DNA of 64,000 nucleotides from Betaproteobacteria bacterium (GCA_009779265.1 WREP01000009.1:1-64000), one strand, 5' to 3'; counted from the first letter of the stretch, positions 1 to 64,000 are shown. The notes: generated by a model not told the origin, from the letters alone. Numbers and translations: made by a program.

Positions 1-324
1 CCCAACTGCAATTCGCCATCGTGGAAAAAAGACGGGGACGTCAATGTCCCCGTGTCGTCAAAGCCCGACCAAAACGCTACACCGTCCGCTCCATGACAAA
101 AGAGCCTTAACTGAACGGCATTGGTGTCTGGGGCTCCTGGTACCCCCATCATTTCCCAACGGGAGAGTCAGCGTCTGCTTTTGCCGCCTAATCCCACGCC
201 ATCCAACCTTGGTGAGTGTGGCGATGAATCGAACTGTACGTTGTATGTTCGGGTCGGGGGTAGATGTATTGGATTTGAAACGAAAGCGCTTGCTTCTGCC
301 TGAAGCAAGCACGACACGCACTGA

Positions 325-603
325 CTACCGTTTCAAATCCCGATAGAAGTTTTCATGCGAGCCCAAGGCTTCCAGATAAACCAGCCGCACGACATCGTCG
401 CGCGTGTAGCCAAGCAAATAAAGTTGGTTGTTGCAGCGAAATTTGTAGACCCAAAGTTGCGCCAGATCGCCTTTTTTCTTCTCGCCCACATCGGGGTTTT
501 GCGCAACGGCGGCCACGGCGGCGTTCACGTCGGCAATCATGGCGTTGTGCAATTTTTTGTAGGTGCGGGCAAAGCGCCGGGTCTGGCGGATTTCCCAACT
601 CAT
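325..603 (-). CDS. RelE/ParE-family toxin of a type II toxin-antitoxin pair
   Basis: 92-aa protein with RelE/ParE-like pattern (RRFARTYKKL...LWVYKFRCNNQLYLLGY...VYLEALGSHENFYRDLKR); 4-nt ATGA overlap with the upstream antitoxin ORF. Confidence 0.8.
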   Translation of the reverse strand: MSWEIRQTRRFARTYKKLHNAMIADVNAAVAAVAQNPDVGEKKKGDLAQLWVYKFRCNNQLYLLGYTRDDVVRLVYLEALGSHENFYRDLKR

Positions 604-842
604 GCTGGGCGTCCATCAACAGTGCTGCGTGGCACGAAAGGCGTCGCCTCCTCGCGCGGTTCGGCCAGACTCATCAGGCTTTCGGCAATAAAAGATGCCG
701 GCAAGTCGGGATTGTCCAATGCGGCACGTCCCACCTTGGCCCAGAACTCTACTTGCCCTTGCACAGTGCGGTACTCAGCCTTGGCCGCGGCGCGGGCTTC
801 GTTGACCAGCATTTCGTCGATGCGTACTGAAATGGTTGTCAT
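600..842 (-). CDS. ParD-like antitoxin (ribbon-helix-helix type)
   Basis: MTTISVRIDEMLVNEARAAAKAEYRTVQGQVEFWAKVGRAALDNPDLP...; immediately upstream of and overlapping the toxin. ORF can extend to 872; internal ATG at 842 preferred. Confidence 0.7.
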   Translation of the reverse strand: MTTISVRIDEMLVNEARAAAKAEYRTVQGQVEFWAKVGRAALDNPDLPASFIAESLMSLAEPREEATPFVPRSTVDGRPA

Positions 843-961
843 GACATTCCTTTCGGACAATCGCGTGTCCATTTAACCACAATTGTGGTTGAGTCAGTCT
901 GTGTCCCTAACGGGCGCAAGGCAGTGGCATAAGAAGAAAAATGGACTTTGACAATCTCGCT

Positions 962-3709
962 CTACCCTTGGCTGTGCGGTGAAATTGCCTGGGAAATCTG
1001 CTCCGGCTCTGCGCCGCGCAGTTCGTCGAACCAGTCCAGCCGGCGCAGTACGGATTTTTCGATTTCCAGCAGGAACATCACCGCCGCGCCGAGGGCGGGG
1101 GCCAGCAGCAGGTCGGTGAGGGGTAGCGGGCGGGTGTTGAACAGGGCCTGCATCCACGGTGTGTAGGTGAAGGCCAGTTGCAGCACCAGCACAGTGAGGA
1201 TGGCGAGGAATACCGCCGGGGTGCCGCGCGCGCCACGCCAGGTGAGCGAGGTGGTGTGCAGGTAGCGCACCGAGAACAGATAGCCGATTTCGAGCGCGCA
1301 CAGGGTGTTGACCACCAGGGTGCGCGTGGCTTCCAGCCCCAGATCCCGCGCCTCACCCCAGAGCATGGTCAGGGCGATGGCGAGCGCGAACAGGGCGGAA
1401 ACAAGCGCCAGCCGCCATAGCATGAAGGGCGTGAGCAGCGGCGCGTGCGCCGGGCGCGGCGGGCGGCGCATGACGCCGTCCTCGGGCGGCTCGAAGGCCA
1501 GCACCAGGCCGAGGGTGATGGTCAGGGCCATGTTGATCCACAAAATCTGCGCCGTCGTCAGCGGCAGCGTCAGGCCCAGCATCAGGGCGCCGGCCACCGC
1601 CAGCACTTCGCCGCCATTGGTCGGCAGCGTCCACGCCAGCACCTTGCGGATGTTGTCATAGACCACGCGCCCTTCGCTGACGGCGGCGACGATGGAGGCG
1701 AAGTTGTCGTCGGCGAGCACGATCTGCGAGGCTTCCTTGGCCGCTTCGGTGCCCTTGTGGCCCATGGCGATGCCGACGTCGGCCTGCTTGAGCGAGGGGG
1801 CGTCGTTTACGCCGTCGCCCGTCATCGCCACCACCGCGCCCTGGCTTTGCAGGGCGCGCACCACGCGCAGCTTGTGTTCCGGGCTGGTGCGGGCGAACAC
1901 CTGGGCGCGCTGCGCCAGCGCCGGCAGCGCCGCGTCATCCACCGTGTCGAGCTGCGCGCCGGTGACGACTTCCGGCTGTTCCGCCAGGCCCAGTTGCGCG
2001 GCGATGGCCTGGGCGGTGGTGGCGTGGTCGCCGGTGATCATTTTCACCGCCACGCCGGCGCTGCGGCAGTCGGCCACGGCGGCAATGGCTTCCGGGCGCG
2101 GCGGGTCGATGAAGCCGATCAGCCCGGCCAGCGTCAGGCCGCTCAAGTGCGTGTCGTCGATCTGCGCGACCGGCTGCGGCAGATAGCGGAAGGCAAAGCC
2201 CAGCACGCGCTCGCCGTGGGCGGCGATCTGGTCGATGCGTGCGTGCCAGTCGGCTTCAAGCAGCGGCCCGCTAGCGCGGCCATCGCTGCCGAGCGCGTCG
2301 GCGCACATCGCCAGCACGCGCTCCGGCGCGCCCTTGACCAGCAGCAGCGCGCCGCCTTCCGGCAGGGCGTGTAGCGTCGCCATGTAGCGATGCGCGGCGT
2401 CGAAGGGCAGCACGTCAAGGCGCGGATGCGCGTCGTGCTCGGCCTGCGGGTTCAGGCCAGCCTTGATGGCGAGCGCCAGTAGCGCGCCTTCCATCGGGTC
2501 GCCGGTGACGTGCCACTGATCGGCGCTTTCGACCAGCGCGGCGTCGTTGCACAGCAGACCGACGCGCGCCAGTAGGCGCATGTCCTCGCCCGGATCGGGG
2601 TCTAGCGTGCCGACGGGCGCATAGCCCGCGCCGGTGGCCAGGCACTCGCCGCTGGCGGTGACGAGGCGGCGGCAGGTCATTTCGTTGCGCGTCAGCGTGC
2701 CGGTTTTGTCGGAGCAGATAACACTGGTCGCGCCCAGCGTTTCCACGGCGGGCAATTGCCGCACGATGGCGTGGCGCGCCGCCATGCGCTGCACGCCGAT
2801 GGCCAGCGTAATGGTGATGACCGCCGGCAGCCCTTCGGGTACGAAGCCCACAGCCAGCGCCACGACGGTCATGAAGGCGTCGAGCCAGGCGTAGCCGCGC
2901 ACCAGCACGGCGAAGGCGAACAGCGCCACCGCCGCGAGCAGCGCGAACACCGTCAACTGTCGCCCGAAGCGGTTGATCTGCCGCAGCAGCGGCGTGGTGA
3001 GCGGGTCGATCGCCCCCAGCAGGGCGCTGATTTTGCCGATTTCGGTGCGCAGGCCGGTGGCGACGACCACGCCGCGTCCCTGCCCAGCCGCCACCAGCGT
3101 GCCGGAATAGGCCATGCCCGCGCGGTCGCCCAGCGGCGCATCGGCGGCGACGGCGGCGTCGGATTTTTCGGCGGTGACCGATTCGCCCGTAAGCAGCGCC
3201 TCGTCGATGCGCAGCGAGCGCGCCTGCACCAGCCGCAGATCGGCCGGCACGCGGTCGCCGGCCTCGATGAGCACGACGTCGCCCGGCACCAGACCGGCCA
3301 CATCCGCCATGTGCTGTTCGCCATCGCGCAGCACGCGGGCGTGGGGCGTCAGCATGTTGTGCAGGGCGTCCATCGCCGCCTCGGCCTTGCCCTCTTGCAG
3401 CACGCCGACGATGGCGTTGACCAGCACCACGGTAACGATCACCGCCGCATCGACCCAGTGCCCGAGCGCGCCAGCGATGACGGCGGCGGCCAGCAGAAAG
3501 ACGATCAGCGCATTGGCGAATTGCGCGCCGAAGCGTTGCAGCCAGTTGCGCCGCGGCGGCGAGGGCAGGGCGTTGGGGCCGTGCGCCGCCAGCCGCTGGG
3601 CGGCTTCATCGGTGGTGAGGCCGCGGTGGATGTCGCTCTGTTGGGCTGCGGCCACTTGGGCGGACGGTAGCGCGTGGGGCGGCAAGGTCGGGGCGGCGGA
3701 ATGGGACAT
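962..3709 (-). CDS. Cation-transporting P-type ATPase (Ca2+/PMCA-like P2 type)
   Basis: DKTGTLT phosphorylation motif, TGES, MTGDGVNDAPSLKQADVG hinge, PEGLPAV membrane motif; start set at MSHSAAPTLPPH rather than the ORF-track start 3757. Confidence 0.9.
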   Translation of the reverse strand: MSHSAAPTLPPHALPSAQVAAAQQSDIHRGLTTDEAAQRLAAHGPNALPSPPRRNWLQRFGAQFANALIVFLLAAAVIAGALGHWVDAAVIVTVVLVNAIVGVLQEGKAEAAMDALHNMLTPHARVLRDGEQHMADVAGLVPGDVVLIEAGDRVPADLRLVQARSLRIDEALLTGESVTAEKSDAAVAADAPLGDRAGMAYSGTLVAAGQGRGVVVATGLRTEIGKISALLGAIDPLTTPLLRQINRFGRQLTVFALLAAVALFAFAVLVRGYAWLDAFMTVVALAVGFVPEGLPAVITITLAIGVQRMAARHAIVRQLPAVETLGATSVICSDKTGTLTRNEMTCRRLVTASGECLATGAGYAPVGTLDPDPGEDMRLLARVGLLCNDAALVESADQWHVTGDPMEGALLALAIKAGLNPQAEHDAHPRLDVLPFDAAHRYMATLHALPEGGALLLVKGAPERVLAMCADALGSDGRASGPLLEADWHARIDQIAAHGERVLGFAFRYLPQPVAQIDDTHLSGLTLAGLIGFIDPPRPEAIAAVADCRSAGVAVKMITGDHATTAQAIAAQLGLAEQPEVVTGAQLDTVDDAALPALAQRAQVFARTSPEHKLRVVRALQSQGAVVAMTGDGVNDAPSLKQADVGIAMGHKGTEAAKEASQIVLADDNFASIVAAVSEGRVVYDNIRKVLAWTLPTNGGEVLAVAGALMLGLTLPLTTAQILWINMALTITLGLVLAFEPPEDGVMRRPPRPAHAPLLTPFMLWRLALVSALFALAIALTMLWGEARDLGLEATRTLVVNTLCALEIGYLFSVRYLHTTSLTWRGARGTPAVFLAILTVLVLQLAFTYTPWMQALFNTRPLPLTDLLLAPALGAAVMFLLEIEKSVLRRLDWFDELRGAEPEQISQAISPHSQG

Positions 3710-3824
3710 GCGAGATTCCTTGAATGGGTTCAGGCCACGGAAGCGCTTTCCCGGCACGAACAGTTAAGTCGGTTGTGGATCATGCCATCGCATCGGCTGG
3801 AATAAAAGCCGACTGGCCGGCGCT

Positions 3825-4700
3825 TCAATGCAGCGCGTCGCGGGCGGCGAAGAGGGCGGCGATGTCGGTTGGGCTAAAGCGATATTCGCGGTTGCAGATG
3901 TCGTCGCGGATCACGATTTCGCCGTGTTCAGCGAGGAGGCTTTCGGCTTCCGGGCGGCCGAGGGCGCGGATCATGTCGCGGATCTTGTCCCAATCCTCCG
4001 GGCAGTGGTACTGCACCGGCCGCGCGTCGTAGAGACGCAGGCCGCGTGCCGCCATGTCCTCGTGGAAGAGCCGGGTGAGCAGGCTTTCGGCGTTGGCGGC
4101 GAGCAATTCGCCGGGTTTGACGGTGGCGGCCAGTTGGCTGATACGATTCCAGCCGTCCGGGTCGCGGGCGTCGGCCCCGGGCATTTTTTGCAGGAACAGG
4201 CAGGCGGCGACCTCCGGGCTGGCCGCGGCGAACAGGCGCGAGGGTTGCTGCTCGGATTGCTCCAGATAATGCTCGAATATGGCGGCGATGCTGTCACCGG
4301 CCAGCGGCACGAAACTCTGGTAGGGCTGACGGGCGCTCGGCAGATCGAGACTCATCAGCAGTTGGCCGCCTTGGCCGGCGCCGAGCAGTTCCGGCACCGG
4401 CGCTGGCGGCACGGCCGCGTCGCTGCGCGCCATGCCGCGCAGCCGCAAAGCTTCGTCGCAATCCAGCACCAGCAACTGGATCGGGCCGTTGCCGCGCAAT
4501 TGCAGCGTCAGCCGGCCGGGCTGCTTCAATTGGCCGGCGATGAGCGCGGTGACGGCGGCCGTTTCGCCGAGCAATTGAGCTACCGCCAGCGGATAGCCGC
4601 GGCCTTCCTGCATCTGCCGCCAGGCCGCGCCGAGATGGACGACGGCGCCGCGAATGTCGAGGCCCTCGAAGAAAAAACGGCGGACGAAACCCTCGCTCAT
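3825..4700 (-). CDS. hslO: Hsp33 family redox-regulated chaperone
   Basis: MSEGFVRRFFFEGLDIRGAVVHLGAAW... typical Hsp33 N-terminus; C-terminal YHCPEDWDKIRDMIRALGR...DDICNREYRF. Confidence 0.88.
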   Translation of the reverse strand: MSEGFVRRFFFEGLDIRGAVVHLGAAWRQMQEGRGYPLAVAQLLGETAAVTALIAGQLKQPGRLTLQLRGNGPIQLLVLDCDEALRLRGMARSDAAVPPAPVPELLGAGQGGQLLMSLDLPSARQPYQSFVPLAGDSIAAIFEHYLEQSEQQPSRLFAAASPEVAACLFLQKMPGADARDPDGWNRISQLAATVKPGELLAANAESLLTRLFHEDMAARGLRLYDARPVQYHCPEDWDKIRDMIRALGRPEAESLLAEHGEIVIRDDICNREYRFSPTDIAALFAARDALH

Positions 4701-5059
4701 TGGAAGCATTCCGCGTAACTTTCCGGCGTGAAGCCGACCAGCAATTCGTTGCCGACATCGAGTACCGGGCGCTTGATCAGCGCCGGGTACTGGGCCATCA
4801 GCGCCAGCGCCTTGGCGGCGTCGACATCGGCGCGCTCGGCCTCGGTGAGCTTCTTCCACATCAGGCCGCGCCGGTTGAGCAGCTTTTCCCATCCGGCCCG
4901 CGCTGACCAGTCGGGCAGATGCCCGGCGGCGACGCCCGCCTTCTTGTAATCGACGAATTCGTAGGCGACACCATGTTTGTCGAGCCAAGTCATGGCTTTT
5001 TTCATGGTGTCGCAGTTTCTGATGCCGTAGATGCGGCAAGGTGGTGGTGTGGTTTTCAT
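4697..5059 (-). CDS. ArsC/Spx/YffB-family reductase-like protein
   Basis: IYGIRNCDTMKKAMTWLDKHGVAYEFVDYKK...LNRRGLMWKKL...IKRPVLDVGNELLVGFTPESY; ATGA overlap with hslO. Confidence 0.88.
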   Translation of the reverse strand: MKTTPPPCRIYGIRNCDTMKKAMTWLDKHGVAYEFVDYKKAGVAAGHLPDWSARAGWEKLLNRRGLMWKKLTEAERADVDAAKALALMAQYPALIKRPVLDVGNELLVGFTPESYAECFQ

Positions 5060-5102
5060 GATCTTTATATGGCAGACGGTTTTTGAAAAGGCAGGCAGCG
5101 AT

Positions 5103-5498
5103 TCAGCGGATTTCTTCCAACAGCGCCGGGTGCTTGTCCAGCAACTTGAACAGGTTGACCACGGCTGGCATGGGCTGGGCCTGGCCGCGCTCGTAGCGGC
5201 TGAAAGCGTTGTGTCCGCCGCCGGTCAACTGGGCGGCCTGATGTTGGGTCAATTTCAGCTTCTTGCGCACGCGCAGCAGCAATTGCTGTTCCGCCGCGCG
5301 CCGTGCCAGCACCAGCGCATTGCCGGCTTGTGCATAACGATCTTGGCTGGCGTGGTCGAAATACACCTCGCCGCAACTGTCGCAACGCTCGCCAGAAAGT
5401 CCGCGCAGCGTCGTTTCGCCGCCGACGATGAAGGTTTCGTCAGCGAATGCCGTGAACCCTTTGCCGCCGCAGGCGCCGCAGATTTTGAGTTTTGTCAT
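5103..5498 (-). CDS. mqsA: MqsA-like antitoxin (YgiT-type zinc finger + HTH_XRE)
   Basis: CGACGGKG...CDSCGE zinc-finger pairs followed by LRVRKKLKLTQHQAAQLTGGGHNAFSRYERGQAQPMPAVVNLFKLLDKHP. Confidence 0.85.
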   Translation of the reverse strand: MTKLKICGACGGKGFTAFADETFIVGGETTLRGLSGERCDSCGEVYFDHASQDRYAQAGNALVLARRAAEQQLLLRVRKKLKLTQHQAAQLTGGGHNAFSRYERGQAQPMPAVVNLFKLLDKHPALLEEIR

Positions 5499-5501
5499 GG
5501 G

Positions 5502-5632
5502 TCACTTCTCCTTGAACTGAATGACGATGCACTCGGCCACTTCAGCGCCGTCTGCGTGAATGCGGCGCGACCCATTTCAGCGATCTTGGCCAGCATGACG
5601 GCAAGCGGGTAATGAGGCCGACTCTTTTCCAT
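5502..5632 (-). pseudogene. Remnant of an MqsR-family toxin gene (internal deletion, frame lost)
   Basis: Minus strand ATG gives MEKSRPHYPLAVMLAKIAEMGRAAFTQTAL (MqsR-like N-terminus); a different frame reads ...VAECIVIQFKEK-stop (MqsR-like C-terminus) just before mqsA. Only 131 bp remain. Confidence 0.65.
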
Positions 5633-5637
5633 GTGTT

Positions 5638-5665
5638 ATTATAACCCTATTAGGGTAAATTTCAA
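5638..5665 (-). promoter_or_regulatory. Sigma70-type promoter (TTGAAA-16-TATAAT) with palindromic operator ACCCTAATAGGGT in the spacer
   Basis: Minus strand: TTGAAATTTACCCTAATAGGGTTATAATAACACATGG; 13-bp perfect palindrome at 5644-5656; TATAAT ends 5 nt before the ATG. Confidence 0.7.
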
Positions 5666-5676
5666 TGAGGGGGCGA

Positions 5677-5699
5677 GAAAAAGCCGCCCAGAGGCGGCT
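5677..5699 (-). terminator. Rho-independent terminator downstream of higA
   Basis: Minus strand AGCCGCC-TCTG-GGCGGCT-TTTTC. Confidence 0.75.
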
Positions 5700-5742
5700 G
5701 TCAGGTCGTTACGGTCACCTTTGTCCAAGGGATAGGTTTTGC

Positions 5743-6051
5743 TCAGGCGTGAGCGATTTCTCCATGCCACGGCGTGATCTTCGCCAATTGCGCCGCCAGG
5801 GCGTCCTTGGCCGTTTCCGTGTCGAAACGCGCCTGCCCGCGCAGCCAATAGCCTTCGGAAAGGCCGAAGAAGCGGCACAGGCGCAGGTCGGTATCGGCGC
5901 TGATGGCGCGGCGGCCGGCCACGATTTCACCAATGCGCTGCGCCGGCACGCCGATTTCCTTGGCGAGCCGGTACTGGCTGATGCCAAGCGGCAGCAGGAA
6001 TTCTTCCCGGAGGATTTCGCCGGGATGAATGGGCTTGAGTTTTTCGGCCAT
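5743..6051 (-). CDS. higA: HigA-family antitoxin (HTH_XRE)
   Basis: LKPIHPGEILREEFLLPLGISQYRLAKEIGVPAQRIGEIVAGRRAISADTDLRLCRFFGLSEGYWL is the classic HigA/VapI signature; downstream of higB. Confidence 0.93.
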   Translation of the reverse strand: MAEKLKPIHPGEILREEFLLPLGISQYRLAKEIGVPAQRIGEIVAGRRAISADTDLRLCRFFGLSEGYWLRGQARFDTETAKDALAAQLAKITPWHGEIAHA

Positions 6052-6063
6052 GAATGTTCTCCG

Positions 6064-6345
6064 TCAGTGGTAATCCACGATTTCGACATCTTCCGCATCC
6101 GTTCCTGCCCAGACGAAGCACACGCGCCACTGATCGTTGATGCGGATGCTCCACTGGCCTTCCCGGTCGCCGATGAGCTTTTCCAGCCGGTTGCCGGGCG
6201 GAACGCGCAAATCGTCCAACCGCCCGGCCATGTGCAACTGTTCCAGCTTGCGCCGCGCCACGGCCTGAATATTGGCGAAGCGGATGACGCGCTGCCGCTC
6301 GAACAGAGCTTTTGTGTCAGAGCAGCGAAAGGACTGAATCGACAT
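6064..6345 (-). CDS. higB: HigB-family toxin (RelE superfamily)
   Basis: MIQSF-like start, FERQRVIRFANIQAVARRKLEQLHMAGRLDDLRVPPGNRLEKLIGDREGQWSIRINDQWRVCFVW; classic HigB. Confidence 0.93.
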   Translation of the reverse strand: MSIQSFRCSDTKALFERQRVIRFANIQAVARRKLEQLHMAGRLDDLRVPPGNRLEKLIGDREGQWSIRINDQWRVCFVWAGTDAEDVEIVDYH

Positions 6346-6410
6346 GGCACGACAGTAACGTCATGCGTTATTAACGTCAAGCGTGATGGTTGAGCGGCGA
6401 AATGATCCTG

Positions 6411-6436
6411 AAAAGAAGCCGCCCGAAGGCGGCTTC
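6411..6436 (-). terminator. Rho-independent terminator downstream of the Nfn-like gene
   Basis: Minus strand GAAGCCGCC-TTCG-GGCGGCTTC-TTTTC. Confidence 0.75.
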
Positions 6437-6465
6437 AGCAGGCGTTTCAGGCAAACGCTCCGTAA

Positions 6466-9150
6466 TCAATACCCGTGCCTGGCCCGCGCCTCGGCTTCCT
6501 GCTCCTTGAACAGGTTGAATCTTGGCAGGAACTTGTCCCAGTCGATCAGGTGGGCGTCCAGTTCCGGGCCGTCGATGCAGGCGTGTTTGCGGACCATTTC
6601 ACCGTTTTCGTAATACGGCACCATGCAGGCGCCGCACATGCCGGTGGCGTCGACCATGATCGAGTTCAGCGACGCCTCGGTCGGCACGCCGTAGGGCTTG
6701 GTCAGGTCGGAGACCGAACGCATCATTAGCGGCGGGCCGATGGTGACGACCTTGGCGATTGGCGCTTTGTCTTCCAGCATCTTTTGCAGGGGCGCCGTGA
6801 CGAAGCCGGCGATGCCGTGAGAGCCGTCGTTGGTGGTGTAGACAATGTCAAGCAGGTCGCCGAATTCGGCTTTGATCTGGCCAACGTAATCGTCCTCGCC
6901 GGTCCAGAACATCAGCTCTTTGGAACGGAAGCCGGCGATCAGGGTGACGTGGTTGCCCAGCCGCAGATGCTCGCGCATGATCGGATAGACCGGCGGCAGG
7001 CCGAGGCCGCCAGCGGTGAATACGACCGTGCCGTCGACTTTTTCCAGATGCGAGGGACGGCCGAGAGGCCCGGCGATGCCCTGGAAGCGTTCGCCGACCT
7101 GCATCCGGTTCATTTCGATGGAGGCCACGCCCACGCCCTGAATGACGAGCGTGATCCAGCCTTCGTCGGCGTTCCAGTCGGCCAGCGTCAGCGGGATCAG
7201 TTCGCCCCGGTCGCGCGGATGGACGCGGACGAATTGCCCGGCCTTGGCGGCGGCGGCGATGGCCGGCGCCTTGACCCTGAATTCGACGATGCCGGGGCTG
7301 AGGTCGCGGCGAGCCAGAATGACCGGCGCGGTTTGGGCCTGCTCGGTGAAAGCCAGCGCCTTGGCGCGGTCGCCGCTGGCGCCGCTGGCCGTCATGATCT
7401 GCTTGGCGGCCGATTGCCCGTCGCCCGCCGCGAGGATGGCGGTAGAGCCGCCACGGGCGGCGTCGCCGCCGGTATAGACGCCGTCCAGGCTGGTTTCCTG
7501 GGAGCCTTCGCGCAACTGGATGATGCCCTTTTTATCCACGCTGAGGCGCGGCTCGGATTCGCGGATGATCGGGTTGGGGGCGTTGCCCAAGGCCATGATG
7601 ACGACGTCGGCGTCGATCAGCTCGGTCTTGCCCGTCGGCATGGGCCGGCGGCGGCCGGAGGAATCGGGCGCGCCCAGTTCCATCACGTCCAGTACCGCCT
7701 GCTTGACGAAGTGCTTGTCGTCGCCGAGAAATTCGATCGGCGAACGCAGCAGGCGCAGCTCGATGCCTTCTTCTTCGGCGTGTTCCAGTTCTTCCACGCG
7801 GGCCGGCATTTCGGATTTCGTCCGCCGGTAGACGATGGTCACCTTGCCGCGCAGGCGGCGGGCGGTGCGGGCGGCGTCCATGGCGGTGTTGCCGCCGCCG
7901 ATGATGATGACCTGGCGGCCATCGACATAGGGCATGGGCGTCTCGTGTTCCGGGGAATCGGCGTGCATGAGATTGACGCGGGTGAGGAACTCGTTGGCGC
8001 TCATCACATTCAACAGGTGCTCGCCCGGCACATTGAGGAATTGCGGCAGGCCGGCCCCGGAGCCGACGAAAATGTGGGCGAAGCCGGCGTCCTTCAGATC
8101 CTGCAAGGTGGCGGTTTTGCCGATGACGAAGTTGGTGACGAAGCGTCCGCCCAGGGTGCGGATTTTTTCCACCACGTCGTCGATCAGCGTGTTGGGCAGA
8201 CGGAATTCCGGGATGCCGTAGCGCAAGACTCCGCCCAATTCATGGAAAGCCTCGAAGATCGTCACCGGATGCCCGGCGTTGGCCAGCAGGAAGGCGTTGA
8301 TCAGCCCGGAGGGGCCGGAACCGACGATGGCCACCGGCGGCTTGGCGCTGGTCTGCCACGGATCGGGCCGGCCTTCCAGACGGCGCAGGGCCTCGCCGGG
8401 GTTGGCCGCCTTGTCCCATTCGGGCAGGAACCATTCGACCTGGCCGATGGACATGGGGTGCTTGTGCATGCAGACCCCCTGGCACTGGATTTCCTGCGGG
8501 CAGACCCGGCCGGTCACATTGGGCAGCGGGTTGCAGTCGTTGAGCATGGCGACGGCCTCGTCGAACTTGCCCATGCCGAGCAGCTTGAACATGGTCGGGA
8601 TGTGCACCTGCACCGGGCAGCCGCCCTCCCGCTTCTTCTTGCCGTCCTGTAGCCTGCCGATTTCGCAGGGCATCTCGGCGCATTGCTTGTCGCGCAGGGA
8701 TTCCAGCCAGACGAACAATTCCACCTCGCGCAGGCTGTAGCCCAGATCCATGTAGCCCATGTAGCCCTTGTTGACCAGCCCGAAATCCTCGCTGCGCTCC
8801 TCGGGCGGGCGGATGTACGGCCCCATGCCCGAATTGGCCGGCCATTCCTGGGACAGCCCCTGGAACATCGGATAGCGCTCCGAGAGATGCGCGTCGACCC
8901 CGCGCAACCACAGGCGCTGCTTGCCGATGGGCAGATACCACAGAAAGCGCATGAAGGCGGCGGCGGCATCGCCGCCGGCAAGCAGGACTTCCCAGGCGCT
9001 CTTGACGAATTCGCCGCTCAACTCCTCGCCTGACGCGAAGCACGCCGCCACGGCGGCGGCCCCGTCGGCGATGAGAAAGTCGCGAAAGCTCCGCGGGTCG
9101 GCCTGAAGGCGCCGGGCCAGCAGGGCCAGTTCTGAGTTCATGGTGTTCAT
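6466..9150 (-). CDS. Fused NfnAB-like oxidoreductase: GltD/NfnB-like FAD/NADPH part followed by NfnA/PyrK-like FAD/NAD/2Fe-2S part
   Basis: Cys-rich GltD-type N-terminal cluster (CPVQVHIP...CNPLPNVTGRVCPQEIQCQGVC), GSGPSGL and GGGNTAMDAA dinucleotide motifs, then PyrK/NfnA-like segment with 2Fe-2S MCGACMVPYYENGEMVRKHACIDGP; ATGA overlap with the PFOR stop. Confidence 0.88.
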   Translation of the reverse strand: MNTMNSELALLARRLQADPRSFRDFLIADGAAAVAACFASGEELSGEFVKSAWEVLLAGGDAAAAFMRFLWYLPIGKQRLWLRGVDAHLSERYPMFQGLSQEWPANSGMGPYIRPPEERSEDFGLVNKGYMGYMDLGYSLREVELFVWLESLRDKQCAEMPCEIGRLQDGKKKREGGCPVQVHIPTMFKLLGMGKFDEAVAMLNDCNPLPNVTGRVCPQEIQCQGVCMHKHPMSIGQVEWFLPEWDKAANPGEALRRLEGRPDPWQTSAKPPVAIVGSGPSGLINAFLLANAGHPVTIFEAFHELGGVLRYGIPEFRLPNTLIDDVVEKIRTLGGRFVTNFVIGKTATLQDLKDAGFAHIFVGSGAGLPQFLNVPGEHLLNVMSANEFLTRVNLMHADSPEHETPMPYVDGRQVIIIGGGNTAMDAARTARRLRGKVTIVYRRTKSEMPARVEELEHAEEEGIELRLLRSPIEFLGDDKHFVKQAVLDVMELGAPDSSGRRRPMPTGKTELIDADVVIMALGNAPNPIIRESEPRLSVDKKGIIQLREGSQETSLDGVYTGGDAARGGSTAILAAGDGQSAAKQIMTASGASGDRAKALAFTEQAQTAPVILARRDLSPGIVEFRVKAPAIAAAAKAGQFVRVHPRDRGELIPLTLADWNADEGWITLVIQGVGVASIEMNRMQVGERFQGIAGPLGRPSHLEKVDGTVVFTAGGLGLPPVYPIMREHLRLGNHVTLIAGFRSKELMFWTGEDDYVGQIKAEFGDLLDIVYTTNDGSHGIAGFVTAPLQKMLEDKAPIAKVVTIGPPLMMRSVSDLTKPYGVPTEASLNSIMVDATGMCGACMVPYYENGEMVRKHACIDGPELDAHLIDWDKFLPRFNLFKEQEAEARARHGY

Positions 9151-12100
9151 TGCATGATCTCCGAATCGCACGTGTCGCGCACGCGCTCCATGGTGGCCGT
9201 CAGCGTCGGCGTAATTTCGAGGCCGTCCAGCGCGCCCGGCTTCATGTGGGCCACATCCTTGGCCTCGCCGTCGACCACGATGGTGGTTTGCTCAAAGATG
9301 GCCGGCAGTTCCTGATAACAAGTGGCGCAGTCGGAACACTTGGCGATGTCCTGTTCGGCCAGCCAGATCGGCGCTCCGGCCGGTTTCGAGCCTCGTCCCG
9401 ATGCCGCCGCGCTTGCCGCCGGGACGGCTGGCGCCGGAGTGGCAGCGGGCGCGGCGACAACGGGCACGCCCACGCCGAAGCCCGGAATCGTCACCGCGCC
9501 CGGATCGTTGCTCGTGGCCAGCGCCGCCAGCGCGTGGGCGATGTCGTCGATGCCCTTGTCGCGTTCCGCCCTGGCTTCGGCCAAGTCATCGCGCAGGGCT
9601 TGCAGCGCCTGCTGCGCGTCCCTGGCCGTCAGCGCCGCGTCGCGCCCGGCCAGCCAGCGCAGCAACTGCCAGTTGCGCTGCCGGTCTTCCACCAGGTCGA
9701 CGATGCCTTGCGAGACGGAAAGCTTGATCAGGCGGCCGGCGGCATTAGTCGTCAGGATGTAGGGCGTGCGTTCGGCGCGGGCTTCCTCGGGCAAGTCGAC
9801 ATAGGCGACCACCGGTGTCGGCGTCGGCGCGTCGTCGGCCAGCGCCTTGAAGTGCAGGGCGAAGCGGATCTCGCCATAGGCGAAATCCGCCGGCGTGAAG
9901 GGGAGGGTCATTACCTGCGTCGCGCCAGACTCGTCCACGTATTTCAGGTTCTGCGTTGCCCAGGGCTGGTCGAGATCCGGGTTGCCGTCCAGCGACAGCC
10001 GCTCGGTCAGGGTCTTGCCCGCCGCCGGGTCGTGCACGAAGAGCGGCGCCATGCGTGAACGCATGGCCAGATCGGCCCGCTGATTGGCCAGGTCGTCGGC
10101 GAAACCCTGCTCGAAGCCGCAGGGCGTGTAGGCCAGCAGCAGGCCGGAGCCGCTCGGATAGGCGATGAGCCGGGCGGCGGCGGCGAAGAAGTGGGCGTGC
10201 TGGGCGGTCGACACGCTGGCGACGAAGACATCGGGGTGCAGCATGGCCATCAGGGCCAGTTCCTTGCGCCGCTCCTTCTTCCCCTTGTGGGCCTTGCCGA
10301 AGCGGGCCAGATCGGCGTTCTGGCCGGTGAACGAGGCCATCGAAGCCTGGCCGCCGGTGTTGGAATAACCGCCGGTATCGAGGACGAGCATCTTGATCGG
10401 GGCCTGGCTGGCCAGCACCCGCGACAGGGCGCCGAAGCCGATGTCGAAGGCCGCGCCGTCGCCGGAAATGGTCAGCACCATGGGCAGGCCGTCCAGCTCC
10501 TCGTTGCTGAAATCGCGCCAGTCCAGAGTGGCGAGCGCCTTGTCGGCGGCTTCGTCATAGGCGTCGGCCAGTTCCAGCGCCGCCGTGCGGCGGGCCTTGA
10601 CCTCGGTTATGTAGAGCGTGACCAGACCCTCGAAGATGCCCACGGCGGATGCCTGCGCGTCCTGGAACAGGGAGTTGAGCCAGGGCTGGGTGAAGGGATT
10701 GGCCGGGAAGGTCGAGCTGTAAACCGAGGAGCAGCCCGTCGAGTTCACCACCACCAGCGATGACGGGCCGCGGCCGGTCGAGCCGGCCTCGCAAGTCCAC
10801 AAGCTGGCTTCCAATTGCGCGATGGTGGCGCGGATGCGCTCGGCGCGCTCGCCCTTGAGCGCACCGACCTTGCTGGTCAATTGGTAGATCAGGGATTCCA
10901 GTTCGCCGATGCGCCGCCGCTTTTTCTCGGCGCCGGCCGTCTCGGCCAGAGCCGTCAGCAGATGGGTGGCGGTGACCTCGCCGCAGCCCCGGCAGGCGCC
11001 GTGACCGCCCGTCAGCCCGTAATAGCTGTTGTGATCCATGAGGATGCGCTTGGCGTCGCCGCCGGGGCTGGCCGCTCCCGCCATGAAGCGGGACGGCGTA
11101 TTCGGCAATTGCGTGAGGCGGGCGAAAACGCCTTCCAGGGTTTCCAGCAGAGCCTCGTCCTGCGCCACGGCGGTGAGCGCGCCCGGCCCGCAGACCTCGA
11201 CGCATTGCAGACAGCCGGTGCACTTCCAGGGGTCGATGACGACGGAGTACATGCCGCCCGAGCCGGCTTCCTTCTTCTCCATCAGGTCGAAGATGGGCCT
11301 CGGCCGGCCGACGGGGAAGGCCGCGATCTCGGCGATGATGGCTTCCAGATGATCCGGGGCCACGCTCGGGATGACCCCGGCGGCGGCGCGCACGACGTCG
11401 GCGAATTTCTTGTCCTTGGCGTCGCCGGACAGCGCCGCGCGCGCCTTGTCGGCCCAGGCTGGTGCGAAGCCCAGCAGGTAGTTCTTGTGCTCGTCTTGCA
11501 GTTGGGCGGCGCGGATGGCGCGCTCCAGCAACACCGCGATCTCATGCGCCTGGTTGGGAATGGCCGAATCGGGGCAAGCCAGGGCGCATTCGAGGCAGGC
11601 GGTGCAGGCGTCGATGTCCACCACCGGCACATTGCGGCGGAAAAGCCCCTTGTTTTTGGCAGCGCCCGTGCCGCTGGGGATGAAGGTGCCCATGCCCGGC
11701 AGGGCGGGCGCCTGATTTGCCCAACCCTCGCGGAAGGGGCGGCCGGCCATGTCGTCGAAATAGGCCGGGTCGTGCAGCCCGCAGGGGGCGCAGCCGGCCG
11801 AGGGCATCAGGCGGGCGGAGAGAATCGGCGTTTTTATCGTGGCGGCGGCGTCGGCTTTGGCGTATTCCGGCTGGCTATAGTCGACCGCCTGGGTGTGCTC
11901 GATGGCGTCTTCGATGACGGCCATGTTGGCATCCACCACGGCGGAACCCTTGGCGCCGAATTTCTTTTGCATCTCCTTCCTGGCCAGTTTTTTCGCCGCC
12001 TCGTGGTCGGCGCCGCCGGTCACCCGATCAACATGGCCAATGATGGCGCCGATGAAGGCGATGCCCATCATGCGGGTTTCCAGGGAGGGATCGGGGGCGT

Positions 12101-14099
12101 TGGCCTTGGCGACGGCAAAGGCGTCGATGACGAAGAAGTGGATGTTCTTGTCGCGGATTTCCTGGCGCGCGTAGGGCGGCAGGGCCTTCCAGGCGGCTAG
12201 CGGCGACTGGTCGGTCTGCATGATGAAGGTGCCGCCGGGAACCAGACCACGCAGCGGGCGGTCGTGTTCGAAAACCTTGTGATCGGGCGAGATGACGACT
12301 TCGACATCCTCCAGGGCGTTATTGGTAAACAACACCGGCTCCGGGGAGAGGGTGATGTAGAAATTGGTGGCCGCGCCTGATTTTTCCGAACCGTACTTGG
12401 GGGCCGATTTCGAGTGCATCTTGAGCATCGACGCGAGCATGTCGGTCAACAGCTTGCCCGTCGCCACCGTGCCGTAGCCGCCGACCGAGTGGAAGCGGAT
12501 GCGCAGCGCCGCCGCCGGCAGCAGGCCGGGCGGGTTATCCCCGGTCGCCAGAGTCATCAGCTCGGTTTCCGGGTAGGCGGCGCGCAGGCGATCCTGCAAG
12601 GCGGCCAGCGCCGGGGTGGCCGGATTGTCGACGAAGAAGCGGGTGCCGACGTAGATCAACGGCGCTTTCGGCCCGTCGAGCATGTTCTGCACCACGGCCA
12701 CGATGTCGCGCGGCTGCACATCGTGCGAGCCGAGGCCGATGATCGCCGTCGTCAGCGTCACCTTGGCCGACGAGGCGCCGGACTCGAACAGCGCCCGCTT
12801 GACGGCGTAGGTCAGTTGGGTGTCCTCCGAGCGCTCCAGGATGGTGACTTGGCGGGCGTTACCGATGGCGGCGACCAGTTCCTCGGTGGGGAAGGGCGCG
12901 AGCAGCTTGACCGAGATAACCGCCACCTTGAGTCCCTGCTTCTCGAAATACGGCAGGAGAGCGCGGGCGTCATGGGTGATCGAGCCAAGGCCGATGAGCG
13001 CCACGTCGGCATTTTTGGCGCCGTACTTGTGCACGGGAGCATAGCTGCGGCCGGTCAGGCTGGAATATTCCTCCATCGCCTGACGCACCAATTGCGGCAC
13101 GGCAGAGGTGAAGTGGGTGCGGTGGTCGGCGGCGCCAGCCTGGAAATCGGGCTGGTTCTGCACCGTGCCGGTGAGGCCGGGGTTGTTGGGATCGACGATG
13201 GCTGGCACGCGCTGGCGGCTGCCCTTCTGCCACGCGCCTTTCCAGGCGCGCTTCCAGGCGGCGCGCTGGGCTTCGGGCAGCGCGGCCTTGGCCGCCAGGG
13301 CGGCCTCGTTGTCTGCCTCGATGGCGTCGGCGTTGGCGGCGAGGTAAGCCTTCACGGCGGCGACATTGTCGCCGCCAAGCGCATCGCGGCGGGCGTCCAC
13401 CCAGCGGCTCAGATAATCGACGCGGCCCTTGGCGCCGAAAAGCACCTCCTGGGCCACGGTCGGGCAGGGGATGCGGCCCAGGGGATCGCCGATGTAATTC
13501 TTGAGCAGTTCCGGTTCGGGCAGGAGCACTTCGCTCATGACGTGGCTGGTGGCGAAGCCGTCCATGGCATTGGCGATCGGCACCAGGGTCAGGGAGGTCG
13601 CGCGGTAGGCGATGGCCGCCAGATCGGCCGTCTCTTGCGGATCGGAGCCGAAAAGAACGGTATAGCCGGCGGGCAGCAGGGAATAAACGTCGTCATGGCC
13701 GGCCATGACGTTGAGCGAATGGCGGGTGACCACGCGCGCGGCCACATGCAGCACGAAACCGCCAATCGTCTTGTAGGCGGTGACATAGTGGGATTCCAGG
13801 GCGTACAGGATGCCCTGGGCGGAACTGGCGTTGGAGATGAAATTGCCGCCCAGCAAAGCCGCGCCCAGAGCGCCGGACTGGGCGGAATGCTCGCCCTCCG
13901 CCTCGACGAAGAAGGGATGCTTGCCCCAGACGTTGATCGCCCCCTCGGCGCGCGCCGCCTCGAAAATCTCCGATATCTCGGTGGATGGCGTGATGGGGAA
14001 ACCGATCACCCCGCCGCACACATGTCGCATCACATAGGCAACGGCGCCATTACCGTTGATTACATCCGGGATACCGGGATACGCGGGCTTTTGTTTCAT
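9147..14099 (-). CDS. Pyruvate (2-oxoacid):ferredoxin oxidoreductase, single-chain NifJ type with C-terminal CxxC-xxC extension
   Basis: Domain order of PFOR: pyrimidine-binding N-terminus (GNGAVAYVMRHVCGGVIGFPITPSTEISE), gamma domain, two 4Fe-4S motifs (CTACLECALACP, CTGCLQCVEVCGP), TPP domain (GACRGCGE, GDGAAFDIGFGALSR), unusual tail (CSDCATCYQELPAIF). Confidence 0.92.
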   Translation of the reverse strand: MKQKPAYPGIPDVINGNGAVAYVMRHVCGGVIGFPITPSTEISEIFEAARAEGAINVWGKHPFFVEAEGEHSAQSGALGAALLGGNFISNASSAQGILYALESHYVTAYKTIGGFVLHVAARVVTRHSLNVMAGHDDVYSLLPAGYTVLFGSDPQETADLAAIAYRATSLTLVPIANAMDGFATSHVMSEVLLPEPELLKNYIGDPLGRIPCPTVAQEVLFGAKGRVDYLSRWVDARRDALGGDNVAAVKAYLAANADAIEADNEAALAAKAALPEAQRAAWKRAWKGAWQKGSRQRVPAIVDPNNPGLTGTVQNQPDFQAGAADHRTHFTSAVPQLVRQAMEEYSSLTGRSYAPVHKYGAKNADVALIGLGSITHDARALLPYFEKQGLKVAVISVKLLAPFPTEELVAAIGNARQVTILERSEDTQLTYAVKRALFESGASSAKVTLTTAIIGLGSHDVQPRDIVAVVQNMLDGPKAPLIYVGTRFFVDNPATPALAALQDRLRAAYPETELMTLATGDNPPGLLPAAALRIRFHSVGGYGTVATGKLLTDMLASMLKMHSKSAPKYGSEKSGAATNFYITLSPEPVLFTNNALEDVEVVISPDHKVFEHDRPLRGLVPGGTFIMQTDQSPLAAWKALPPYARQEIRDKNIHFFVIDAFAVAKANAPDPSLETRMMGIAFIGAIIGHVDRVTGGADHEAAKKLARKEMQKKFGAKGSAVVDANMAVIEDAIEHTQAVDYSQPEYAKADAAATIKTPILSARLMPSAGCAPCGLHDPAYFDDMAGRPFREGWANQAPALPGMGTFIPSGTGAAKNKGLFRRNVPVVDIDACTACLECALACPDSAIPNQAHEIAVLLERAIRAAQLQDEHKNYLLGFAPAWADKARAALSGDAKDKKFADVVRAAAGVIPSVAPDHLEAIIAEIAAFPVGRPRPIFDLMEKKEAGSGGMYSVVIDPWKCTGCLQCVEVCGPGALTAVAQDEALLETLEGVFARLTQLPNTPSRFMAGAASPGGDAKRILMDHNSYYGLTGGHGACRGCGEVTATHLLTALAETAGAEKKRRRIGELESLIYQLTSKVGALKGERAERIRATIAQLEASLWTCEAGSTGRGPSSLVVVNSTGCSSVYSSTFPANPFTQPWLNSLFQDAQASAVGIFEGLVTLYITEVKARRTAALELADAYDEAADKALATLDWRDFSNEELDGLPMVLTISGDGAAFDIGFGALSRVLASQAPIKMLVLDTGGYSNTGGQASMASFTGQNADLARFGKAHKGKKERRKELALMAMLHPDVFVASVSTAQHAHFFAAAARLIAYPSGSGLLLAYTPCGFEQGFADDLANQRADLAMRSRMAPLFVHDPAAGKTLTERLSLDGNPDLDQPWATQNLKYVDESGATQVMTLPFTPADFAYGEIRFALHFKALADDAPTPTPVVAYVDLPEEARAERTPYILTTNAAGRLIKLSVSQGIVDLVEDRQRNWQLLRWLAGRDAALTARDAQQALQALRDDLAEARAERDKGIDDIAHALAALATSNDPGAVTIPGFGVGVPVVAAPAATPAPAVPAASAAASGRGSKPAGAPIWLAEQDIAKCSDCATCYQELPAIFEQTTIVVDGEAKDVAHMKPGALDGLEITPTLTATMERVRDTCDSEIMQ

Positions 14100-14173
14100 C
14101 TGGGCACCTTTCCTTTGCTGGCGGGTTTCGCCACTTGGTAAGCTGTGAATCGAAATATCTTAGCAGGTTGGAG

Positions 14174-14455
14174 CTATCTCTCTTTTTGGGGTATTGCCTG
14201 ATGCCAGCCGCGCTTGTTCTGGTAGGCGGCGATGGTTTTGTGGATCAGTTCGAGCCGTTGCTGCGAATCGGCCGAGACGCAGCTCAGATTCAGATTGAGC
14301 GCCGTGAAACCCATGGCCCCATTGCAGGTTTCATCGGGTTTTTCGTGGTTCGGCATGAATATGCCGAGCGCGACGAAAGCGATCGCCCCGATGAGTAACA
14401 GGGTGAGCTTGAGTCTTGAAGATCGGATGATGATGGGCGTCACGAAGGCGTACAT
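14174..14455 (-). CDS. Hypothetical small membrane-anchored protein
   Basis: 93 aa with one hydrophobic helix LTLLLIGAIAFVALGIF; no family recognised. Antisense ORF overlaps. Confidence 0.45.
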   Translation of the reverse strand: MYAFVTPIIIRSSRLKLTLLLIGAIAFVALGIFMPNHEKPDETCNGAMGFTALNLNLSCVSADSQQRLELIHKTIAAYQNKRGWHQAIPQKER

Positions 14456-14755
14456 TACCGCATTCGCCGGGGTGTCATCCAGCGCGCCGGCCGCGCCATG
14501 GCGATGGGCTTGTTCGGGGTCATGGCAAAATCATGGCGAAAAATTTCCGACTCTGGCCGCTGATCTCGCACCCATCCTGGGATGCTCTGCACCAGTTGAG
14601 CGGCAAGGGTGCGCAACTGCTTGTCCTTGTTTGACGATTGCTTATGTGAAATACGTTCATGCGATTGCCCACGGCAGTGGACAAAACGCGCCGTGAACAG
14701 CATTCTAGCGGCTGTTTGCCGCTCCTCTCTGGCCGTTGAAAAATAGGTAAAAACC

Positions 14756-16753
14756 ATGAATCTTGCCGACTTGCTGCGATTCGGACACATTGCCATACAG
14801 TGTCATGACAACCCTGACGCCGACGCCATTGCCGCCGGTTTCGGGCTGTATTCCTATTTCACGGCCAGAGGGATCAAAGCCGTGCTTTTCCATGGCGGGC
14901 GCGCGCCGGTGACCAAGCCCAATCTGGTGAAAATGCTGGCCCTCTGCGATATTCCCCTGGAGCATTACCCGGAAAGCCGCGATTGGCCGGGCCTGCTCAT
15001 CACCGTGGATTGCCAGCACGGGGCGGGCAACGTGTCGCCCATGCGCGGCGCCGAGGTGGCTGTCATCGATCACCATATCCAGGAATGCCCGATGCCGGCC
15101 CTGTACGACATTCGCCCCTATCTTGGCGCTTGCTCGACCCTGGTTTGGCTCCTGATGCGGGAAGCGGGCTTTTGCCTTGAGGAAATCGGGCCGGAGCGGG
15201 GCGCGACCCTGCTGACCGCCTTGTACTATGGATTGCTTACCGACACCGGCGGTTTTGCCGAGGTCAGGCACCCGCTGGACCGCGATCTGCGTGATCAGGA
15301 TGGAATCGTCGAGCGGATCATCAAGACGCTCAGAAGCTCCAATTTGTCGCTGGAAGATTTGTCCATTGCCTCTTCCGCCCTGGTCGAATTGCGCTTCGAT
15401 CCCCAAGGCAGTTTCGTTCTGGTCGGCGCGCGGCCCTGCGATCCCAACATCCTGGGCTTCATCAGCGATCTCGTCCTGCAAGTGGATACCGTGGATATCG
15501 TCGTGGTTTACTGCGAAACGCCGGGAGGCATCAAATATTCCGTGCGTTCCATCGCCCGGGATTGCAAGGCTTCCGATCTGGCGGCCTGGATCGCCGCCGA
15601 TGGACTCGGTTCCGGCGGCGGTCACGCGGAAAAAGCCGGGGGTTGGATCAGCGGACGCAACTTCGCCGAGCGCATGCCGAACCTCGAACCCGTGGACTAT
15701 TTCGACCGTCGGCTGCGCGAATACCGGGCTGCCTATACCATCATCGACAGCACAGCCGCGCCTCGCGCGGAAGGCATGCTTTCCGAAGCGACTCGGGCGC
15801 GGCGCTATACGAAGCGTCCCCTGCGTCTGGCCTATGTGCCCGCCGAGGCGCTGCCGCGCGGCTCCTCGCTGCAAATCCGCATGCTCGAAGGCGACATCAG
15901 TCTTGCCGCCGGGCCGGACACCTACCTGATGATTGGACTGCTGGGCGAGGTCTATCCCATCTCCCGCGCTGTCTTCGATAGCGTCTACCGCCCTGTGGAC
16001 GCCCCTCTGCAACTGGCCCTGCCATACATGCCCACCGTTCTGGACAAAACGACGGGAATCCGCCTGCGCTTGGACAACATGGCCCGCTCTTGCCTCCGCC
16101 TGGGCGGCGGCGCCGTGCGCGCGGCGCCCCTGGAGCAGGGCGTCAAAGTTTTCACCCGCTGGGATCCGGACAATTATTTCAAGGGAGAAAAGGACGATTG
16201 GCTTGTCTGGTCGGAAGAAGATCCGACGGATATCTACATCGTCACGGCGGCGCTCTTTCCGCTGCTGTACGCTGAAGAAAACGCCGAAACGGACGATGGC
16301 GGCGAAGTGCGCAACTACGATGGCATCGACGTGGCCGCGCAACCCGGCGCCGTGCGGGCGCGGAAAAAACCGCTCACGGTGACCGTGCGTTTCGCGCGCC
16401 AAGCTGGCGTCGCCGCCACGCGCGAAGGTCCCGTGCCCTACGCCATCGGCGATGCTCTGATCACCGGCGTCAGCGGTGAAACATGGCCCGTGCGCCCGGA
16501 GCATTTCGCTGCCGCCTACGCGCCCCAGCCGCCAGTGCAAGCTGGAGAGGACGGCGTCTATCAGGTGCGCCCCATCGAAGTTGATGCCCTTTGCATGCCC
16601 GCCATCTTTTGTCTCAGCCTGAAAAACGGCGGCTTGCTCTGGGGGCATCGCGGCGACTGGCTGATGCAGTACGGCAAGGGTGATTACGGCATTGTCGACG
16701 CGGGGGTTTTTACCGCAACCTATGAAATTTCGCGCGGCCCGGAAAAGTCATGA
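14756..16753 (+). CDS. DHH/DHHA1-family phosphoesterase with a C-terminal array of GDWLV-like repeats
   Basis: DHH motifs: DNPDADAIAAG, VIDHHIQ, LLTDTGG; DHHA1 motif DGLGSGGGHAEKAGG; the C-terminal ~320 aa show four repeats of pattern GD(W)L(V/M)...(Y/W)(P)(I/V)...F...Y. Confidence 0.85.
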   Translation: MNLADLLRFGHIAIQCHDNPDADAIAAGFGLYSYFTARGIKAVLFHGGRAPVTKPNLVKMLALCDIPLEHYPESRDWPGLLITVDCQHGAGNVSPMRGAEVAVIDHHIQECPMPALYDIRPYLGACSTLVWLLMREAGFCLEEIGPERGATLLTALYYGLLTDTGGFAEVRHPLDRDLRDQDGIVERIIKTLRSSNLSLEDLSIASSALVELRFDPQGSFVLVGARPCDPNILGFISDLVLQVDTVDIVVVYCETPGGIKYSVRSIARDCKASDLAAWIAADGLGSGGGHAEKAGGWISGRNFAERMPNLEPVDYFDRRLREYRAAYTIIDSTAAPRAEGMLSEATRARRYTKRPLRLAYVPAEALPRGSSLQIRMLEGDISLAAGPDTYLMIGLLGEVYPISRAVFDSVYRPVDAPLQLALPYMPTVLDKTTGIRLRLDNMARSCLRLGGGAVRAAPLEQGVKVFTRWDPDNYFKGEKDDWLVWSEEDPTDIYIVTAALFPLLYAEENAETDDGGEVRNYDGIDVAAQPGAVRARKKPLTVTVRFARQAGVAATREGPVPYAIGDALITGVSGETWPVRPEHFAAAYAPQPPVQAGEDGVYQVRPIEVDALCMPAIFCLSLKNGGLLWGHRGDWLMQYGKGDYGIVDAGVFTATYEISRGPEKS

Positions 16754-17703
16754 CGCACGACATTTTTGTAAGCTATTCCACCCGGGACAAGCTGTTCGCC
16801 GACGCGCTCGTGCACCGGCTGGAAAAAGCCGGCTACCGCTGCTGGTATGCGCCGCGTGACATCGCGGCGGGCGTCGCTTGGCCCCAGGCCATCAGCCAGG
16901 CCATACGCGAGATTCCTCTCATGCTGCTGGTTTTTTCCGGCGCCTCCAACAGTTCGGACGAAATTTCCCGCGAATTGACCTTGGCTTCCAGCAATAAACG
17001 CATCGTGCTGCCGGTGCGCATCGAGAATGTCCTGCCTGGCGCTGGGCTGGAATATCACCTGGCCGATCGGCATTGGCTGGATGTTTTCGGTCTCGAAGAA
17101 GAAGCGGCCATCAATCGCGTGCTGGAAGGACTGGCGAGTTACGCCCCCATTTTCGCCGCCGCGCGTCCCGACGAGACGCCCGCGCCAGCCCCCGCCGCGC
17201 CATCTCCGGATTCGCCATCGCGGTCGCGCGGCCTGTGGATACTGTTGGCCTCTTTGCTGCTCATACTGCTCGTCGGCGCGCTCGCCTTTTGGTTTGAACG
17301 CGCGCCCGATGACACGGACGCCCTCAGCCTGCACGAACCGCCCTCCCTGGTTCACTACGTCAACGACAACCTGTCCATCGCCGCGCATACTCTGCGCCTG
17401 AACCCGTCGCCCGATTCACCGCTGCCGCAATATCTCGTCACGCTCACCGGCATCGGCGAGCCTTTTGATGGCCACATCTTTCTCTGCCAGCAGCGGGAGA
17501 AAAACAATACCTTGCGCTTTGACGCCACCATTGACGATCGGTCGTTTGTCCTGCTCATCGTGGATCACAGGGGGCGGGGCATGATCTACCAACCCGGTAG
17601 CGCGCGGGAATACCCCGTCCTGCTTTCGCCACGGGATAATAACGCCGCGAGCGCCCGGCATATGCTCAAGATGTACCGGCAAGGCAAACGGTGGACGGAA
17701 TGA
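16750..17703 (+). CDS. TIR-domain protein with one transmembrane helix and a C-terminal extracytoplasmic domain
   Basis: HDIFVSYSTRDKLFADALVHRLEKAGYRCWYAPRDIAAGVAWPQAISQAIREI...SNSSDEISREL...LEYHLADRHWLDVF (bacterial TIR_2 pattern); TM WILLASLLLILLVGALAFWF; ATGA overlap with the DHH gene. Confidence 0.9.
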   Translation: MTHDIFVSYSTRDKLFADALVHRLEKAGYRCWYAPRDIAAGVAWPQAISQAIREIPLMLLVFSGASNSSDEISRELTLASSNKRIVLPVRIENVLPGAGLEYHLADRHWLDVFGLEEEAAINRVLEGLASYAPIFAAARPDETPAPAPAAPSPDSPSRSRGLWILLASLLLILLVGALAFWFERAPDDTDALSLHEPPSLVHYVNDNLSIAAHTLRLNPSPDSPLPQYLVTLTGIGEPFDGHIFLCQQREKNNTLRFDATIDDRSFVLLIVDHRGRGMIYQPGSAREYPVLLSPRDNNAASARHMLKMYRQGKRWTE

Positions 17704-17854
17704 ACGAAATTTTGTGCGCTTTTCATTCAAATGCCAAACAGGATAAAATCCGCGTGGCATTCTTTTGGAGATAAGGTTTTCAACCCTGTTGGCAGGTTGA
17801 GAAAATGCCCCGGCTTCATTGAGCGCAAGAAAATCTGATGAAAGAGGTGCGTGT

Positions 17855-18871
17855 ATGTCGAGCAATGTGAATTATTCGAGAGCATACGATGTGTTCGTGT
17901 CTTACCGCAGGGACGGCGGCGAGACGATGGCGATCTTGATACGCGATCGCCTTGCGTCGAAAGGTTTCAATGTTTTTCTTGACGTCGAGAGTCTGAACTC
18001 GGGAAATTTCAACACGAAACTGCTCCAGGTAATCGAAAGTTGCAATGACTTTGTCGCGGTTCTCTCGCCGGGCGCCCTGGATCGCTGTGCCAACGAGGAT
18101 GATTGGGTGAGGGCCGAGATAGCGCACGCGATCAAACACAATAAAAATATAGTTCCCATCATGCTGCGCGGTTTCGAATGGCCAGAACATCTGCCGGAGG
18201 ATATCGCGGATCTGCCGATGAAAAACGGCGTTAACGCGAACAACAATGAATATTTCGACGCCGCCATTGACAGACTGACCGAAAAGTTTTTATTGTCAAA
18301 GCCGATGAAGCTTTTCGACAAGATAAGCCTCTTTGCGAAGAATGCGGTTGACAAGACAAGCGAGGTTATCGAATCCGCGAAGATAAACGAGAAGATCAGC
18401 GAGAGCAGAAGGAAATTTTCGGAAACAAAGACACAGTTCGGCGACATGGTGGATGTTTCGAAGTTAAATACGAGGATCAGCGATAGTAAATACAGAGTAA
18501 ACAATATCAAGCAAAAACTCGGTGATTATTACTGGGGAAAATACAAAGAAGGCGTCGCGCTTGATGCCGAGGCGGATAAACTTTGCGCCGCGATCAAGGA
18601 CGAAGTCGAATTGATCGACGAATGTAATCGCGAGATTCAAAAAATAAAAAAGATACCCGAAACAGGTAACGCGGCGAAACCGGCGGAAGATATAAAATGC
18701 GCGGAATGCAGCGCGATTCTGCCCTCGGATGCGAAATTCTGTCCCGAATGTGGTGCAGTGGCCGCAGTCAAAGCGCCTGAGCCAGCCCCGGAAGTTGTAC
18801 TTTGCAGCAACTGCGGCGCGCAAATTTCGAGTGACAGAAAATTTTGCCAGGAATGCGGAACCAGGCTGTGA
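17855..18871 (+). CDS. TIR-domain protein with coiled linker and C-terminal double zinc ribbon
   Basis: AYDVFVSYRRDGGETMAILIRDRLASKGFNVFLDVESLNSGNFN...FVAVLSPGALDRCANEDDWVRAEIAHAIKHNKNIVPIMLRGFEWP; C-terminus CAEC...CPECG and CSNCG...CQECG. Start ATG 17855 with AGAGG upstream. Confidence 0.9.
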   Translation: MSSNVNYSRAYDVFVSYRRDGGETMAILIRDRLASKGFNVFLDVESLNSGNFNTKLLQVIESCNDFVAVLSPGALDRCANEDDWVRAEIAHAIKHNKNIVPIMLRGFEWPEHLPEDIADLPMKNGVNANNNEYFDAAIDRLTEKFLLSKPMKLFDKISLFAKNAVDKTSEVIESAKINEKISESRRKFSETKTQFGDMVDVSKLNTRISDSKYRVNNIKQKLGDYYWGKYKEGVALDAEADKLCAAIKDEVELIDECNREIQKIKKIPETGNAAKPAEDIKCAECSAILPSDAKFCPECGAVAAVKAPEPAPEVVLCSNCGAQISSDRKFCQECGTRL

Positions 18872-18898
18872 GCTTCAGAATCCGCTTCGCCAAGCGGC

Positions 18899-20848
18899 TC
18901 AGATATCCGCCTCGACCAGCCCGCCGTCCTTTTCCATCCACGCCCGCCGCCCGGCGGCTTCGCCTTTGCCCATGAGCAGGTTGAAGGTGGCGGTCATTTC
19001 GGCGATGGTCTGGCGGTTGGCGGTGAATGGCACCAGGCGGCGGGTGTCAGGGCAGAGGGTGGTTTCCCACAACTGGTCGGGATTCATCTCGCCCAAGCCC
19101 TTGAAGCGGGAGACGGTGAGTTTGTTTTCGGCGATGCCTTCGTCGCGTAGTTTTTGCAGGGTCTGTTCTTTTTCCGCTTCGTCGAGGCAGTAAATTTTGC
19201 GCGTGTGGCCGCGCGCTTCGACGTCGACGCGGAACAGCGGCGGCTGGGCGACGTGGATGTGGCCGCGCTCGATCAGGGCCGGAAAATGCTTGAGGAAGAG
19301 CGTGAATAGCAGCACCTGGATGTGGCTGCCGTCCACGTCGGCGTCGGACATGACGATGATGCGCCCGTAGCGCAGGCCGGAGAGGTCGACCGCGTCGATT
19401 TGCTCCAGGCCGTGCGGATCGACGCCGACGGCAACGGCGATGTCATGCACCTCGTTGTTCCTGAATAACTGGTCGCGCTCGACTTCCCAGGTATTCAGCA
19501 CCTTGCCGCGCAGCGGCAGCACCGCCTGGGTTTCCTTGTCGCGCCCCTGCTTGGCCGAGCCGCCGGCCGAATCGCCCTCGACGAGAAAAATTTCGTTGCG
19601 GGCGATGTCGTCCGATTCGCAATCGGTGAGTTTGCCGGGCAGGGTGGCGATGCCGGAGGATTTTTTCTTCTCGACCTTTTGCGTCGATTTCATGCGGTTT
19701 TGCGCCGCCTTGACGGCCAGTTCGGCGATTTTCCTGCCGTAGTCGGCGTGCCCGTTGAGCCACGACTCGAAGGGATCGCGCACCATTTGCGAAACCAGTT
19801 TGTAGGCGTCGCGGCTGGTCAGTTTTTCCTTGATCTGCCCCTGGAATTGCGGGTCGAGCACCTTGGCCGAGAGGAGAAAGGTCATCTTGCCGCAGACATC
19901 TTCCTGCGCCAGCTTGACCTTGGCCGGCAGGATGGCGTGGTGCTCGGCGAAGCTTTTCACCGCGTCGAAAACGCCGGCCTTCAGCCCGGCCTCGTGGGTG
20001 CCGCCGTCGAGCGTCGGGATCAGGTTGACATAGGATTCCGGCTTGCCGCCGCCTTCCTCGAACCAGGCCAGCGCCCAGGCAGCGCCTTCGCCGATGGCGA
20101 AGCCGTTGGCCGCGTCGATGGTCTTTTCGCCGACGAAAACCGGCGCCACCGGCTGGCCGGCCATCATTTCGTTCAAGTAGTCGGCCATGCCGTTCTGGTA
20201 GCGCCAAGTCTTCTTTTCCTGGCCCTCGATTTCCAGCTCGACGGTGACATTGGGCATGAGCACGGCCTTGGAGCGCAGCAGATGTTCCAGTTGGCCGAGA
20301 TTGACCTTGGCCGAGTCGAAATAGCGGGCATCGGGCCAGACGCGCACCGTCGTTCCGCTGGCGCGCGGGCCGCAATCGGCGAGACGGGCCAGGGGCTCGA
20401 CGACGCTGCCGGCGGCGAAGGCGATGCGATACAAGCCGCCGCCGCGCCGGATTTCGACTTCCAGCCGCGTCGACAGCGCATTGGTTACCGAAACGCCGAC
20501 GCCGTGCAGGCCGCCGGAAAAACGGTAGGCATTGCCCGCCGCGGTCTTGTTGAACTTGCCACCGGCGTGTAGCTTGCAGAACACCAGTTCAACCGCCGGC
20601 CGTCCTTCTTCCGGGTGCATCTCGACCGGGATGCCGCGGCCGTTGTCGGCCACCTCGATGCTGCCGTCGGCACGCAGCGTCACCGCAATCTTTTTGGCGA
20701 AACCGGCCAGCGCCTCATCGGCGGCATTGTCGATGACTTCCTGCACGATATGGGTCGGGCAGGCGGTCCGGGTGTACATCCCCGGCCGTTCCTTGACGGG
20801 TTCGAGATCCTTGAGGACGCGGATGGAGGCGGCGGAGTAATCGGTCAT
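18899..20848 (-). CDS. parE: DNA topoisomerase IV subunit B
   Basis: GyrB/ParE family: IEVADNGRGIPVEMHPEE, GGLHGVGVSVTNALS, LVEGDSAGGSAKQGRD, SDADVDGSHI; 649 aa. Confidence 0.96.
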   Translation of the reverse strand: MTDYSAASIRVLKDLEPVKERPGMYTRTACPTHIVQEVIDNAADEALAGFAKKIAVTLRADGSIEVADNGRGIPVEMHPEEGRPAVELVFCKLHAGGKFNKTAAGNAYRFSGGLHGVGVSVTNALSTRLEVEIRRGGGLYRIAFAAGSVVEPLARLADCGPRASGTTVRVWPDARYFDSAKVNLGQLEHLLRSKAVLMPNVTVELEIEGQEKKTWRYQNGMADYLNEMMAGQPVAPVFVGEKTIDAANGFAIGEGAAWALAWFEEGGGKPESYVNLIPTLDGGTHEAGLKAGVFDAVKSFAEHHAILPAKVKLAQEDVCGKMTFLLSAKVLDPQFQGQIKEKLTSRDAYKLVSQMVRDPFESWLNGHADYGRKIAELAVKAAQNRMKSTQKVEKKKSSGIATLPGKLTDCESDDIARNEIFLVEGDSAGGSAKQGRDKETQAVLPLRGKVLNTWEVERDQLFRNNEVHDIAVAVGVDPHGLEQIDAVDLSGLRYGRIIVMSDADVDGSHIQVLLFTLFLKHFPALIERGHIHVAQPPLFRVDVEARGHTRKIYCLDEAEKEQTLQKLRDEGIAENKLTVSRFKGLGEMNPDQLWETTLCPDTRRLVPFTANRQTIAEMTATFNLLMGKGEAAGRRAWMEKDGGLVEADI

Positions 20849-20923
20849 GAGCGGTACGGGAGCGATGATTCGTGGAGCGGCGGGGATTTTACCGCTTTCC
20901 CCGGATCTCGCCGGGTTCAGGCT

Positions 20924-22141
20924 TCACTCACCCGCCTTGAAGTTGTAAACCGTGCGGATTCTTTCAATGACTTCCACCGTCGGCTGGATGTGCGAAAGAA
21001 TCTCGTCCATGTTCTTGTAGACCATCGGCGATTCATCCAGGGTATTGCGCTGGACCGAGGTCGAGAAAACGCCTTTCATCTCGGCGTGGAATTCATCCAG
21101 GGACAGGGTATTGAACGCCTTGGTGCGGCTCATCAAGCGGCCCGCCCCGTGCGGCGCGGAATAGTTCCACTCGGCGTTGCCCTTGCCGACGCAAAGCAGG
21201 CTGCCGTCGCGCATGTTGATCGGGATCAGCAGATGTTCCCCCGCCTTGGCGGAAACGGAGCCTTTGCGCAAGATCATCGCTGCCGTGTCGATGTAATTGT
21301 GGATGGTGGTGAAGCGGTCCGTTTCGGCCAGCCCCATGCCGTCCAGGATGACTTCCGTCATCGCCTGCCGGTTGAGAACCGCGAAACGCTGGACGATGCG
21401 CATGTCGTGCAGGTAATCGTCGAAAAGATCATCCGCGGCGTAGGTCAAATCCTTGGGAATATCCGTGCCGGGTTTCAGGCTTTGTAGCGTTGCCTCGATT
21501 TCCTGTTCGCGTCCTTCGGCTTTCAATGTGGCGATGGTTTCCTGCACCGCCTCTTTGGCCGGGCCGCTCAGGCGGTCGAAAGCCTGTTTCTGATACCAGG
21601 TGGCGACCTCCTGCCCAAGGTGGCGGCTGCCGGAATGCACGACCAAGTAGAGCGCCCCGTCATCGGCGCGGCCCAACTCGATGAAATGGTTGCCCCCGCC
21701 CAGCGTGCCGATGCTCAAGCGCGCGCGGCCCACATTGACGCGCTCGGCGCAGCGCAATTTATCCAGGTCGATGGCCGCGTTCAGGGCGTGATGGCTTTTG
21801 CGGATGCCGCGCCCGGACGGGATTTCCGCCCGGATCAGGCGGTCGAGTCTGGCGAAATCCAGGTCGCGCCCGGCCGGATTTTTCCAACTGATTCGCACGG
21901 TTTCCATGCCGCAGCCGATATCGACGCCGACCATGCCCGGCACGATCTTGTCGGTAATGGTCATGGTCGTGCCGATGGTGCAGCCTTTTCCGGCATGAAC
22001 GTCCGGCATGATACGAATCCGGCTGGCCGCGAATTCCGCGCGGTCGCAGACCGCCTTGATCTGCTTGAATGCCTCGGGTTCCAGTTCCCCGCAATAGCAG
22101 AGGGCGGTGTTGTGGGTGCCTTTTACTTCGATCATGGTCAT
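20924..22141 (-). CDS. rtcB: RtcB-family RNA ligase
   Basis: IMPDVHAGKGCTIGTTM, GMVGVDIGCGMETV, GTLGGGNHFIEL, VHSGSRHLG, SAPHGAGRLMSR: RtcB signature motifs. Confidence 0.95.
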   Translation of the reverse strand: MTMIEVKGTHNTALCYCGELEPEAFKQIKAVCDRAEFAASRIRIMPDVHAGKGCTIGTTMTITDKIVPGMVGVDIGCGMETVRISWKNPAGRDLDFARLDRLIRAEIPSGRGIRKSHHALNAAIDLDKLRCAERVNVGRARLSIGTLGGGNHFIELGRADDGALYLVVHSGSRHLGQEVATWYQKQAFDRLSGPAKEAVQETIATLKAEGREQEIEATLQSLKPGTDIPKDLTYAADDLFDDYLHDMRIVQRFAVLNRQAMTEVILDGMGLAETDRFTTIHNYIDTAAMILRKGSVSAKAGEHLLIPINMRDGSLLCVGKGNAEWNYSAPHGAGRLMSRTKAFNTLSLDEFHAEMKGVFSTSVQRNTLDESPMVYKNMDEILSHIQPTVEVIERIRTVYNFKAGE

Positions 22142-22551
22142 TACTCCGGAATGTTGTTTTTTAGAGCAGCCAGCCGTGCCAGCTTCCGTTGCTTTCCTTC
22201 CTCGCTGACGCGCCGCACTTCCACCTTGCGCCGGCGTTCCTTGACGCGGCAGGCAAGGCAGCGGACGGCGGTGGTATCCATGGATTTGCGCATGGTTTCA
22301 TACCACCATTTTTGATCCTTGGCTCGCCAAACGCAGGAAGCGCCGCAATCCTTGCAAATGAAAGGTTTGTCCTCATAGTAATACTTGCCTTTTTCATAGA
22401 CGACAGGCAGCAGTTTTGCGAACCATTCAAAATATTCCTCGACTAGATTCAAGCGGGAAGCATCAACCGGTACGTGGTCGAGAACCCCGGAATTGCGTCG
22501 CCTTTCCTGTTGGCGAATTTTTCGCGCCGAAACTTTATTACGCGATTTCAT
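22141..22551 (-). CDS. Zinc-ribbon protein translationally coupled to rtcB
   Basis: CKDCGASCVWRAKDQKWWYET and CLACR motifs; TAATG overlap with rtcB. Confidence 0.75.
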   Translation of the reverse strand: MKSRNKVSARKIRQQERRRNSGVLDHVPVDASRLNLVEEYFEWFAKLLPVVYEKGKYYYEDKPFICKDCGASCVWRAKDQKWWYETMRKSMDTTAVRCLACRVKERRRKVEVRRVSEEGKQRKLARLAALKNNIPE

Positions 22552-22613
22552 AACTTTTCCTTTCGCCCCGGATGAGGCGGAGACAAAATTCCTTGTCCCC
22601 GCCGTTCCTTCAA

Positions 22614-23753
22614 TTACCCCGCCTTCAAAGTCACCAAACCGTTCAGCACCTGATCCAGGCCACCGAAGACCGAGATGCGGTCGATGCGTTCGGCCACCCG
22701 TTCCAGGGTTTCCAGTTCCTTCAGCCGCAAGGCCACCGGATTGTCTTCCATGACCTTGGCGGTGTTCAAGAGCGAGCGGGTCGCGGCGGTTTCCTCGCGG
22801 CGGCGGATGACGTTGGCTTCCGCCGACTTCGCCGCTTCCACCACGCGGGCGAGGATTTCCTTCATGTCGCCCGGCAGCACGATGTCACGCACGCCGAGGC
22901 TGCCGACCTCGATGCCGAAACCATTCATCTTCGTCCTGACATGCGCGGCAACCATCTCGTCGATATCCTGTTTGTTTTCCAGGATCGCGTCGATGCTGCG
23001 GGTGCCGACGGCGGCGCGCAGGCCGAACTGCAATTCCCGGTACAGGTAATCGGCGGGCTTGCCGACCTCGGCAAACGCCTTTTGCACGTCGGTGTAACGC
23101 CAGCTCGCCACGAGATTGATGCGCAGGCCCACACGATCCTTGCTCATGATCTCCTGGCCGCTCACTTCCATGACTTGCAAGCGCGTATCGACCAGTTCGA
23201 CCCGAACGTCGCGATTGAAGCGCCAGAAAGCCCTCAAGCCCGGTTCGAGCAAGGCCGCGATTTGCCCGTCGATGCTCAACACGCCGACATGGTAGGCCGG
23301 AACTTGAACGAACAAAACGCCATCCAGCCCCGTTACCGCGCGGCCTTTCGGCGTGGCCGGGTTGATCTGGGCCGCCAGCGCGCCGGGCAATTCCGCGCCC
23401 GCTTCGAGGTCGAAACGTTCCAGCCGGTGCGTTTTCATCCCTTTCCAGATGAAACGCCGCGCGCCGGGCGGCAAAACCTCGACCGGAACCTCGTTTTCAA
23501 AACGCAAACCGGCCTCGTTGCTGGCGAGCGTCATGACGACGAAGTGCTTTTCCGCTTGCGCCGGATCGTTTTGCAGCAGGTAGTCGACGAGCGGCTCGGC
23601 AGGCATCACCGAATCCTGCGCCCAAGCGTTGACTTCCGCCTTGCCGCCGAAGGGCCAGAAGCGGTAACGCCCCGGTTCCAGAATGGCGCGAAAATCGCCG
23701 TCCCGCGTCAGGATGCCTTTTTCATTCACCCGCACGATAAATTTTTGCAACAT
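22614..23753 (-). CDS. SPFH/band-7 (slipin) family protein
   Basis: Band-7 pattern (RINLVASWRYTDVQKAFAEV...LYRELQFGLRAAVGTRSIDAILENKQDIDE...GVRDIVLPGDMKEILARVVEAAKSAEANVIRRREETAATRSLLNTAKVMEDNPVALRLKELETLERVAERI); start at MLQKFIVRV preceded by AGAGGAAG. Confidence 0.85.
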   Translation of the reverse strand: MLQKFIVRVNEKGILTRDGDFRAILEPGRYRFWPFGGKAEVNAWAQDSVMPAEPLVDYLLQNDPAQAEKHFVVMTLASNEAGLRFENEVPVEVLPPGARRFIWKGMKTHRLERFDLEAGAELPGALAAQINPATPKGRAVTGLDGVLFVQVPAYHVGVLSIDGQIAALLEPGLRAFWRFNRDVRVELVDTRLQVMEVSGQEIMSKDRVGLRINLVASWRYTDVQKAFAEVGKPADYLYRELQFGLRAAVGTRSIDAILENKQDIDEMVAAHVRTKMNGFGIEVGSLGVRDIVLPGDMKEILARVVEAAKSAEANVIRRREETAATRSLLNTAKVMEDNPVALRLKELETLERVAERIDRISVFGGLDQVLNGLVTLKAG

Positions 23754-24014
23754 TTTCTTCTTCCTCTCATAAAGTGCCGGCCTTGCCGGCCCGGCGGACG
23801 CTTCTTTCGATGCGGCGGGGGCGGTTGATGGGGCGGCGGCGGAATCCGGCTTCCGCCGGATGGACGATGCCGCCATCCGGCAAAACCTTCTCCCGTCCCG
23901 CGCCAGCAACCGTGCCCGTCGCACGGGCCGAATGTCTGGCCGGGCCGGCGGCGAAGGTTTTCGCAAACCCCCGCGGCCGGCGGGTACTACGACGTACAAA
24001 GCCGTTTCAGGGCT

Positions 24015-24087
24015 TTTTTGGAGCGGGAGTCGAACCCGCGACAGATCGGTTATGCGCCGATTGCTCTACCCATTGAGCTATCCAAAT
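24015..24087 (-). ncRNA. tRNA-like module (complete cloverleaf, CAU anticodon, non-canonical G33) in the rtc operon leader
   Basis: ATTTGGA TA GCTC-AATGGGTA-GAGC A ATCGG-CGCATAA-CCGAT CTGTC GCGGG-TTCGACT-CCCGC TCCAAAA A; all stems pair except A1-A72; no encoded CCA. Confidence 0.75.
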
Positions 24088-24133
24088 GGCGTGCAATCGG
24101 GAATCGAACCCAACGAAGCAACCATGCTTGCAC
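24087..24133 (-). ncRNA. Minimal tRNA-like module (acceptor stem + mini-hairpin + T-arm, ends GCCA) in the rtc operon leader
   Basis: GTGCAA-AGCA/TGCT mini hairpin region-TTGGG TTCGATT CCCGA-TTGCAC-G-CCA on the minus strand; abuts the second module. Confidence 0.6.
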
Positions 24134-24265
24134 CTGGTGGTCACATTGCCCTGAGCGGGCGGCATACGCGAAGGCGACGTTGCAAGCGGCTCTCGCGCAC
24201 CGGTGGGGCTGTGGAACCCCTGACCTGTCATCCCTGCTCAAAACTGTTGTGTCCGCTGTCTCTAC

Positions 24266-24282
24266 AGCAGGGGGCGTGCCAG
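24266..24282 (-). promoter_or_regulatory. Sigma54-type promoter for the tRNA-like leader / slipin-rtcB operon
   Basis: Minus strand CTGGCACG-CCCC-CTGCT versus consensus YTGGCACG-N4-TTGCW: one mismatch in the -12 element; RtcR (sigma54 activator) is encoded divergently. Confidence 0.8.
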
Positions 24283-24360
24283 AGCGGGGGAGTGGTTCAT
24301 AACCTATTGATATTATTTATTAAACTCGCGTCTGGCGGGCTGTTTTGTGTTTCCCGTACC

Positions 24361-24405
24361 TTGATAAAATTATCTTGTGATATAAAAATGTATCTAAAGA
24401 TATAA
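24361..24405. promoter_or_regulatory. AT-rich cluster of GATA/TATC inverted half-sites, candidate RtcR upstream activating region and rtcR promoter
   Basis: TTGATAAAATTATCTTGTGATATAAAAATGTATCTAAAGATATAAT; ~80-120 bp upstream of the sigma54 site. Confidence 0.4.
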
Positions 24406-24437
24406 TCGTTTGACGCGGGCAGAAGAGGTAAGGCGGC

Positions 24438-26081
24438 ATGAAAAAAACCGTGGTCTTTGGCTTTCTCGGCGTCAAGCTCGACGCCATGGGCGGCTTCAAC
24501 CTGCAAAAGCGCATGGGCCGATGGCGTCCCACCGTCGGCTTGTGCAGCCAGCCGGATTTCCCCGTGCATCGGCTGGAACTGCTGCACAACCCGCGCGACA
24601 AGGCGCTGGCCGGGCGCATTGTCGATGATATTGGCGCGATATCGCCGGCAACCGGCGTGCGGCCGTTTGAACTGGCGCTGACCAATCCCTGGGATTTCGA
24701 GGAGGTCTATACCAAGCTGCGCGATTTTTCGCTGGGATATGAATTCGATATCGACCGCGAAGACTATTTCGTGCACATCACCACCGGCACCCACGTGGTG
24801 CAAATCTGCTGCTTCCTGCTGACCGAGGCGCATCATTTTCCCGGCCGCCTCATCCAGACCATGCCGCGCCGCAACCGGGAAGAAGAGGAGGAAGCGGGCG
24901 GCAGGCCCGCCGGATTCGTCGATGTCATCGACCTCGACCTTTCCCGTTATGACCAGATCGCGCAGCGTTTCCGCCGCGAGCAGGCTGATGCGATCAGTCA
25001 TCTGAAATCCGGCATCACCACGAAAAACGCGGCTTTCAACGTCATGATCGAGCAGATCGAGCGCGTGGCCGGGCGCTCGCGCGCCCCCATGCTGCTGACC
25101 GGGCCGACCGGCGCGGGCAAGTCCTTTCTGGCGCGGCGCGTTTTCGAGTTGAAACAGGCGCGGCAGAAACTGAAAGGGCGCTTCGTCGAAGTCAATTGCG
25201 CGACCTTGCGCGGCGATTCCGCCATGTCCGCCCTGTTCGGCCACGTCAAGGGCGCATTCACTGGCGCGTTGAGCGAACGGGCGGGCCTGCTGCGCCAGGC
25301 GGATGGCGGCGTGCTCTTCCTCGATGAAATTGGCGAACTCGGGATGGACGAGCAGGCGATGCTGCTCAAGGCCATCGAGGACAAGCGTTTTCCGCCCTTC
25401 GGCAGCGACAGCGAAACAGAGAGCGATTTTCAACTCATCGCCGGAACCAACCGCGACCTGCGCGAACGCATCCGCGAAGGCCGCTTCCGGGCGGATTTAT
25501 ATGCCCGCATCAATCTTTGGACTTTCCGGCTGCCCGCGCTGGCGGAGCGCCCGGAAGACATCGAACCCAACCTGGACTACGAACTCGCCCGCTATGCCCG
25601 CGACTGCGGCGTGCAGGCGCGTTTCAACGTCGAGGCGCGCCGCCGTTATCTCGCTTTCGCCTGCGCGCCGGAAACGCGCTGGCCGGGCAATTTCCGCGAA
25701 CTTACCGCCAGCGTCACCCGCCTGGCGACGCTGGCGACCAATGGCCGCATCACCGAGGCCGATGTCGCCGAGGAAATCGGCCGCCTGCGCGCCGCCTGGA
25801 ACGACACATGGCAATCGCCCGATAGCGTGGAAAGCGCGTTGGGCAAGGAAGCCGCCGCCGAACTCGACCTCTTCGAGCGCGGCCAGCTGGAGGTTGTGCT
25901 GCAAACTTGCCAGCGGAGCAGGAGTCTTTCCGAGGCGGGACGGCTATTGTTCGCCCATTCGCGGCAACAGAAAAAACAGGCGAACGACGCCGACCGGCTA
26001 CGAAAATACCTGCTGCGCTTCGGGCTGGATTGGGAAACGGCGCGGGAGATGGAAAAGAGCCTTCCTGATGCGGTGGGCTGA
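24438..26081 (+). CDS. rtcR: RtcR: sigma54-dependent activator of RNA-repair operon (CARF + AAA+ + HTH)
   Basis: MKKTVVFGFLGVKLDAM... RtcR N-terminal domain, GPTGAGKS Walker A, GAFTGAL sigma54-contact loop, VLFLDEIGEL Walker B. Confidence 0.96.
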   Translation: MKKTVVFGFLGVKLDAMGGFNLQKRMGRWRPTVGLCSQPDFPVHRLELLHNPRDKALAGRIVDDIGAISPATGVRPFELALTNPWDFEEVYTKLRDFSLGYEFDIDREDYFVHITTGTHVVQICCFLLTEAHHFPGRLIQTMPRRNREEEEEAGGRPAGFVDVIDLDLSRYDQIAQRFRREQADAISHLKSGITTKNAAFNVMIEQIERVAGRSRAPMLLTGPTGAGKSFLARRVFELKQARQKLKGRFVEVNCATLRGDSAMSALFGHVKGAFTGALSERAGLLRQADGGVLFLDEIGELGMDEQAMLLKAIEDKRFPPFGSDSETESDFQLIAGTNRDLRERIREGRFRADLYARINLWTFRLPALAERPEDIEPNLDYELARYARDCGVQARFNVEARRRYLAFACAPETRWPGNFRELTASVTRLATLATNGRITEADVAEEIGRLRAAWNDTWQSPDSVESALGKEAAAELDLFERGQLEVVLQTCQRSRSLSEAGRLLFAHSRQQKKQANDADRLRKYLLRFGLDWETAREMEKSLPDAVG

Positions 26082-26196
26082 TTCCGGGGCGGGTGAGGGG
26101 CTGCGGCGCGTAGGGATGAATAATTATTTGCCCCTACTTGATACCCGCGCCGTGGGCTATCATTGACTTCACCTTCCTTTTAAGGGTCACGCCATC

Positions 26197-26772
26197 ATGA
26201 AAACCGCCCTGATCGCCCTGACTACCCTGTGCGCCGTATTTTTCGCGGGCGCCGTCCATGCGCAACAGAAGCCCGGCCTGTGGGAAGCGCGCACCCTCAA
26301 GATGGCGGTCGACGGCAAGGACATGCTGCCGCAGATGCGGGCCGCGCAGGAGCAGATGCGCCAATCCCTGGCCCAGATGCCGCCCGAGCAGCGCAAACAG
26401 ATGGAAGCCATGATGCCTGCGCAGAGCGACCCTACGGTGCAGCGCTTGTGCGTCACCCCCGAAATGGCCAAGAGCGACCAGGGCGTTGTGCCGCGCCAGA
26501 GTGGCTGTAGCGAACCCAAGGTCAGCCGCAGTGGCAACCGCGCTACTTTTGAGGTGACATGCAAGCAGGGGGCGAACACCACGGTCAGCAAGGGCGAGAG
26601 CGTGACCACGGGCGATCAGGTCACGAGCAAGTTTGAAACCGTCAGCACCGGGGGCGGCAGAAAGCAGGTCATGATGACCGAGATGCAGATGAGCTTCCTT
26701 GGCAGCGACTGCGGTAGCGTCAAGCCCCTCGACCAGATGAGCAAGGATGCCGGAGCGGGCGCCAAAAAGTAG
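26197..26772 (+). CDS. Exported DUF3617-family protein
   Basis: Signal peptide MKTALIALTTLCAVFFAGAVHAQ; QKPGLWEARTLKM...CVTPEMA...CSEPKVSRSGNRATFEVTC pattern. Confidence 0.75.
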   Translation: MKTALIALTTLCAVFFAGAVHAQQKPGLWEARTLKMAVDGKDMLPQMRAAQEQMRQSLAQMPPEQRKQMEAMMPAQSDPTVQRLCVTPEMAKSDQGVVPRQSGCSEPKVSRSGNRATFEVTCKQGANTTVSKGESVTTGDQVTSKFETVSTGGGRKQVMMTEMQMSFLGSDCGSVKPLDQMSKDAGAGAKK

Positions 26773-26796
26773 TCCCAACGCCGTTGATCCGCCCGG

Positions 26797-28092
26797 ATGC
26801 CTTTTCGCCGAATACTGCGCGGAGCGATCTTGACCGTTTCAGCCATGTTCGCCGCCGGCAACGGTAATGCCGCTCCGACGGTCGACAGCATCGTGCTCGG
26901 CATGGGGTGTTTCTGGGGCGCCGAAAAGCGCATGGAGGCCATTCCCGGCGTGCTCGATGTCGAAAGCGGCTACGCCAACGGCGAGGTGGCCGGCGACTAC
27001 GAAACGGTGCTGGCGCACGAGCGGCTGTTGCGGCAGGGCAAGAGCACGCGGCGCAATCATGCCGAGGTGGTGAAAGTCCGTTTCGATACGGGTCGGGTTA
27101 GTCTCGAACAGGTGCTGGCGCAATTCTGGGAAAACCACGACCCGACCCAGGGCGACCGCCAGGGCAACGACATCGGCAGCAATTACCGCAGCGCCATCTA
27201 TACCCATAGCGACGCCCAGCAGGCGATTGCTCTCCGCACGCGGGATGTTTACCAGCAAGCCCTGTCGGCGCGGAAACTTGGCCGGATCACCAGCGAAATC
27301 GCGCCCCTGAAGGTGTATTTCCGGGCCGAGGAATACCACCAGGATTATCTGGTCAAGCATCCCGCTGGCTATTGCGGCCTGGGCGGTACTGGCGTCAAGT
27401 ATCCGCTGGCCGCCGCCTCTGGCGATTCGCGGGCGGCGGTGAAAGTGCCGCGCCTTGACGGCAAGGCGCTCGATTTCCGGCGGCAACTGGTCGTTTTCGC
27501 GACCGAGGACTGCGCCTGGTGCAAGCAATTCCGGGCCGATGTGCTCGATCACTGGCAATCGCCGGTGGCCGTGGCCGTCACCCTGAGCATTGATCCGCCC
27601 GCCGGCTGGGTACTGGAAAAAGCCCTGCTCGCCACGCCGACCATCGTGTTGTTTGAAAAAGGCAGGGAAATCTCCCGTTACACCGGCTACAACGGCGAGG
27701 CGACCCACTTTTGGAAGTGGCTTGGCTTCCATCTGCTGACGCCGGAACAACGGAAAATCGCCTTCGAGCAGGGCACCGAGTATCCGGGCAGCGGCTCGCA
27801 TCTCGACGAAAAGCGCCCCGGCACCTTCGTCGATCCCATCACCGGCGCACCGCTGTTCCGCAGCGACGCCAAGTTCGACAGCGGCACCGGCTGGCCCAGC
27901 TTCTTCACTCCCTTGTCCGGCGCGCTGACGCTGCACGCGGACAACAGTCACGGCATGTGCCGCGTCGAAGTGCGCAGCGCCAGTTCCGGCATCCACCTCG
28001 GTCACGTCTTCGACGACGGCCCGCCGCCGAGCGGCAAACGTTACTGCATCAACGGCAATGTGCTGAAATTCGTGCCGGATAAAGGGGGGTAG
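26797..28092 (+). CDS. msrAB: Exported MsrA - thioredoxin-like - MsrB trifunctional methionine sulfoxide reductase
   Basis: N-terminal signal-like segment, MsrA GMGCFWGAEKRME, central FATEDCAWCKQFR, MsrB SGTGWPSF...IHLGHVFDDGPPPSGKRYCINGNVLKFVP. Confidence 0.92.
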   Translation: MPFRRILRGAILTVSAMFAAGNGNAAPTVDSIVLGMGCFWGAEKRMEAIPGVLDVESGYANGEVAGDYETVLAHERLLRQGKSTRRNHAEVVKVRFDTGRVSLEQVLAQFWENHDPTQGDRQGNDIGSNYRSAIYTHSDAQQAIALRTRDVYQQALSARKLGRITSEIAPLKVYFRAEEYHQDYLVKHPAGYCGLGGTGVKYPLAAASGDSRAAVKVPRLDGKALDFRRQLVVFATEDCAWCKQFRADVLDHWQSPVAVAVTLSIDPPAGWVLEKALLATPTIVLFEKGREISRYTGYNGEATHFWKWLGFHLLTPEQRKIAFEQGTEYPGSGSHLDEKRPGTFVDPITGAPLFRSDAKFDSGTGWPSFFTPLSGALTLHADNSHGMCRVEVRSASSGIHLGHVFDDGPPPSGKRYCINGNVLKFVPDKGG

Positions 28093-28140
28093 AAGATTTT
28101 TCCCGCTTGCGGGGATAAGGCCGCAGGCAACCCAACCATC

Positions 28141-28216
28141 CGTCATTCCCGCGCAAGCGGGAATCCAGTTTCAGCCTCTCCGCACTTGCTGGATTCCCGC
28201 TTGCGCGGGAATGACG
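28141..28216. repeat. Dispersed palindromic repeat, 28-bp perfect inverted arms (CGTCATTCCCGCGCAAGCGGGAATCCAG)
   Basis: Left arm 28141-28168, right arm 28189-28216, 20-bp loop. Confidence 0.92.
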
Positions 28217-28709
28217 AGGAAGGCTGGTTGGCAAGGGCGATCCAGGCTTCTGGCGTTGGGTTTTCCAGCAATTTTTTTGCAAAAGCCAAGGCTGATTCAA
28301 GGTGGTTTTGCGCCGCCGCGGAAAGACCTTCCTTGATACCAAAATCTTCGCCCCGCAAACATAAGGTGAAGGAAGGGCAGGGCGGTTTTTTAGAAAAATT
28401 CTCAAAAACCGCCAATACGGATTCCGGAGGCATGGCATGGGTGGTATGCCAGGGCTGTTTGAGGGGGAAAATTTGGGAGAAAGAAAAGGGCGCCAAGGTG
28501 TTTTGGCCGGCGTCGATATAAAGAGCCAAGCTTTTGCCCTCAAGGTCGAGGGCATGATCTATTTGTAATTGAAAATCTTCAATCCACTCGAAGCGCTCGG
28601 CTATTCCCAATGATGAGGCCCACGCCTCCAAGTGTTGCAGGAGGAGTGGGCCCAATGCGTCGTCACCGCGGCTGGTATTGCCCCAGGCAGTCAGTAGCGC
28701 CTCAGGCAT
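28143..28709 (-). CDS. hoxW: Hydrogenase maturation protease (HoxW-like)
   Basis: AWGNTSRGDDALGPLLLQHLE, YIDAGQNT; directly after hoxH in the same orientation. C-terminal SSSFPRKRESSKCGEAETGFPLARE is translated from the repeat. Confidence 0.8.
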   Translation of the reverse strand: MPEALLTAWGNTSRGDDALGPLLLQHLEAWASSLGIAERFEWIEDFQLQIDHALDLEGKSLALYIDAGQNTLAPFSFSQIFPLKQPWHTTHAMPPESVLAVFENFSKKPPCPSFTLCLRGEDFGIKEGLSAAAQNHLESALAFAKKLLENPTPEAWIALANQPSSSFPRKRESSKCGEAETGFPLARE

Positions 28710-30198
28710 ACATGTCCGAGTTATGGAAGTTGCCGGCGGCGTCGCGGCGCAGGAGGCTCAGACATTCGCCTGCCGCGTCGACAAGTTCCACTTGCAGGGG
28801 CATTTTCCCCATGGCGTGCGTGGCGCAGGACAGACAGGGGTCATAAGCGCGAATGGCGCACTCGATGTGATTGAGCAAGCCTTCGGTGATGACGCGGCGA
28901 TCCAGGTGCTGCGTGGCGACGGAGCGGATGGCGGTATTCATGGCCTGATTGTTGTGCGTCGTCGACACAATCAAATTGCACATGGTGACCTGGTCGTCCT
29001 CGTTGACCTTGTAATGGTGAATGAGCACGCCACGCGGCGCTTCAATGACGCCCACGCCTTCTTCCTGACGCTCGCCTTTGACCAGCAGGTCGTTGCCGAG
29101 CACGTCGGGGTCATTCAGCAAGTCTTGAATGACTTCGAGGCCGTGCAGGATTTCAATGACTCTTGCCCAGTGGTAACTCAGCGTGGAGTGCACGGGGCGA
29201 CCGTTGCCGATGGCCAGCATGGTTTTGCGCGCGGCTTCCGCCAGCGGAGAGGGGATGAAGTCGCAGGTTTGCAGGCGGGCCAGCGGGCCGACTTTATACC
29301 AGCCTTTTTCGGGCCCCAATTCTGCAATATAGGGAAACTTCATATAACTCCAGGATTTCACTTCTTCCCGGAGTATCTGCGTGTAATTGTCATAGCTGAA
29401 ACGGTCGAAAATGGGTTTGCCTTCGGCATCCGTGATGCGCAAATCACCATGATAGAGATCCAGGGCGCCATCCTCGCGCACCATGCCCATCATATTGGAT
29501 TCAAACAGGCCAAAGCTGTTGTAGAAGGCAGGATTTGCCTCATGGAAACGCTGCATCAACTCGACGCCGCCTTTGGCCCATTCGATGAGTTGCGGCAGGT
29601 CTTTTTTGAGTTTGTCGCGTTCGGCCACGGTCAGGGCTTTGTTGACGCCGCCGGGAATGGCGCCTGTGCCGTGGATGCGTTTGCCGGCCGTATAGTGGAT
29701 GACTTCCTGGCCATATTTGCGCAGGAGGATGCCTTGCTTGGCGATGTCGGGGTATTTCATGGCAACGCCGACAATGTTGCGTTGCGCTACTTCGCTGTCG
29801 AAACCCATCAACAGATCCGGCGAGGCCAGGTGATAGAAGTGCACGGCGTTGGACTGGACGATTTGCCCATAGTGCATGAGGCGGCGGAGTTTTTCCGCCG
29901 TCGGCGTCAATTGTTTGGCGCCAACGATGACGTCCATGGCCTTGCTGGCAGCCAGGTGGTGGCTGACCGGGCAAATGCCGCACAGGCGCTGCACCGTGAC
30001 GGGGACTTCCCAGTAGGGGCGGCCTTTGATGAAGACTTCGAAGCCGCGAAATTCGACGATGTGCAGGCGCACTTGGTGAATTTTGTTTTGCTCGTCGAGC
30101 AACAGGGTGACTTTGCCATGCCCCTCGACGCGGGAGACAGGGTCGATGGCGACACGGCGCAGCCCCTGGGTCGTCTTGGCGTTTTCAAGTTCGAACAT
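28702..30198 (-). CDS. hoxH: NAD-linked bidirectional [NiFe] hydrogenase large subunit
   Basis: RVEGHGKV, RLCGICPVSHH, C-terminal DPCLSCATHAMGKMP Ni-binding motif with processed tail. Confidence 0.95.
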   Translation of the reverse strand: MFELENAKTTQGLRRVAIDPVSRVEGHGKVTLLLDEQNKIHQVRLHIVEFRGFEVFIKGRPYWEVPVTVQRLCGICPVSHHLAASKAMDVIVGAKQLTPTAEKLRRLMHYGQIVQSNAVHFYHLASPDLLMGFDSEVAQRNIVGVAMKYPDIAKQGILLRKYGQEVIHYTAGKRIHGTGAIPGGVNKALTVAERDKLKKDLPQLIEWAKGGVELMQRFHEANPAFYNSFGLFESNMMGMVREDGALDLYHGDLRITDAEGKPIFDRFSYDNYTQILREEVKSWSYMKFPYIAELGPEKGWYKVGPLARLQTCDFIPSPLAEAARKTMLAIGNGRPVHSTLSYHWARVIEILHGLEVIQDLLNDPDVLGNDLLVKGERQEEGVGVIEAPRGVLIHHYKVNEDDQVTMCNLIVSTTHNNQAMNTAIRSVATQHLDRRVITEGLLNHIECAIRAYDPCLSCATHAMGKMPLQVELVDAAGECLSLLRRDAAGNFHNSDMYA

Positions 30199-30210
30199 GT
30201 TTTCTCCAGG

Positions 30211-30771
30211 CTAGTCAAAGCGCATTTGCGGGTAGTCCAGGCGCGGGGTGCGGCCGGCGATGAGGTCTGTCAAAAACTTGAAAATGGCATCCCTCGAGGG
30301 CGGACAACCCGGAATGAAATAGTCCACGCGCACGACTTCGTTGATGGGGTGAACCTTGTCGAGCAGCAAAGGCAATTCAACGTCGTTCGGAATGGTGTTG
30401 CAAACGGCGCCGGGCTGCTCGAAATAGGCTTCGCGCAGGACTTCGCGAACGTCAAGCCCGTTGCGTAAAGTGGGCAGCCCACCATTGACGGCACAGGCGC
30501 CGAGCGCAATCAAGGTGCGGCAGTTTTCGCGAAACTCGCGCAAGACGTGGACGTTTTCGGAATTGCAGACGCCGCCTTCAATGATGCCAATATCGCACGG
30601 GCCGCAATGTTTGATGTCGGTAATGGGAGAGCGGTCAAACTCAACCAGATCAACCAGGGCGAGCAGGTTTTCATCCAAATCCAGAAGCGACATATGGCAA
30701 CCGAAGCAGCCCGACAAAGAAGTGGTAGCGACGCGCAACTTCCGCTTGGGAGGTTCTTGTGGACTGAGCAT
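30211..30771 (-). CDS. hoxY: [NiFe] hydrogenase small subunit
   Basis: SLSGCFGCHMSLLDLDE, IIEGGVCNSENV, ALGACAVNGGLP, FIPGCPPSRDAI. Confidence 0.95.
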   Translation of the reverse strand: MLSPQEPPKRKLRVATTSLSGCFGCHMSLLDLDENLLALVDLVEFDRSPITDIKHCGPCDIGIIEGGVCNSENVHVLREFRENCRTLIALGACAVNGGLPTLRNGLDVREVLREAYFEQPGAVCNTIPNDVELPLLLDKVHPINEVVRVDYFIPGCPPSRDAIFKFLTDLIAGRTPRLDYPQMRFD

Positions 30772-30772
30772 G

Positions 30773-31492
30773 TTAAGCCTTCCTCGTTTTCAGAAACTCG
30801 GTTTGAGAACTGATGGGTACACCGTCATAGAGACGCTTACCGATGGGAACGGAATAACCACGGTGTTTGGGCAGAATGGCGCCGACCGGACAGACGCTGG
30901 CGGCTTTATCGCTCATGGAGAAATCGCTGTCCCCCAGATTGCCCGAGGGGGAGTTGATGACGACATGCGAGGCCATACCACGTCCGGAAAGGATGAAGAT
31001 ATTTTTCTTGTCGACATCGCGACTGGCCTGGACACACAAACCGCAGGTAATGCAGCGATTCATGTCGAGGAAAGCCTCGGGGTGAGAAGCGTCTACTTTG
31101 CGGTTTGGGAAGAAATGATTGAAGTGAGGCGTCATCATTTCCAACTCATAGGCCAAGGCCTGGAGTTGGCAGTTGCCGCTCTTTTCGCAACCGGGGCAAA
31201 AGTGGTTGCCTTCGACAAACAGCATTTGCAACATGAGCCGGCGTTTGTCGTTGAGCGCCGGCGTGTTGTTTTCGATTTCGCTGCCCGGACGCGCGAGGGT
31301 GGTGCAGGCGGAAGAGTGCTTGCCATTGATGCTGATGGTGCACAGCTTGCAATTGCCATTGGGCCGCAGGCCCGGAAAGTAGCAAAGATGCGGAATGAAA
31401 ACGTCCGCCTTGAGCGCCGCCTCGAGTACGGTTTGACCCGGCTCGAAGGGAATGGGCGAGCCGTCGATGATAAAGGTGTTTTCCGTATTCAT
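30773..31492 (-). CDS. hoxU: Hydrogenase diaphorase small subunit (NuoG-like, Fe-S)
   Basis: PGQTVLEAALKADVFIPHLCYFPGLRPNGNCKLCTISINGK, CPGCEKSGNCQLQ, NRCITCGLCVQASRDVD, VCPVGAIL. Confidence 0.94.
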   Translation of the reverse strand: MNTENTFIIDGSPIPFEPGQTVLEAALKADVFIPHLCYFPGLRPNGNCKLCTISINGKHSSACTTLARPGSEIENNTPALNDKRRLMLQMLFVEGNHFCPGCEKSGNCQLQALAYELEMMTPHFNHFFPNRKVDASHPEAFLDMNRCITCGLCVQASRDVDKKNIFILSGRGMASHVVINSPSGNLGDSDFSMSDKAASVCPVGAILPKHRGYSVPIGKRLYDGVPISSQTEFLKTRKA

Positions 31493-33324
31493 TGATCCGC
31501 TCCAAGGTGTGCGTCGATATCATCACGCGCCGTGATTTCACGCGCGGGAATCAGGGCGGCATCCAAATCAAAGGCGGGTTCAAAGTCCTTTTGTTTAAGC
31601 CGCCTGTCGTAAGAGGGGCGGAACTTTTGCAGGGTGTCATTGACCGGGCGCCCGGCGCTTTGTCCCAGACCGCAGTGGCTGGCGGATCTCAAAAGCTGAT
31701 GCAGGCGCGACAGTTCATTCATTTCATAAGCCGTGCCTTTGCCGTTGGCGATTTTGTCGAGGGTGTCGCATATCAAGGTGGTGCCGACGCGGCACGGTGT
31801 GCAGAAGCCGCAGCTTTCATGTTTGAAGAAGTGCATGAAGTTTCTCGCCACTTCAAACATGTCGCGGTTGTTGCCAAACACCATGAGCGCGCCCGAGGTG
31901 GAGACGTCTTCAAAGGCGATTTTGCGACCGAACTCATGTCGTGCGACGCAAGTTCCGGCGGCGCCGCCGACTTGCACCGCCATGGCGTTGCGCGCGCCGC
32001 AGTCTTCGAGAATCTGGGCAATGCGCACGCCAAAGGGATACTCATAAATGCCGGGATGATCGCAATCCCCGGAGATGGAGAGAAGTTTGGTTCCCGTGGA
32101 GAGTTTCGTGCCCAGACCGTGATACCAGGCGCCGCCGTTTTGGGCAATCAGCGTCGCCTTGGCCAGGGTTTCGACGTTGTTGACCACGGTGGGCTGATCC
32201 AGATAGCCGTGGGTGACGGGGAAGGGCGGGCGTATCCGGGGCTTGCCGGGTTTGCCTTCGAGCGACTCGATAAGCGCCGTTTCCTCGCCGCAGACATAGG
32301 AGCCCGCGCCCATGTGAATTTCAATGTCGAAGTCGAAACCCTTCTGGCCCAGAATGTCCTTGCCCAGAAGATTGGCTTTGCGCCGGGCTTCAAGCGTGGC
32401 CTGAAGTTTTTCCAGCATGTAACGATATTCGCCGCGCAGATAGACAAAGCCCTTGGCCGCGCCGATGGCATAGCCGGCGATGGTCATGCCCTCAAAAACG
32501 CGCTCCGAGAAGGAGGCCATCAACACTCTGTCCTTGAAAGTCCCCGGTTCGCCTTCGTCGGCATTGCAAACGACATAGCGCGTTGTGCCGGGCGCATTCC
32601 TGCATGCCTCCCACTTGACGGCCGTGGTGAAGCCGGCGCCGCCGCGGCCACGGAAATTGGAGGCTTTCATTTCCGCCAACATGCCTTTGGGGCCAAGCTC
32701 GATGGCGCGCTTGAGCGCCTGGCCGTTGACCATTTCCGTTGCCAGCAGCACATCTTTACGGCGAATGTTGTCTTCGACGCGGAAAAACTCCGCCGGCCAT
32801 TCCGCCAGCGGCTTCTTCTCTTTAATCAACTCGCAGATCTGGTCGATGCGCTGCGAAGACAGCCGTGTGATGGCATGGTTGTTGACCAGAAGGGCTGGCC
32901 CCTGGTCGCACATGCCGGTACAGGAGGTGGTGTTGATGCTGAGCAGTCCATCGCCCGACGCCTGTCCCTGGGTCAGACCGAACTTCGACAACATGCGTGA
33001 AAGCAAGGCCATGTTGCCTTGCATGCGATCGGTCACATTGTCGGAGAAAAGGATGCGGTACTTGCCGCGCGGGCTGTCATAGAAGAAGGCATAAAAGTCG
33101 ATGACAGACTGGATTTGCGTGCGGGGCAAAGCGAGGGCTTCGGCAAGGTAGTCGGTGGCCCACTGGGGAATGAAATCCAGATGCTCCTGGGTTTCTCGAA
33201 GAATTTGCATGAGGTGGTGCGGATTCCTGGAATAGCGCTCCAGAATGGGCTCCAGCACCCCCACGGCAGAAGAATTATCAAAGCTCAAAGCACACTCCTT
33301 CTTTGAAAGTGACAGCTTCAGCAA
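31489..33324 (-). CDS. hoxF: Hydrogenase diaphorase large subunit with N-terminal HoxE/NuoE-like domain
   Basis: RGRGGAGFTTAVKWE, CNADEGEPGTFKDR, GAGSYVCGEETALIESLEG, ESCGFCTPCRVGT; NuoE-like TSCTGMCDQGPALLVN. Confidence 0.95.
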   Translation of the reverse strand: MLKLSLSKKECALSFDNSSAVGVLEPILERYSRNPHHLMQILRETQEHLDFIPQWATDYLAEALALPRTQIQSVIDFYAFFYDSPRGKYRILFSDNVTDRMQGNMALLSRMLSKFGLTQGQASGDGLLSINTTSCTGMCDQGPALLVNNHAITRLSSQRIDQICELIKEKKPLAEWPAEFFRVEDNIRRKDVLLATEMVNGQALKRAIELGPKGMLAEMKASNFRGRGGAGFTTAVKWEACRNAPGTTRYVVCNADEGEPGTFKDRVLMASFSERVFEGMTIAGYAIGAAKGFVYLRGEYRYMLEKLQATLEARRKANLLGKDILGQKGFDFDIEIHMGAGSYVCGEETALIESLEGKPGKPRIRPPFPVTHGYLDQPTVVNNVETLAKATLIAQNGGAWYHGLGTKLSTGTKLLSISGDCDHPGIYEYPFGVRIAQILEDCGARNAMAVQVGGAAGTCVARHEFGRKIAFEDVSTSGALMVFGNNRDMFEVARNFMHFFKHESCGFCTPCRVGTTLICDTLDKIANGKGTAYEMNELSRLHQLLRSASHCGLGQSAGRPVNDTLQKFRPSYDRRLKQKDFEPAFDLDAALIPAREITARDDIDAHLGADQ

Positions 33325-33778
33325 ACATATCCAGCGTAATGGAGCACCCGGATGGTACTGCCTTGGCGGCAGGGTAACTCCATGAATCGTTGAGATATTT
33401 ATTACACTCCCTGGCCCGCTGCGATGGCGTCGCCAAGCGGGCGACTAACAATACCATAAAGTTGATGCGGTTCATTTGCCAGCCATATGATTACAAGATG
33501 TTTTTGTATCCTGCAATTCGCTGCCCAGGCTGATGAAATGGGCATCGACGTTGCCCGTGTTCGCGCTTTTTCCATGAAAGATCGTTTTGCCGCCAAGGCG
33601 GGCGTCGTCATCGATTCGGCGGTGCCGGATAGAAGTACAATGTACCCGAGGGGGAGCGCCTGATTGCGCGCTCGGCCTGCCTTTCCAGCGGACGGAATGT
33701 CTTGTCGCATCGAAGCATGGGACCAGGCAATTTCATCGCCGACATGCGCGGCAATGGGTTTACAAAGGCGGTGTGTTG

Positions 33779-34321
33779 ATGGGTATTGGAAAAAAAGCGA
33801 TTTCCTCGGGCGAGGCGATTCTCGATCGCGCGTTGTGCGTGGGCGGCGCGGCGGTGTTTTCGCAGGCGCCGGAATTCATGCAGCAATACGCGCAGCGGCT
33901 CGGCGGGCACCTTGACGAGGCGCGTCTTCAGCTTGGCCGATATGAGGAACTGGCACATCAGGCCAACCTGCCGCTCGATGTCTACATCGCGCGCATCAGC
34001 GCCAATTCCGACGCAGTCATCGCAAAAGTCGGCGGCGTGGTGAGCGATCTGGTCGAGCGCGTGCAAACCTTGGCGGAAGCGCAGGCAGCGTTCCAAGGCG
34101 CGTCGGTGTTCACGAAGCCGCTGGCCTTTTTCTCGCATCTGGATACGTCGATCGCGCAAAACACCTGGGCCGCGTTCAAACCCGCCGTGCCGATGACTAT
34201 CGAAGGCTTGGTCTATGCCGCCGTGGGCATCGTGGCGACGCTACTGCTTTATCACGGCTGCATCCGTTTTCCGCTCGCGCGCGGCTGGCGCAAGCTCATG
34301 GGGCGCGAGGCGGCGACATAG
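33779..34321 (+). CDS. DUF2937-like membrane protein
   Basis: Pattern FSQAPEFMQQYAQRLGGHLDEAR...; C-terminal hydrophobic helix LVYAAVGIVATLLLYHGCI; start ATG 33779. Confidence 0.7.
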   Translation: MGIGKKAISSGEAILDRALCVGGAAVFSQAPEFMQQYAQRLGGHLDEARLQLGRYEELAHQANLPLDVYIARISANSDAVIAKVGGVVSDLVERVQTLAEAQAAFQGASVFTKPLAFFSHLDTSIAQNTWAAFKPAVPMTIEGLVYAAVGIVATLLLYHGCIRFPLARGWRKLMGREAAT

Positions 34322-34374
34322 AACAGGCCGGAACCTTCGGCCCCATTTGGCGATGGTGGAGAAGTCGACGGCCA

Positions 34375-37269
34375 TCAGCCGGCATCAGTCTCCGCTGGCG
34401 GACAAACGCAATTCAGGTTGCGGTCGCCGTACACATCATCTATCCGGTTGACGCTTGGCCAGAATTTGTTCGCCGCCACCCAGGGCAGCGGGAAAACGGC
34501 CTGTTGGCGGCTGTAGGGATGCGACCACGCGGCGTCCATGACGTCGGCCTGGGTGTGCGGGGCGTTTTTGAGCGGGTTGTCGTCGGCTGGCCAGGCGCCG
34601 TTTTCGATCTGGCGGATTTCTTCGCGGATGGCGATGAGGGCGGCGATGAAGCGATCCAGTTCGGTACTGGATTCCGATTCGGTCGGTTCGACCATGATCG
34701 TGCCGGCCACCGGGAAGGACACGGTCGGGGCGTGGAAGCCGTAGTCCATCAGGCGTTTGGCGATGTCGATTTCGCTGATGCCGGCGGCGGCCTTGAGCGG
34801 GCGGATGTCGAGAATGCACTCGTGCGCCACGCGGCCATTCTTGCCGGCGTAGAGCACCAGATAGTGCGCGCCGAGCTGGGCGGCGATGTAGTTGGCGTTG
34901 AGGATGGCGACCTGGGTGGCTTTCTTGACGCCTTTGCCGCCGAGCATGGCGAGGTACATCCAGGAAATGGGCAGGATCGAGGCGGAGCCGTAGGGGGCAG
35001 CCGAAACCGCGCCCTGGCCGGCGTGCGGGCCGTCGCCGGGGGCGACGGCATGGTTGGGCATGAAGGGCGCCAGATGCGCCTTGAGGCCGATCGGCCCCAT
35101 GCCAGGGCCGCCGCCGCCGTGCGGAATGGCGAAGGTCTTGTGCAGGTTCATGTGGCTGACGTCGGCGCCGATGAAGCCGGGCGAGGTCAGGCCGACCTGG
35201 GCGTTGAGATTGGCGCCGTCCATGTACACCTGACCGCCGTTGGCGTGCACGATGGCGCAGATGTCGCGCGCCGCTTCCTCGAACACGCCGTGCGTCGAGG
35301 GGTAGGTAATCATCAGGCAGGCCAGTTCGTCCTTGTGCGCCTCGGCCTTGGCCTTGAGATCGGCGACATCGACATTGCCGTTGTCGTCGCATTCGACCGT
35401 CACCACCCGCATATTGGCCATTTGCGCGGTGGCCGGGTTGGTGCCGTGCGCCGATTTGGGGATCAGGCAGACATTACGGCGCGTTTCGCCGCGGCTGGCG
35501 TGGTAGCGGGCGATAGTCACGAGGCCGGCGTATTCGCCCTGGGCGCCGGAGTTTGGCTGCATGCAGACAGCATCGAAGCCGGTGATAGTCTTCAGCCATT
35601 CGCCGAGGCCAGCGATCATTTCGTGATAGCCCGCTGTCTGCTCGCGCGGGGCGAAGGGGTGGATGTTGGCGAATTCCGGCCAGGTGATCGGGATCATGGC
35701 GCTGGTCGGGTTCAGCTTCATGGTGCAGGAGCCGAGCGGGATCATCGAGTGGTCGAGCGCCAGATCCCGGTTTTGCAGCGACTTCAGATAGCGCAGCATG
35801 GCGTGCTCGGTGTGATGGCTGTTGAATACCGGATGTTGCAGCACGGCATCGCGGCGGATCAGGGCGTTGGGCAGAATCGGGTCGGCGCCGGCAATGAGGG
35901 TGTCGATGGCCTCCAGATCCAGCGTGGCCTGGGCGATCAGCTTGAACAGCGTGGCCACGTCGCGGCGGGTCGTGGTTTCGTCGCAGGCAATGCCGAGCCG
36001 GTCGGGCGCAACGCGGCGCAGGTTGTAGCCGGCGGTCAGGGCGTCGCGATAAACCGTTTCGGCGCGGTCGCCGAGGTCAACTTGCACGGTATCGAAAAAA
36101 TGCCGGGTCAGTACTTTGATACCGGCCCGTTTCAGGCCCACGGCGAGGATGGCGGTGAGGCGGTGAATGCGCCCGGCGATGGCGCGCAGGCCGGCGGGGC
36201 CGTGATAGACGGCGTAGAGGCCGGCCATGTTGGCGAGCAGCACCTGCGAGGTGCAGATGTTGGAATTGGCCTTTTCGCGGCGGATGTGCTGTTCGCGCGT
36301 TTGCAGCGTCATGCGGTAGGCGGTTTTGCCGCGGGCATCCTTCGAGAGGCCGATGATGCGGCCCGGCATGGAACGGACGAAGGCGGTGCGGGTGGCGAAA
36401 AAAGCGGCGTGCGGGCCGCCGAAGCCGAGCGGAATACCGAAACGCTGGCTGGAACCCAGGGCGATGTCGGCCCCCATGGCGCCCGGCGACTTGAGCAGCA
36501 GCAGCGCCATCAGATCGCTGGCGACGGCGACGGTGGCGCCATTGGCCCTGAGGCTGGTGACGATCTGGCTCAGATCGCGCACCTCGCCGTCCTCGCCGGG
36601 GTATTGCAGCAGAGCGCCGAAAAATGCCTCGTCCTTGCGGCTAGCGGCGGCGGCGACGACGATCTCGAAGCCGAAATAAGCGGCGCGCGTGCGGATCACG
36701 TCGATGGTCTGCGGCAGGCAGGTGGCATCGATCAGGAAGCGGTTGGACGCCGATTTGGAAACGCGCCGCGCCATGGTCATCGCCTCGGCGGCGGCGGTGG
36801 CTTCGTCGAGCAGCGAGGCATTGGCGATTTCCAGGCCGGTCAGGTCGATGACCATCTGCTGGAAATTCATCAGCGCCTCCAGCCGGCCCTGGGCGATTTC
36901 CGCCTGATAGGGCGTATAAGCGGTATACCAGCCGGGATTTTCCAGGACGTTGCGCAGGATCACCGCTGGCGTCAGCGCGCCGTAATAACCCATGCCGATG
37001 CAGGATTTATTGCTGACATTCCTGCCGGCGATGGCCTTGAGATCGGCCAGCGCCTCGTGCTCGCGGCGCGGGGCCGGCAGCGGCAGATCGGCCGGCAGGC
37101 GGATGGCGGCCGGCACGGTCTGGTCTATCAGTTCTTCCAGACTGGCGACGCCGACGGCGGCCAGCATGGCGGACAGCTCGGCGGACAGCTCGGCGGCGCC
37201 AGGGCCGATGTGGCGGTCGATAAACTCATCGCGCCGTTCCAGCGCGTTCAGCGATTGGGCGAAAGGCAT
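34375..37269 (-). CDS. gcvP: Glycine dehydrogenase (decarboxylating), P-protein
   Basis: [61 protein letters not shown]-like lysine motif; start [16 protein letters not shown]. Confidence 0.96.
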
Positions 37270-37369
37270 GGCAGATATTCCGGGGTGGTCAGAAGTTGTC
37301 TTGGGAATTGCCACCCTCTCCTATCAAAGAGAGGGTGCGGCTTGGCGAAAATCCGTGGCCGGTTGCTCG

Positions 37370-37593
37370 TGCTCTCCCTCCCCCCTCGCGGGGGAGGGGC
37401 CGGGGAGAGGGGGAGGTTGAGGCGGTTTTCAAGCCTGTTCCCTGCAGAGGATACGCTGCGCTTCCTCCTCACTAACTCCTCTCGTTGGCGAACAGGGGGT
37501 AGCGTCGTATGTAAGCGCGACAGACGAAGCAGCCGTCGTCTCCCTTGTTGCCTCCCCCTCTCCCCCGGCCCCTCCCACGCGAGGGGGGAGGGG
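37370..37593. repeat. Two inverted copies of a GC-rich dispersed repeat (TCCCTCCCCCCTCGCGGGGGAGGGGCCGGGGAGAGGG type)
   Basis: Copy ~37373-37411 and inverted copy ~37551-37592 between gcvP and gcvH. Confidence 0.75.
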
Positions 37594-37692
37594 AGTGTCG
37601 GGTTTTCGCGGCAGCCTCCGGTTTCAGGGCGCAAGTCGGCAGCTTGACGCTGCATCTGTCTTTCCCCGCAAGCGGGGCAATGGAGTGAAAAA

Positions 37693-38079
37693 TCAGGCGA
37701 CATCGGCGACGGCTTGATAAGCGGCGGCGTCGAGCAGTTGGTCGAGGTCGGCGGCGTTGTCCGGCTTGATCTTGAACAGCCAGGCGGCGTAGGCGTCCTG
37801 ATTGACCGATTCCGGCGCGTCGACGGCGGCCTGGTTGACCTCGGTGACGGCGCCGCTCACCGGCGCATAAACATCGGCGGCGGCCTTGACCGATTCGATC
37901 ACGGCGATTTCCTGCCCCGCCGCGAAATGCGCACCGGCTTCCGGCAGCTCGACGTAAACCAGATCGCCAAGGGCTTCCTGGGCGTGGTCGGTGATACCGA
38001 CCGTGACGCTGCCGTCGGCCTCGGGCCGCAGCCATTCGTGCGAGGCGGTGTACTTGAGATGGGCGGGGATGTTGGACAT
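37693..38079 (-). CDS. gcvH: Glycine cleavage system H protein
   Basis: [41 protein letters not shown]...[18 protein letters not shown]. Confidence 0.97.
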
Positions 38080-38127
38080 GAGAGTCTCCTGGTGCCTGGG
38101 GCGCTATTGGTTAAAGACTATATGAAA

Positions 38128-38201
38128 CTGGATTGCTTCGTCGCTTCGCTCCTCGCAATGGCGATGCAATGGTTGGCTGCGAGCGCAGCGAAGCAATCCA
38201 G
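38128..38201. repeat. Palindromic repeat CTGGATTGCTTCG...CGAAGCAATCCAG
   Basis: 13-bp perfect terminal inverted arms (38128-38140, 38189-38201) in the gcvT-gcvH gap. Confidence 0.8.
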
Positions 38202-38220
38202 AATTTGAATCAAAAATACC

Positions 38221-39318
38221 TTAGACGACGGCCTTGCCGTGGCGGACGAATACGGGTTTGACCACTTCGGCCCTGAGCAGCTTGCCGCGGATATCGACCT
38301 CGACGCTGTCGCCGATTTGCGTGCCGAGCGGCAGGCGGGCCAGAGCGATGGATTGTTCCAGGGTCGGCGAAAAGCCGCCGGAAGTGATTTCTCCCTCGCC
38401 CAAGGCGGTGACGACCCGCTGGTGGCTGCGCAGCACGCCTTTGTCGCGCAGGATCAGGCCGAGAAATGCCTTCTGCTGGCCCTTGGCGGCAAGGGCGGCG
38501 CGGCCGGTGAAAGCGCGCCCGTCCTGCATGGCAACGGTCCAGGCCAGACCGGCATCGAGCGGCGAGACGCTTTCATCCATGTCCTGACCGTAGAGATTCA
38601 TGCCCGCCTCCAGGCGCAGGGTGTCGCGGGCGCCCAAACCGCAGGGCGCGACGCCGGCGGCCTTGAGGGCATTCCACAGAGTTTCGGCCTCATCGGCGGG
38701 GAGCATGATTTCGTAACCATCCTCGCCGGTGTAGCCGGTGCGGGCGATGAAACAGCGATCGACCTCGGCGGCGAAAAAGGGCTTCAGTTCGGCGATTGCC
38801 GCCTTGGCTTGTGGCAATGCCTGTTCCACCCTGGCGCGGGCATTCGGCCCCTGCACGGCGATCATGGCGAAGGCGCCGTCGCCCTCGCGGCGCGGCGCGA
38901 TGCTCACGTCGAGCTGCCATTCGGCGGGCCTGGCCCGCATCCAGGCCAGATCCTTGGCGGCGGTGCCGGCGTTGATGACGAGGCGGAAGCGCCGCTCGTC
39001 AAGAAAATAGACGATCAGATCGTCGATGACGCCGCCGGCCTCATTCAGCATCGCCGAATACAGCGCCTTGCCCGACACGGTCAGCTTGGCGACGTCGTTG
39101 GCGAGCAGGCGCGACAGGAAGGGGCGGCAATCGACTCCGGTGAGATCGACCGGACACATGTGCGACACGTCGAACATGCCGCAATCGTTACGCACCGCGT
39201 GATGCTCGGCGATCTGCGAACCGTAGTGGAGCGGCATCTCCCAGCCGCCAAAATCGACCATCCGGGCGCCAAGCGCGCAATGGGCAGCGTTGAGCGGGGT
39301 TTTCTTCAGCATAGCCAT
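38221..39318 (-). CDS. gcvT: Aminomethyltransferase (glycine cleavage T protein)
   Basis: [65 protein letters not shown]; start placed at 39318 rather than 39570. Confidence 0.96.
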
Positions 39319-39519
39319 CCTTGGTAAGCTCGTTCTGGAAGCGACGGTGAAACAGGACATTTCTCGCGCTTCACCCGCCGCCATGCGGAACTCAACACTA
39401 TAACGAGGCGGTCCGGCGGTGGCAACCACCGCGCCGGGCAGGCGCAGCTTGCATGCGATTGCCCGCCCCGCCGCGCCAAAATCAGCCGTAAACCCCCTTC
39501 GTGATAAACTCTTTGGCTT

Positions 39520-40377
39520 TTGCAGACCTTGCCCTTCGTGTCGCCCGCCAACTTCGATTTCCATTGTCATTCAATCGTTTCCGACGGCCTTCTGCCGCCC
39601 GAGGCGTTGGCGTTGCGGGCGGCGGCGAATGGGGTCGATTTGTGGGCGCTGACCGATCACGACGATCTCGGCGGCTTGGCCGCCGCCCGCGCGGCGGCCG
39701 AGGCGGCGGGCATGGGCTTCGTCGATGGCGTCGAGATTTCGATCGAATGGCAGGAGATGCCGATCCATATCGTCGGCCTGGGTTTTGCCGCCGCCGATCC
39801 GGTTCTGGCCGTCGGCCTCGATGCAATACGCACCGGCCGCATCGAGCGCGCCCGGCGGATGGGGGCGGCGCTGGCCGCCATCGGCATTCCCGACGTGTAC
39901 GAAGGGGCTTTGTGCTTTGTCACCAATCCGAGCCTGGTTTCGCGCGCCCATTTCGCCCGCTATCTCGTGTCTATCGGCATCGCCCGCGACGTGCCGGGCG
40001 TTTTTCAGCACTACTTGTCACCGGGCAAGCCGGGTTACGTCGATCACCGCTGGGCGACGCTGGCCGAGGCGGTCGGCTGGATTCACGGCGCTGGCGGCGT
40101 TGCCGTGGTCGCTCATCCGGGGCGCTACAAGATGTCCGGCAAGGAGATGGGCAAGTTTCTCGACGATTTCAAGGATCTGGGCGGGCAGGGCATCGAGGTC
40201 GCCAGCGGCAGCCATTCGCCTGACCATATGGCGCATTTCGCCCGGCTGGCCCGGCGCTACGCCTTTCACGCTTCGCGCGGCTCGGATTTTCATGGCCCGC
40301 TGGAAAGTTATGCCGATCTCGGCCGCTTGCCGCCCTTGCCCGACGATCTGAAGCCGGTCTGGCGCCTGTTCCGCTAA
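39520..40377 (+). CDS. PHP-domain phosphoesterase (RNase AM / 3',5'-nucleoside bisphosphate phosphatase-like)
   Basis: [58 protein letters not shown]. Confidence 0.88.
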
Positions 40378-40379
40378 TC

Positions 40380-41006
40380 ATGGCCCGCGTCGTCAATATT
40401 CACCCGGATTCGCCGCAGCCCCGGCTGCTGGCGCAGGCCGCCGACTTCATCCGCAACGGCGATCTGGTCGCGCTGCCGACCGATTCCTGCTACGCCCTCG
40501 GCTGCCATCTCGGCGACAAGGATGCGATGGACCGCATCCGCCTGATCCGCCAGATGGACGCCCGCCATCATTTGACCCTGATGGTGCGCGACCTCTCGCA
40601 AATCGCCCATTTTGCCCGTGTCGACAATGTTCAGTACCGCCTGCTCAAGGCCACCACGCCGGGCAGCTACACCTTCATTCTCGAAGGCACCAAGGAACTG
40701 CCGCGCCGCGTGCTGCATCCGAAGCGCAAGACCATCGGCGTGCGCGTACCCGATCATCCGGTGGCGCTGGCCCTGCTCGCCGAACTGGGCGAGCCGCTCT
40801 TGACGACGACCCTGCAACTGCCGGGTGACGAGGCGCCACTGACCGAGGGCTGGGAAATCGCCGAGCGCCTCGACGAGCAGGTGGAATTGATCCTCGACTG
40901 CGGTCACTGCGGCAACGAGTCGACCACGGTCATCGACCTGACCGGCCGCGTGCCGGAATTGATCCGCGCCGGCCGCGGCTCGCTGGCCCCCTTTGGACTC
41001 GATTGA
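40380..41006 (+). CDS. YciO/YrdC/Sua5 family L-threonylcarbamoyladenylate synthase-like protein
   Basis: GDLVALPTDSCYALGCHLGDKDAMDRIRLIRQMDARHHLTLMVRDLS...PGSYTFILEGTKELPRR. Confidence 0.88.
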   Translation: MARVVNIHPDSPQPRLLAQAADFIRNGDLVALPTDSCYALGCHLGDKDAMDRIRLIRQMDARHHLTLMVRDLSQIAHFARVDNVQYRLLKATTPGSYTFILEGTKELPRRVLHPKRKTIGVRVPDHPVALALLAELGEPLLTTTLQLPGDEAPLTEGWEIAERLDEQVELILDCGHCGNESTTVIDLTGRVPELIRAGRGSLAPFGLD

Positions 41007-41008
41007 GC

Positions 41009-41662
41009 ATGCTTGATCCCAACACCCTGATCCAGACCATCGCTGTCGCCGCGTTGCCGGTGATTTTCGCCATCACCCTGCACGAGGCAGCGCATGGCTA
41101 CGCGGCCCGTCATTTCGGCGATCCGACGGCCTGGCAGATGGGGCGCATCAGCCTCAACCCGCTGCGCCACATCGACCCGATCGGCACCATTTTGATTCCG
41201 CTGCTGATCCTGTTGTTTTCCGGCGGCAAGTTCCTGTTCGGCTACGCCAAGCCGGTGCCGGTCGATTTCGGCCGCTTGCGCAACCCCAAGCGCGACATGT
41301 TGTGGGTGGCCCTGGCCGGTCCGGCGGCCAACCTGTTCATGGCCTGCTGCTGGGCCTTGTTGTTGAAGTGGACCAGTGACCCGGCGACGGGCAGCAATTT
41401 CCTGTCGGAGATGAGTGGGATCGGCCTCATCGTCAATTGCGTGCTGATGGTGCTCAACCTGCTGCCACTGCCGCCGCTCGACGGCGGGCGCATCGCCGTC
41501 AGCCTGCTGCCGCATCGTCTGGCCTGGCGTTTCGCCCGGATCGAGCCGTGGGGTTTTCCCATTCTGCTGCTGCTCTTGTTTACCGGTATCCTCGGCGCGC
41601 TCATGGAGCCGGTGGTTGATTTCTCGATATCCCTTATCGCATCCTTTTTCGGACTTTACTGA
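41009..41662 (+). CDS. Site-2 protease family (M50) membrane protein
   Basis: ITLHEAAHGYAARHFGDPTA HExxH-type motif; LNLLPLPPLDGGRI. Confidence 0.88.
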   Translation: MLDPNTLIQTIAVAALPVIFAITLHEAAHGYAARHFGDPTAWQMGRISLNPLRHIDPIGTILIPLLILLFSGGKFLFGYAKPVPVDFGRLRNPKRDMLWVALAGPAANLFMACCWALLLKWTSDPATGSNFLSEMSGIGLIVNCVLMVLNLLPLPPLDGGRIAVSLLPHRLAWRFARIEPWGFPILLLLLFTGILGALMEPVVDFSISLIASFFGLY

Positions 41663-41668
41663 TCGACC

Positions 41669-42871
41669 ATGTACGCAGAACGTGTCCTTTCCGGCATGCG
41701 CCCGACCGGCGCTCTCCACCTCGGCCATTATCACGGCGTGTTGAAGAACTGGGTCAGGCTCCAGCATGACTATCCCTGTCTCTTCTTCGTCGCCGACTGG
41801 CACGCGCTGACCACGCAATACGACGATCCGCGCGGCATCGAGCAGGCATCCTGGGATATGCTGATCGACTGGTTGGCGGCGGGCGTCGATCCGGAAAAGG
41901 CGACCCTCTTCATCCAGTCGCAGGTGATCGAACACGCCGAACTGCATCTCTTGCTGTCCATGATGACGCCGCTCGGCTGGCTCGAACGGGTGCCGACCTA
42001 CAAGGACCAGCAGGAAAAGCTGGCCGGCAAGGATCTGACCACCTACGGCTTTCTCGGCTATCCGCTCCTGATGAGCGCCGATATCCTGATCTACCGCGCC
42101 GACAAGGTGCCGGTCGGCGAGGATCAGATTCCGCACGTCGAATTCACCCGCGAGCTGGCGCGGCGCTTCAATCATCTGTATGGCCGCGAGCCGGGTTTCG
42201 AGGAAAAGGTCGAGGCGGCGCTGGCGGCGCTCAATAGCAAGAATCGCCGCGCCTACAAGGAAGCGCGCACCCGCTTCCAGCAGAATGGCGACCGCGAGGC
42301 GCTGGCGCGCGGCAAGGCGTTGCTCCAGGAAATCGCCGGCCTGCCGGCCGTCGACCGCGAGCGTCTGGCCGGTTCCCTCGAAGGCAGCGGCAAGATGATC
42401 CTGGTCGAGCCGGGCTACCTGCTGACCGAGGAAGCGAAAATGCCCGGCCTCGACGGCCAGAAAATGTCCAAGTCCTACGGCAACACCATTACCCTGCGCG
42501 AGCCGGAAGAATCGGTGGCGCGCAAGGTGCGCGCCATGCCGACCGACACCCAGCGCGTGCGCCGCAACGATCCCGGCGACCCGGAACGCTGCCCGGTGTG
42601 GCAACTGCATCAGGTTTATACCGATGCGGCGACGCGCGAACAACTCGGCCAGGGTTGCCGGACGGCCGGCATCGGTTGCCTCGACTGCAAGCAGCCGGTG
42701 ATCGACGGCATCCTGCGCGAACAGGCGCCGATGCGCGAACGTGCCCAGATCTATCTCGATCAGCCGGCGCTGCTGCGCGACATCGCCGCCGCCGGTTGCG
42801 ACAAAGCGCGCGAACTGGCGCGCGAAACCCTGCGCGACGTGCGCGCCGCGATGGGTCTGGCCGCCTGCTGA
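41669..42871 (+). CDS. trpS: Tryptophan-tRNA ligase
   Basis: SGMRPTGALHLGHYHGVLKNW, GQKMSKSYGNTI (KMSKS). Confidence 0.96.
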   Translation: MYAERVLSGMRPTGALHLGHYHGVLKNWVRLQHDYPCLFFVADWHALTTQYDDPRGIEQASWDMLIDWLAAGVDPEKATLFIQSQVIEHAELHLLLSMMTPLGWLERVPTYKDQQEKLAGKDLTTYGFLGYPLLMSADILIYRADKVPVGEDQIPHVEFTRELARRFNHLYGREPGFEEKVEAALAALNSKNRRAYKEARTRFQQNGDREALARGKALLQEIAGLPAVDRERLAGSLEGSGKMILVEPGYLLTEEAKMPGLDGQKMSKSYGNTITLREPEESVARKVRAMPTDTQRVRRNDPGDPERCPVWQLHQVYTDAATREQLGQGCRTAGIGCLDCKQPVIDGILREQAPMRERAQIYLDQPALLRDIAAAGCDKARELARETLRDVRAAMGLAAC

Positions 42872-42907
42872 TGCAGGGTAATCGCATGAATGCCATTGTC
42901 GTGGCAG

Positions 42908-43029
42908 GCAACCCCTCCCCGACCCTCCCCTACGCTGCGCGCAAGGGAGGGAGAAAACCCGTGGCGCGCGCAGGCTGCGGCTCCCTCCCTTTCGGGCGAA
43001 GCCCGAAGGGGAGGGGTGGGGAGGGGTGG
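42908..43029. repeat. GC-rich dispersed repeat with CTCCCTCCCTTTCGGGC...GCCCGAAGGGGAGGGG arms
   Basis: Inverted purine/pyrimidine-rich arms between trpS and scpA; related segment at 45391-45438. Confidence 0.7.
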
Positions 43030-43079
43030 TTTCTAATGGCATTGGCATTCGCGCGATCGCCCCGCCTGCGGATGCCGGG

Positions 43080-43919
43080 ATGAACACCGCCGTCGACATC
43101 CGGGAGGCGGCGTCGGCCGATCCGGTGGCGCTGATTTATGGTCAGCCGCTGGAACAGTTGCCGCTCGATCTCTACATCCCGCCGGATGCACTGGCGGTGA
43201 TGCTCGACGCCTTCGAGGGGCCGCTCGACCTTCTGCTTTATCTGATCCGCAAGGCCAATGTCGACATCCTCGACATTCCGATGGCGCCGCTGACCCGCCA
43301 GTATTTCGACTACATCGAGAACCTGCGCGCCCGCAATCTCGAACTGGCGGCGGATTATCTGGTGATGGCGGCGATGCTCATCGAGATCAAGTCGCGCACC
43401 TTGCTGCCGCGCCCGAAACTGCCCGGCGGCGAGGAGCCGGAAGACCCGCGCGCCGAACTGGTGCGCCGGCTGATGGAATACGAGCAGATGAAAATCGCCG
43501 GCCACAAGCTGGACGAGCAGCCGCAGGCCGGACGCGAATTCTTCTGGGTCGAAACCCTGGTCGAAAAGTCGCTGCATGTGCGCCAGCCGGAAGTCTCGGT
43601 CGCCGATCTCAAGGAAGCCTGGCTGGCGATCATCCGCCAGGCCGGCCTGAAAAAGCACCACAAGATCGCCCGCGAGGAACTGTCGGTGCGCGAGCACATG
43701 GCCATCATCCTGCGCGCCTTGCGCGAGCGCGGCGATTTCGTCCGCTTCGAGAGCCTGTTCGCGGCGGAAATGGGCGTGCCCGGGCTGGTCGTGCATTTTC
43801 TGGCGCTGCTCGAACTGGCCCGCGAAAAAATGGTCGAGATGACCCAGAGCGAAGCCTTTCAACCCATTTACGTGCGAGTATTCGACGGTGGAACCGAGCC
43901 AGGTCAAGAAAATTCTTGA
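43080..43919 (+). CDS. scpA: Segregation and condensation protein A
   Basis: [39 protein letters not shown]; followed by scpB. Confidence 0.93.
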
Positions 43920-44436
43920 AGCGGCGCTGCTCGCCGCGCGCGAGCCGATGACGCCGCACGATATGCGCAAGATGTTCGCCGACGAACTGTCCGCCGACAC
44001 CCTGCGCAAGCTGCTCGACGAATTGCGCGAGGAATGGGCCGAACGCCCGGCGGAACTGATCCAGTTGGCCTCCGGCTGGCGCTTTCGCACGCGGGCCGAG
44101 TACATGCCCTATCTGGAGCGCCTGAATCCGGAAAAACCGCCAAAATATTCCCGCGCCCTCTTGGAAACCCTGGCCATCATCGCCTACCGCCAGCCCGTCA
44201 CGCGCGGCGACATCGAGGAAATACGCGGCGTCGCGGTCAATGCCAATGTGATTCGCACGCTGGAAGAACGCGGCTGGATCGACGTTGTCGGCCACCGCGA
44301 AACGCCGGGCCGGCCGGCGCTCTTGGCCACCACCAAACAATTCCTCGACGACCTCGGCCTCTGCGCCTTGAGCGAATTGCCGCCGCTGGAACAAATCGGA
44401 CAGACTTTGGAGTTGCATCATGAAAACCCCCAATAA
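43888..44436 (+). CDS. scpB: Segregation and condensation protein B
   Basis: [16 protein letters not shown]...[60 protein letters not shown]; overlaps scpA by ~32 nt (GTG start). Confidence 0.93.
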
Positions 44437-45376
44437 ACCCACATCCCCCCGCCCGTCGCAAAAGAACGGCGCGGAAACCTCCGCCGCCGGCCGCCGTGGC
44501 CGGCAGGAAGAACGTTTGGAAAAAGCGCCAGCCAAAGCGCCAAGCCCACGCCGTCAGGGCGTCGTTCCGGGCGGCCGCGCCAATCGCGGCGCCATCGGTC
44601 GCAACGGCAAACCGCTGGTCGAAGCCAAGCCGGAGCGTCTGCAAAAGGTGCTGGCCCAGGCCGGCGTCGGCTCGCGGCGCGAAATGGAAGAATGGATCAT
44701 CGCCGGCAAGGTCAGCGTCAATGGCGAAACCGCCACCATCGGCCAGTCGGTGGTGCCGACCGACAAGGTGAAAATTGGCGGTCGCCTCATCAACATCCGC
44801 TTCACCGGCAGCGCCCGGCCGCCGCGCGTGCTGCTCTACCACAAGCCGGAAGGCGAAATCGTCTCGCGCGACGACCCGGATGGCCGCCCCTCGGTATTCG
44901 CCGCCCTGCCGCGCCTGCGCGGCGGCCGCTGGATCGCCGTCGGCCGCCTCGATTTCAATACCTCCGGCCTCTTGCTCTTCACCACCTCCGGCGATCTAGC
45001 CAATCGCCTGATGCACCCGAGCGCGGAACTGGTTCGCGAATACGCCGTGCGCGTCCTCGGCGAACTGACGCCGGAAGCGCAGCGCCAACTGTGCGAGGGC
45101 ATTGAGCTGGAAGACGGCCCGGCGGCCTTCACCCGGCTGGTCGACGCCGGCGGCGAAGGCGCCAACCGCTGGTATCGCGTCAGCCTCTTCGAGGGGCGCA
45201 ACCGCGAAGTGCGCCGCATGTTCGAAGCCGTCGGCTGCACCGTCAGCCGCCTCATGCGCGTCCGCTACGGCCCCTTCGCCCTGCCGCCGCAACTGAAGCG
45301 CGGGCGGGCGCGGGAATTGGCGGAGGACGAAGTCAAGGCGCTGCTGCGCGAATTGGGGAAAAAGCCGGAAGCGTGA
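44420..45376 (+). CDS. rluB: 23S rRNA pseudouridine synthase B family
   Basis: S4-like domain [64 protein letters not shown]. Confidence 0.93.
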
Positions 45377-45390
45377 CGCGACGGCGCCTT

Positions 45391-45438
45391 ACTCCCTTAC
45401 TTTCGGGCAAAGCCCGAGGGGGAGGGGCGGGGAGGGGT
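45391..45438. repeat. GC-rich repeat fragment (TTTCGGGCAAAGCCCGAGGGGGAGGGGCGGGGAGGGGT)
   Basis: Same TTTCGGGC...GCCCGA..GGGGAGGGG unit as 42.9-43.0 kb. Confidence 0.65.
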
Positions 45439-45639
45439 AACGGCGGTTAATCCCGGCCATCGCGCCCGGATGTGGCGCGGCTTGTCCAACCTACGATCCT
45501 TGCGCGAGGTGGGGAGATCACGGGCGTGACGCCCGGCGAGGGCAGATAGTCCGCCGGATTCATTTACCTGAAGGCGCAAACCCTTTATAATCCGCGGGTT
45601 TTTCCTTCCGCCGTCTCTGGCGGGCATCTTTTTTCACGA

Positions 45640-45664
45640 GATGGGCGTTGCGCCCATTTTTTAT
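45640..45664 (+). terminator. Terminator-like hairpin/attenuator directly before rimP
   Basis: GATGGGCG-TTG-CGCCCAT-TTTTTATTT a few nt before the rimP start. Confidence 0.7.
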
Positions 45665-45672
45665 TTGTGGTC

Positions 45673-46113
45673 ATGGATTTGAACGCGCTGATCGAAACGA
45701 CCGTAAGCGGTCTGGGCTATGAGCTGGTGGACATCGAGATGTCGCCGCGTGGCCGCCTTGTTCGCGTCTTTATCGACGCGCCGGGCAAGGAAAGTGGCGT
45801 CGACATCGAGGATTGCACCCGCGTCTCCAACCAGTTGACGCGCGTTTTCGAGGTCGAGGGCGTTGATTACGAGCGCCTCGAAGTCTCTTCGCCGGGACTC
45901 GATCGCGTGGTCAGGAAAGCCGAGGATTTTGAGCGTTTCGTTGGGCGGGACATTCAGATCAAGCTGCGCATTCCGCAGGGCAATCGCCGCAATTTTCAGG
46001 GCGAGCTGCTCGGCCTGAAGGATGGCAAGGTTGGCCTGCGCCTGGAAAAAGATGAAGTGGAACTGGAATTCGCCCATATCGAGAAGGCACGTCTGGTGCC
46101 GCGTTTCGACTGA
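45673..46113 (+). CDS. rimP: Ribosome maturation factor
   Basis: LGYELVDIEMSPRGRLVRVFIDAPG...GVDIEDCTRVSNQLTRVFEVEGVDYERLEVSSPGLDR. Start 45673 (ATG) or 45667 (GTG). Confidence 0.95.
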   Translation: MDLNALIETTVSGLGYELVDIEMSPRGRLVRVFIDAPGKESGVDIEDCTRVSNQLTRVFEVEGVDYERLEVSSPGLDRVVRKAEDFERFVGRDIQIKLRIPQGNRRNFQGELLGLKDGKVGLRLEKDEVELEFAHIEKARLVPRFD

Positions 46114-46134
46114 AGAATCAGGAGGTTGTAGCCC

Positions 46135-47607
46135 ATGAGCCGTGAAATTTTGCTGTTGGTCGATGCCCTGGCCCGCGAGAAGAACGTCGGCAAGGAAATC
46201 GTTTTCGCCGCCCTGGAGATGGCGCTCGCCTCCGCGACCAAGAAGCGCATCCACGACGAGGCCGACGTGCGTGTGTCGATCGATCGCAATACCGGCAATT
46301 ACGATTCCTTCCGTTGTTGGCGGGTGGTGGCCGATAGCGAGTATGTCAATGAATTCATGGAAATTCCGCTGTCGGAGGCGCAGAAGGACGATCCCGAAAT
46401 CGAGGCCGGCGATGCGCTGGAGGAGCCGCTGGAACCGATCGACTTCGGCCGCATCGGCGCCCAGGCTGCCAAGCAGGTGATTCTGCAAAAAATCCGCGAC
46501 GCCGAGCGCGAGCAGATTTTGACCGATTTCCTGGAGCGCAAGGAGCACGTCGTTTCCGGCACCATCAAGCGCATGGAACGCGGCAACGCCATCGTCGAGG
46601 CTGGCAAGATCGAGGCCCTGCTGCCGCGCGACCAGATGATCCCGAAGGAAAACCTGCGCGTCGGCGACCGCATCCGCGCCTATCTGCTGCGCATTGACCG
46701 CGGCGCCCGCGGCCCGCAGATCATCCTGTCGCGCACGGCGCCGGAATTCGTCATCAAGCTGTTCGATCTGGAAGTGCCAGAAATCGACGACGGCCTGATG
46801 GAGCTCAAGGCTTGCGCCCGCGATCCCGGCCTGCGCGCCAAGATCGCCGTCAAATCGAACGATCCGCGAGTCGATCCGATCGGCACCTGCGTTGGTCTGC
46901 GCGGCTCGCGCGTTACCGCCGTGCGCAACGAGATTGGCGGCGAGAATATCGACATCGTGCTGTGGTCGGCCGATCCGGCGCAATTCGTGATCGGCGCGCT
47001 GTCGCCGGCCGAGGTTTCCTCCATCGTTGTCGATGAGGAAAAGCATGTCATGGATGTCGTCGTCGACGAGGACAATCTCGCCATCGCCATCGGCCGCAAC
47101 GGCCAGAATGTCCGCCTCGCTTCCGAATTGACCGGCTGGACCATCAACCTGATGACCCAAGACGAATCGGTCAAGCGTTCCGAGGCGGAGTGCGCGGTGA
47201 CCCGCCTCACGTTCATGGAAAAGCTCGACATTGACGAGGAACTGGCCGATCTCCTGATCGAGGAAGGCTTCGCGACGCTGGAGGAAGTGGCCTACGTGCC
47301 GCTGGCCGAAATGCTGGAAATCGAGGGGCTGGACGAGGATATCGTCAACGAATTGCGCAATCGCGCGCGCAATGTCCTGCTGACCGAGGCCATCGTCATC
47401 GAGGAGAAGCTGGATGGCGTCGCCGAGGATCTGATCGGCCTCGAGGGCATGACGCGGGAACTGGCCGCCACCCTGGCCGAACACGAAGTCAAGACGCGTG
47501 ACGACCTCGCCGAACTGGCGGTGGATGAACTCACGGAAATGACCGGCATCGACGAAGAGCGTGCCAAGGAACTTATTCTCAAGGCACGGGCTCACTGGTT
47601 CGAGTGA
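46135..47607 (+). CDS. nusA: Transcription termination/antitermination factor
   Basis: NusA N-terminal, S1/KH motifs ([47 protein letters not shown]). Confidence 0.97.
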
Positions 47608-47625
47608 GCGGGGAGGTAGCAACAT

Positions 47626-50370
47626 ATGTCCGCAACAACTGTTTCACAATTCGCCGTTGAACTGAAAATGCCCGTCGCGGCCCTGCTCGAACAACTGGGC
47701 AAGGCCGGCGTGGGCAAGCCCGGGGGCAACGATTCCTTGACCGACCAGGACAAGACGCGCCTGCTCGATTATCTGCGCCGCGCTCACGGCGACGATTCCA
47801 AGGCCAAGATCACCCTGACGCGCAAGCAGACCTCGGAGATCAAGACCACCGACGATCGCGGCCGCGCCCGCACGGTGCAGGTCGAAGTGAAGAAGAAGCG
47901 CGTCCTGGTCAAGCGCGATGTCGCCGACCAGCCGCTGGAAGCCGAGATCGCCGAGGTTGCCGAGGAGGAGGTCGTTGCCGAGCCGGTCGCTGAGGCGCCG
48001 GTCGAGACGCCCGTCGAGACGCCCGTCGAGGTATCCATCGAGGCGCCGGAGCCGGTCGTCGAGGCAGCGCCGGAGCCGGTCGTCGAAGCCGAACCGGAAC
48101 AGCAGGACGAACCCGCCGCCGAGCCGGAAGCGCCGAAATCGGCCAAGCCGGCCAAGCTGCCGGCGGTGGATCGCGCCGCCATCATCGGCGAGCGGGAATT
48201 GCGCCTGCGCGAGGATCAGGCTCGCCGTTCCAGCCGCCTGCGCGAGGTGCAGGAGCGCGAACTGCGCGATAAGCAGGCGCGCGAAGTCCAGTTGGCGCAG
48301 AAGCGCCAGGAGGCCGAAGCCGCTGCCGCCGCCGCCAAGCTCGCCGAGCAGGCCAAGCAGCAGGCAGCCGCCCAGGCCAAGGCGCAGGAAGCGCCGGCGG
48401 GCGACAAGGGAACCTTGCACAAGCGTGCCGACGCGCCGGCCAAGGATGCCAAGAAGGGCGGCAACGGCCGTGACGATGGCCGGAAGAAGCCGGGCATCAA
48501 GACCCGTTCGGCCGATACCGGCTCGTCGTGGAAGAGCGGCCGTGGCGGCCACAAGAAGCACGGCCACGGCGACGAAGGCCAAGGCAGCTTCCAGGCGCCG
48601 ACCGAAACCGTCGTCCGCGAAGTGCATGTGCCGGAAACCATCTCGGTTTCCGATCTGGCGCACAAGATGGCGATCAAGGCCATTGAGGTCATCAAGGTGA
48701 TGATGAAGATGGGTTCGATGGTCACCATCAACCAGGTGCTCGACCAGGAAACGGCCATGATCGTGGTCGAGGAAATGGGCCACAAGGCGTTCGCCGCCAA
48801 GCTCGACGATCCCGACGCCTTCCTCGCCGACAGCGCCGAGCAGAAGGACGCGCCGTTCGAGTCGCGGCCGCCGGTGGTCACCGTCATGGGTCACGTCGAT
48901 CACGGCAAGACATCGCTGCTCGACTACATCCGCCGCACCAAGGTGCAGGCCGGCGAATTCGGCGGCATCACCCAGCACATCGGCGCCTATCACGTCGAAA
49001 CCGGGCGCGGCATGATCACCTTCCTCGACACGCCGGGCCACGAGGCATTCACGGCCATGCGGGCGCGCGGCGCCAAGGCCACCGACATCGTCATTCTGGT
49101 CGTCGCCGCCGACGATGGCGTCATGCCGCAGACCAAGGAAGCCATTCACCATGCCAAGGCGGCCGGTGTGCCGGTGGTGGTGGCGGTCAACAAGATGGAC
49201 AAGCCGGAGGCCAATCCCGACCGCGTCAAGCAGGAACTGGTTGCCGAAGGTGTGATTCCCGAGGAATACGGCGGCGATTCGCCCTTCTGCCCGGTTTCGG
49301 CCAAGAAGGGCATGGGCATCGACGAATTGCTCGAACAGGTACTGTTACAGGCCGAAATTCTCGAATTGAAGGCGCAGAAGCAAACGCCGGCCAAAGGTCT
49401 GATTATCGAAGCCCGTCTCGACAAGGGACGTGGCGCCGTCGCCACCATGCTCGTCACTTCCGGCACCCTGCGCCGTGGCGACGTGGTGCTGGCCGGCCAG
49501 GTTTTCGGCAAGGTGCGCGCCATGCTCGACGAAAACGGCAAGCCCATCGCCGAGGCCGGGCCGTCGATTCCGGTCGAAATTCTCGGCCTCTCCGATGTGC
49601 CGGCCGCCGGCGAGGAAGCCATCGTTCTCACCGACGAGAAGAAGGCGCGCGAAATCGCGCTCTTCCGCCAAGGCAAGTTCCGCGACGTGAAACTCGCCAG
49701 ACAGCAGGCGGCCAAGCTGGAAAACATGTTCCAGCAGATGGAGGAGGGCGAGGTCAAGACCCTGCCGCTCATCGTCAAGGCCGACGTGCAAGGCTCGCAG
49801 GAGGCGCTGGTGCAGACCCTGGCCAAGCTCTCGAATACCGAGGTCCGCGTCCAGATCATCCACGGCGCGGTCGGCGCCATCAGCGAATCCGACGTCAACC
49901 TGGCCCAGGCTTCCGGTGCCGTCATCATTGGCTTCAACATCCGCGCCGATGCCGGCGCCCGCAAGCTGGCCGAGGGCTTTGGCGTCGATATTCGCTACTA
50001 CAACGTCATCTATGACGCTGTCGACGAAATCAAGGCCGCCTTGTCCGGCATGCTGGCGCCGGAGCGGCGCGAGCAGGTCACCGGCATGGTCGAGATTCGC
50101 CAGGTCTTCCACATTTCCAAGGTCGGCGCCATTGCCGGCTGTTATGTGCAGGAAGGCGTCATCAAGCGCGCCTCGCGCGTCCGCCTGCTGCGCAACCATG
50201 TGGTGCAGTGGGATGGCGAACTGGATTCGCTCAAGCGCTTCAAGGACGACGTCAAGGAAGTGCGTTCCAACTTCGAATGCGGCCTGTCGCTGCGCGGCAA
50301 TAACGACATCCAGGAAGGCGACCAGCTCGAAGCCTACGAAATCCAGGAAGTGGCGCGCACGCTGGCATGA
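47626..50370 (+). CDS. infB: Translation initiation factor IF-2
   Basis: [48 protein letters not shown]; 914 aa with long Glu/Ala-rich N-terminal linker. Confidence 0.98.
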
Positions 50371-50738
50371 AGCAGAAGGCATTCCGGCGCGGCGACCGGG
50401 TCGCGGAGCAGGTGCGCCGCGATCTGGCCGACCTGATTCGCACTGACCTGAAAGACCCGCGGGTTGGCATGATCAGCCTGACGGCGGTCGAACTGACCCC
50501 GGACTACGCCCATGCCAAGGTTTATTTTTCCACCCTGGACACCGGGCATCTGGCCGAGATCGCGCAGGGCTTGCGGCGCGCCGCCGGTTTCCTGCGCCGC
50601 GAACTGGGGCGGCGCATCCACATCCACACCCTGCCCGAACTGCATTTCATCCACGACGACTCCATGGAACGCGGTGCCAGCCTGTCGGCGCTGATCGACG
50701 AGGCCAAGGCGCTTAGCGACCAGACGCCGGAAGATTAG
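50367..50738 (+). CDS. rbfA: Ribosome-binding factor A
   Basis: [47 protein letters not shown]. Confidence 0.96.
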
Positions 50739-50811
50739 CGCAAAAACATAGGGCGGAAAAATAGATTGTCGGCGTTTTATTGTCTTTGTTTGGTGGAAGA
50801 GGCATAGAGAT

Positions 50812-50979
50812 ATGGCACACATTGAGACTCGTAGAACTTCTCTGCATCCCTACCTCACTGCTCTCTCCCTGGCGCTGTTCCTCTGCGTTCACCACGCCGC
50901 CGCCCAAATTTCCCGCATCTCTGTCCCCAATCTCACCTTCGGCGCCGAAATCACCGACCTCAGCGCCCACGGAGAATAG
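50812..50979 (+). pseudogene. Short ORF with signal peptide, possible truncated secreted-protein remnant
   Basis: MAHIETRRTSLHPYLTALSLALFLCVHHAAAQISRISVPNLTFGAEITDLSAHGE-stop; stops just before the repeat at 50983. Confidence 0.35.
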
Positions 50980-50982
50980 AAT

Positions 50983-51005
50983 AATAGGGGGCAGGCCGCG
51001 ATTAA
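50983..51005. repeat. Copy A of islet repeat (AATAGGGGGCAGGCCGCGATTAA)
   Basis: Near-identical to copies B (51568-51590) and inverted C (51623-51645). Confidence 0.75.
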
Positions 51006-51135
51006 TAAAATATGAGTGATAGCACAAATGTCTAGGAGCAAGAATGAAGTAGGGTGTCTGGGTTTGCAAGCTCACTCCGACCTATGTGGCAAAACCGTGT
51101 GTTCCCTATTTCCTTTAAAAAACGACCCCAAAAGA

Positions 51136-51558
51136 ATGGGATTTCACCAATTTGTGCTAATAGCCATACTCTTTAGTGCTTCGTGTCAAAGTGCTACAAA
51201 TGCTATTATGGTTAAGGAAATAGAAGTATACCCGTATATTGCCAATGCCAAACAAGTGGCAAAAGTCAAAGATGGCTATAGGCAAGTCACTATTGGGATG
51301 CATCCTGCAGAAGTCGTCGCAATTATGGGGGAGCCAGATGAAATTCGACCATTATATGAGCCAAACATCACAAGAGAGAAAGTAATTGGTTATACGCATT
51401 GGTATGTACTTCGCCGCCTTGTAAAAAGTGGCAGCTATAATAAAAGAAATGAATCGGTTGTGCGAATTTCGTATGATTTAAACAATCAGGTTATGGCGGT
51501 TGATCAGTGGGGCGTAGAACACAGTTCTGACGGATTGAGCGGAGGCGAAGAAGAATAA
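51136..51558 (+). CDS. Hypothetical exported/lipoprotein-like protein with SmpA/BamE-like segment
   Basis: Hydrophobic N-terminus MGFHQFVLIAILFSASCQSA with candidate lipobox; YRQVTIGMHPAEVVAIMGEPDEIRP; low GC. Confidence 0.6.
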   Translation: MGFHQFVLIAILFSASCQSATNAIMVKEIEVYPYIANAKQVAKVKDGYRQVTIGMHPAEVVAIMGEPDEIRPLYEPNITREKVIGYTHWYVLRRLVKSGSYNKRNESVVRISYDLNNQVMAVDQWGVEHSSDGLSGGEEE

Positions 51559-51567
51559 TGCAACAAA

Positions 51568-51645
51568 GTAGGGGTGGGCCACGATTAATTATCTAGTATG
51601 GCAATGATAGATATCCGTTGCATTAAATCGTGGCCTGCCCCTATT
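51568..51645. repeat. Copies B and C of islet repeat arranged as an inverted pair
   Basis: GTAGGGGTGGGCCACGATTAATT ... TTAAATCGTGGCCTGCCCCTATT. Confidence 0.75.
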
Positions 51646-51673
51646 TTTTGTTGAACGAACAGAAGCAATTGTT

Positions 51674-52543
51674 GTGACAAACAAAATATCAATTCGATTT
51701 TTCGACGACAGCGAAGTGCGCGCCGTTTGGGATGATAAGGGCTCCAAGTGGTGGTTTTCGGTTGTCGATGTTGTCGGCGTGTTGAGCCAGAGCGCAGATT
51801 CGAGAAATTACTGGTATGTCCTAAAAAACCGTCTGAAAAAATCTGGAAGCGAAGTCCTTACAAATTGTAAGGGGTTCAAACTCATGGCGACAGACGGCAA
51901 GCGCAGATTGACAGATTGCCTGGACAATGATGGGGTTATTATTCTTGCCAAAGAATTCCCTTCCAAAAAAGCAAACCGCTTCATCGAATGGTTCACATAC
52001 AGCGACGAGACAATCGACGGCAAGAGCAAGTCGAAGGCTTACGCTCTTTTCGACAGCACCCTGCTCGACACGATAGAGGTTGGCACAGCCAAAGGGTTAC
52101 AGCAGATTCACGGCTACCTGTTCGGCGGGCTTTATGATTTTTCCGGTCAAATCAGGACGCTCAATATCGCAAAGGGTGGCTTTCAGTTCGCTATGGCGCT
52201 GCACCTGCCGGGAGCGCTGAAAACCATCGAGCAAATGCCGGAAAATACTTTTGAAGAAATCGCGGACAAGTATGTGGAGATGAACGTTGCCCATCCATTC
52301 ATGGAGGGTAACGGCAGAAGCATGCGCATCTGGCTTGACATGATGCTGAAAAGAAACCTGAAACGGTGCGTCGATTGGAGCAGGATCAACAAAAAAGACT
52401 ATCTGAACGCTATGGAAAAAAGCGTCGTAAACTCCACGCTGATAAAAACTCTGCTCTTATCCGCATTGACAGACAAGATAAATGACCGCGAAATGTTCAT
52501 GAAGGGCGTGGATTATTCCTATTACTACGAGCAGGAAGATTGA
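51674..52543 (+). CDS. Bro-N/antirepressor-like domain fused to a class III-like Fic AMP-transferase
   Basis: N-terminus [49 protein letters not shown]...RLTDC (Bro-N); C-terminus [40 protein letters not shown]...[14 protein letters not shown] (Fic motif) and terminal SYYYEQED. Confidence 0.9.
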
Positions 52544-53478
52544 CCTTGATCCTGCGGCCTGCTTTGAAATCCCAAGTGAAACGCACCTGGCGACGGGTCG
52601 ATGGCGTATTGTTGCTCGACAAGCCGCTCGGCCTGACATCCAACGACGCATTACAAAAGGCGCGGCGGCTGTTTTCGGCGGCCAAGGGCGGCCATACCGG
52701 CACCCTCGATCCGGCGGCGAGCGGCCTTTTGCCTTTGTGTTTCGGCGAAGCGACGAAGTTTTCCGCCGATCTGCTCAACGCCGACAAAACCTACGAGGCC
52801 GTGCTGCAACTGGGCGTCACCACCGATTCCGGCGACGCCGAGGGGCAGGTTGTGGCGACGATGCCGGTGGCGGTCGATGAAGCGGCGGTTCGGCAAGCGT
52901 TGCCGCAATTCATGGGTGACATCCAACAGATTCCGCCCATGCACTCGGCGCTCAAGCGCCAGGGCCGGCCGCTTTACGAGTTGGCTCGGCAAGGCATCGA
53001 GGTCGAGCGCGCGCCACGGGCGGTCAGCATCCACGCGCTGGAATTGCTTGATCTGAGCGGCGACCGCCTGAGTTTGCGCGTGCGTTGCAGCAAGGGCACC
53101 TATATCCGCGCTCTGGCCGCCGACCTCGGCCGGGCGCTCGGCTGCGGCGCCCATTTGGCGGCCTTGCGGCGAACCGCCGTCGGCGATCTCGACCTTGCCG
53201 ATGCGATTCCCCTGGCCGAACTGACGGTGCTGGACGAGGCCGGGCGCGCCGCTTGCCTGCGGCCCGTCGATGCCCTGCTGCAATCCTTGCCGCGCCTCGA
53301 TCTCGCCGGGCAGGCGGCGCTACGCTTTGGTCACGGCAATCCGGTCGATCTGCCGTCCGGCCTGGCTGGCGCCATCCGCGTTTATGCCGATGGCCGCCTG
53401 ATCGGCGTTGGCGAGCCGGCGGCCGATGGTCGCCTGTGGCCGAAACGTCTGGTGCAACCGGCGGAATTAACGGTATAA
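52540..53478 (+). CDS. truB: tRNA pseudouridine(55) synthase
   Basis: [54 protein letters not shown]; start uncertain. Confidence 0.96.
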
Positions 53479-53571
53479 TTTCAAGTTCCGTCGCCAACGG
53501 AAAAGACTTCAACCTTGGCGCTTGCTCTATCAAACCGGGGCGGCGTCGTAACCATGAAAGAGGGTTTTGAA

Positions 53572-53841
53572 ATGGCATTCACCACCGAAATGAAGGCCGG
53601 CATCGTTGCCGAATATCAACGCGCCAAGGGCGATACCGGTTCCCCGGAAGTGCAGATCGCGCTGCTGACCGCCCGCATCAACGATCTGACGCCGCACTTC
53701 AAGGAGCACAAGAAGGATCACCATTCCCGCCGCGGCCTGCTGCGCCTGGTCTCCCAGCGCCGCAAGTTGCAGGAATACCTGAAGCGCAAGGATGTCGATT
53801 CGTATCGCACCCTGATTGCCAAACTCGGCCTGCGCAAATAA
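53572..53841 (+). CDS. rpsO: 30S ribosomal protein S15
   Basis: [53 protein letters not shown]; start [10 protein letters not shown]. Confidence 0.98.
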
Positions 53842-53863
53842 GCGAGGCTATCACCCCGAAATG

Positions 53864-53893
53864 AGCGGCCCGGAAACACCCCGGCCGCTTTTT
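53864..53893 (+). terminator. Terminator/attenuator between rpsO and pnp
   Basis: AGCGGCC-cggaaacacccc-GGCCGCT-TTTTCG. Confidence 0.7.
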
Positions 53894-53948
53894 CGTTTTG
53901 GCACAATGTGCCGCCAAGTTGTTGTTGTGTTGAGAGAGAAAGGAAATC

Positions 53949-56075
<2,127 letters not shown>

Positions 56076-56092
56076 GCGTCGGCTATTCCGAA

Positions 56093-56126
56093 AAAACAAA
56101 GGGCGCCGCGAGGCGCCCTTTGTTTT
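56093..56126. terminator. Bidirectional terminator between convergent pnp and dksA
   Basis: AAAACAAAGGGCGCC-GCGA-GGCGCCCTTTGTTTT. Confidence 0.85.
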
Positions 56127-56147
56127 GGCTGACCGACTAAACGCGGC

Positions 56148-56573
56148 TTACTTGGCCATCTGCTTTTCCTTCATCTCGTCCAGCGTCTTGCAGTCGATGC
56201 ACAGGGTCGCCGTCGGCCGCGCCTCCAGGCGCTTGATGCCGATCTCGACGCCGCACTTGGTGCAGAAACCGTAATCGCCGCTCTCGATGCTGGCCAGGGT
56301 TTCGTCGATCTTCTTGATCAACTTGCGCTCGCGGTCGCGGTTGCGCAACTCGATGGCGATGTCCGTTTCCTGGCTGGCGCGGTCGTTCGGGTCGGCAAAG
56401 ACCGTTGCCTCATCCTGCATCGTGTGCACGGTGCGGTCGATGTCCTCGCTCAACTCCTTCTTGAGGGTTTCGAGGATCTTGCGGAAATGCGCGAGCTGCT
56501 TCGCACTCATGTAGCTCTCGCCCGGTTTGGTTTCATACGGTGCAAACTGTTTGTGGAGCAATTCTTCAGCCAT
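56148..56573 (-). CDS. dksA: RNA polymerase-binding protein DksA
   Basis: DPNDRASQETDIAIELRNRDRERKLIKKIDETLASIESGDYGFCTKCGVEIGIKRLEARPTATLCIDC. Confidence 0.97.
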   Translation of the reverse strand: MAEELLHKQFAPYETKPGESYMSAKQLAHFRKILETLKKELSEDIDRTVHTMQDEATVFADPNDRASQETDIAIELRNRDRERKLIKKIDETLASIESGDYGFCTKCGVEIGIKRLEARPTATLCIDCKTLDEMKEKQMAK

Positions 56574-56713
56574 CTTCCTAGAGCATCCGGTAACGAGAAA
56601 AACGATTAAATATCAGAAAGGGGCAGGAGAGGCAAGGAATGTTTGTTTTTTGACCCGGAACCCCGATCTGGCCTGGCTTTCCACCAAGTGCTAGAATACG
56701 CACCTTCACGTGT

Positions 56714-56790
56714 CGGGGCGTAGCGCAGCCTGGTAGCGCATCTGCTTTGGGAGCAGAGGGTCGTGAGTTCGAATCCCACCGCCCCGACCA
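56714..56790 (+). tRNA. tRNA-Pro (anticodon TGG)
   Basis: CGGGGCG TA GCGC-AGCCTGGTA-GCGC A TCTGC-TTTGGGA-GCAGA GGGTC GTGAG-TTCGAAT-CCCAC CGCCCCG A CCA; CCA encoded. Confidence 0.96.
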
Positions 56791-56796
56791 ACAACC

Positions 56797-56818
56797 AAGC
56801 GCCTTTCGGCGCTTTTTT
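56797..56818 (+). terminator. Rho-independent terminator after tRNA-Pro
   Basis: AAGCGCC-TTTC-GGCGCTT-TTTTG. Confidence 0.85.
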
Positions 56819-56865
56819 GTTTTCTGGTTTGCTCCGTAATTCGCTTGCTGCGTTGGTCCGGCGCT

Positions 56866-57756
56866 TCAGTCCGGCAGGTCGGCGGCGTGCAGCAGGAAGA
56901 CGTGCTCGTTGCCGGCGGCGGTGTCGGGCCAAGTGAAGGGTAGTTTGGGGAAGGCGTCTTCCAGCGCCGCCCGGTTGTGACCGATTTCGACTACCAGGAT
57001 GCCTTCCGGGTTGAGGTGGCGCTTGGCTTCGCGCAGGATGATGCGGGTGAAGTCGAGGCCGTCTTCGCCGGAGGCGAGCGCCATGTCCGGCTCGTGCAGG
57101 TATTCCGGCGGCAGGGCGGCGATGGACTCGGCATTGACGTAGGGCGGGTTGGAAATGATCAGGTCGTAGCGCTGGCCGGCGAGTTTGGCGAAGGCGTCGG
57201 AGGCGATCAGCCGGATGCGGTCGTCGAGGCCATAGTCGGCGACATTGCGCGCGGCGACGGCGAGCGCGTCGGGCGACAGGTCGACGGCGTCGACCTCGGC
57301 GTTGGGGAAGGCCAGCGCGGCGAGGATGGCGAGGCAGCCGGAGCCGGTGCACAGGTCGAGGGCGGAGACGACTTCGTCGGGCTGCTCGATCCACGGCGCC
57401 AACTGTTCGCCGAGCAGTTCGGCGATGAAGGAGCGCGGCACGATGACGCGCTCGTCGACATAAAAGCGGTGTTCGCCGAGCCAAGCCTCGCCGGTCAGAT
57501 AGGCGGCCGGCAGGCGTTCCTGGCAGCGCCGCTGGTAGATGTCGAGCAGGGCTTCGCGTTCATGCGCCAGGAGGCGGGCGTCGAGAAAGGGTTCGAGGCG
57601 GTCGAGCGGCAGGTTCAGGGTGTGCAGCGTCAGGTAGACCGCTTCGTCCCAGGCATTGTCGCTGCCGTGGCCGAAGAACAGGTCGGCGGCGCCGAAGCGG
57701 CTGACGGCGTAGCGGATGTAATCGCGGATGGTGTGCAGGTGGGCGGAGGCGGTCAT
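56866..57756 (-). CDS. prmB: 50S ribosomal protein L3 glutamine methyltransferase
   Basis: DNAWDEAVYLTLHTLNLPL, ALDLCTGSGCLAILAA, DLIISNPPYVNAESIAALPPEYLHEPDMALASGEDGLDF. Confidence 0.94.
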   Translation of the reverse strand: MTASAHLHTIRDYIRYAVSRFGAADLFFGHGSDNAWDEAVYLTLHTLNLPLDRLEPFLDARLLAHEREALLDIYQRRCQERLPAAYLTGEAWLGEHRFYVDERVIVPRSFIAELLGEQLAPWIEQPDEVVSALDLCTGSGCLAILAALAFPNAEVDAVDLSPDALAVAARNVADYGLDDRIRLIASDAFAKLAGQRYDLIISNPPYVNAESIAALPPEYLHEPDMALASGEDGLDFTRIILREAKRHLNPEGILVVEIGHNRAALEDAFPKLPFTWPDTAAGNEHVFLLHAADLPD

Positions 57757-57838
57757 GGGGGTTTGGGTTGATTCGTTATTGGAGGGCCGAAAGAGTACGG
57801 CTGCTCAAGGCGCGTAGCGGCACTGAGCGCCTTGCTCT

Positions 57839-58507
57839 CTAGTCCATACCAAGATCATCGACGAAATGACTGTCTGGCTGGATTTTTTCAATCGGAACGC
57901 CAAGCTGCATGGATGTTATCTGAATGACTTTCTGCAACACATAGTCGCGAGTCCACTCCTCTGGGTTCTTGACACGAGTGTATGGAACAAGCGAAGCAAT
58001 CGTAGTCAAGTTTTTGGGAATCAAATCGCTTAATTTTTCTATGGCAATCAAGGCGGCGAGAAAAAATAAAATGATCGCAGAAACCAGCCACCATCTGGAA
58101 GCGCCTGCTAAAACCGCCAGAGTCAAACCGCTCACCGGTATGCCAATCAGTAATGGGTAGGCGATGCTTTTCCTGCACTCAAGGCTGGGAAGCTGGCTGG
58201 CGTCGATGGCTTTCCCCAGTTCAAGCCATTGCCGTCTGATGTTGCGACCCAGAAAATTCCGGATCGGGGTATCCGGGCGCACGTCTTTGCGCAACGCACC
58301 GAACTGTCGAACAAGCGCCGACCGTATTCGATAGAAACCTGCTTGCGACAGGCAGTGCCCTCTTGCTCCGCTCACGTTTCCAAGGCGACCGATGACATAG
58401 TCCGCCACGGCCCGTGGGGTAACAAGCTCTGCGGCATCGGCATCGTCGATGCTTATCCCGAACTCGTCTTCGAACGCCAGCACAAGTTCAATACTGTCGA
58501 GGCCCAT
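57839..58507 (-). CDS. Acyl-carrier-domain-containing membrane protein with permuted carrier motif
   Basis: N-terminus MGLDSIELVLAFEDEFGISIDDADAAELVTPRAVADYVIGRL (helix II-IV of an ACP), central hydrophobic hairpin, C-terminus VLQKVIQITSMQLGVPIEKIQPDSHFVDDLGMD-stop (helix I of an ACP). Confidence 0.75.
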   Translation of the reverse strand: MGLDSIELVLAFEDEFGISIDDADAAELVTPRAVADYVIGRLGNVSGARGHCLSQAGFYRIRSALVRQFGALRKDVRPDTPIRNFLGRNIRRQWLELGKAIDASQLPSLECRKSIAYPLLIGIPVSGLTLAVLAGASRWWLVSAIILFFLAALIAIEKLSDLIPKNLTTIASLVPYTRVKNPEEWTRDYVLQKVIQITSMQLGVPIEKIQPDSHFVDDLGMD

Positions 58508-58530
58508 GGCGTGACTTCAAACCGTGGCTA

Positions 58531-59709
58531 TTACTCATCCTGATCCGGCAGACTGAGGCTGAGTTCCTTGAACGATATGCCGCCTGAGCTGGTGGCGTCG
58601 AAGTCGAGGATGGCGTCGGGCGCCTTTTCTTTCTTGCCGGTGCTGCCATCTGGCTCGGCGTTGTTGATGAGCCACGACAGGTTGGTCGGCGAATCGGCGT
58701 TGGCCAGCGCCTCGTCGAGGGTGATGACGTTTTCGCGGTAGAGCCTGAACAAATCCTGCTCGAAGGTTTGCGAGCCGGGGGCCAGGGATTGTTCCATCGC
58801 GTCCTTGATCGACTGGACTTCGCCGCGCTCGATCAAATCGCCGATGTGGCGGGTGTTGAGCATGATTTCGCAGGTTGGCGTGCGCGTGCCGTCCGGGGTT
58901 TTGACCAGGCGCTGCGAGATGATGGCGCGCAGCGCCACCGACAGGTCGAGGAAGAGCGCCGGCCGGTTCTCCGGCGGGAAGAAGCTGATGATGCGGTTGA
59001 GCGCGTGGTAGGAGTTGTTGGCGTGCAGCGTGGCCAGGCAAAGGTGGCCGGTTTGGGCGTAGGCGATGGTTGCCTGCATGGTTTCCTTGTCGCGGACTTC
59101 GCCGATCAGGATGCAGTCGGGCGCCTGGCGCATGGCGTTTTTCAGCGCCACCTGCCAGTTTTCGGTGTCCAGACCGATTTCGCGCTGGTTGACGATGGAC
59201 TTCTTGTGTTTGAAGAGGAATTCGATCGGATCCTCGACCGTCAGAATGTGGCCCGAGCGGAAGGTGTTGCGGTGATCGAGCATGGAGGCGATGGTCGTCG
59301 ATTTGCCCGAGCCGGTGGCGCCGACGATCAGGATCAGGCCGCGCTTTTCCATGATCAGTTCGGTGAGTATCGGCGGCAGGCCGAGTTCTTTCAATTGCGG
59401 GATATCGCGGTGGACGTAGCGGATCACGATGCCGGTCGAGCCGCGCTGGCGGAAGATGTTGACGCGGAAATTGCCGACCGAGGGGATGCCGAAGGAGAGA
59501 TTCATCTCCCAGGTCGTCTCGAAAATCTTGACCTGTTCCGGCGACATCAGCTCGTAGGCGATCTGGTTGATCATGTCGGGCATCATCACCTGCTGGTTCA
59601 CCGGCATGGCGTTGCCCTCGATCTTGATGTGGATCGGGGCGCCGGCGGTGATGAAAATGTCCGATGCCTGTTTTTCCGACATCAGTTGAAAGAGTTTGTC
59701 GAGGATCAT
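58531..59709 (-). CDS. pilU: Type IV pilus retraction ATPase PilU (PilT/PilU family)
   Basis: GATGSGKSTTIASMLDHRN, VEDPIEFLFKHKKSIVNQREIGLDT, GEVRDKETM, TGHLCLATLHANNSYHALNRI. Confidence 0.92.
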   Translation of the reverse strand: MILDKLFQLMSEKQASDIFITAGAPIHIKIEGNAMPVNQQVMMPDMINQIAYELMSPEQVKIFETTWEMNLSFGIPSVGNFRVNIFRQRGSTGIVIRYVHRDIPQLKELGLPPILTELIMEKRGLILIVGATGSGKSTTIASMLDHRNTFRSGHILTVEDPIEFLFKHKKSIVNQREIGLDTENWQVALKNAMRQAPDCILIGEVRDKETMQATIAYAQTGHLCLATLHANNSYHALNRIISFFPPENRPALFLDLSVALRAIISQRLVKTPDGTRTPTCEIMLNTRHIGDLIERGEVQSIKDAMEQSLAPGSQTFEQDLFRLYRENVITLDEALANADSPTNLSWLINNAEPDGSTGKKEKAPDAILDFDATSSGGISFKELSLSLPDQDE

Positions 59710-59791
59710 GGCGCGACTTTCGTGGCGGCGGCGTGGATGAAAGGCGGATTATCGCCGAAAACGGGGCGTTTGCCCGGTGCGGGCAGTTTTC

Positions 59792-60265
59792 TCAGTAAGG
59801 CGTGCGGCACGGATTCTTGGCCCAGACGCGCATCGGCTCCAGCGCTCCGGGCAGCGGACGGTGTTCCATGACGATGCTGCGCTCGCCGCCGGCGCGGGCC
59901 AGTTCGTCGTAGAGCGTGTCGTCGGGGAAGCCGATGGCGGCGGCGTCGGCGCGGCTGTTGGCGAAAACGATGCGGGTGATGCGCGCCCAGTAGGCGGCCG
60001 AGAGGCACATTGGGCAGGGTTCGCTGGAAGCGTAGAGGACGGCGCCGGGCAGGTGGAAGGAACCGGCGGCGGTGCAAGCGGCGCGGATGGCGCCGATTTC
60101 GGCATGGGCGGTGGGATCTTGGCCGGCGACCACGCGATTCCAGGCTTCGCCGAGAATTTTCCCGTCGCGCACGATGACGGCGCCGAAGGGGCCGCCGTCG
60201 CCGTGACCGCTGCCGGTGCGCGCCAGTTCGACGGCGCGGGCGAGAAAGTGAGCATCCGGATCCAT
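59792..60265 (-). CDS. Nucleoside/guanine deaminase-like (CMP/dCMP deaminase fold)
   Basis: THAEIGAIRAAC / SSEPCPMCLSAAYWARI zinc motifs (HAE, PCxxC). Confidence 0.88.
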   Translation of the reverse strand: MDPDAHFLARAVELARTGSGHGDGGPFGAVIVRDGKILGEAWNRVVAGQDPTAHAEIGAIRAACTAAGSFHLPGAVLYASSEPCPMCLSAAYWARITRIVFANSRADAAAIGFPDDTLYDELARAGGERSIVMEHRPLPGALEPMRVWAKNPCRTPY

Positions 60266-60353
60266 GATCTGCCTGCCGCAAGGTCTGCCGATGTGTCGAT
60301 GCTATCATACGGCCCCCGACATGGCGGTCTTTCCCGACCCGCTGCAAGCAAGC

Positions 60354-63300
60354 ATGCGTCTGACCAAACTTAAACTCGCCGGCTTCAAGTCCTTTGTCGA
60401 TCCGACCGTCGTTGTCCTGCCCGGGCAACTGGTTGGCGTCGTCGGCCCCAACGGCTGCGGCAAATCCAACATCATGGACGCCGTGCGCTGGGTGTTGGGC
60501 GAGTCCAAGGCTTCGGAACTGCGCGGCGAGTCGATGCAGGATGTCATCTTCAACGGCTCGACCCAGCGCAAGCCGGTGTCGCGCGCCTCGGTCGAACTGA
60601 TTTTTGACAACACGCTCGGCCGCGCTCTCGGCCAGTGGTCGCAGTATGCCGAACTGTCGGTCAAGCGCGTGCTGACGCGGCAGGGCCAGTCGGACTACTT
60701 CATCAACAATCTGAAAGTCCGGCGCAAGGACATCACCGATCTGTTCCTCGGCACGGGTCTGGGGCCGCGCGCCTACGCCATCATCGGCCAGGGCATGATC
60801 TCGCGCATCATCGAGGCCCGCCCCGACGACCTGCGCGTCTTTCTCGAAGAAGCCGCCGGCGTCACCCGCTACAAGGAGCGGCGCAAGGAAACCCAGGGCC
60901 GGCTGGAGGACACCCGCGAGAACCTGTTGCGCGTCGAGGACATCCGCGAGGAACTGGCGCACCAGATGGCGCATCTGGAAGCGCAGGCCGAGGTGGCGCG
61001 CCGCTATCACGACCTGAACAAGCAACTGACGCAGCGCCAGCAATTGCTGTGGCTCCTGCGGCGGCGCGAGGCCGAGGGCGAGCGCCAGCGTCTGGCGCTC
61101 GATGTCGAGCGCGCCGCCACCGAACTGGAAGCGCAGAACGCCGCCCTGCGCGACACCGAGGCGCGCGCCGAGGAAAGTCGGGAGACGCATTTCGCCGCTG
61201 GCGACGCGCTGCATCAGGCGCAAAGCGAGATGTACGCGGCCAATAGCGAAGTCGCCCGGCTGGAAGCGGAAATCCGCCATCGCCGCGAATCGCGCAGCCA
61301 GCTCGAAGCGCGGCTGGTGCACCTGGAAGACGAACTGAAACACTGGACGCAAACCGCCGAAACGCTCGGCGAGGAACGCGAGGAGTGGGAGGAAACGCAG
61401 GAAAACACCCGCCTGCGCGTCGCCGAGGCCGATGAGCGCCTGCGCCAGCAGATGAATATCGCGCCGCAGGTCGAGGAAGATCACGCCCAGGCGCAGGAAG
61501 AATTGCAGCGCCTGCGGACGCGCACGGCCAACGGCGAACAGAAGCTGGAAGTTGAGTTGACGCACAAGGCCCATGCCCAGCGCGCCTTGCAGGCCATCGT
61601 TCTGCGCCGCGAGCGGCTGGCCGACGAAAGCCTGGGCGAAGCGCCGGACGGGGAGGCGCTGGCCGGCAAGGAAGAAGAACTGGAATTGCTGCGCGAGGAA
61701 CTGGCCGGCGACCAGGATCACCTGCGCCAGTTGCAGGAAGAATTGCCGCAACAAGAAGCGCGGCGCAAGGCCGCGCAGGGCGAGTTGCAGCGCCTCGAAC
61801 GCGAACTGGCCGCTGGCGAGGCGCGGCGGGCGGCGCTGGCGCAGATGCAGGCCAAGGCCGAGGGCAGCGGCAAGCTGCCGGAATGGCTGCGCCGTCACGA
61901 TCTGGAAAATGCGCCGCCGCTGTGGCGCAAAATCCATGTCGAGGCCGGCTGGGAGGACGCGGTCGAAGCGGTGCTGCGCGAGCGGCTGGCTGCCATTGCC
62001 GCCGCCGATCCGGCGCTGCTTGATGCCTGGCTGCACGACCGGCCAGAAGCGCGCCTGGCGGTGATGCTGGGCGGCTGCGAAATGCCTGAACCGGCGGCCA
62101 ATTCGCTGGCGGCGCGCGTGCGCAGCGACGATCCGGCGGCGCGGGCGGCGCTGGCCGACTGGCTGGGCGCCATCGCCACCGCCGAAACGCTGGCCGAGGG
62201 TCTGGCGCGGCGGGCCGGGCTGGCCCCGGGCGAGGTCATCGTCACGCGCGCTGGCGACCTGCTGACGTGCGCCAGCGTCACCTTCTTCGCGCCCGATCAG
62301 GGCGAGCACGGCCTGCTCGAACGCCAGCGCGAAATCGAGGCGCTGGACGCGGACATCGTCCTGGCCGGTGAACAGGCGGCCAGCCTGCGCGAGCAGCAGG
62401 CGCTGCTCGACGAGCAATGCGCCGACAAGCAGGAGGAAATGGACGAAATCCGCCAGTACGTCGCCGACCGCCAGCAGCGCGTGCATGCCGTGCAACTCGA
62501 GGTGGTCAAATTGACGCAGGCGATGGCTCGCCACGCCGAGCAGAAGGAGCGCCTCGCCGAGCAGTTGGCTGAACTGGCCGAGGAAGAAGAAAGCGAGCGC
62601 GAGCGCGAACTGGCGGCGGACGAGCGCATTGTGGAAATCCGCGACGGTCTGGCGCGCATCCGTGTGCTGGTGGCCGGCGCTCAGGCGCGGCTCGACGAAT
62701 GCGAGCGCGCCGTGCGCGCCGAGCGCGAGAAAAACGCCGATTTCGACCGCGCCTTGCGCGAGGCGCAATTTTCTGCCCGCGAGGCCGACGGCAAGTTGCA
62801 GGACATTTTCGCCCGCCAGGCGCTGGCCGAGCGTGAACTGGCGCGCATCGAGCGCGACCGTGCCGCCTGCGCCGAGCAGGTCGAGGCGGCGCCGGCCGAT
62901 GTCATGGAAGAACAGTTGCAGGCGGCGCTGGCGCTACGCCAGGCAGCGGAACAGAACCTGGCCGGCAAGCGCGACGCGCTGGAAGCGGCGACCCAGGCGC
63001 TGCGGATGCTGGAAGAACAGCGCCTGAAAATCGAACAAAGCCTGGAACCGCTGCGCGAACGCATCGGCGAAGTGAAATTGAAAGAGCAGGCGGCGGCGCT
63101 CAATGCCGAGCAGTTTGCCCAGCAACTGCTGGAAGCCGGCGCCGACGAGGCGGCGCTCGCAGCGGAAGCCGGAGCCGCCCGGCCAGCCGCGCTGCAAGGC
63201 GAAATCACGCGCCTCGGCAATGCCATCGCCGAACTCGGCGCGGTCAATATGGCGGCGCTGCAAGAACTGGAAACGGCCACCGAGCGCAAGGGCTATCTCG

Positions 63301-63851
63301 ACATGCAGGCCGCCGATTTGACCGAGGCCATGGCAACCCTGGAAAACGCCATCCGCCGCATCGACCGCGAAACGCGCGAATTGCTGCAATCGACCTTCGA
63401 CACGGTCAATGGCCATTTCGGCAGGCTGTTCCCGGAACTGTTCGGCGGCGGTCGCGCCGAACTGGTGATGACTGGCGAGGAAATTCTCGATGCCGGCGTG
63501 CAGGTCATCGCCCAGCCGCCGGGCAAGAAGAACACGACCATCCATCTGCTTTCCGGCGGCGAAAAGGCGCTGACCGCCATTGCCCTGGTGTTCTCGATGT
63601 TCCAGTTGAATCCGGCCCCGTTCTGCCTGCTCGACGAGGTCGACGCGCCGCTCGACGACAGCAATACCGGGCGTTTCTGCGGCATGGTGCGGAAAATGTC
63701 GGGCGCGACGCAGTTCCTGTTCATTTCCCATAATAAAATTGCCATGGAAATGGCCGAGCAACTGGTCGGCGTTACCATGCAGGAATCCGGCGTTTCGCGT
63801 GTCGTCGAAGTGGATATCGAAGAGGCTTTGCAAATGAGGGATGCAGCTTGA
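60354..63851 (+). CDS. smc: Chromosome segregation protein SMC
   Basis: MRLTKLKLAGFKSFVDPTVV, GPNGCGKSNIMDAVRWVLGE, coiled coil, LLSGGEKALTAIALVFSMF, DEVDAPLDDSN; start ATG 60354. Confidence 0.97.
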   Translation: MRLTKLKLAGFKSFVDPTVVVLPGQLVGVVGPNGCGKSNIMDAVRWVLGESKASELRGESMQDVIFNGSTQRKPVSRASVELIFDNTLGRALGQWSQYAELSVKRVLTRQGQSDYFINNLKVRRKDITDLFLGTGLGPRAYAIIGQGMISRIIEARPDDLRVFLEEAAGVTRYKERRKETQGRLEDTRENLLRVEDIREELAHQMAHLEAQAEVARRYHDLNKQLTQRQQLLWLLRRREAEGERQRLALDVERAATELEAQNAALRDTEARAEESRETHFAAGDALHQAQSEMYAANSEVARLEAEIRHRRESRSQLEARLVHLEDELKHWTQTAETLGEEREEWEETQENTRLRVAEADERLRQQMNIAPQVEEDHAQAQEELQRLRTRTANGEQKLEVELTHKAHAQRALQAIVLRRERLADESLGEAPDGEALAGKEEELELLREELAGDQDHLRQLQEELPQQEARRKAAQGELQRLERELAAGEARRAALAQMQAKAEGSGKLPEWLRRHDLENAPPLWRKIHVEAGWEDAVEAVLRERLAAIAAADPALLDAWLHDRPEARLAVMLGGCEMPEPAANSLAARVRSDDPAARAALADWLGAIATAETLAEGLARRAGLAPGEVIVTRAGDLLTCASVTFFAPDQGEHGLLERQREIEALDADIVLAGEQAASLREQQALLDEQCADKQEEMDEIRQYVADRQQRVHAVQLEVVKLTQAMARHAEQKERLAEQLAELAEEEESERERELAADERIVEIRDGLARIRVLVAGAQARLDECERAVRAEREKNADFDRALREAQFSAREADGKLQDIFARQALAERELARIERDRAACAEQVEAAPADVMEEQLQAALALRQAAEQNLAGKRDALEAATQALRMLEEQRLKIEQSLEPLRERIGEVKLKEQAAALNAEQFAQQLLEAGADEAALAAEAGAARPAALQGEITRLGNAIAELGAVNMAALQELETATERKGYLDMQAADLTEAMATLENAIRRIDRETRELLQSTFDTVNGHFGRLFPELFGGGRAELVMTGEEILDAGVQVIAQPPGKKNTTIHLLSGGEKALTAIALVFSMFQLNPAPFCLLDEVDAPLDDSNTGRFCGMVRKMSGATQFLFISHNKIAMEMAEQLVGVTMQESGVSRVVEVDIEEALQMRDAA

Positions 63852-64000
63852 TGACCGAACTCCAGTGGGGATTGATCGGCCTGGGCGGAGCGGCTGTGCT
63901 CGGCGTTTTCGCCTACAACAAATGGCAGGAGCGGCGCCATCGCAAGCTGGCGGAAAAGGTGATGCGGCCGCAGCACGAGGATGTGCTGCTCGGCGGCGGA
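63851..64000 (+). CDS. zipA: Cell division protein ZipA-like, N-terminal fragment (runs off window)
   Basis: MTELQWGLIGLGGAAVLGVFAYNKWQERRHRK N-terminal TM anchor immediately after smc; 1-nt overlap with the smc stop. Confidence 0.65.
   Translation, partial: MTELQWGLIGLGGAAVLGVFAYNKWQERRHRKLAEKVMRPQHEDVLLGGG

Follow-up and report, generated by a model that had tools for sequence, protein, structure and literature searches.

TIR domains are immune-type, NAD-cutting domains, and the signals made by them are used alike in the immunity of bacteria, plants and animals. In a betaproteobacterial genome, the gene of a membrane-anchored TIR protein is coupled to that of a DHH phosphoesterase, which raises the question of whether the two proteins belong together and what a phosphoesterase might do beside a TIR. 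The locus lies in a window of 64,000 nucleotides (GCA_009779265.1 WREP01000009.1:1-64000), to which all coordinates without a locus number refer, and all features described are on the plus strand. The first open reading frame (14756..16753) encodes a DHH/DHHA1/PGDYG/PGDYG protein of 665 amino acids, predicted from Pfam matches and an AlphaFold model to be a soluble metal-dependent phosphodiesterase. Its end overlaps in an ATGA stop/start (16750..16753) with the reading frame of TIR-1 (16750..17703, 317 aa), which consists of an N-terminal TIR domain, one transmembrane segment and a C-terminal part of about 135 residues. TIR-2 follows (17855..18871, 338 aa), combining a soluble TIR with a helical region and two zinc ribbons according to Pfam. 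A sequence-only reading had described the first two genes as translationally coupled and as a candidate nucleotide-signalling or defence cassette. Both reading frames, the overlap and every motif quoted there were found in the sequence; this reading was right on the gene pair, but it overlooked the two PGDYG modules and the adjoining TIR-2, and it missed that the genome has no TIR genes besides TIR-1 and TIR-2 (TIR_2 domains in 2.53 Mb, 75 contigs). The DHH protein is present in this genome as a single copy.

The domain composition of the DHH protein points to an enzyme. Its DHH domain (PF01368, residues 11-159, 14786..15232) was detected with a Pfam E-value of 5e-12 and is followed just past its end by the motif-IV residue Asp163 (15242-15244), whereas the DHHA1 domain (PF02272, residues 228-300, 15437..15655), which contains the GSGGGH motif, scored slightly below the cut-off (E 6e-5). 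In an alignment of 31 homologues H17, D21, D23, D85, D105-H106-H107, D163, R264 and GGG287-289 were invariant and His290 of the DHHA1 domain nearly so; the protein thus has the motif I-IV metal ligands and the DHHA1 GGGH that define the DHH/DHHA1 superfamily. The nearest solved folds to the AlphaFold model (mean pLDDT 85.9) were NrnA, GdpP, Borrelia DhhP and the Thermotoga maritima phosphodiesterase TM1595, with family II pyrophosphatases as weaker matches, and many of the matching structures contain pApA, AMP or GMP. Because the motif residues are invariant and the model matches nucleotide phosphodiesterases, it is very likely that the protein is active as a nucleotide phosphodiesterase or pyrophosphatase. 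It shares the DHH-DHHA1 fold and all motif residues with phosphodiesterases of the NrnA/DhhP/GdpP type, but differs from them in its two PGDYG modules and its linkage to TIR genes, is only about 17-24% identical to the solved members and remains below the NCBIfam cut-offs: no match at the level of the NrnA equivalog was obtained, and the weak sub-cut-off matches were to inorganic pyrophosphatase and RecJ.

The region behind the DHHA1 domain is occupied by the PGDYG modules. The first one (residues ~341-510, 15776..16285) was recognized by a profile-profile match (probability 96%, E 2.6e-9); it is common to the whole DHH family and passes the PF14083 cut-off in a Desulfovibrio homologue (L033). 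The second one (PF14083, residues 558-656, 16427..16723, E 5.6e-23) is also present in relatives from Azonexus, Synergistaceae and Desulfovibrio. As a search with the full-length protein in the order of the window mainly returned PGDYG-only proteins, the DHH part was searched alone, and in the class of the window this yielded only a canonical NrnA, which is 31% identical to the DHH protein and adjoins truB. No relatives were found among the viral contigs of IMG/VR. Four GenBank records labelled 'Bacteriophage sp.' (UNVERIFIED; L023-L026: MT836910, MT836060, MT835727 and MT835504) do carry relatives, but they resemble fragments of bacterial chromosomes with aroE/aroK, ilvC-like and transporter genes; we therefore rejected these relatives as phage genes and regard the records as probably bacterial contigs. 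In two members of 740-746 aa, an HAD phosphatase is fused to the C-terminus of the DHH-PGDYG protein (L024 4201-6423 and L073 5977-8217), in both cases next to an aroE-like gene, which suggests a stepwise dephosphorylation of one product.

TIR-1 was assigned to the Pfam family TIR_2 (PF13676, E 5e-24), and its model reaches a pLDDT of about 90 in the TIR part (residues 1-140), dropping below 50 in the C-terminal part after the membrane helix. Among its fold neighbours are the TIR-APAZ proteins of SPARTA (NADase TIRs), SARM1 and AbTir. The glutamate of the SREL motif, which had been proposed to occupy the catalytic position of NADase-type TIRs, is indeed found there (Glu75, codon GAA, 16972..16974): together with Ser69 it forms the only two invariant columns in the alignment of 11 DHH-linked TIRs, and the aligned TIRs of known structure also have Glu in this column. 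TIR-1 hence combines the TIR fold with the Glu expected of NADase- or cyclase-type TIRs. TIR-2 likewise keeps a glutamate (WVRAEI, residue 88), and no membrane segment was found in it.

The transmembrane helix of TIR-1 (residues 162-180, 17233..17289) stands out with a hydropathy of 2.82, has two Lys/Arg residues before and one after it, and is also seen as a helix at 161-184 in the AlphaFold model. We extended the topology analysis to 45 TIRs of at least 250 aa, comprising 43 encoded near DHH homologues and the two of the window. A hydrophobic segment was present in 41 of them, and 39 of these 41 carry more Lys/Arg before than after it. Judged by hydropathy and charge, the linked TIRs are therefore predicted to expose the TIR domain to the cytosol and the C-terminus to the outside. 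The putative outer domain varies: a beta-propeller/WD40 in most linked TIRs of Lachnospiraceae, LRRs in Desulfovibrio and a trypsin-like domain in Epulonipiscium-like MAGs, with Bmp/PnrA substrate-binding, DUF6273 and TPR-like parts in others, while the ~135 residues of TIR-1 match no known family. The one-pass architecture, and in Desulfovibrio the LRRs, recall Toll-like receptors (LRR-TM-TIR); however, the order is reversed in the bacterial proteins (TIR-TM-LRR), the Glu is kept and the operon partner is a DHH protein, so that the resemblance is likely convergent.

The TIRs of animal TLRs, which also have a transmembrane segment, signal through contact. By analogy, the linked TIRs could be adaptors or scaffolds that turn over no NAD, and a membrane TIR receptor would control by contact a housekeeping or stress phosphodiesterase acting on nanoRNA, pAp or a cyclic dinucleotide. 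The NrnA/DhhP-like fold of the DHH protein and the two fusions to an HAD phosphatase would suit such a role, as would the metabolic context of the gene in Lachnospiraceae, where it is often preceded by purine-biosynthesis genes and followed by the gene for GlnRS, with or without a TIR. An adaptor would have no need of the catalytic-type Glu, though, and none of the aligned linked TIRs deviates from it; we consider contact signalling of this kind quite unlikely.

Two betaproteobacterial MAGs encode the closest homologues of the DHH protein, the identity in the DHH part being 88% for L027 and 76% for L028 from Azonexus. The order DHH-(ATGA)-TIR is the same in both and in the window. Compared with L027 at the DNA level, only 14736..18869 out of 22 kb of the window aligned (blastn, 85% identity), that is, a three-gene cassette of 4.1 kb. 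As the alignment covers the cassette alone, the flanking genes differ between the two genomes. The match to L028 extends from 14751 to 17216; TIR-2, which is conserved together with the DHH protein and TIR-1 in L027, is absent from L028. It also deviates in GC content, with 0.49-0.51 vs 0.62-0.69 in the flanks. In the window the cassette is surrounded by genes for NifJ-like, GltD-like, ParE and RtcB-like proteins, and no match to a cassette beside parE was found in three relatives (L171-L173). The cassette thus acts as a unit that sits in different places.

Gene order and mobility bear on the idea of a toxin-antitoxin-like pair, in which the TIR would deplete NAD+ and kill or stall the cell and the DHH protein would neutralize it by direct binding instead of hydrolysing its product. 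In the window and its relatives the DHH gene comes first with the ATGA overlap, the cassette stands beside different genes in the related MAG, and remnants of TIR genes are found next to intact DHH genes, all of which speaks for such a pair. On the other hand, the TIR gene precedes the DHH gene in Desulfovibrio, Synergistaceae and others (with a -4 overlap in L031, L032 and L033), convergent and divergent arrangements also occur, TIRs exist in the absence of a DHH protein, and the active-site residues of the latter are invariant. Neutralization by binding therefore appears improbable.

To determine how widely the pairing recurs, we used two samples, which mostly consist of MAGs with taxonomic names as given in their records. 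The first one comprised the best 80 of more than 490 DHH relatives, ranked by DHH similarity and not by TIR. When the flanks of this best-match set (up to 6 kb) were scanned with a TIR HMM, 41 of the 82 loci proved to contain a TIR gene, mostly as immediate neighbour, and the members with a nearby TIR span Azonexus, Synergistaceae, Desulfovibrio and Clostridia. The second sample was chosen regardless of linkage and covered 118 genomes of the order of Lachnospiraceae bacterium GAM79 (L106, G695). Full-length DHH-PGDYG proteins were present in 23 of these genomes (26 copies), and TIR_2 genes were searched in 77 of the 118, including all DHH carriers. Ten of the 26 DHH copies had a TIR gene within 4 kb, as read from coordinates with most of the regions also fetched and read, vs 0.17 expected from TIR counts and genome sizes (P about 2e-16); after merging two near-identical pairs, P was still about 2e-12, both values assuming random gene placement and genomes that are independent apart from the merged pairs. 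TIR genes were also commoner in genomes with the DHH protein (17/23) than in those without it (20/54; Fisher P 0.005).

In a tree of 103 DHH proteins, the state changes between linked and unlinked at least 26 times, and the linked members show four arrangements with the TIR gene downstream, upstream, convergent or divergent. The DHH-TIR association is thus retained or has been re-formed many times. Adjacency in other genomes had been set beforehand as the test of the sequence-only reading, and it is conserved in Betaproteobacteria, Synergistaceae, Desulfovibrio and Clostridia; since the pair recurs in other phyla, a chance adjacency is excluded. At two loci (L146 and L147) a single DHH gene is accompanied by a run of three genes with TIR domains: they encode short TIR-TM proteins, with a trypsin-like ORF after one of these, and a long WD40-type TIR. 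A presumed DHH-TIR fusion of 1541 aa in L101 was rejected because an in-frame TAG separates the genes; the two share one frame around 7480-7700 and are a single TAG and five codons apart, so that a read-through product is conceivable.

At the same time, the pairing is facultative. In 23 loci of the purine/GlnRS context the TIR gene beside the DHH gene was intact in nine, truncated in two and absent in 12, which means that the DHH protein persists after loss or decay of the TIR. Six of the 23 DHH genomes of the order-wide sample had no TIR_2 gene at all. Conversely, TIR genes occur in the 20 DHH-less genomes mentioned above, so that TIRs in general do not require the DHH protein. Truncated or split TIR genes stand next to intact DHH genes in L061, L070, L072 and L153, the truncation in L061 perhaps being just due to the end of the contig. 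Some genomes with an unlinked DHH gene carry a TIR elsewhere, as in Desulfovibrio cuneatus, where a 447-aa TIR resembles TIR-1. The genes flanking this TIR locus resemble the gene upstream of the DHH gene, which in this species (L178, L179) is directly followed by a stand-alone PGDYG match.

These counts bear on the role of the DHH protein. It could be the effector: the PGDYG modules would bind the TIR signal and switch on the DHH enzyme, which would then degrade nucleic acid or nucleotides, so that abortive infection would proceed as in Thoeris but through a new effector. The fusion of a sensor-like module to an enzyme next to a TIR matches this logic, and PGDYG is found beside a TIR a second time in L137, fused to a membrane protein. 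However, the DHH protein outlives the TIR in the 12 loci with an absent and the two with a truncated TIR, and it is present in the six genomes without any TIR_2 gene. In L137 (1420-5155) and L175 (4886-8395) the gene after the TIR gene encodes a membrane protein whose Rossmann-like part is of the 'VxGxxGHR' type; this protein begins with a PGDYG domain in L137 but lacks it in L175. Furthermore, no TIR was found near stand-alone PGDYG genes in 12 contexts from 12 genomes. We therefore rejected PGDYG as a generally TIR-linked domain, and the case for it as a sensor is weak because of these TIR-free contexts and the PGDYG-less relative. Overall, an effector function is unlikely, and the retention of the DHH protein without a TIR favours an off-switch or antidote, or an independent role.

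The reading we prefer, tentatively and from sequence features, is a facultative two-component module for nucleotide signalling, in which a NAD-consuming TIR of membrane-receptor type is paired with a DHH-PGDYG protein that clears or limits its product. The TIR would be a one-pass membrane protein with a cytosolic TIR domain and a variable sensor domain on the outer side; once triggered, it would consume NAD+ and form ADP-ribose or a nucleotide of the cyclic ADP-ribose type. The cytosolic, metal-dependent DHH-DHHA1-PGDYG phosphodiesterase or pyrophosphatase would hydrolyse this nucleotide or a downstream one and thereby end or limit the signal as an off-switch or antidote, and the PGDYG modules are probably binding sites for a ligand or partner. 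Acting on the TIR product, the enzyme would need to cut a pyrophosphate or phosphodiester bond. The sequences show the genes, their domains, the conserved catalytic-type residues, the predicted topology and the repeated adjacency, from which we infer what the enzymes do, which signal they use and what triggers it. The DHH protein could also have a housekeeping role on nanoRNA or pAp that is unrelated to the TIR.

Precedent for a DHH off-switch comes by analogy from MAD, a membrane-associated DHH-DHHA1 nuclease of Saccharolobus (Sulfolobus) islandicus that degrades cyclic oligoadenylate and is proposed to clear this messenger as the off-switch of type III CRISPR (PMC7854544). Compared with MAD, the DHH protein of the window adds the PGDYG modules, has a TIR and not Cas10 as partner, and shows no strong transmembrane segment, its maximum hydropathy of 1.73 lying within the folded DHHA1 region; an association with the membrane through the TIR partner is possible. 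Removal of a TIR-made signal has been proposed for the glycosidase RyDEP (PMC13232231), but this is a phage enzyme with a RyR domain and no DHH domain, whereas the present case is host-encoded and predicted. According to a 2026 preprint, hydrolysis of 2'cADPR or 3'cADPR had not been known for any protein before the phage enzyme reported there. A bolder version, which we hold to be rather unlikely, would make the pair a multi-phylum system resembling Toll receptors, with outer sensors of WD40, LRR, protease-like or binding-protein-like type that cause the cytosolic TIR to produce a NAD-derived messenger, the DHH-PGDYG protein as the first host-encoded hydrolase dedicated to a TIR signal and PGDYG as a new sensor of NAD-derived nucleotides.

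With respect to known defence systems, the cassette is close in plan to Thoeris (ThsB TIR cyclase and ThsA-type effectors), with which it shares a TIR in a small operon, the catalytic-type Glu and a possible NAD-derived signal. In contrast to Thoeris, TIR-1 is membrane-anchored with an outer domain and its partner is a DHH hydrolase; the cassette contains no ThsA-type gene, the partners being the DHH protein and TIR-2, and the PADLOC ThsB matches to TIR-2 are weak and partial. Nor does it belong to CBASS or TIR-SAVED: the three cassette proteins have no SAVED or CD-NTase domain, neither occurs among the named flanking genes, and the TIR-SAVED matches of PADLOC cover the TIR part only. The nucleotide-signal part of the original proposal stands to the extent that an intact DHH protein beside a Glu-keeping TIR fits this chemistry. 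Its defence part found no support, since the flanks are metabolic or housekeeping genes with no defence island seen at the locus, no PADLOC family matches the DHH protein, and the TIRs match PADLOC entries weakly and partially via the generic TIR domain. A mobile-looking cassette with varied outer sensors would fit conflict systems and equally general sensing.

In the open literature, mostly outside subscription papers so that a prior description is possible, we found no paper that links DHH phosphoesterases with TIR or mentions PGDYG. Taken together, our results point to an apparently undescribed nucleotide-signalling or defence module built from ingredients of known kinds. If the preferred reading is true, the missing off-switch would be a host phosphodiesterase family that is genetically linked to membrane TIR receptors in common gut bacteria, and the module would be a bacterial counterpart of the transmembrane TIR receptors. 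Even with a different signal, the pair provides a defined two-protein set for direct testing.
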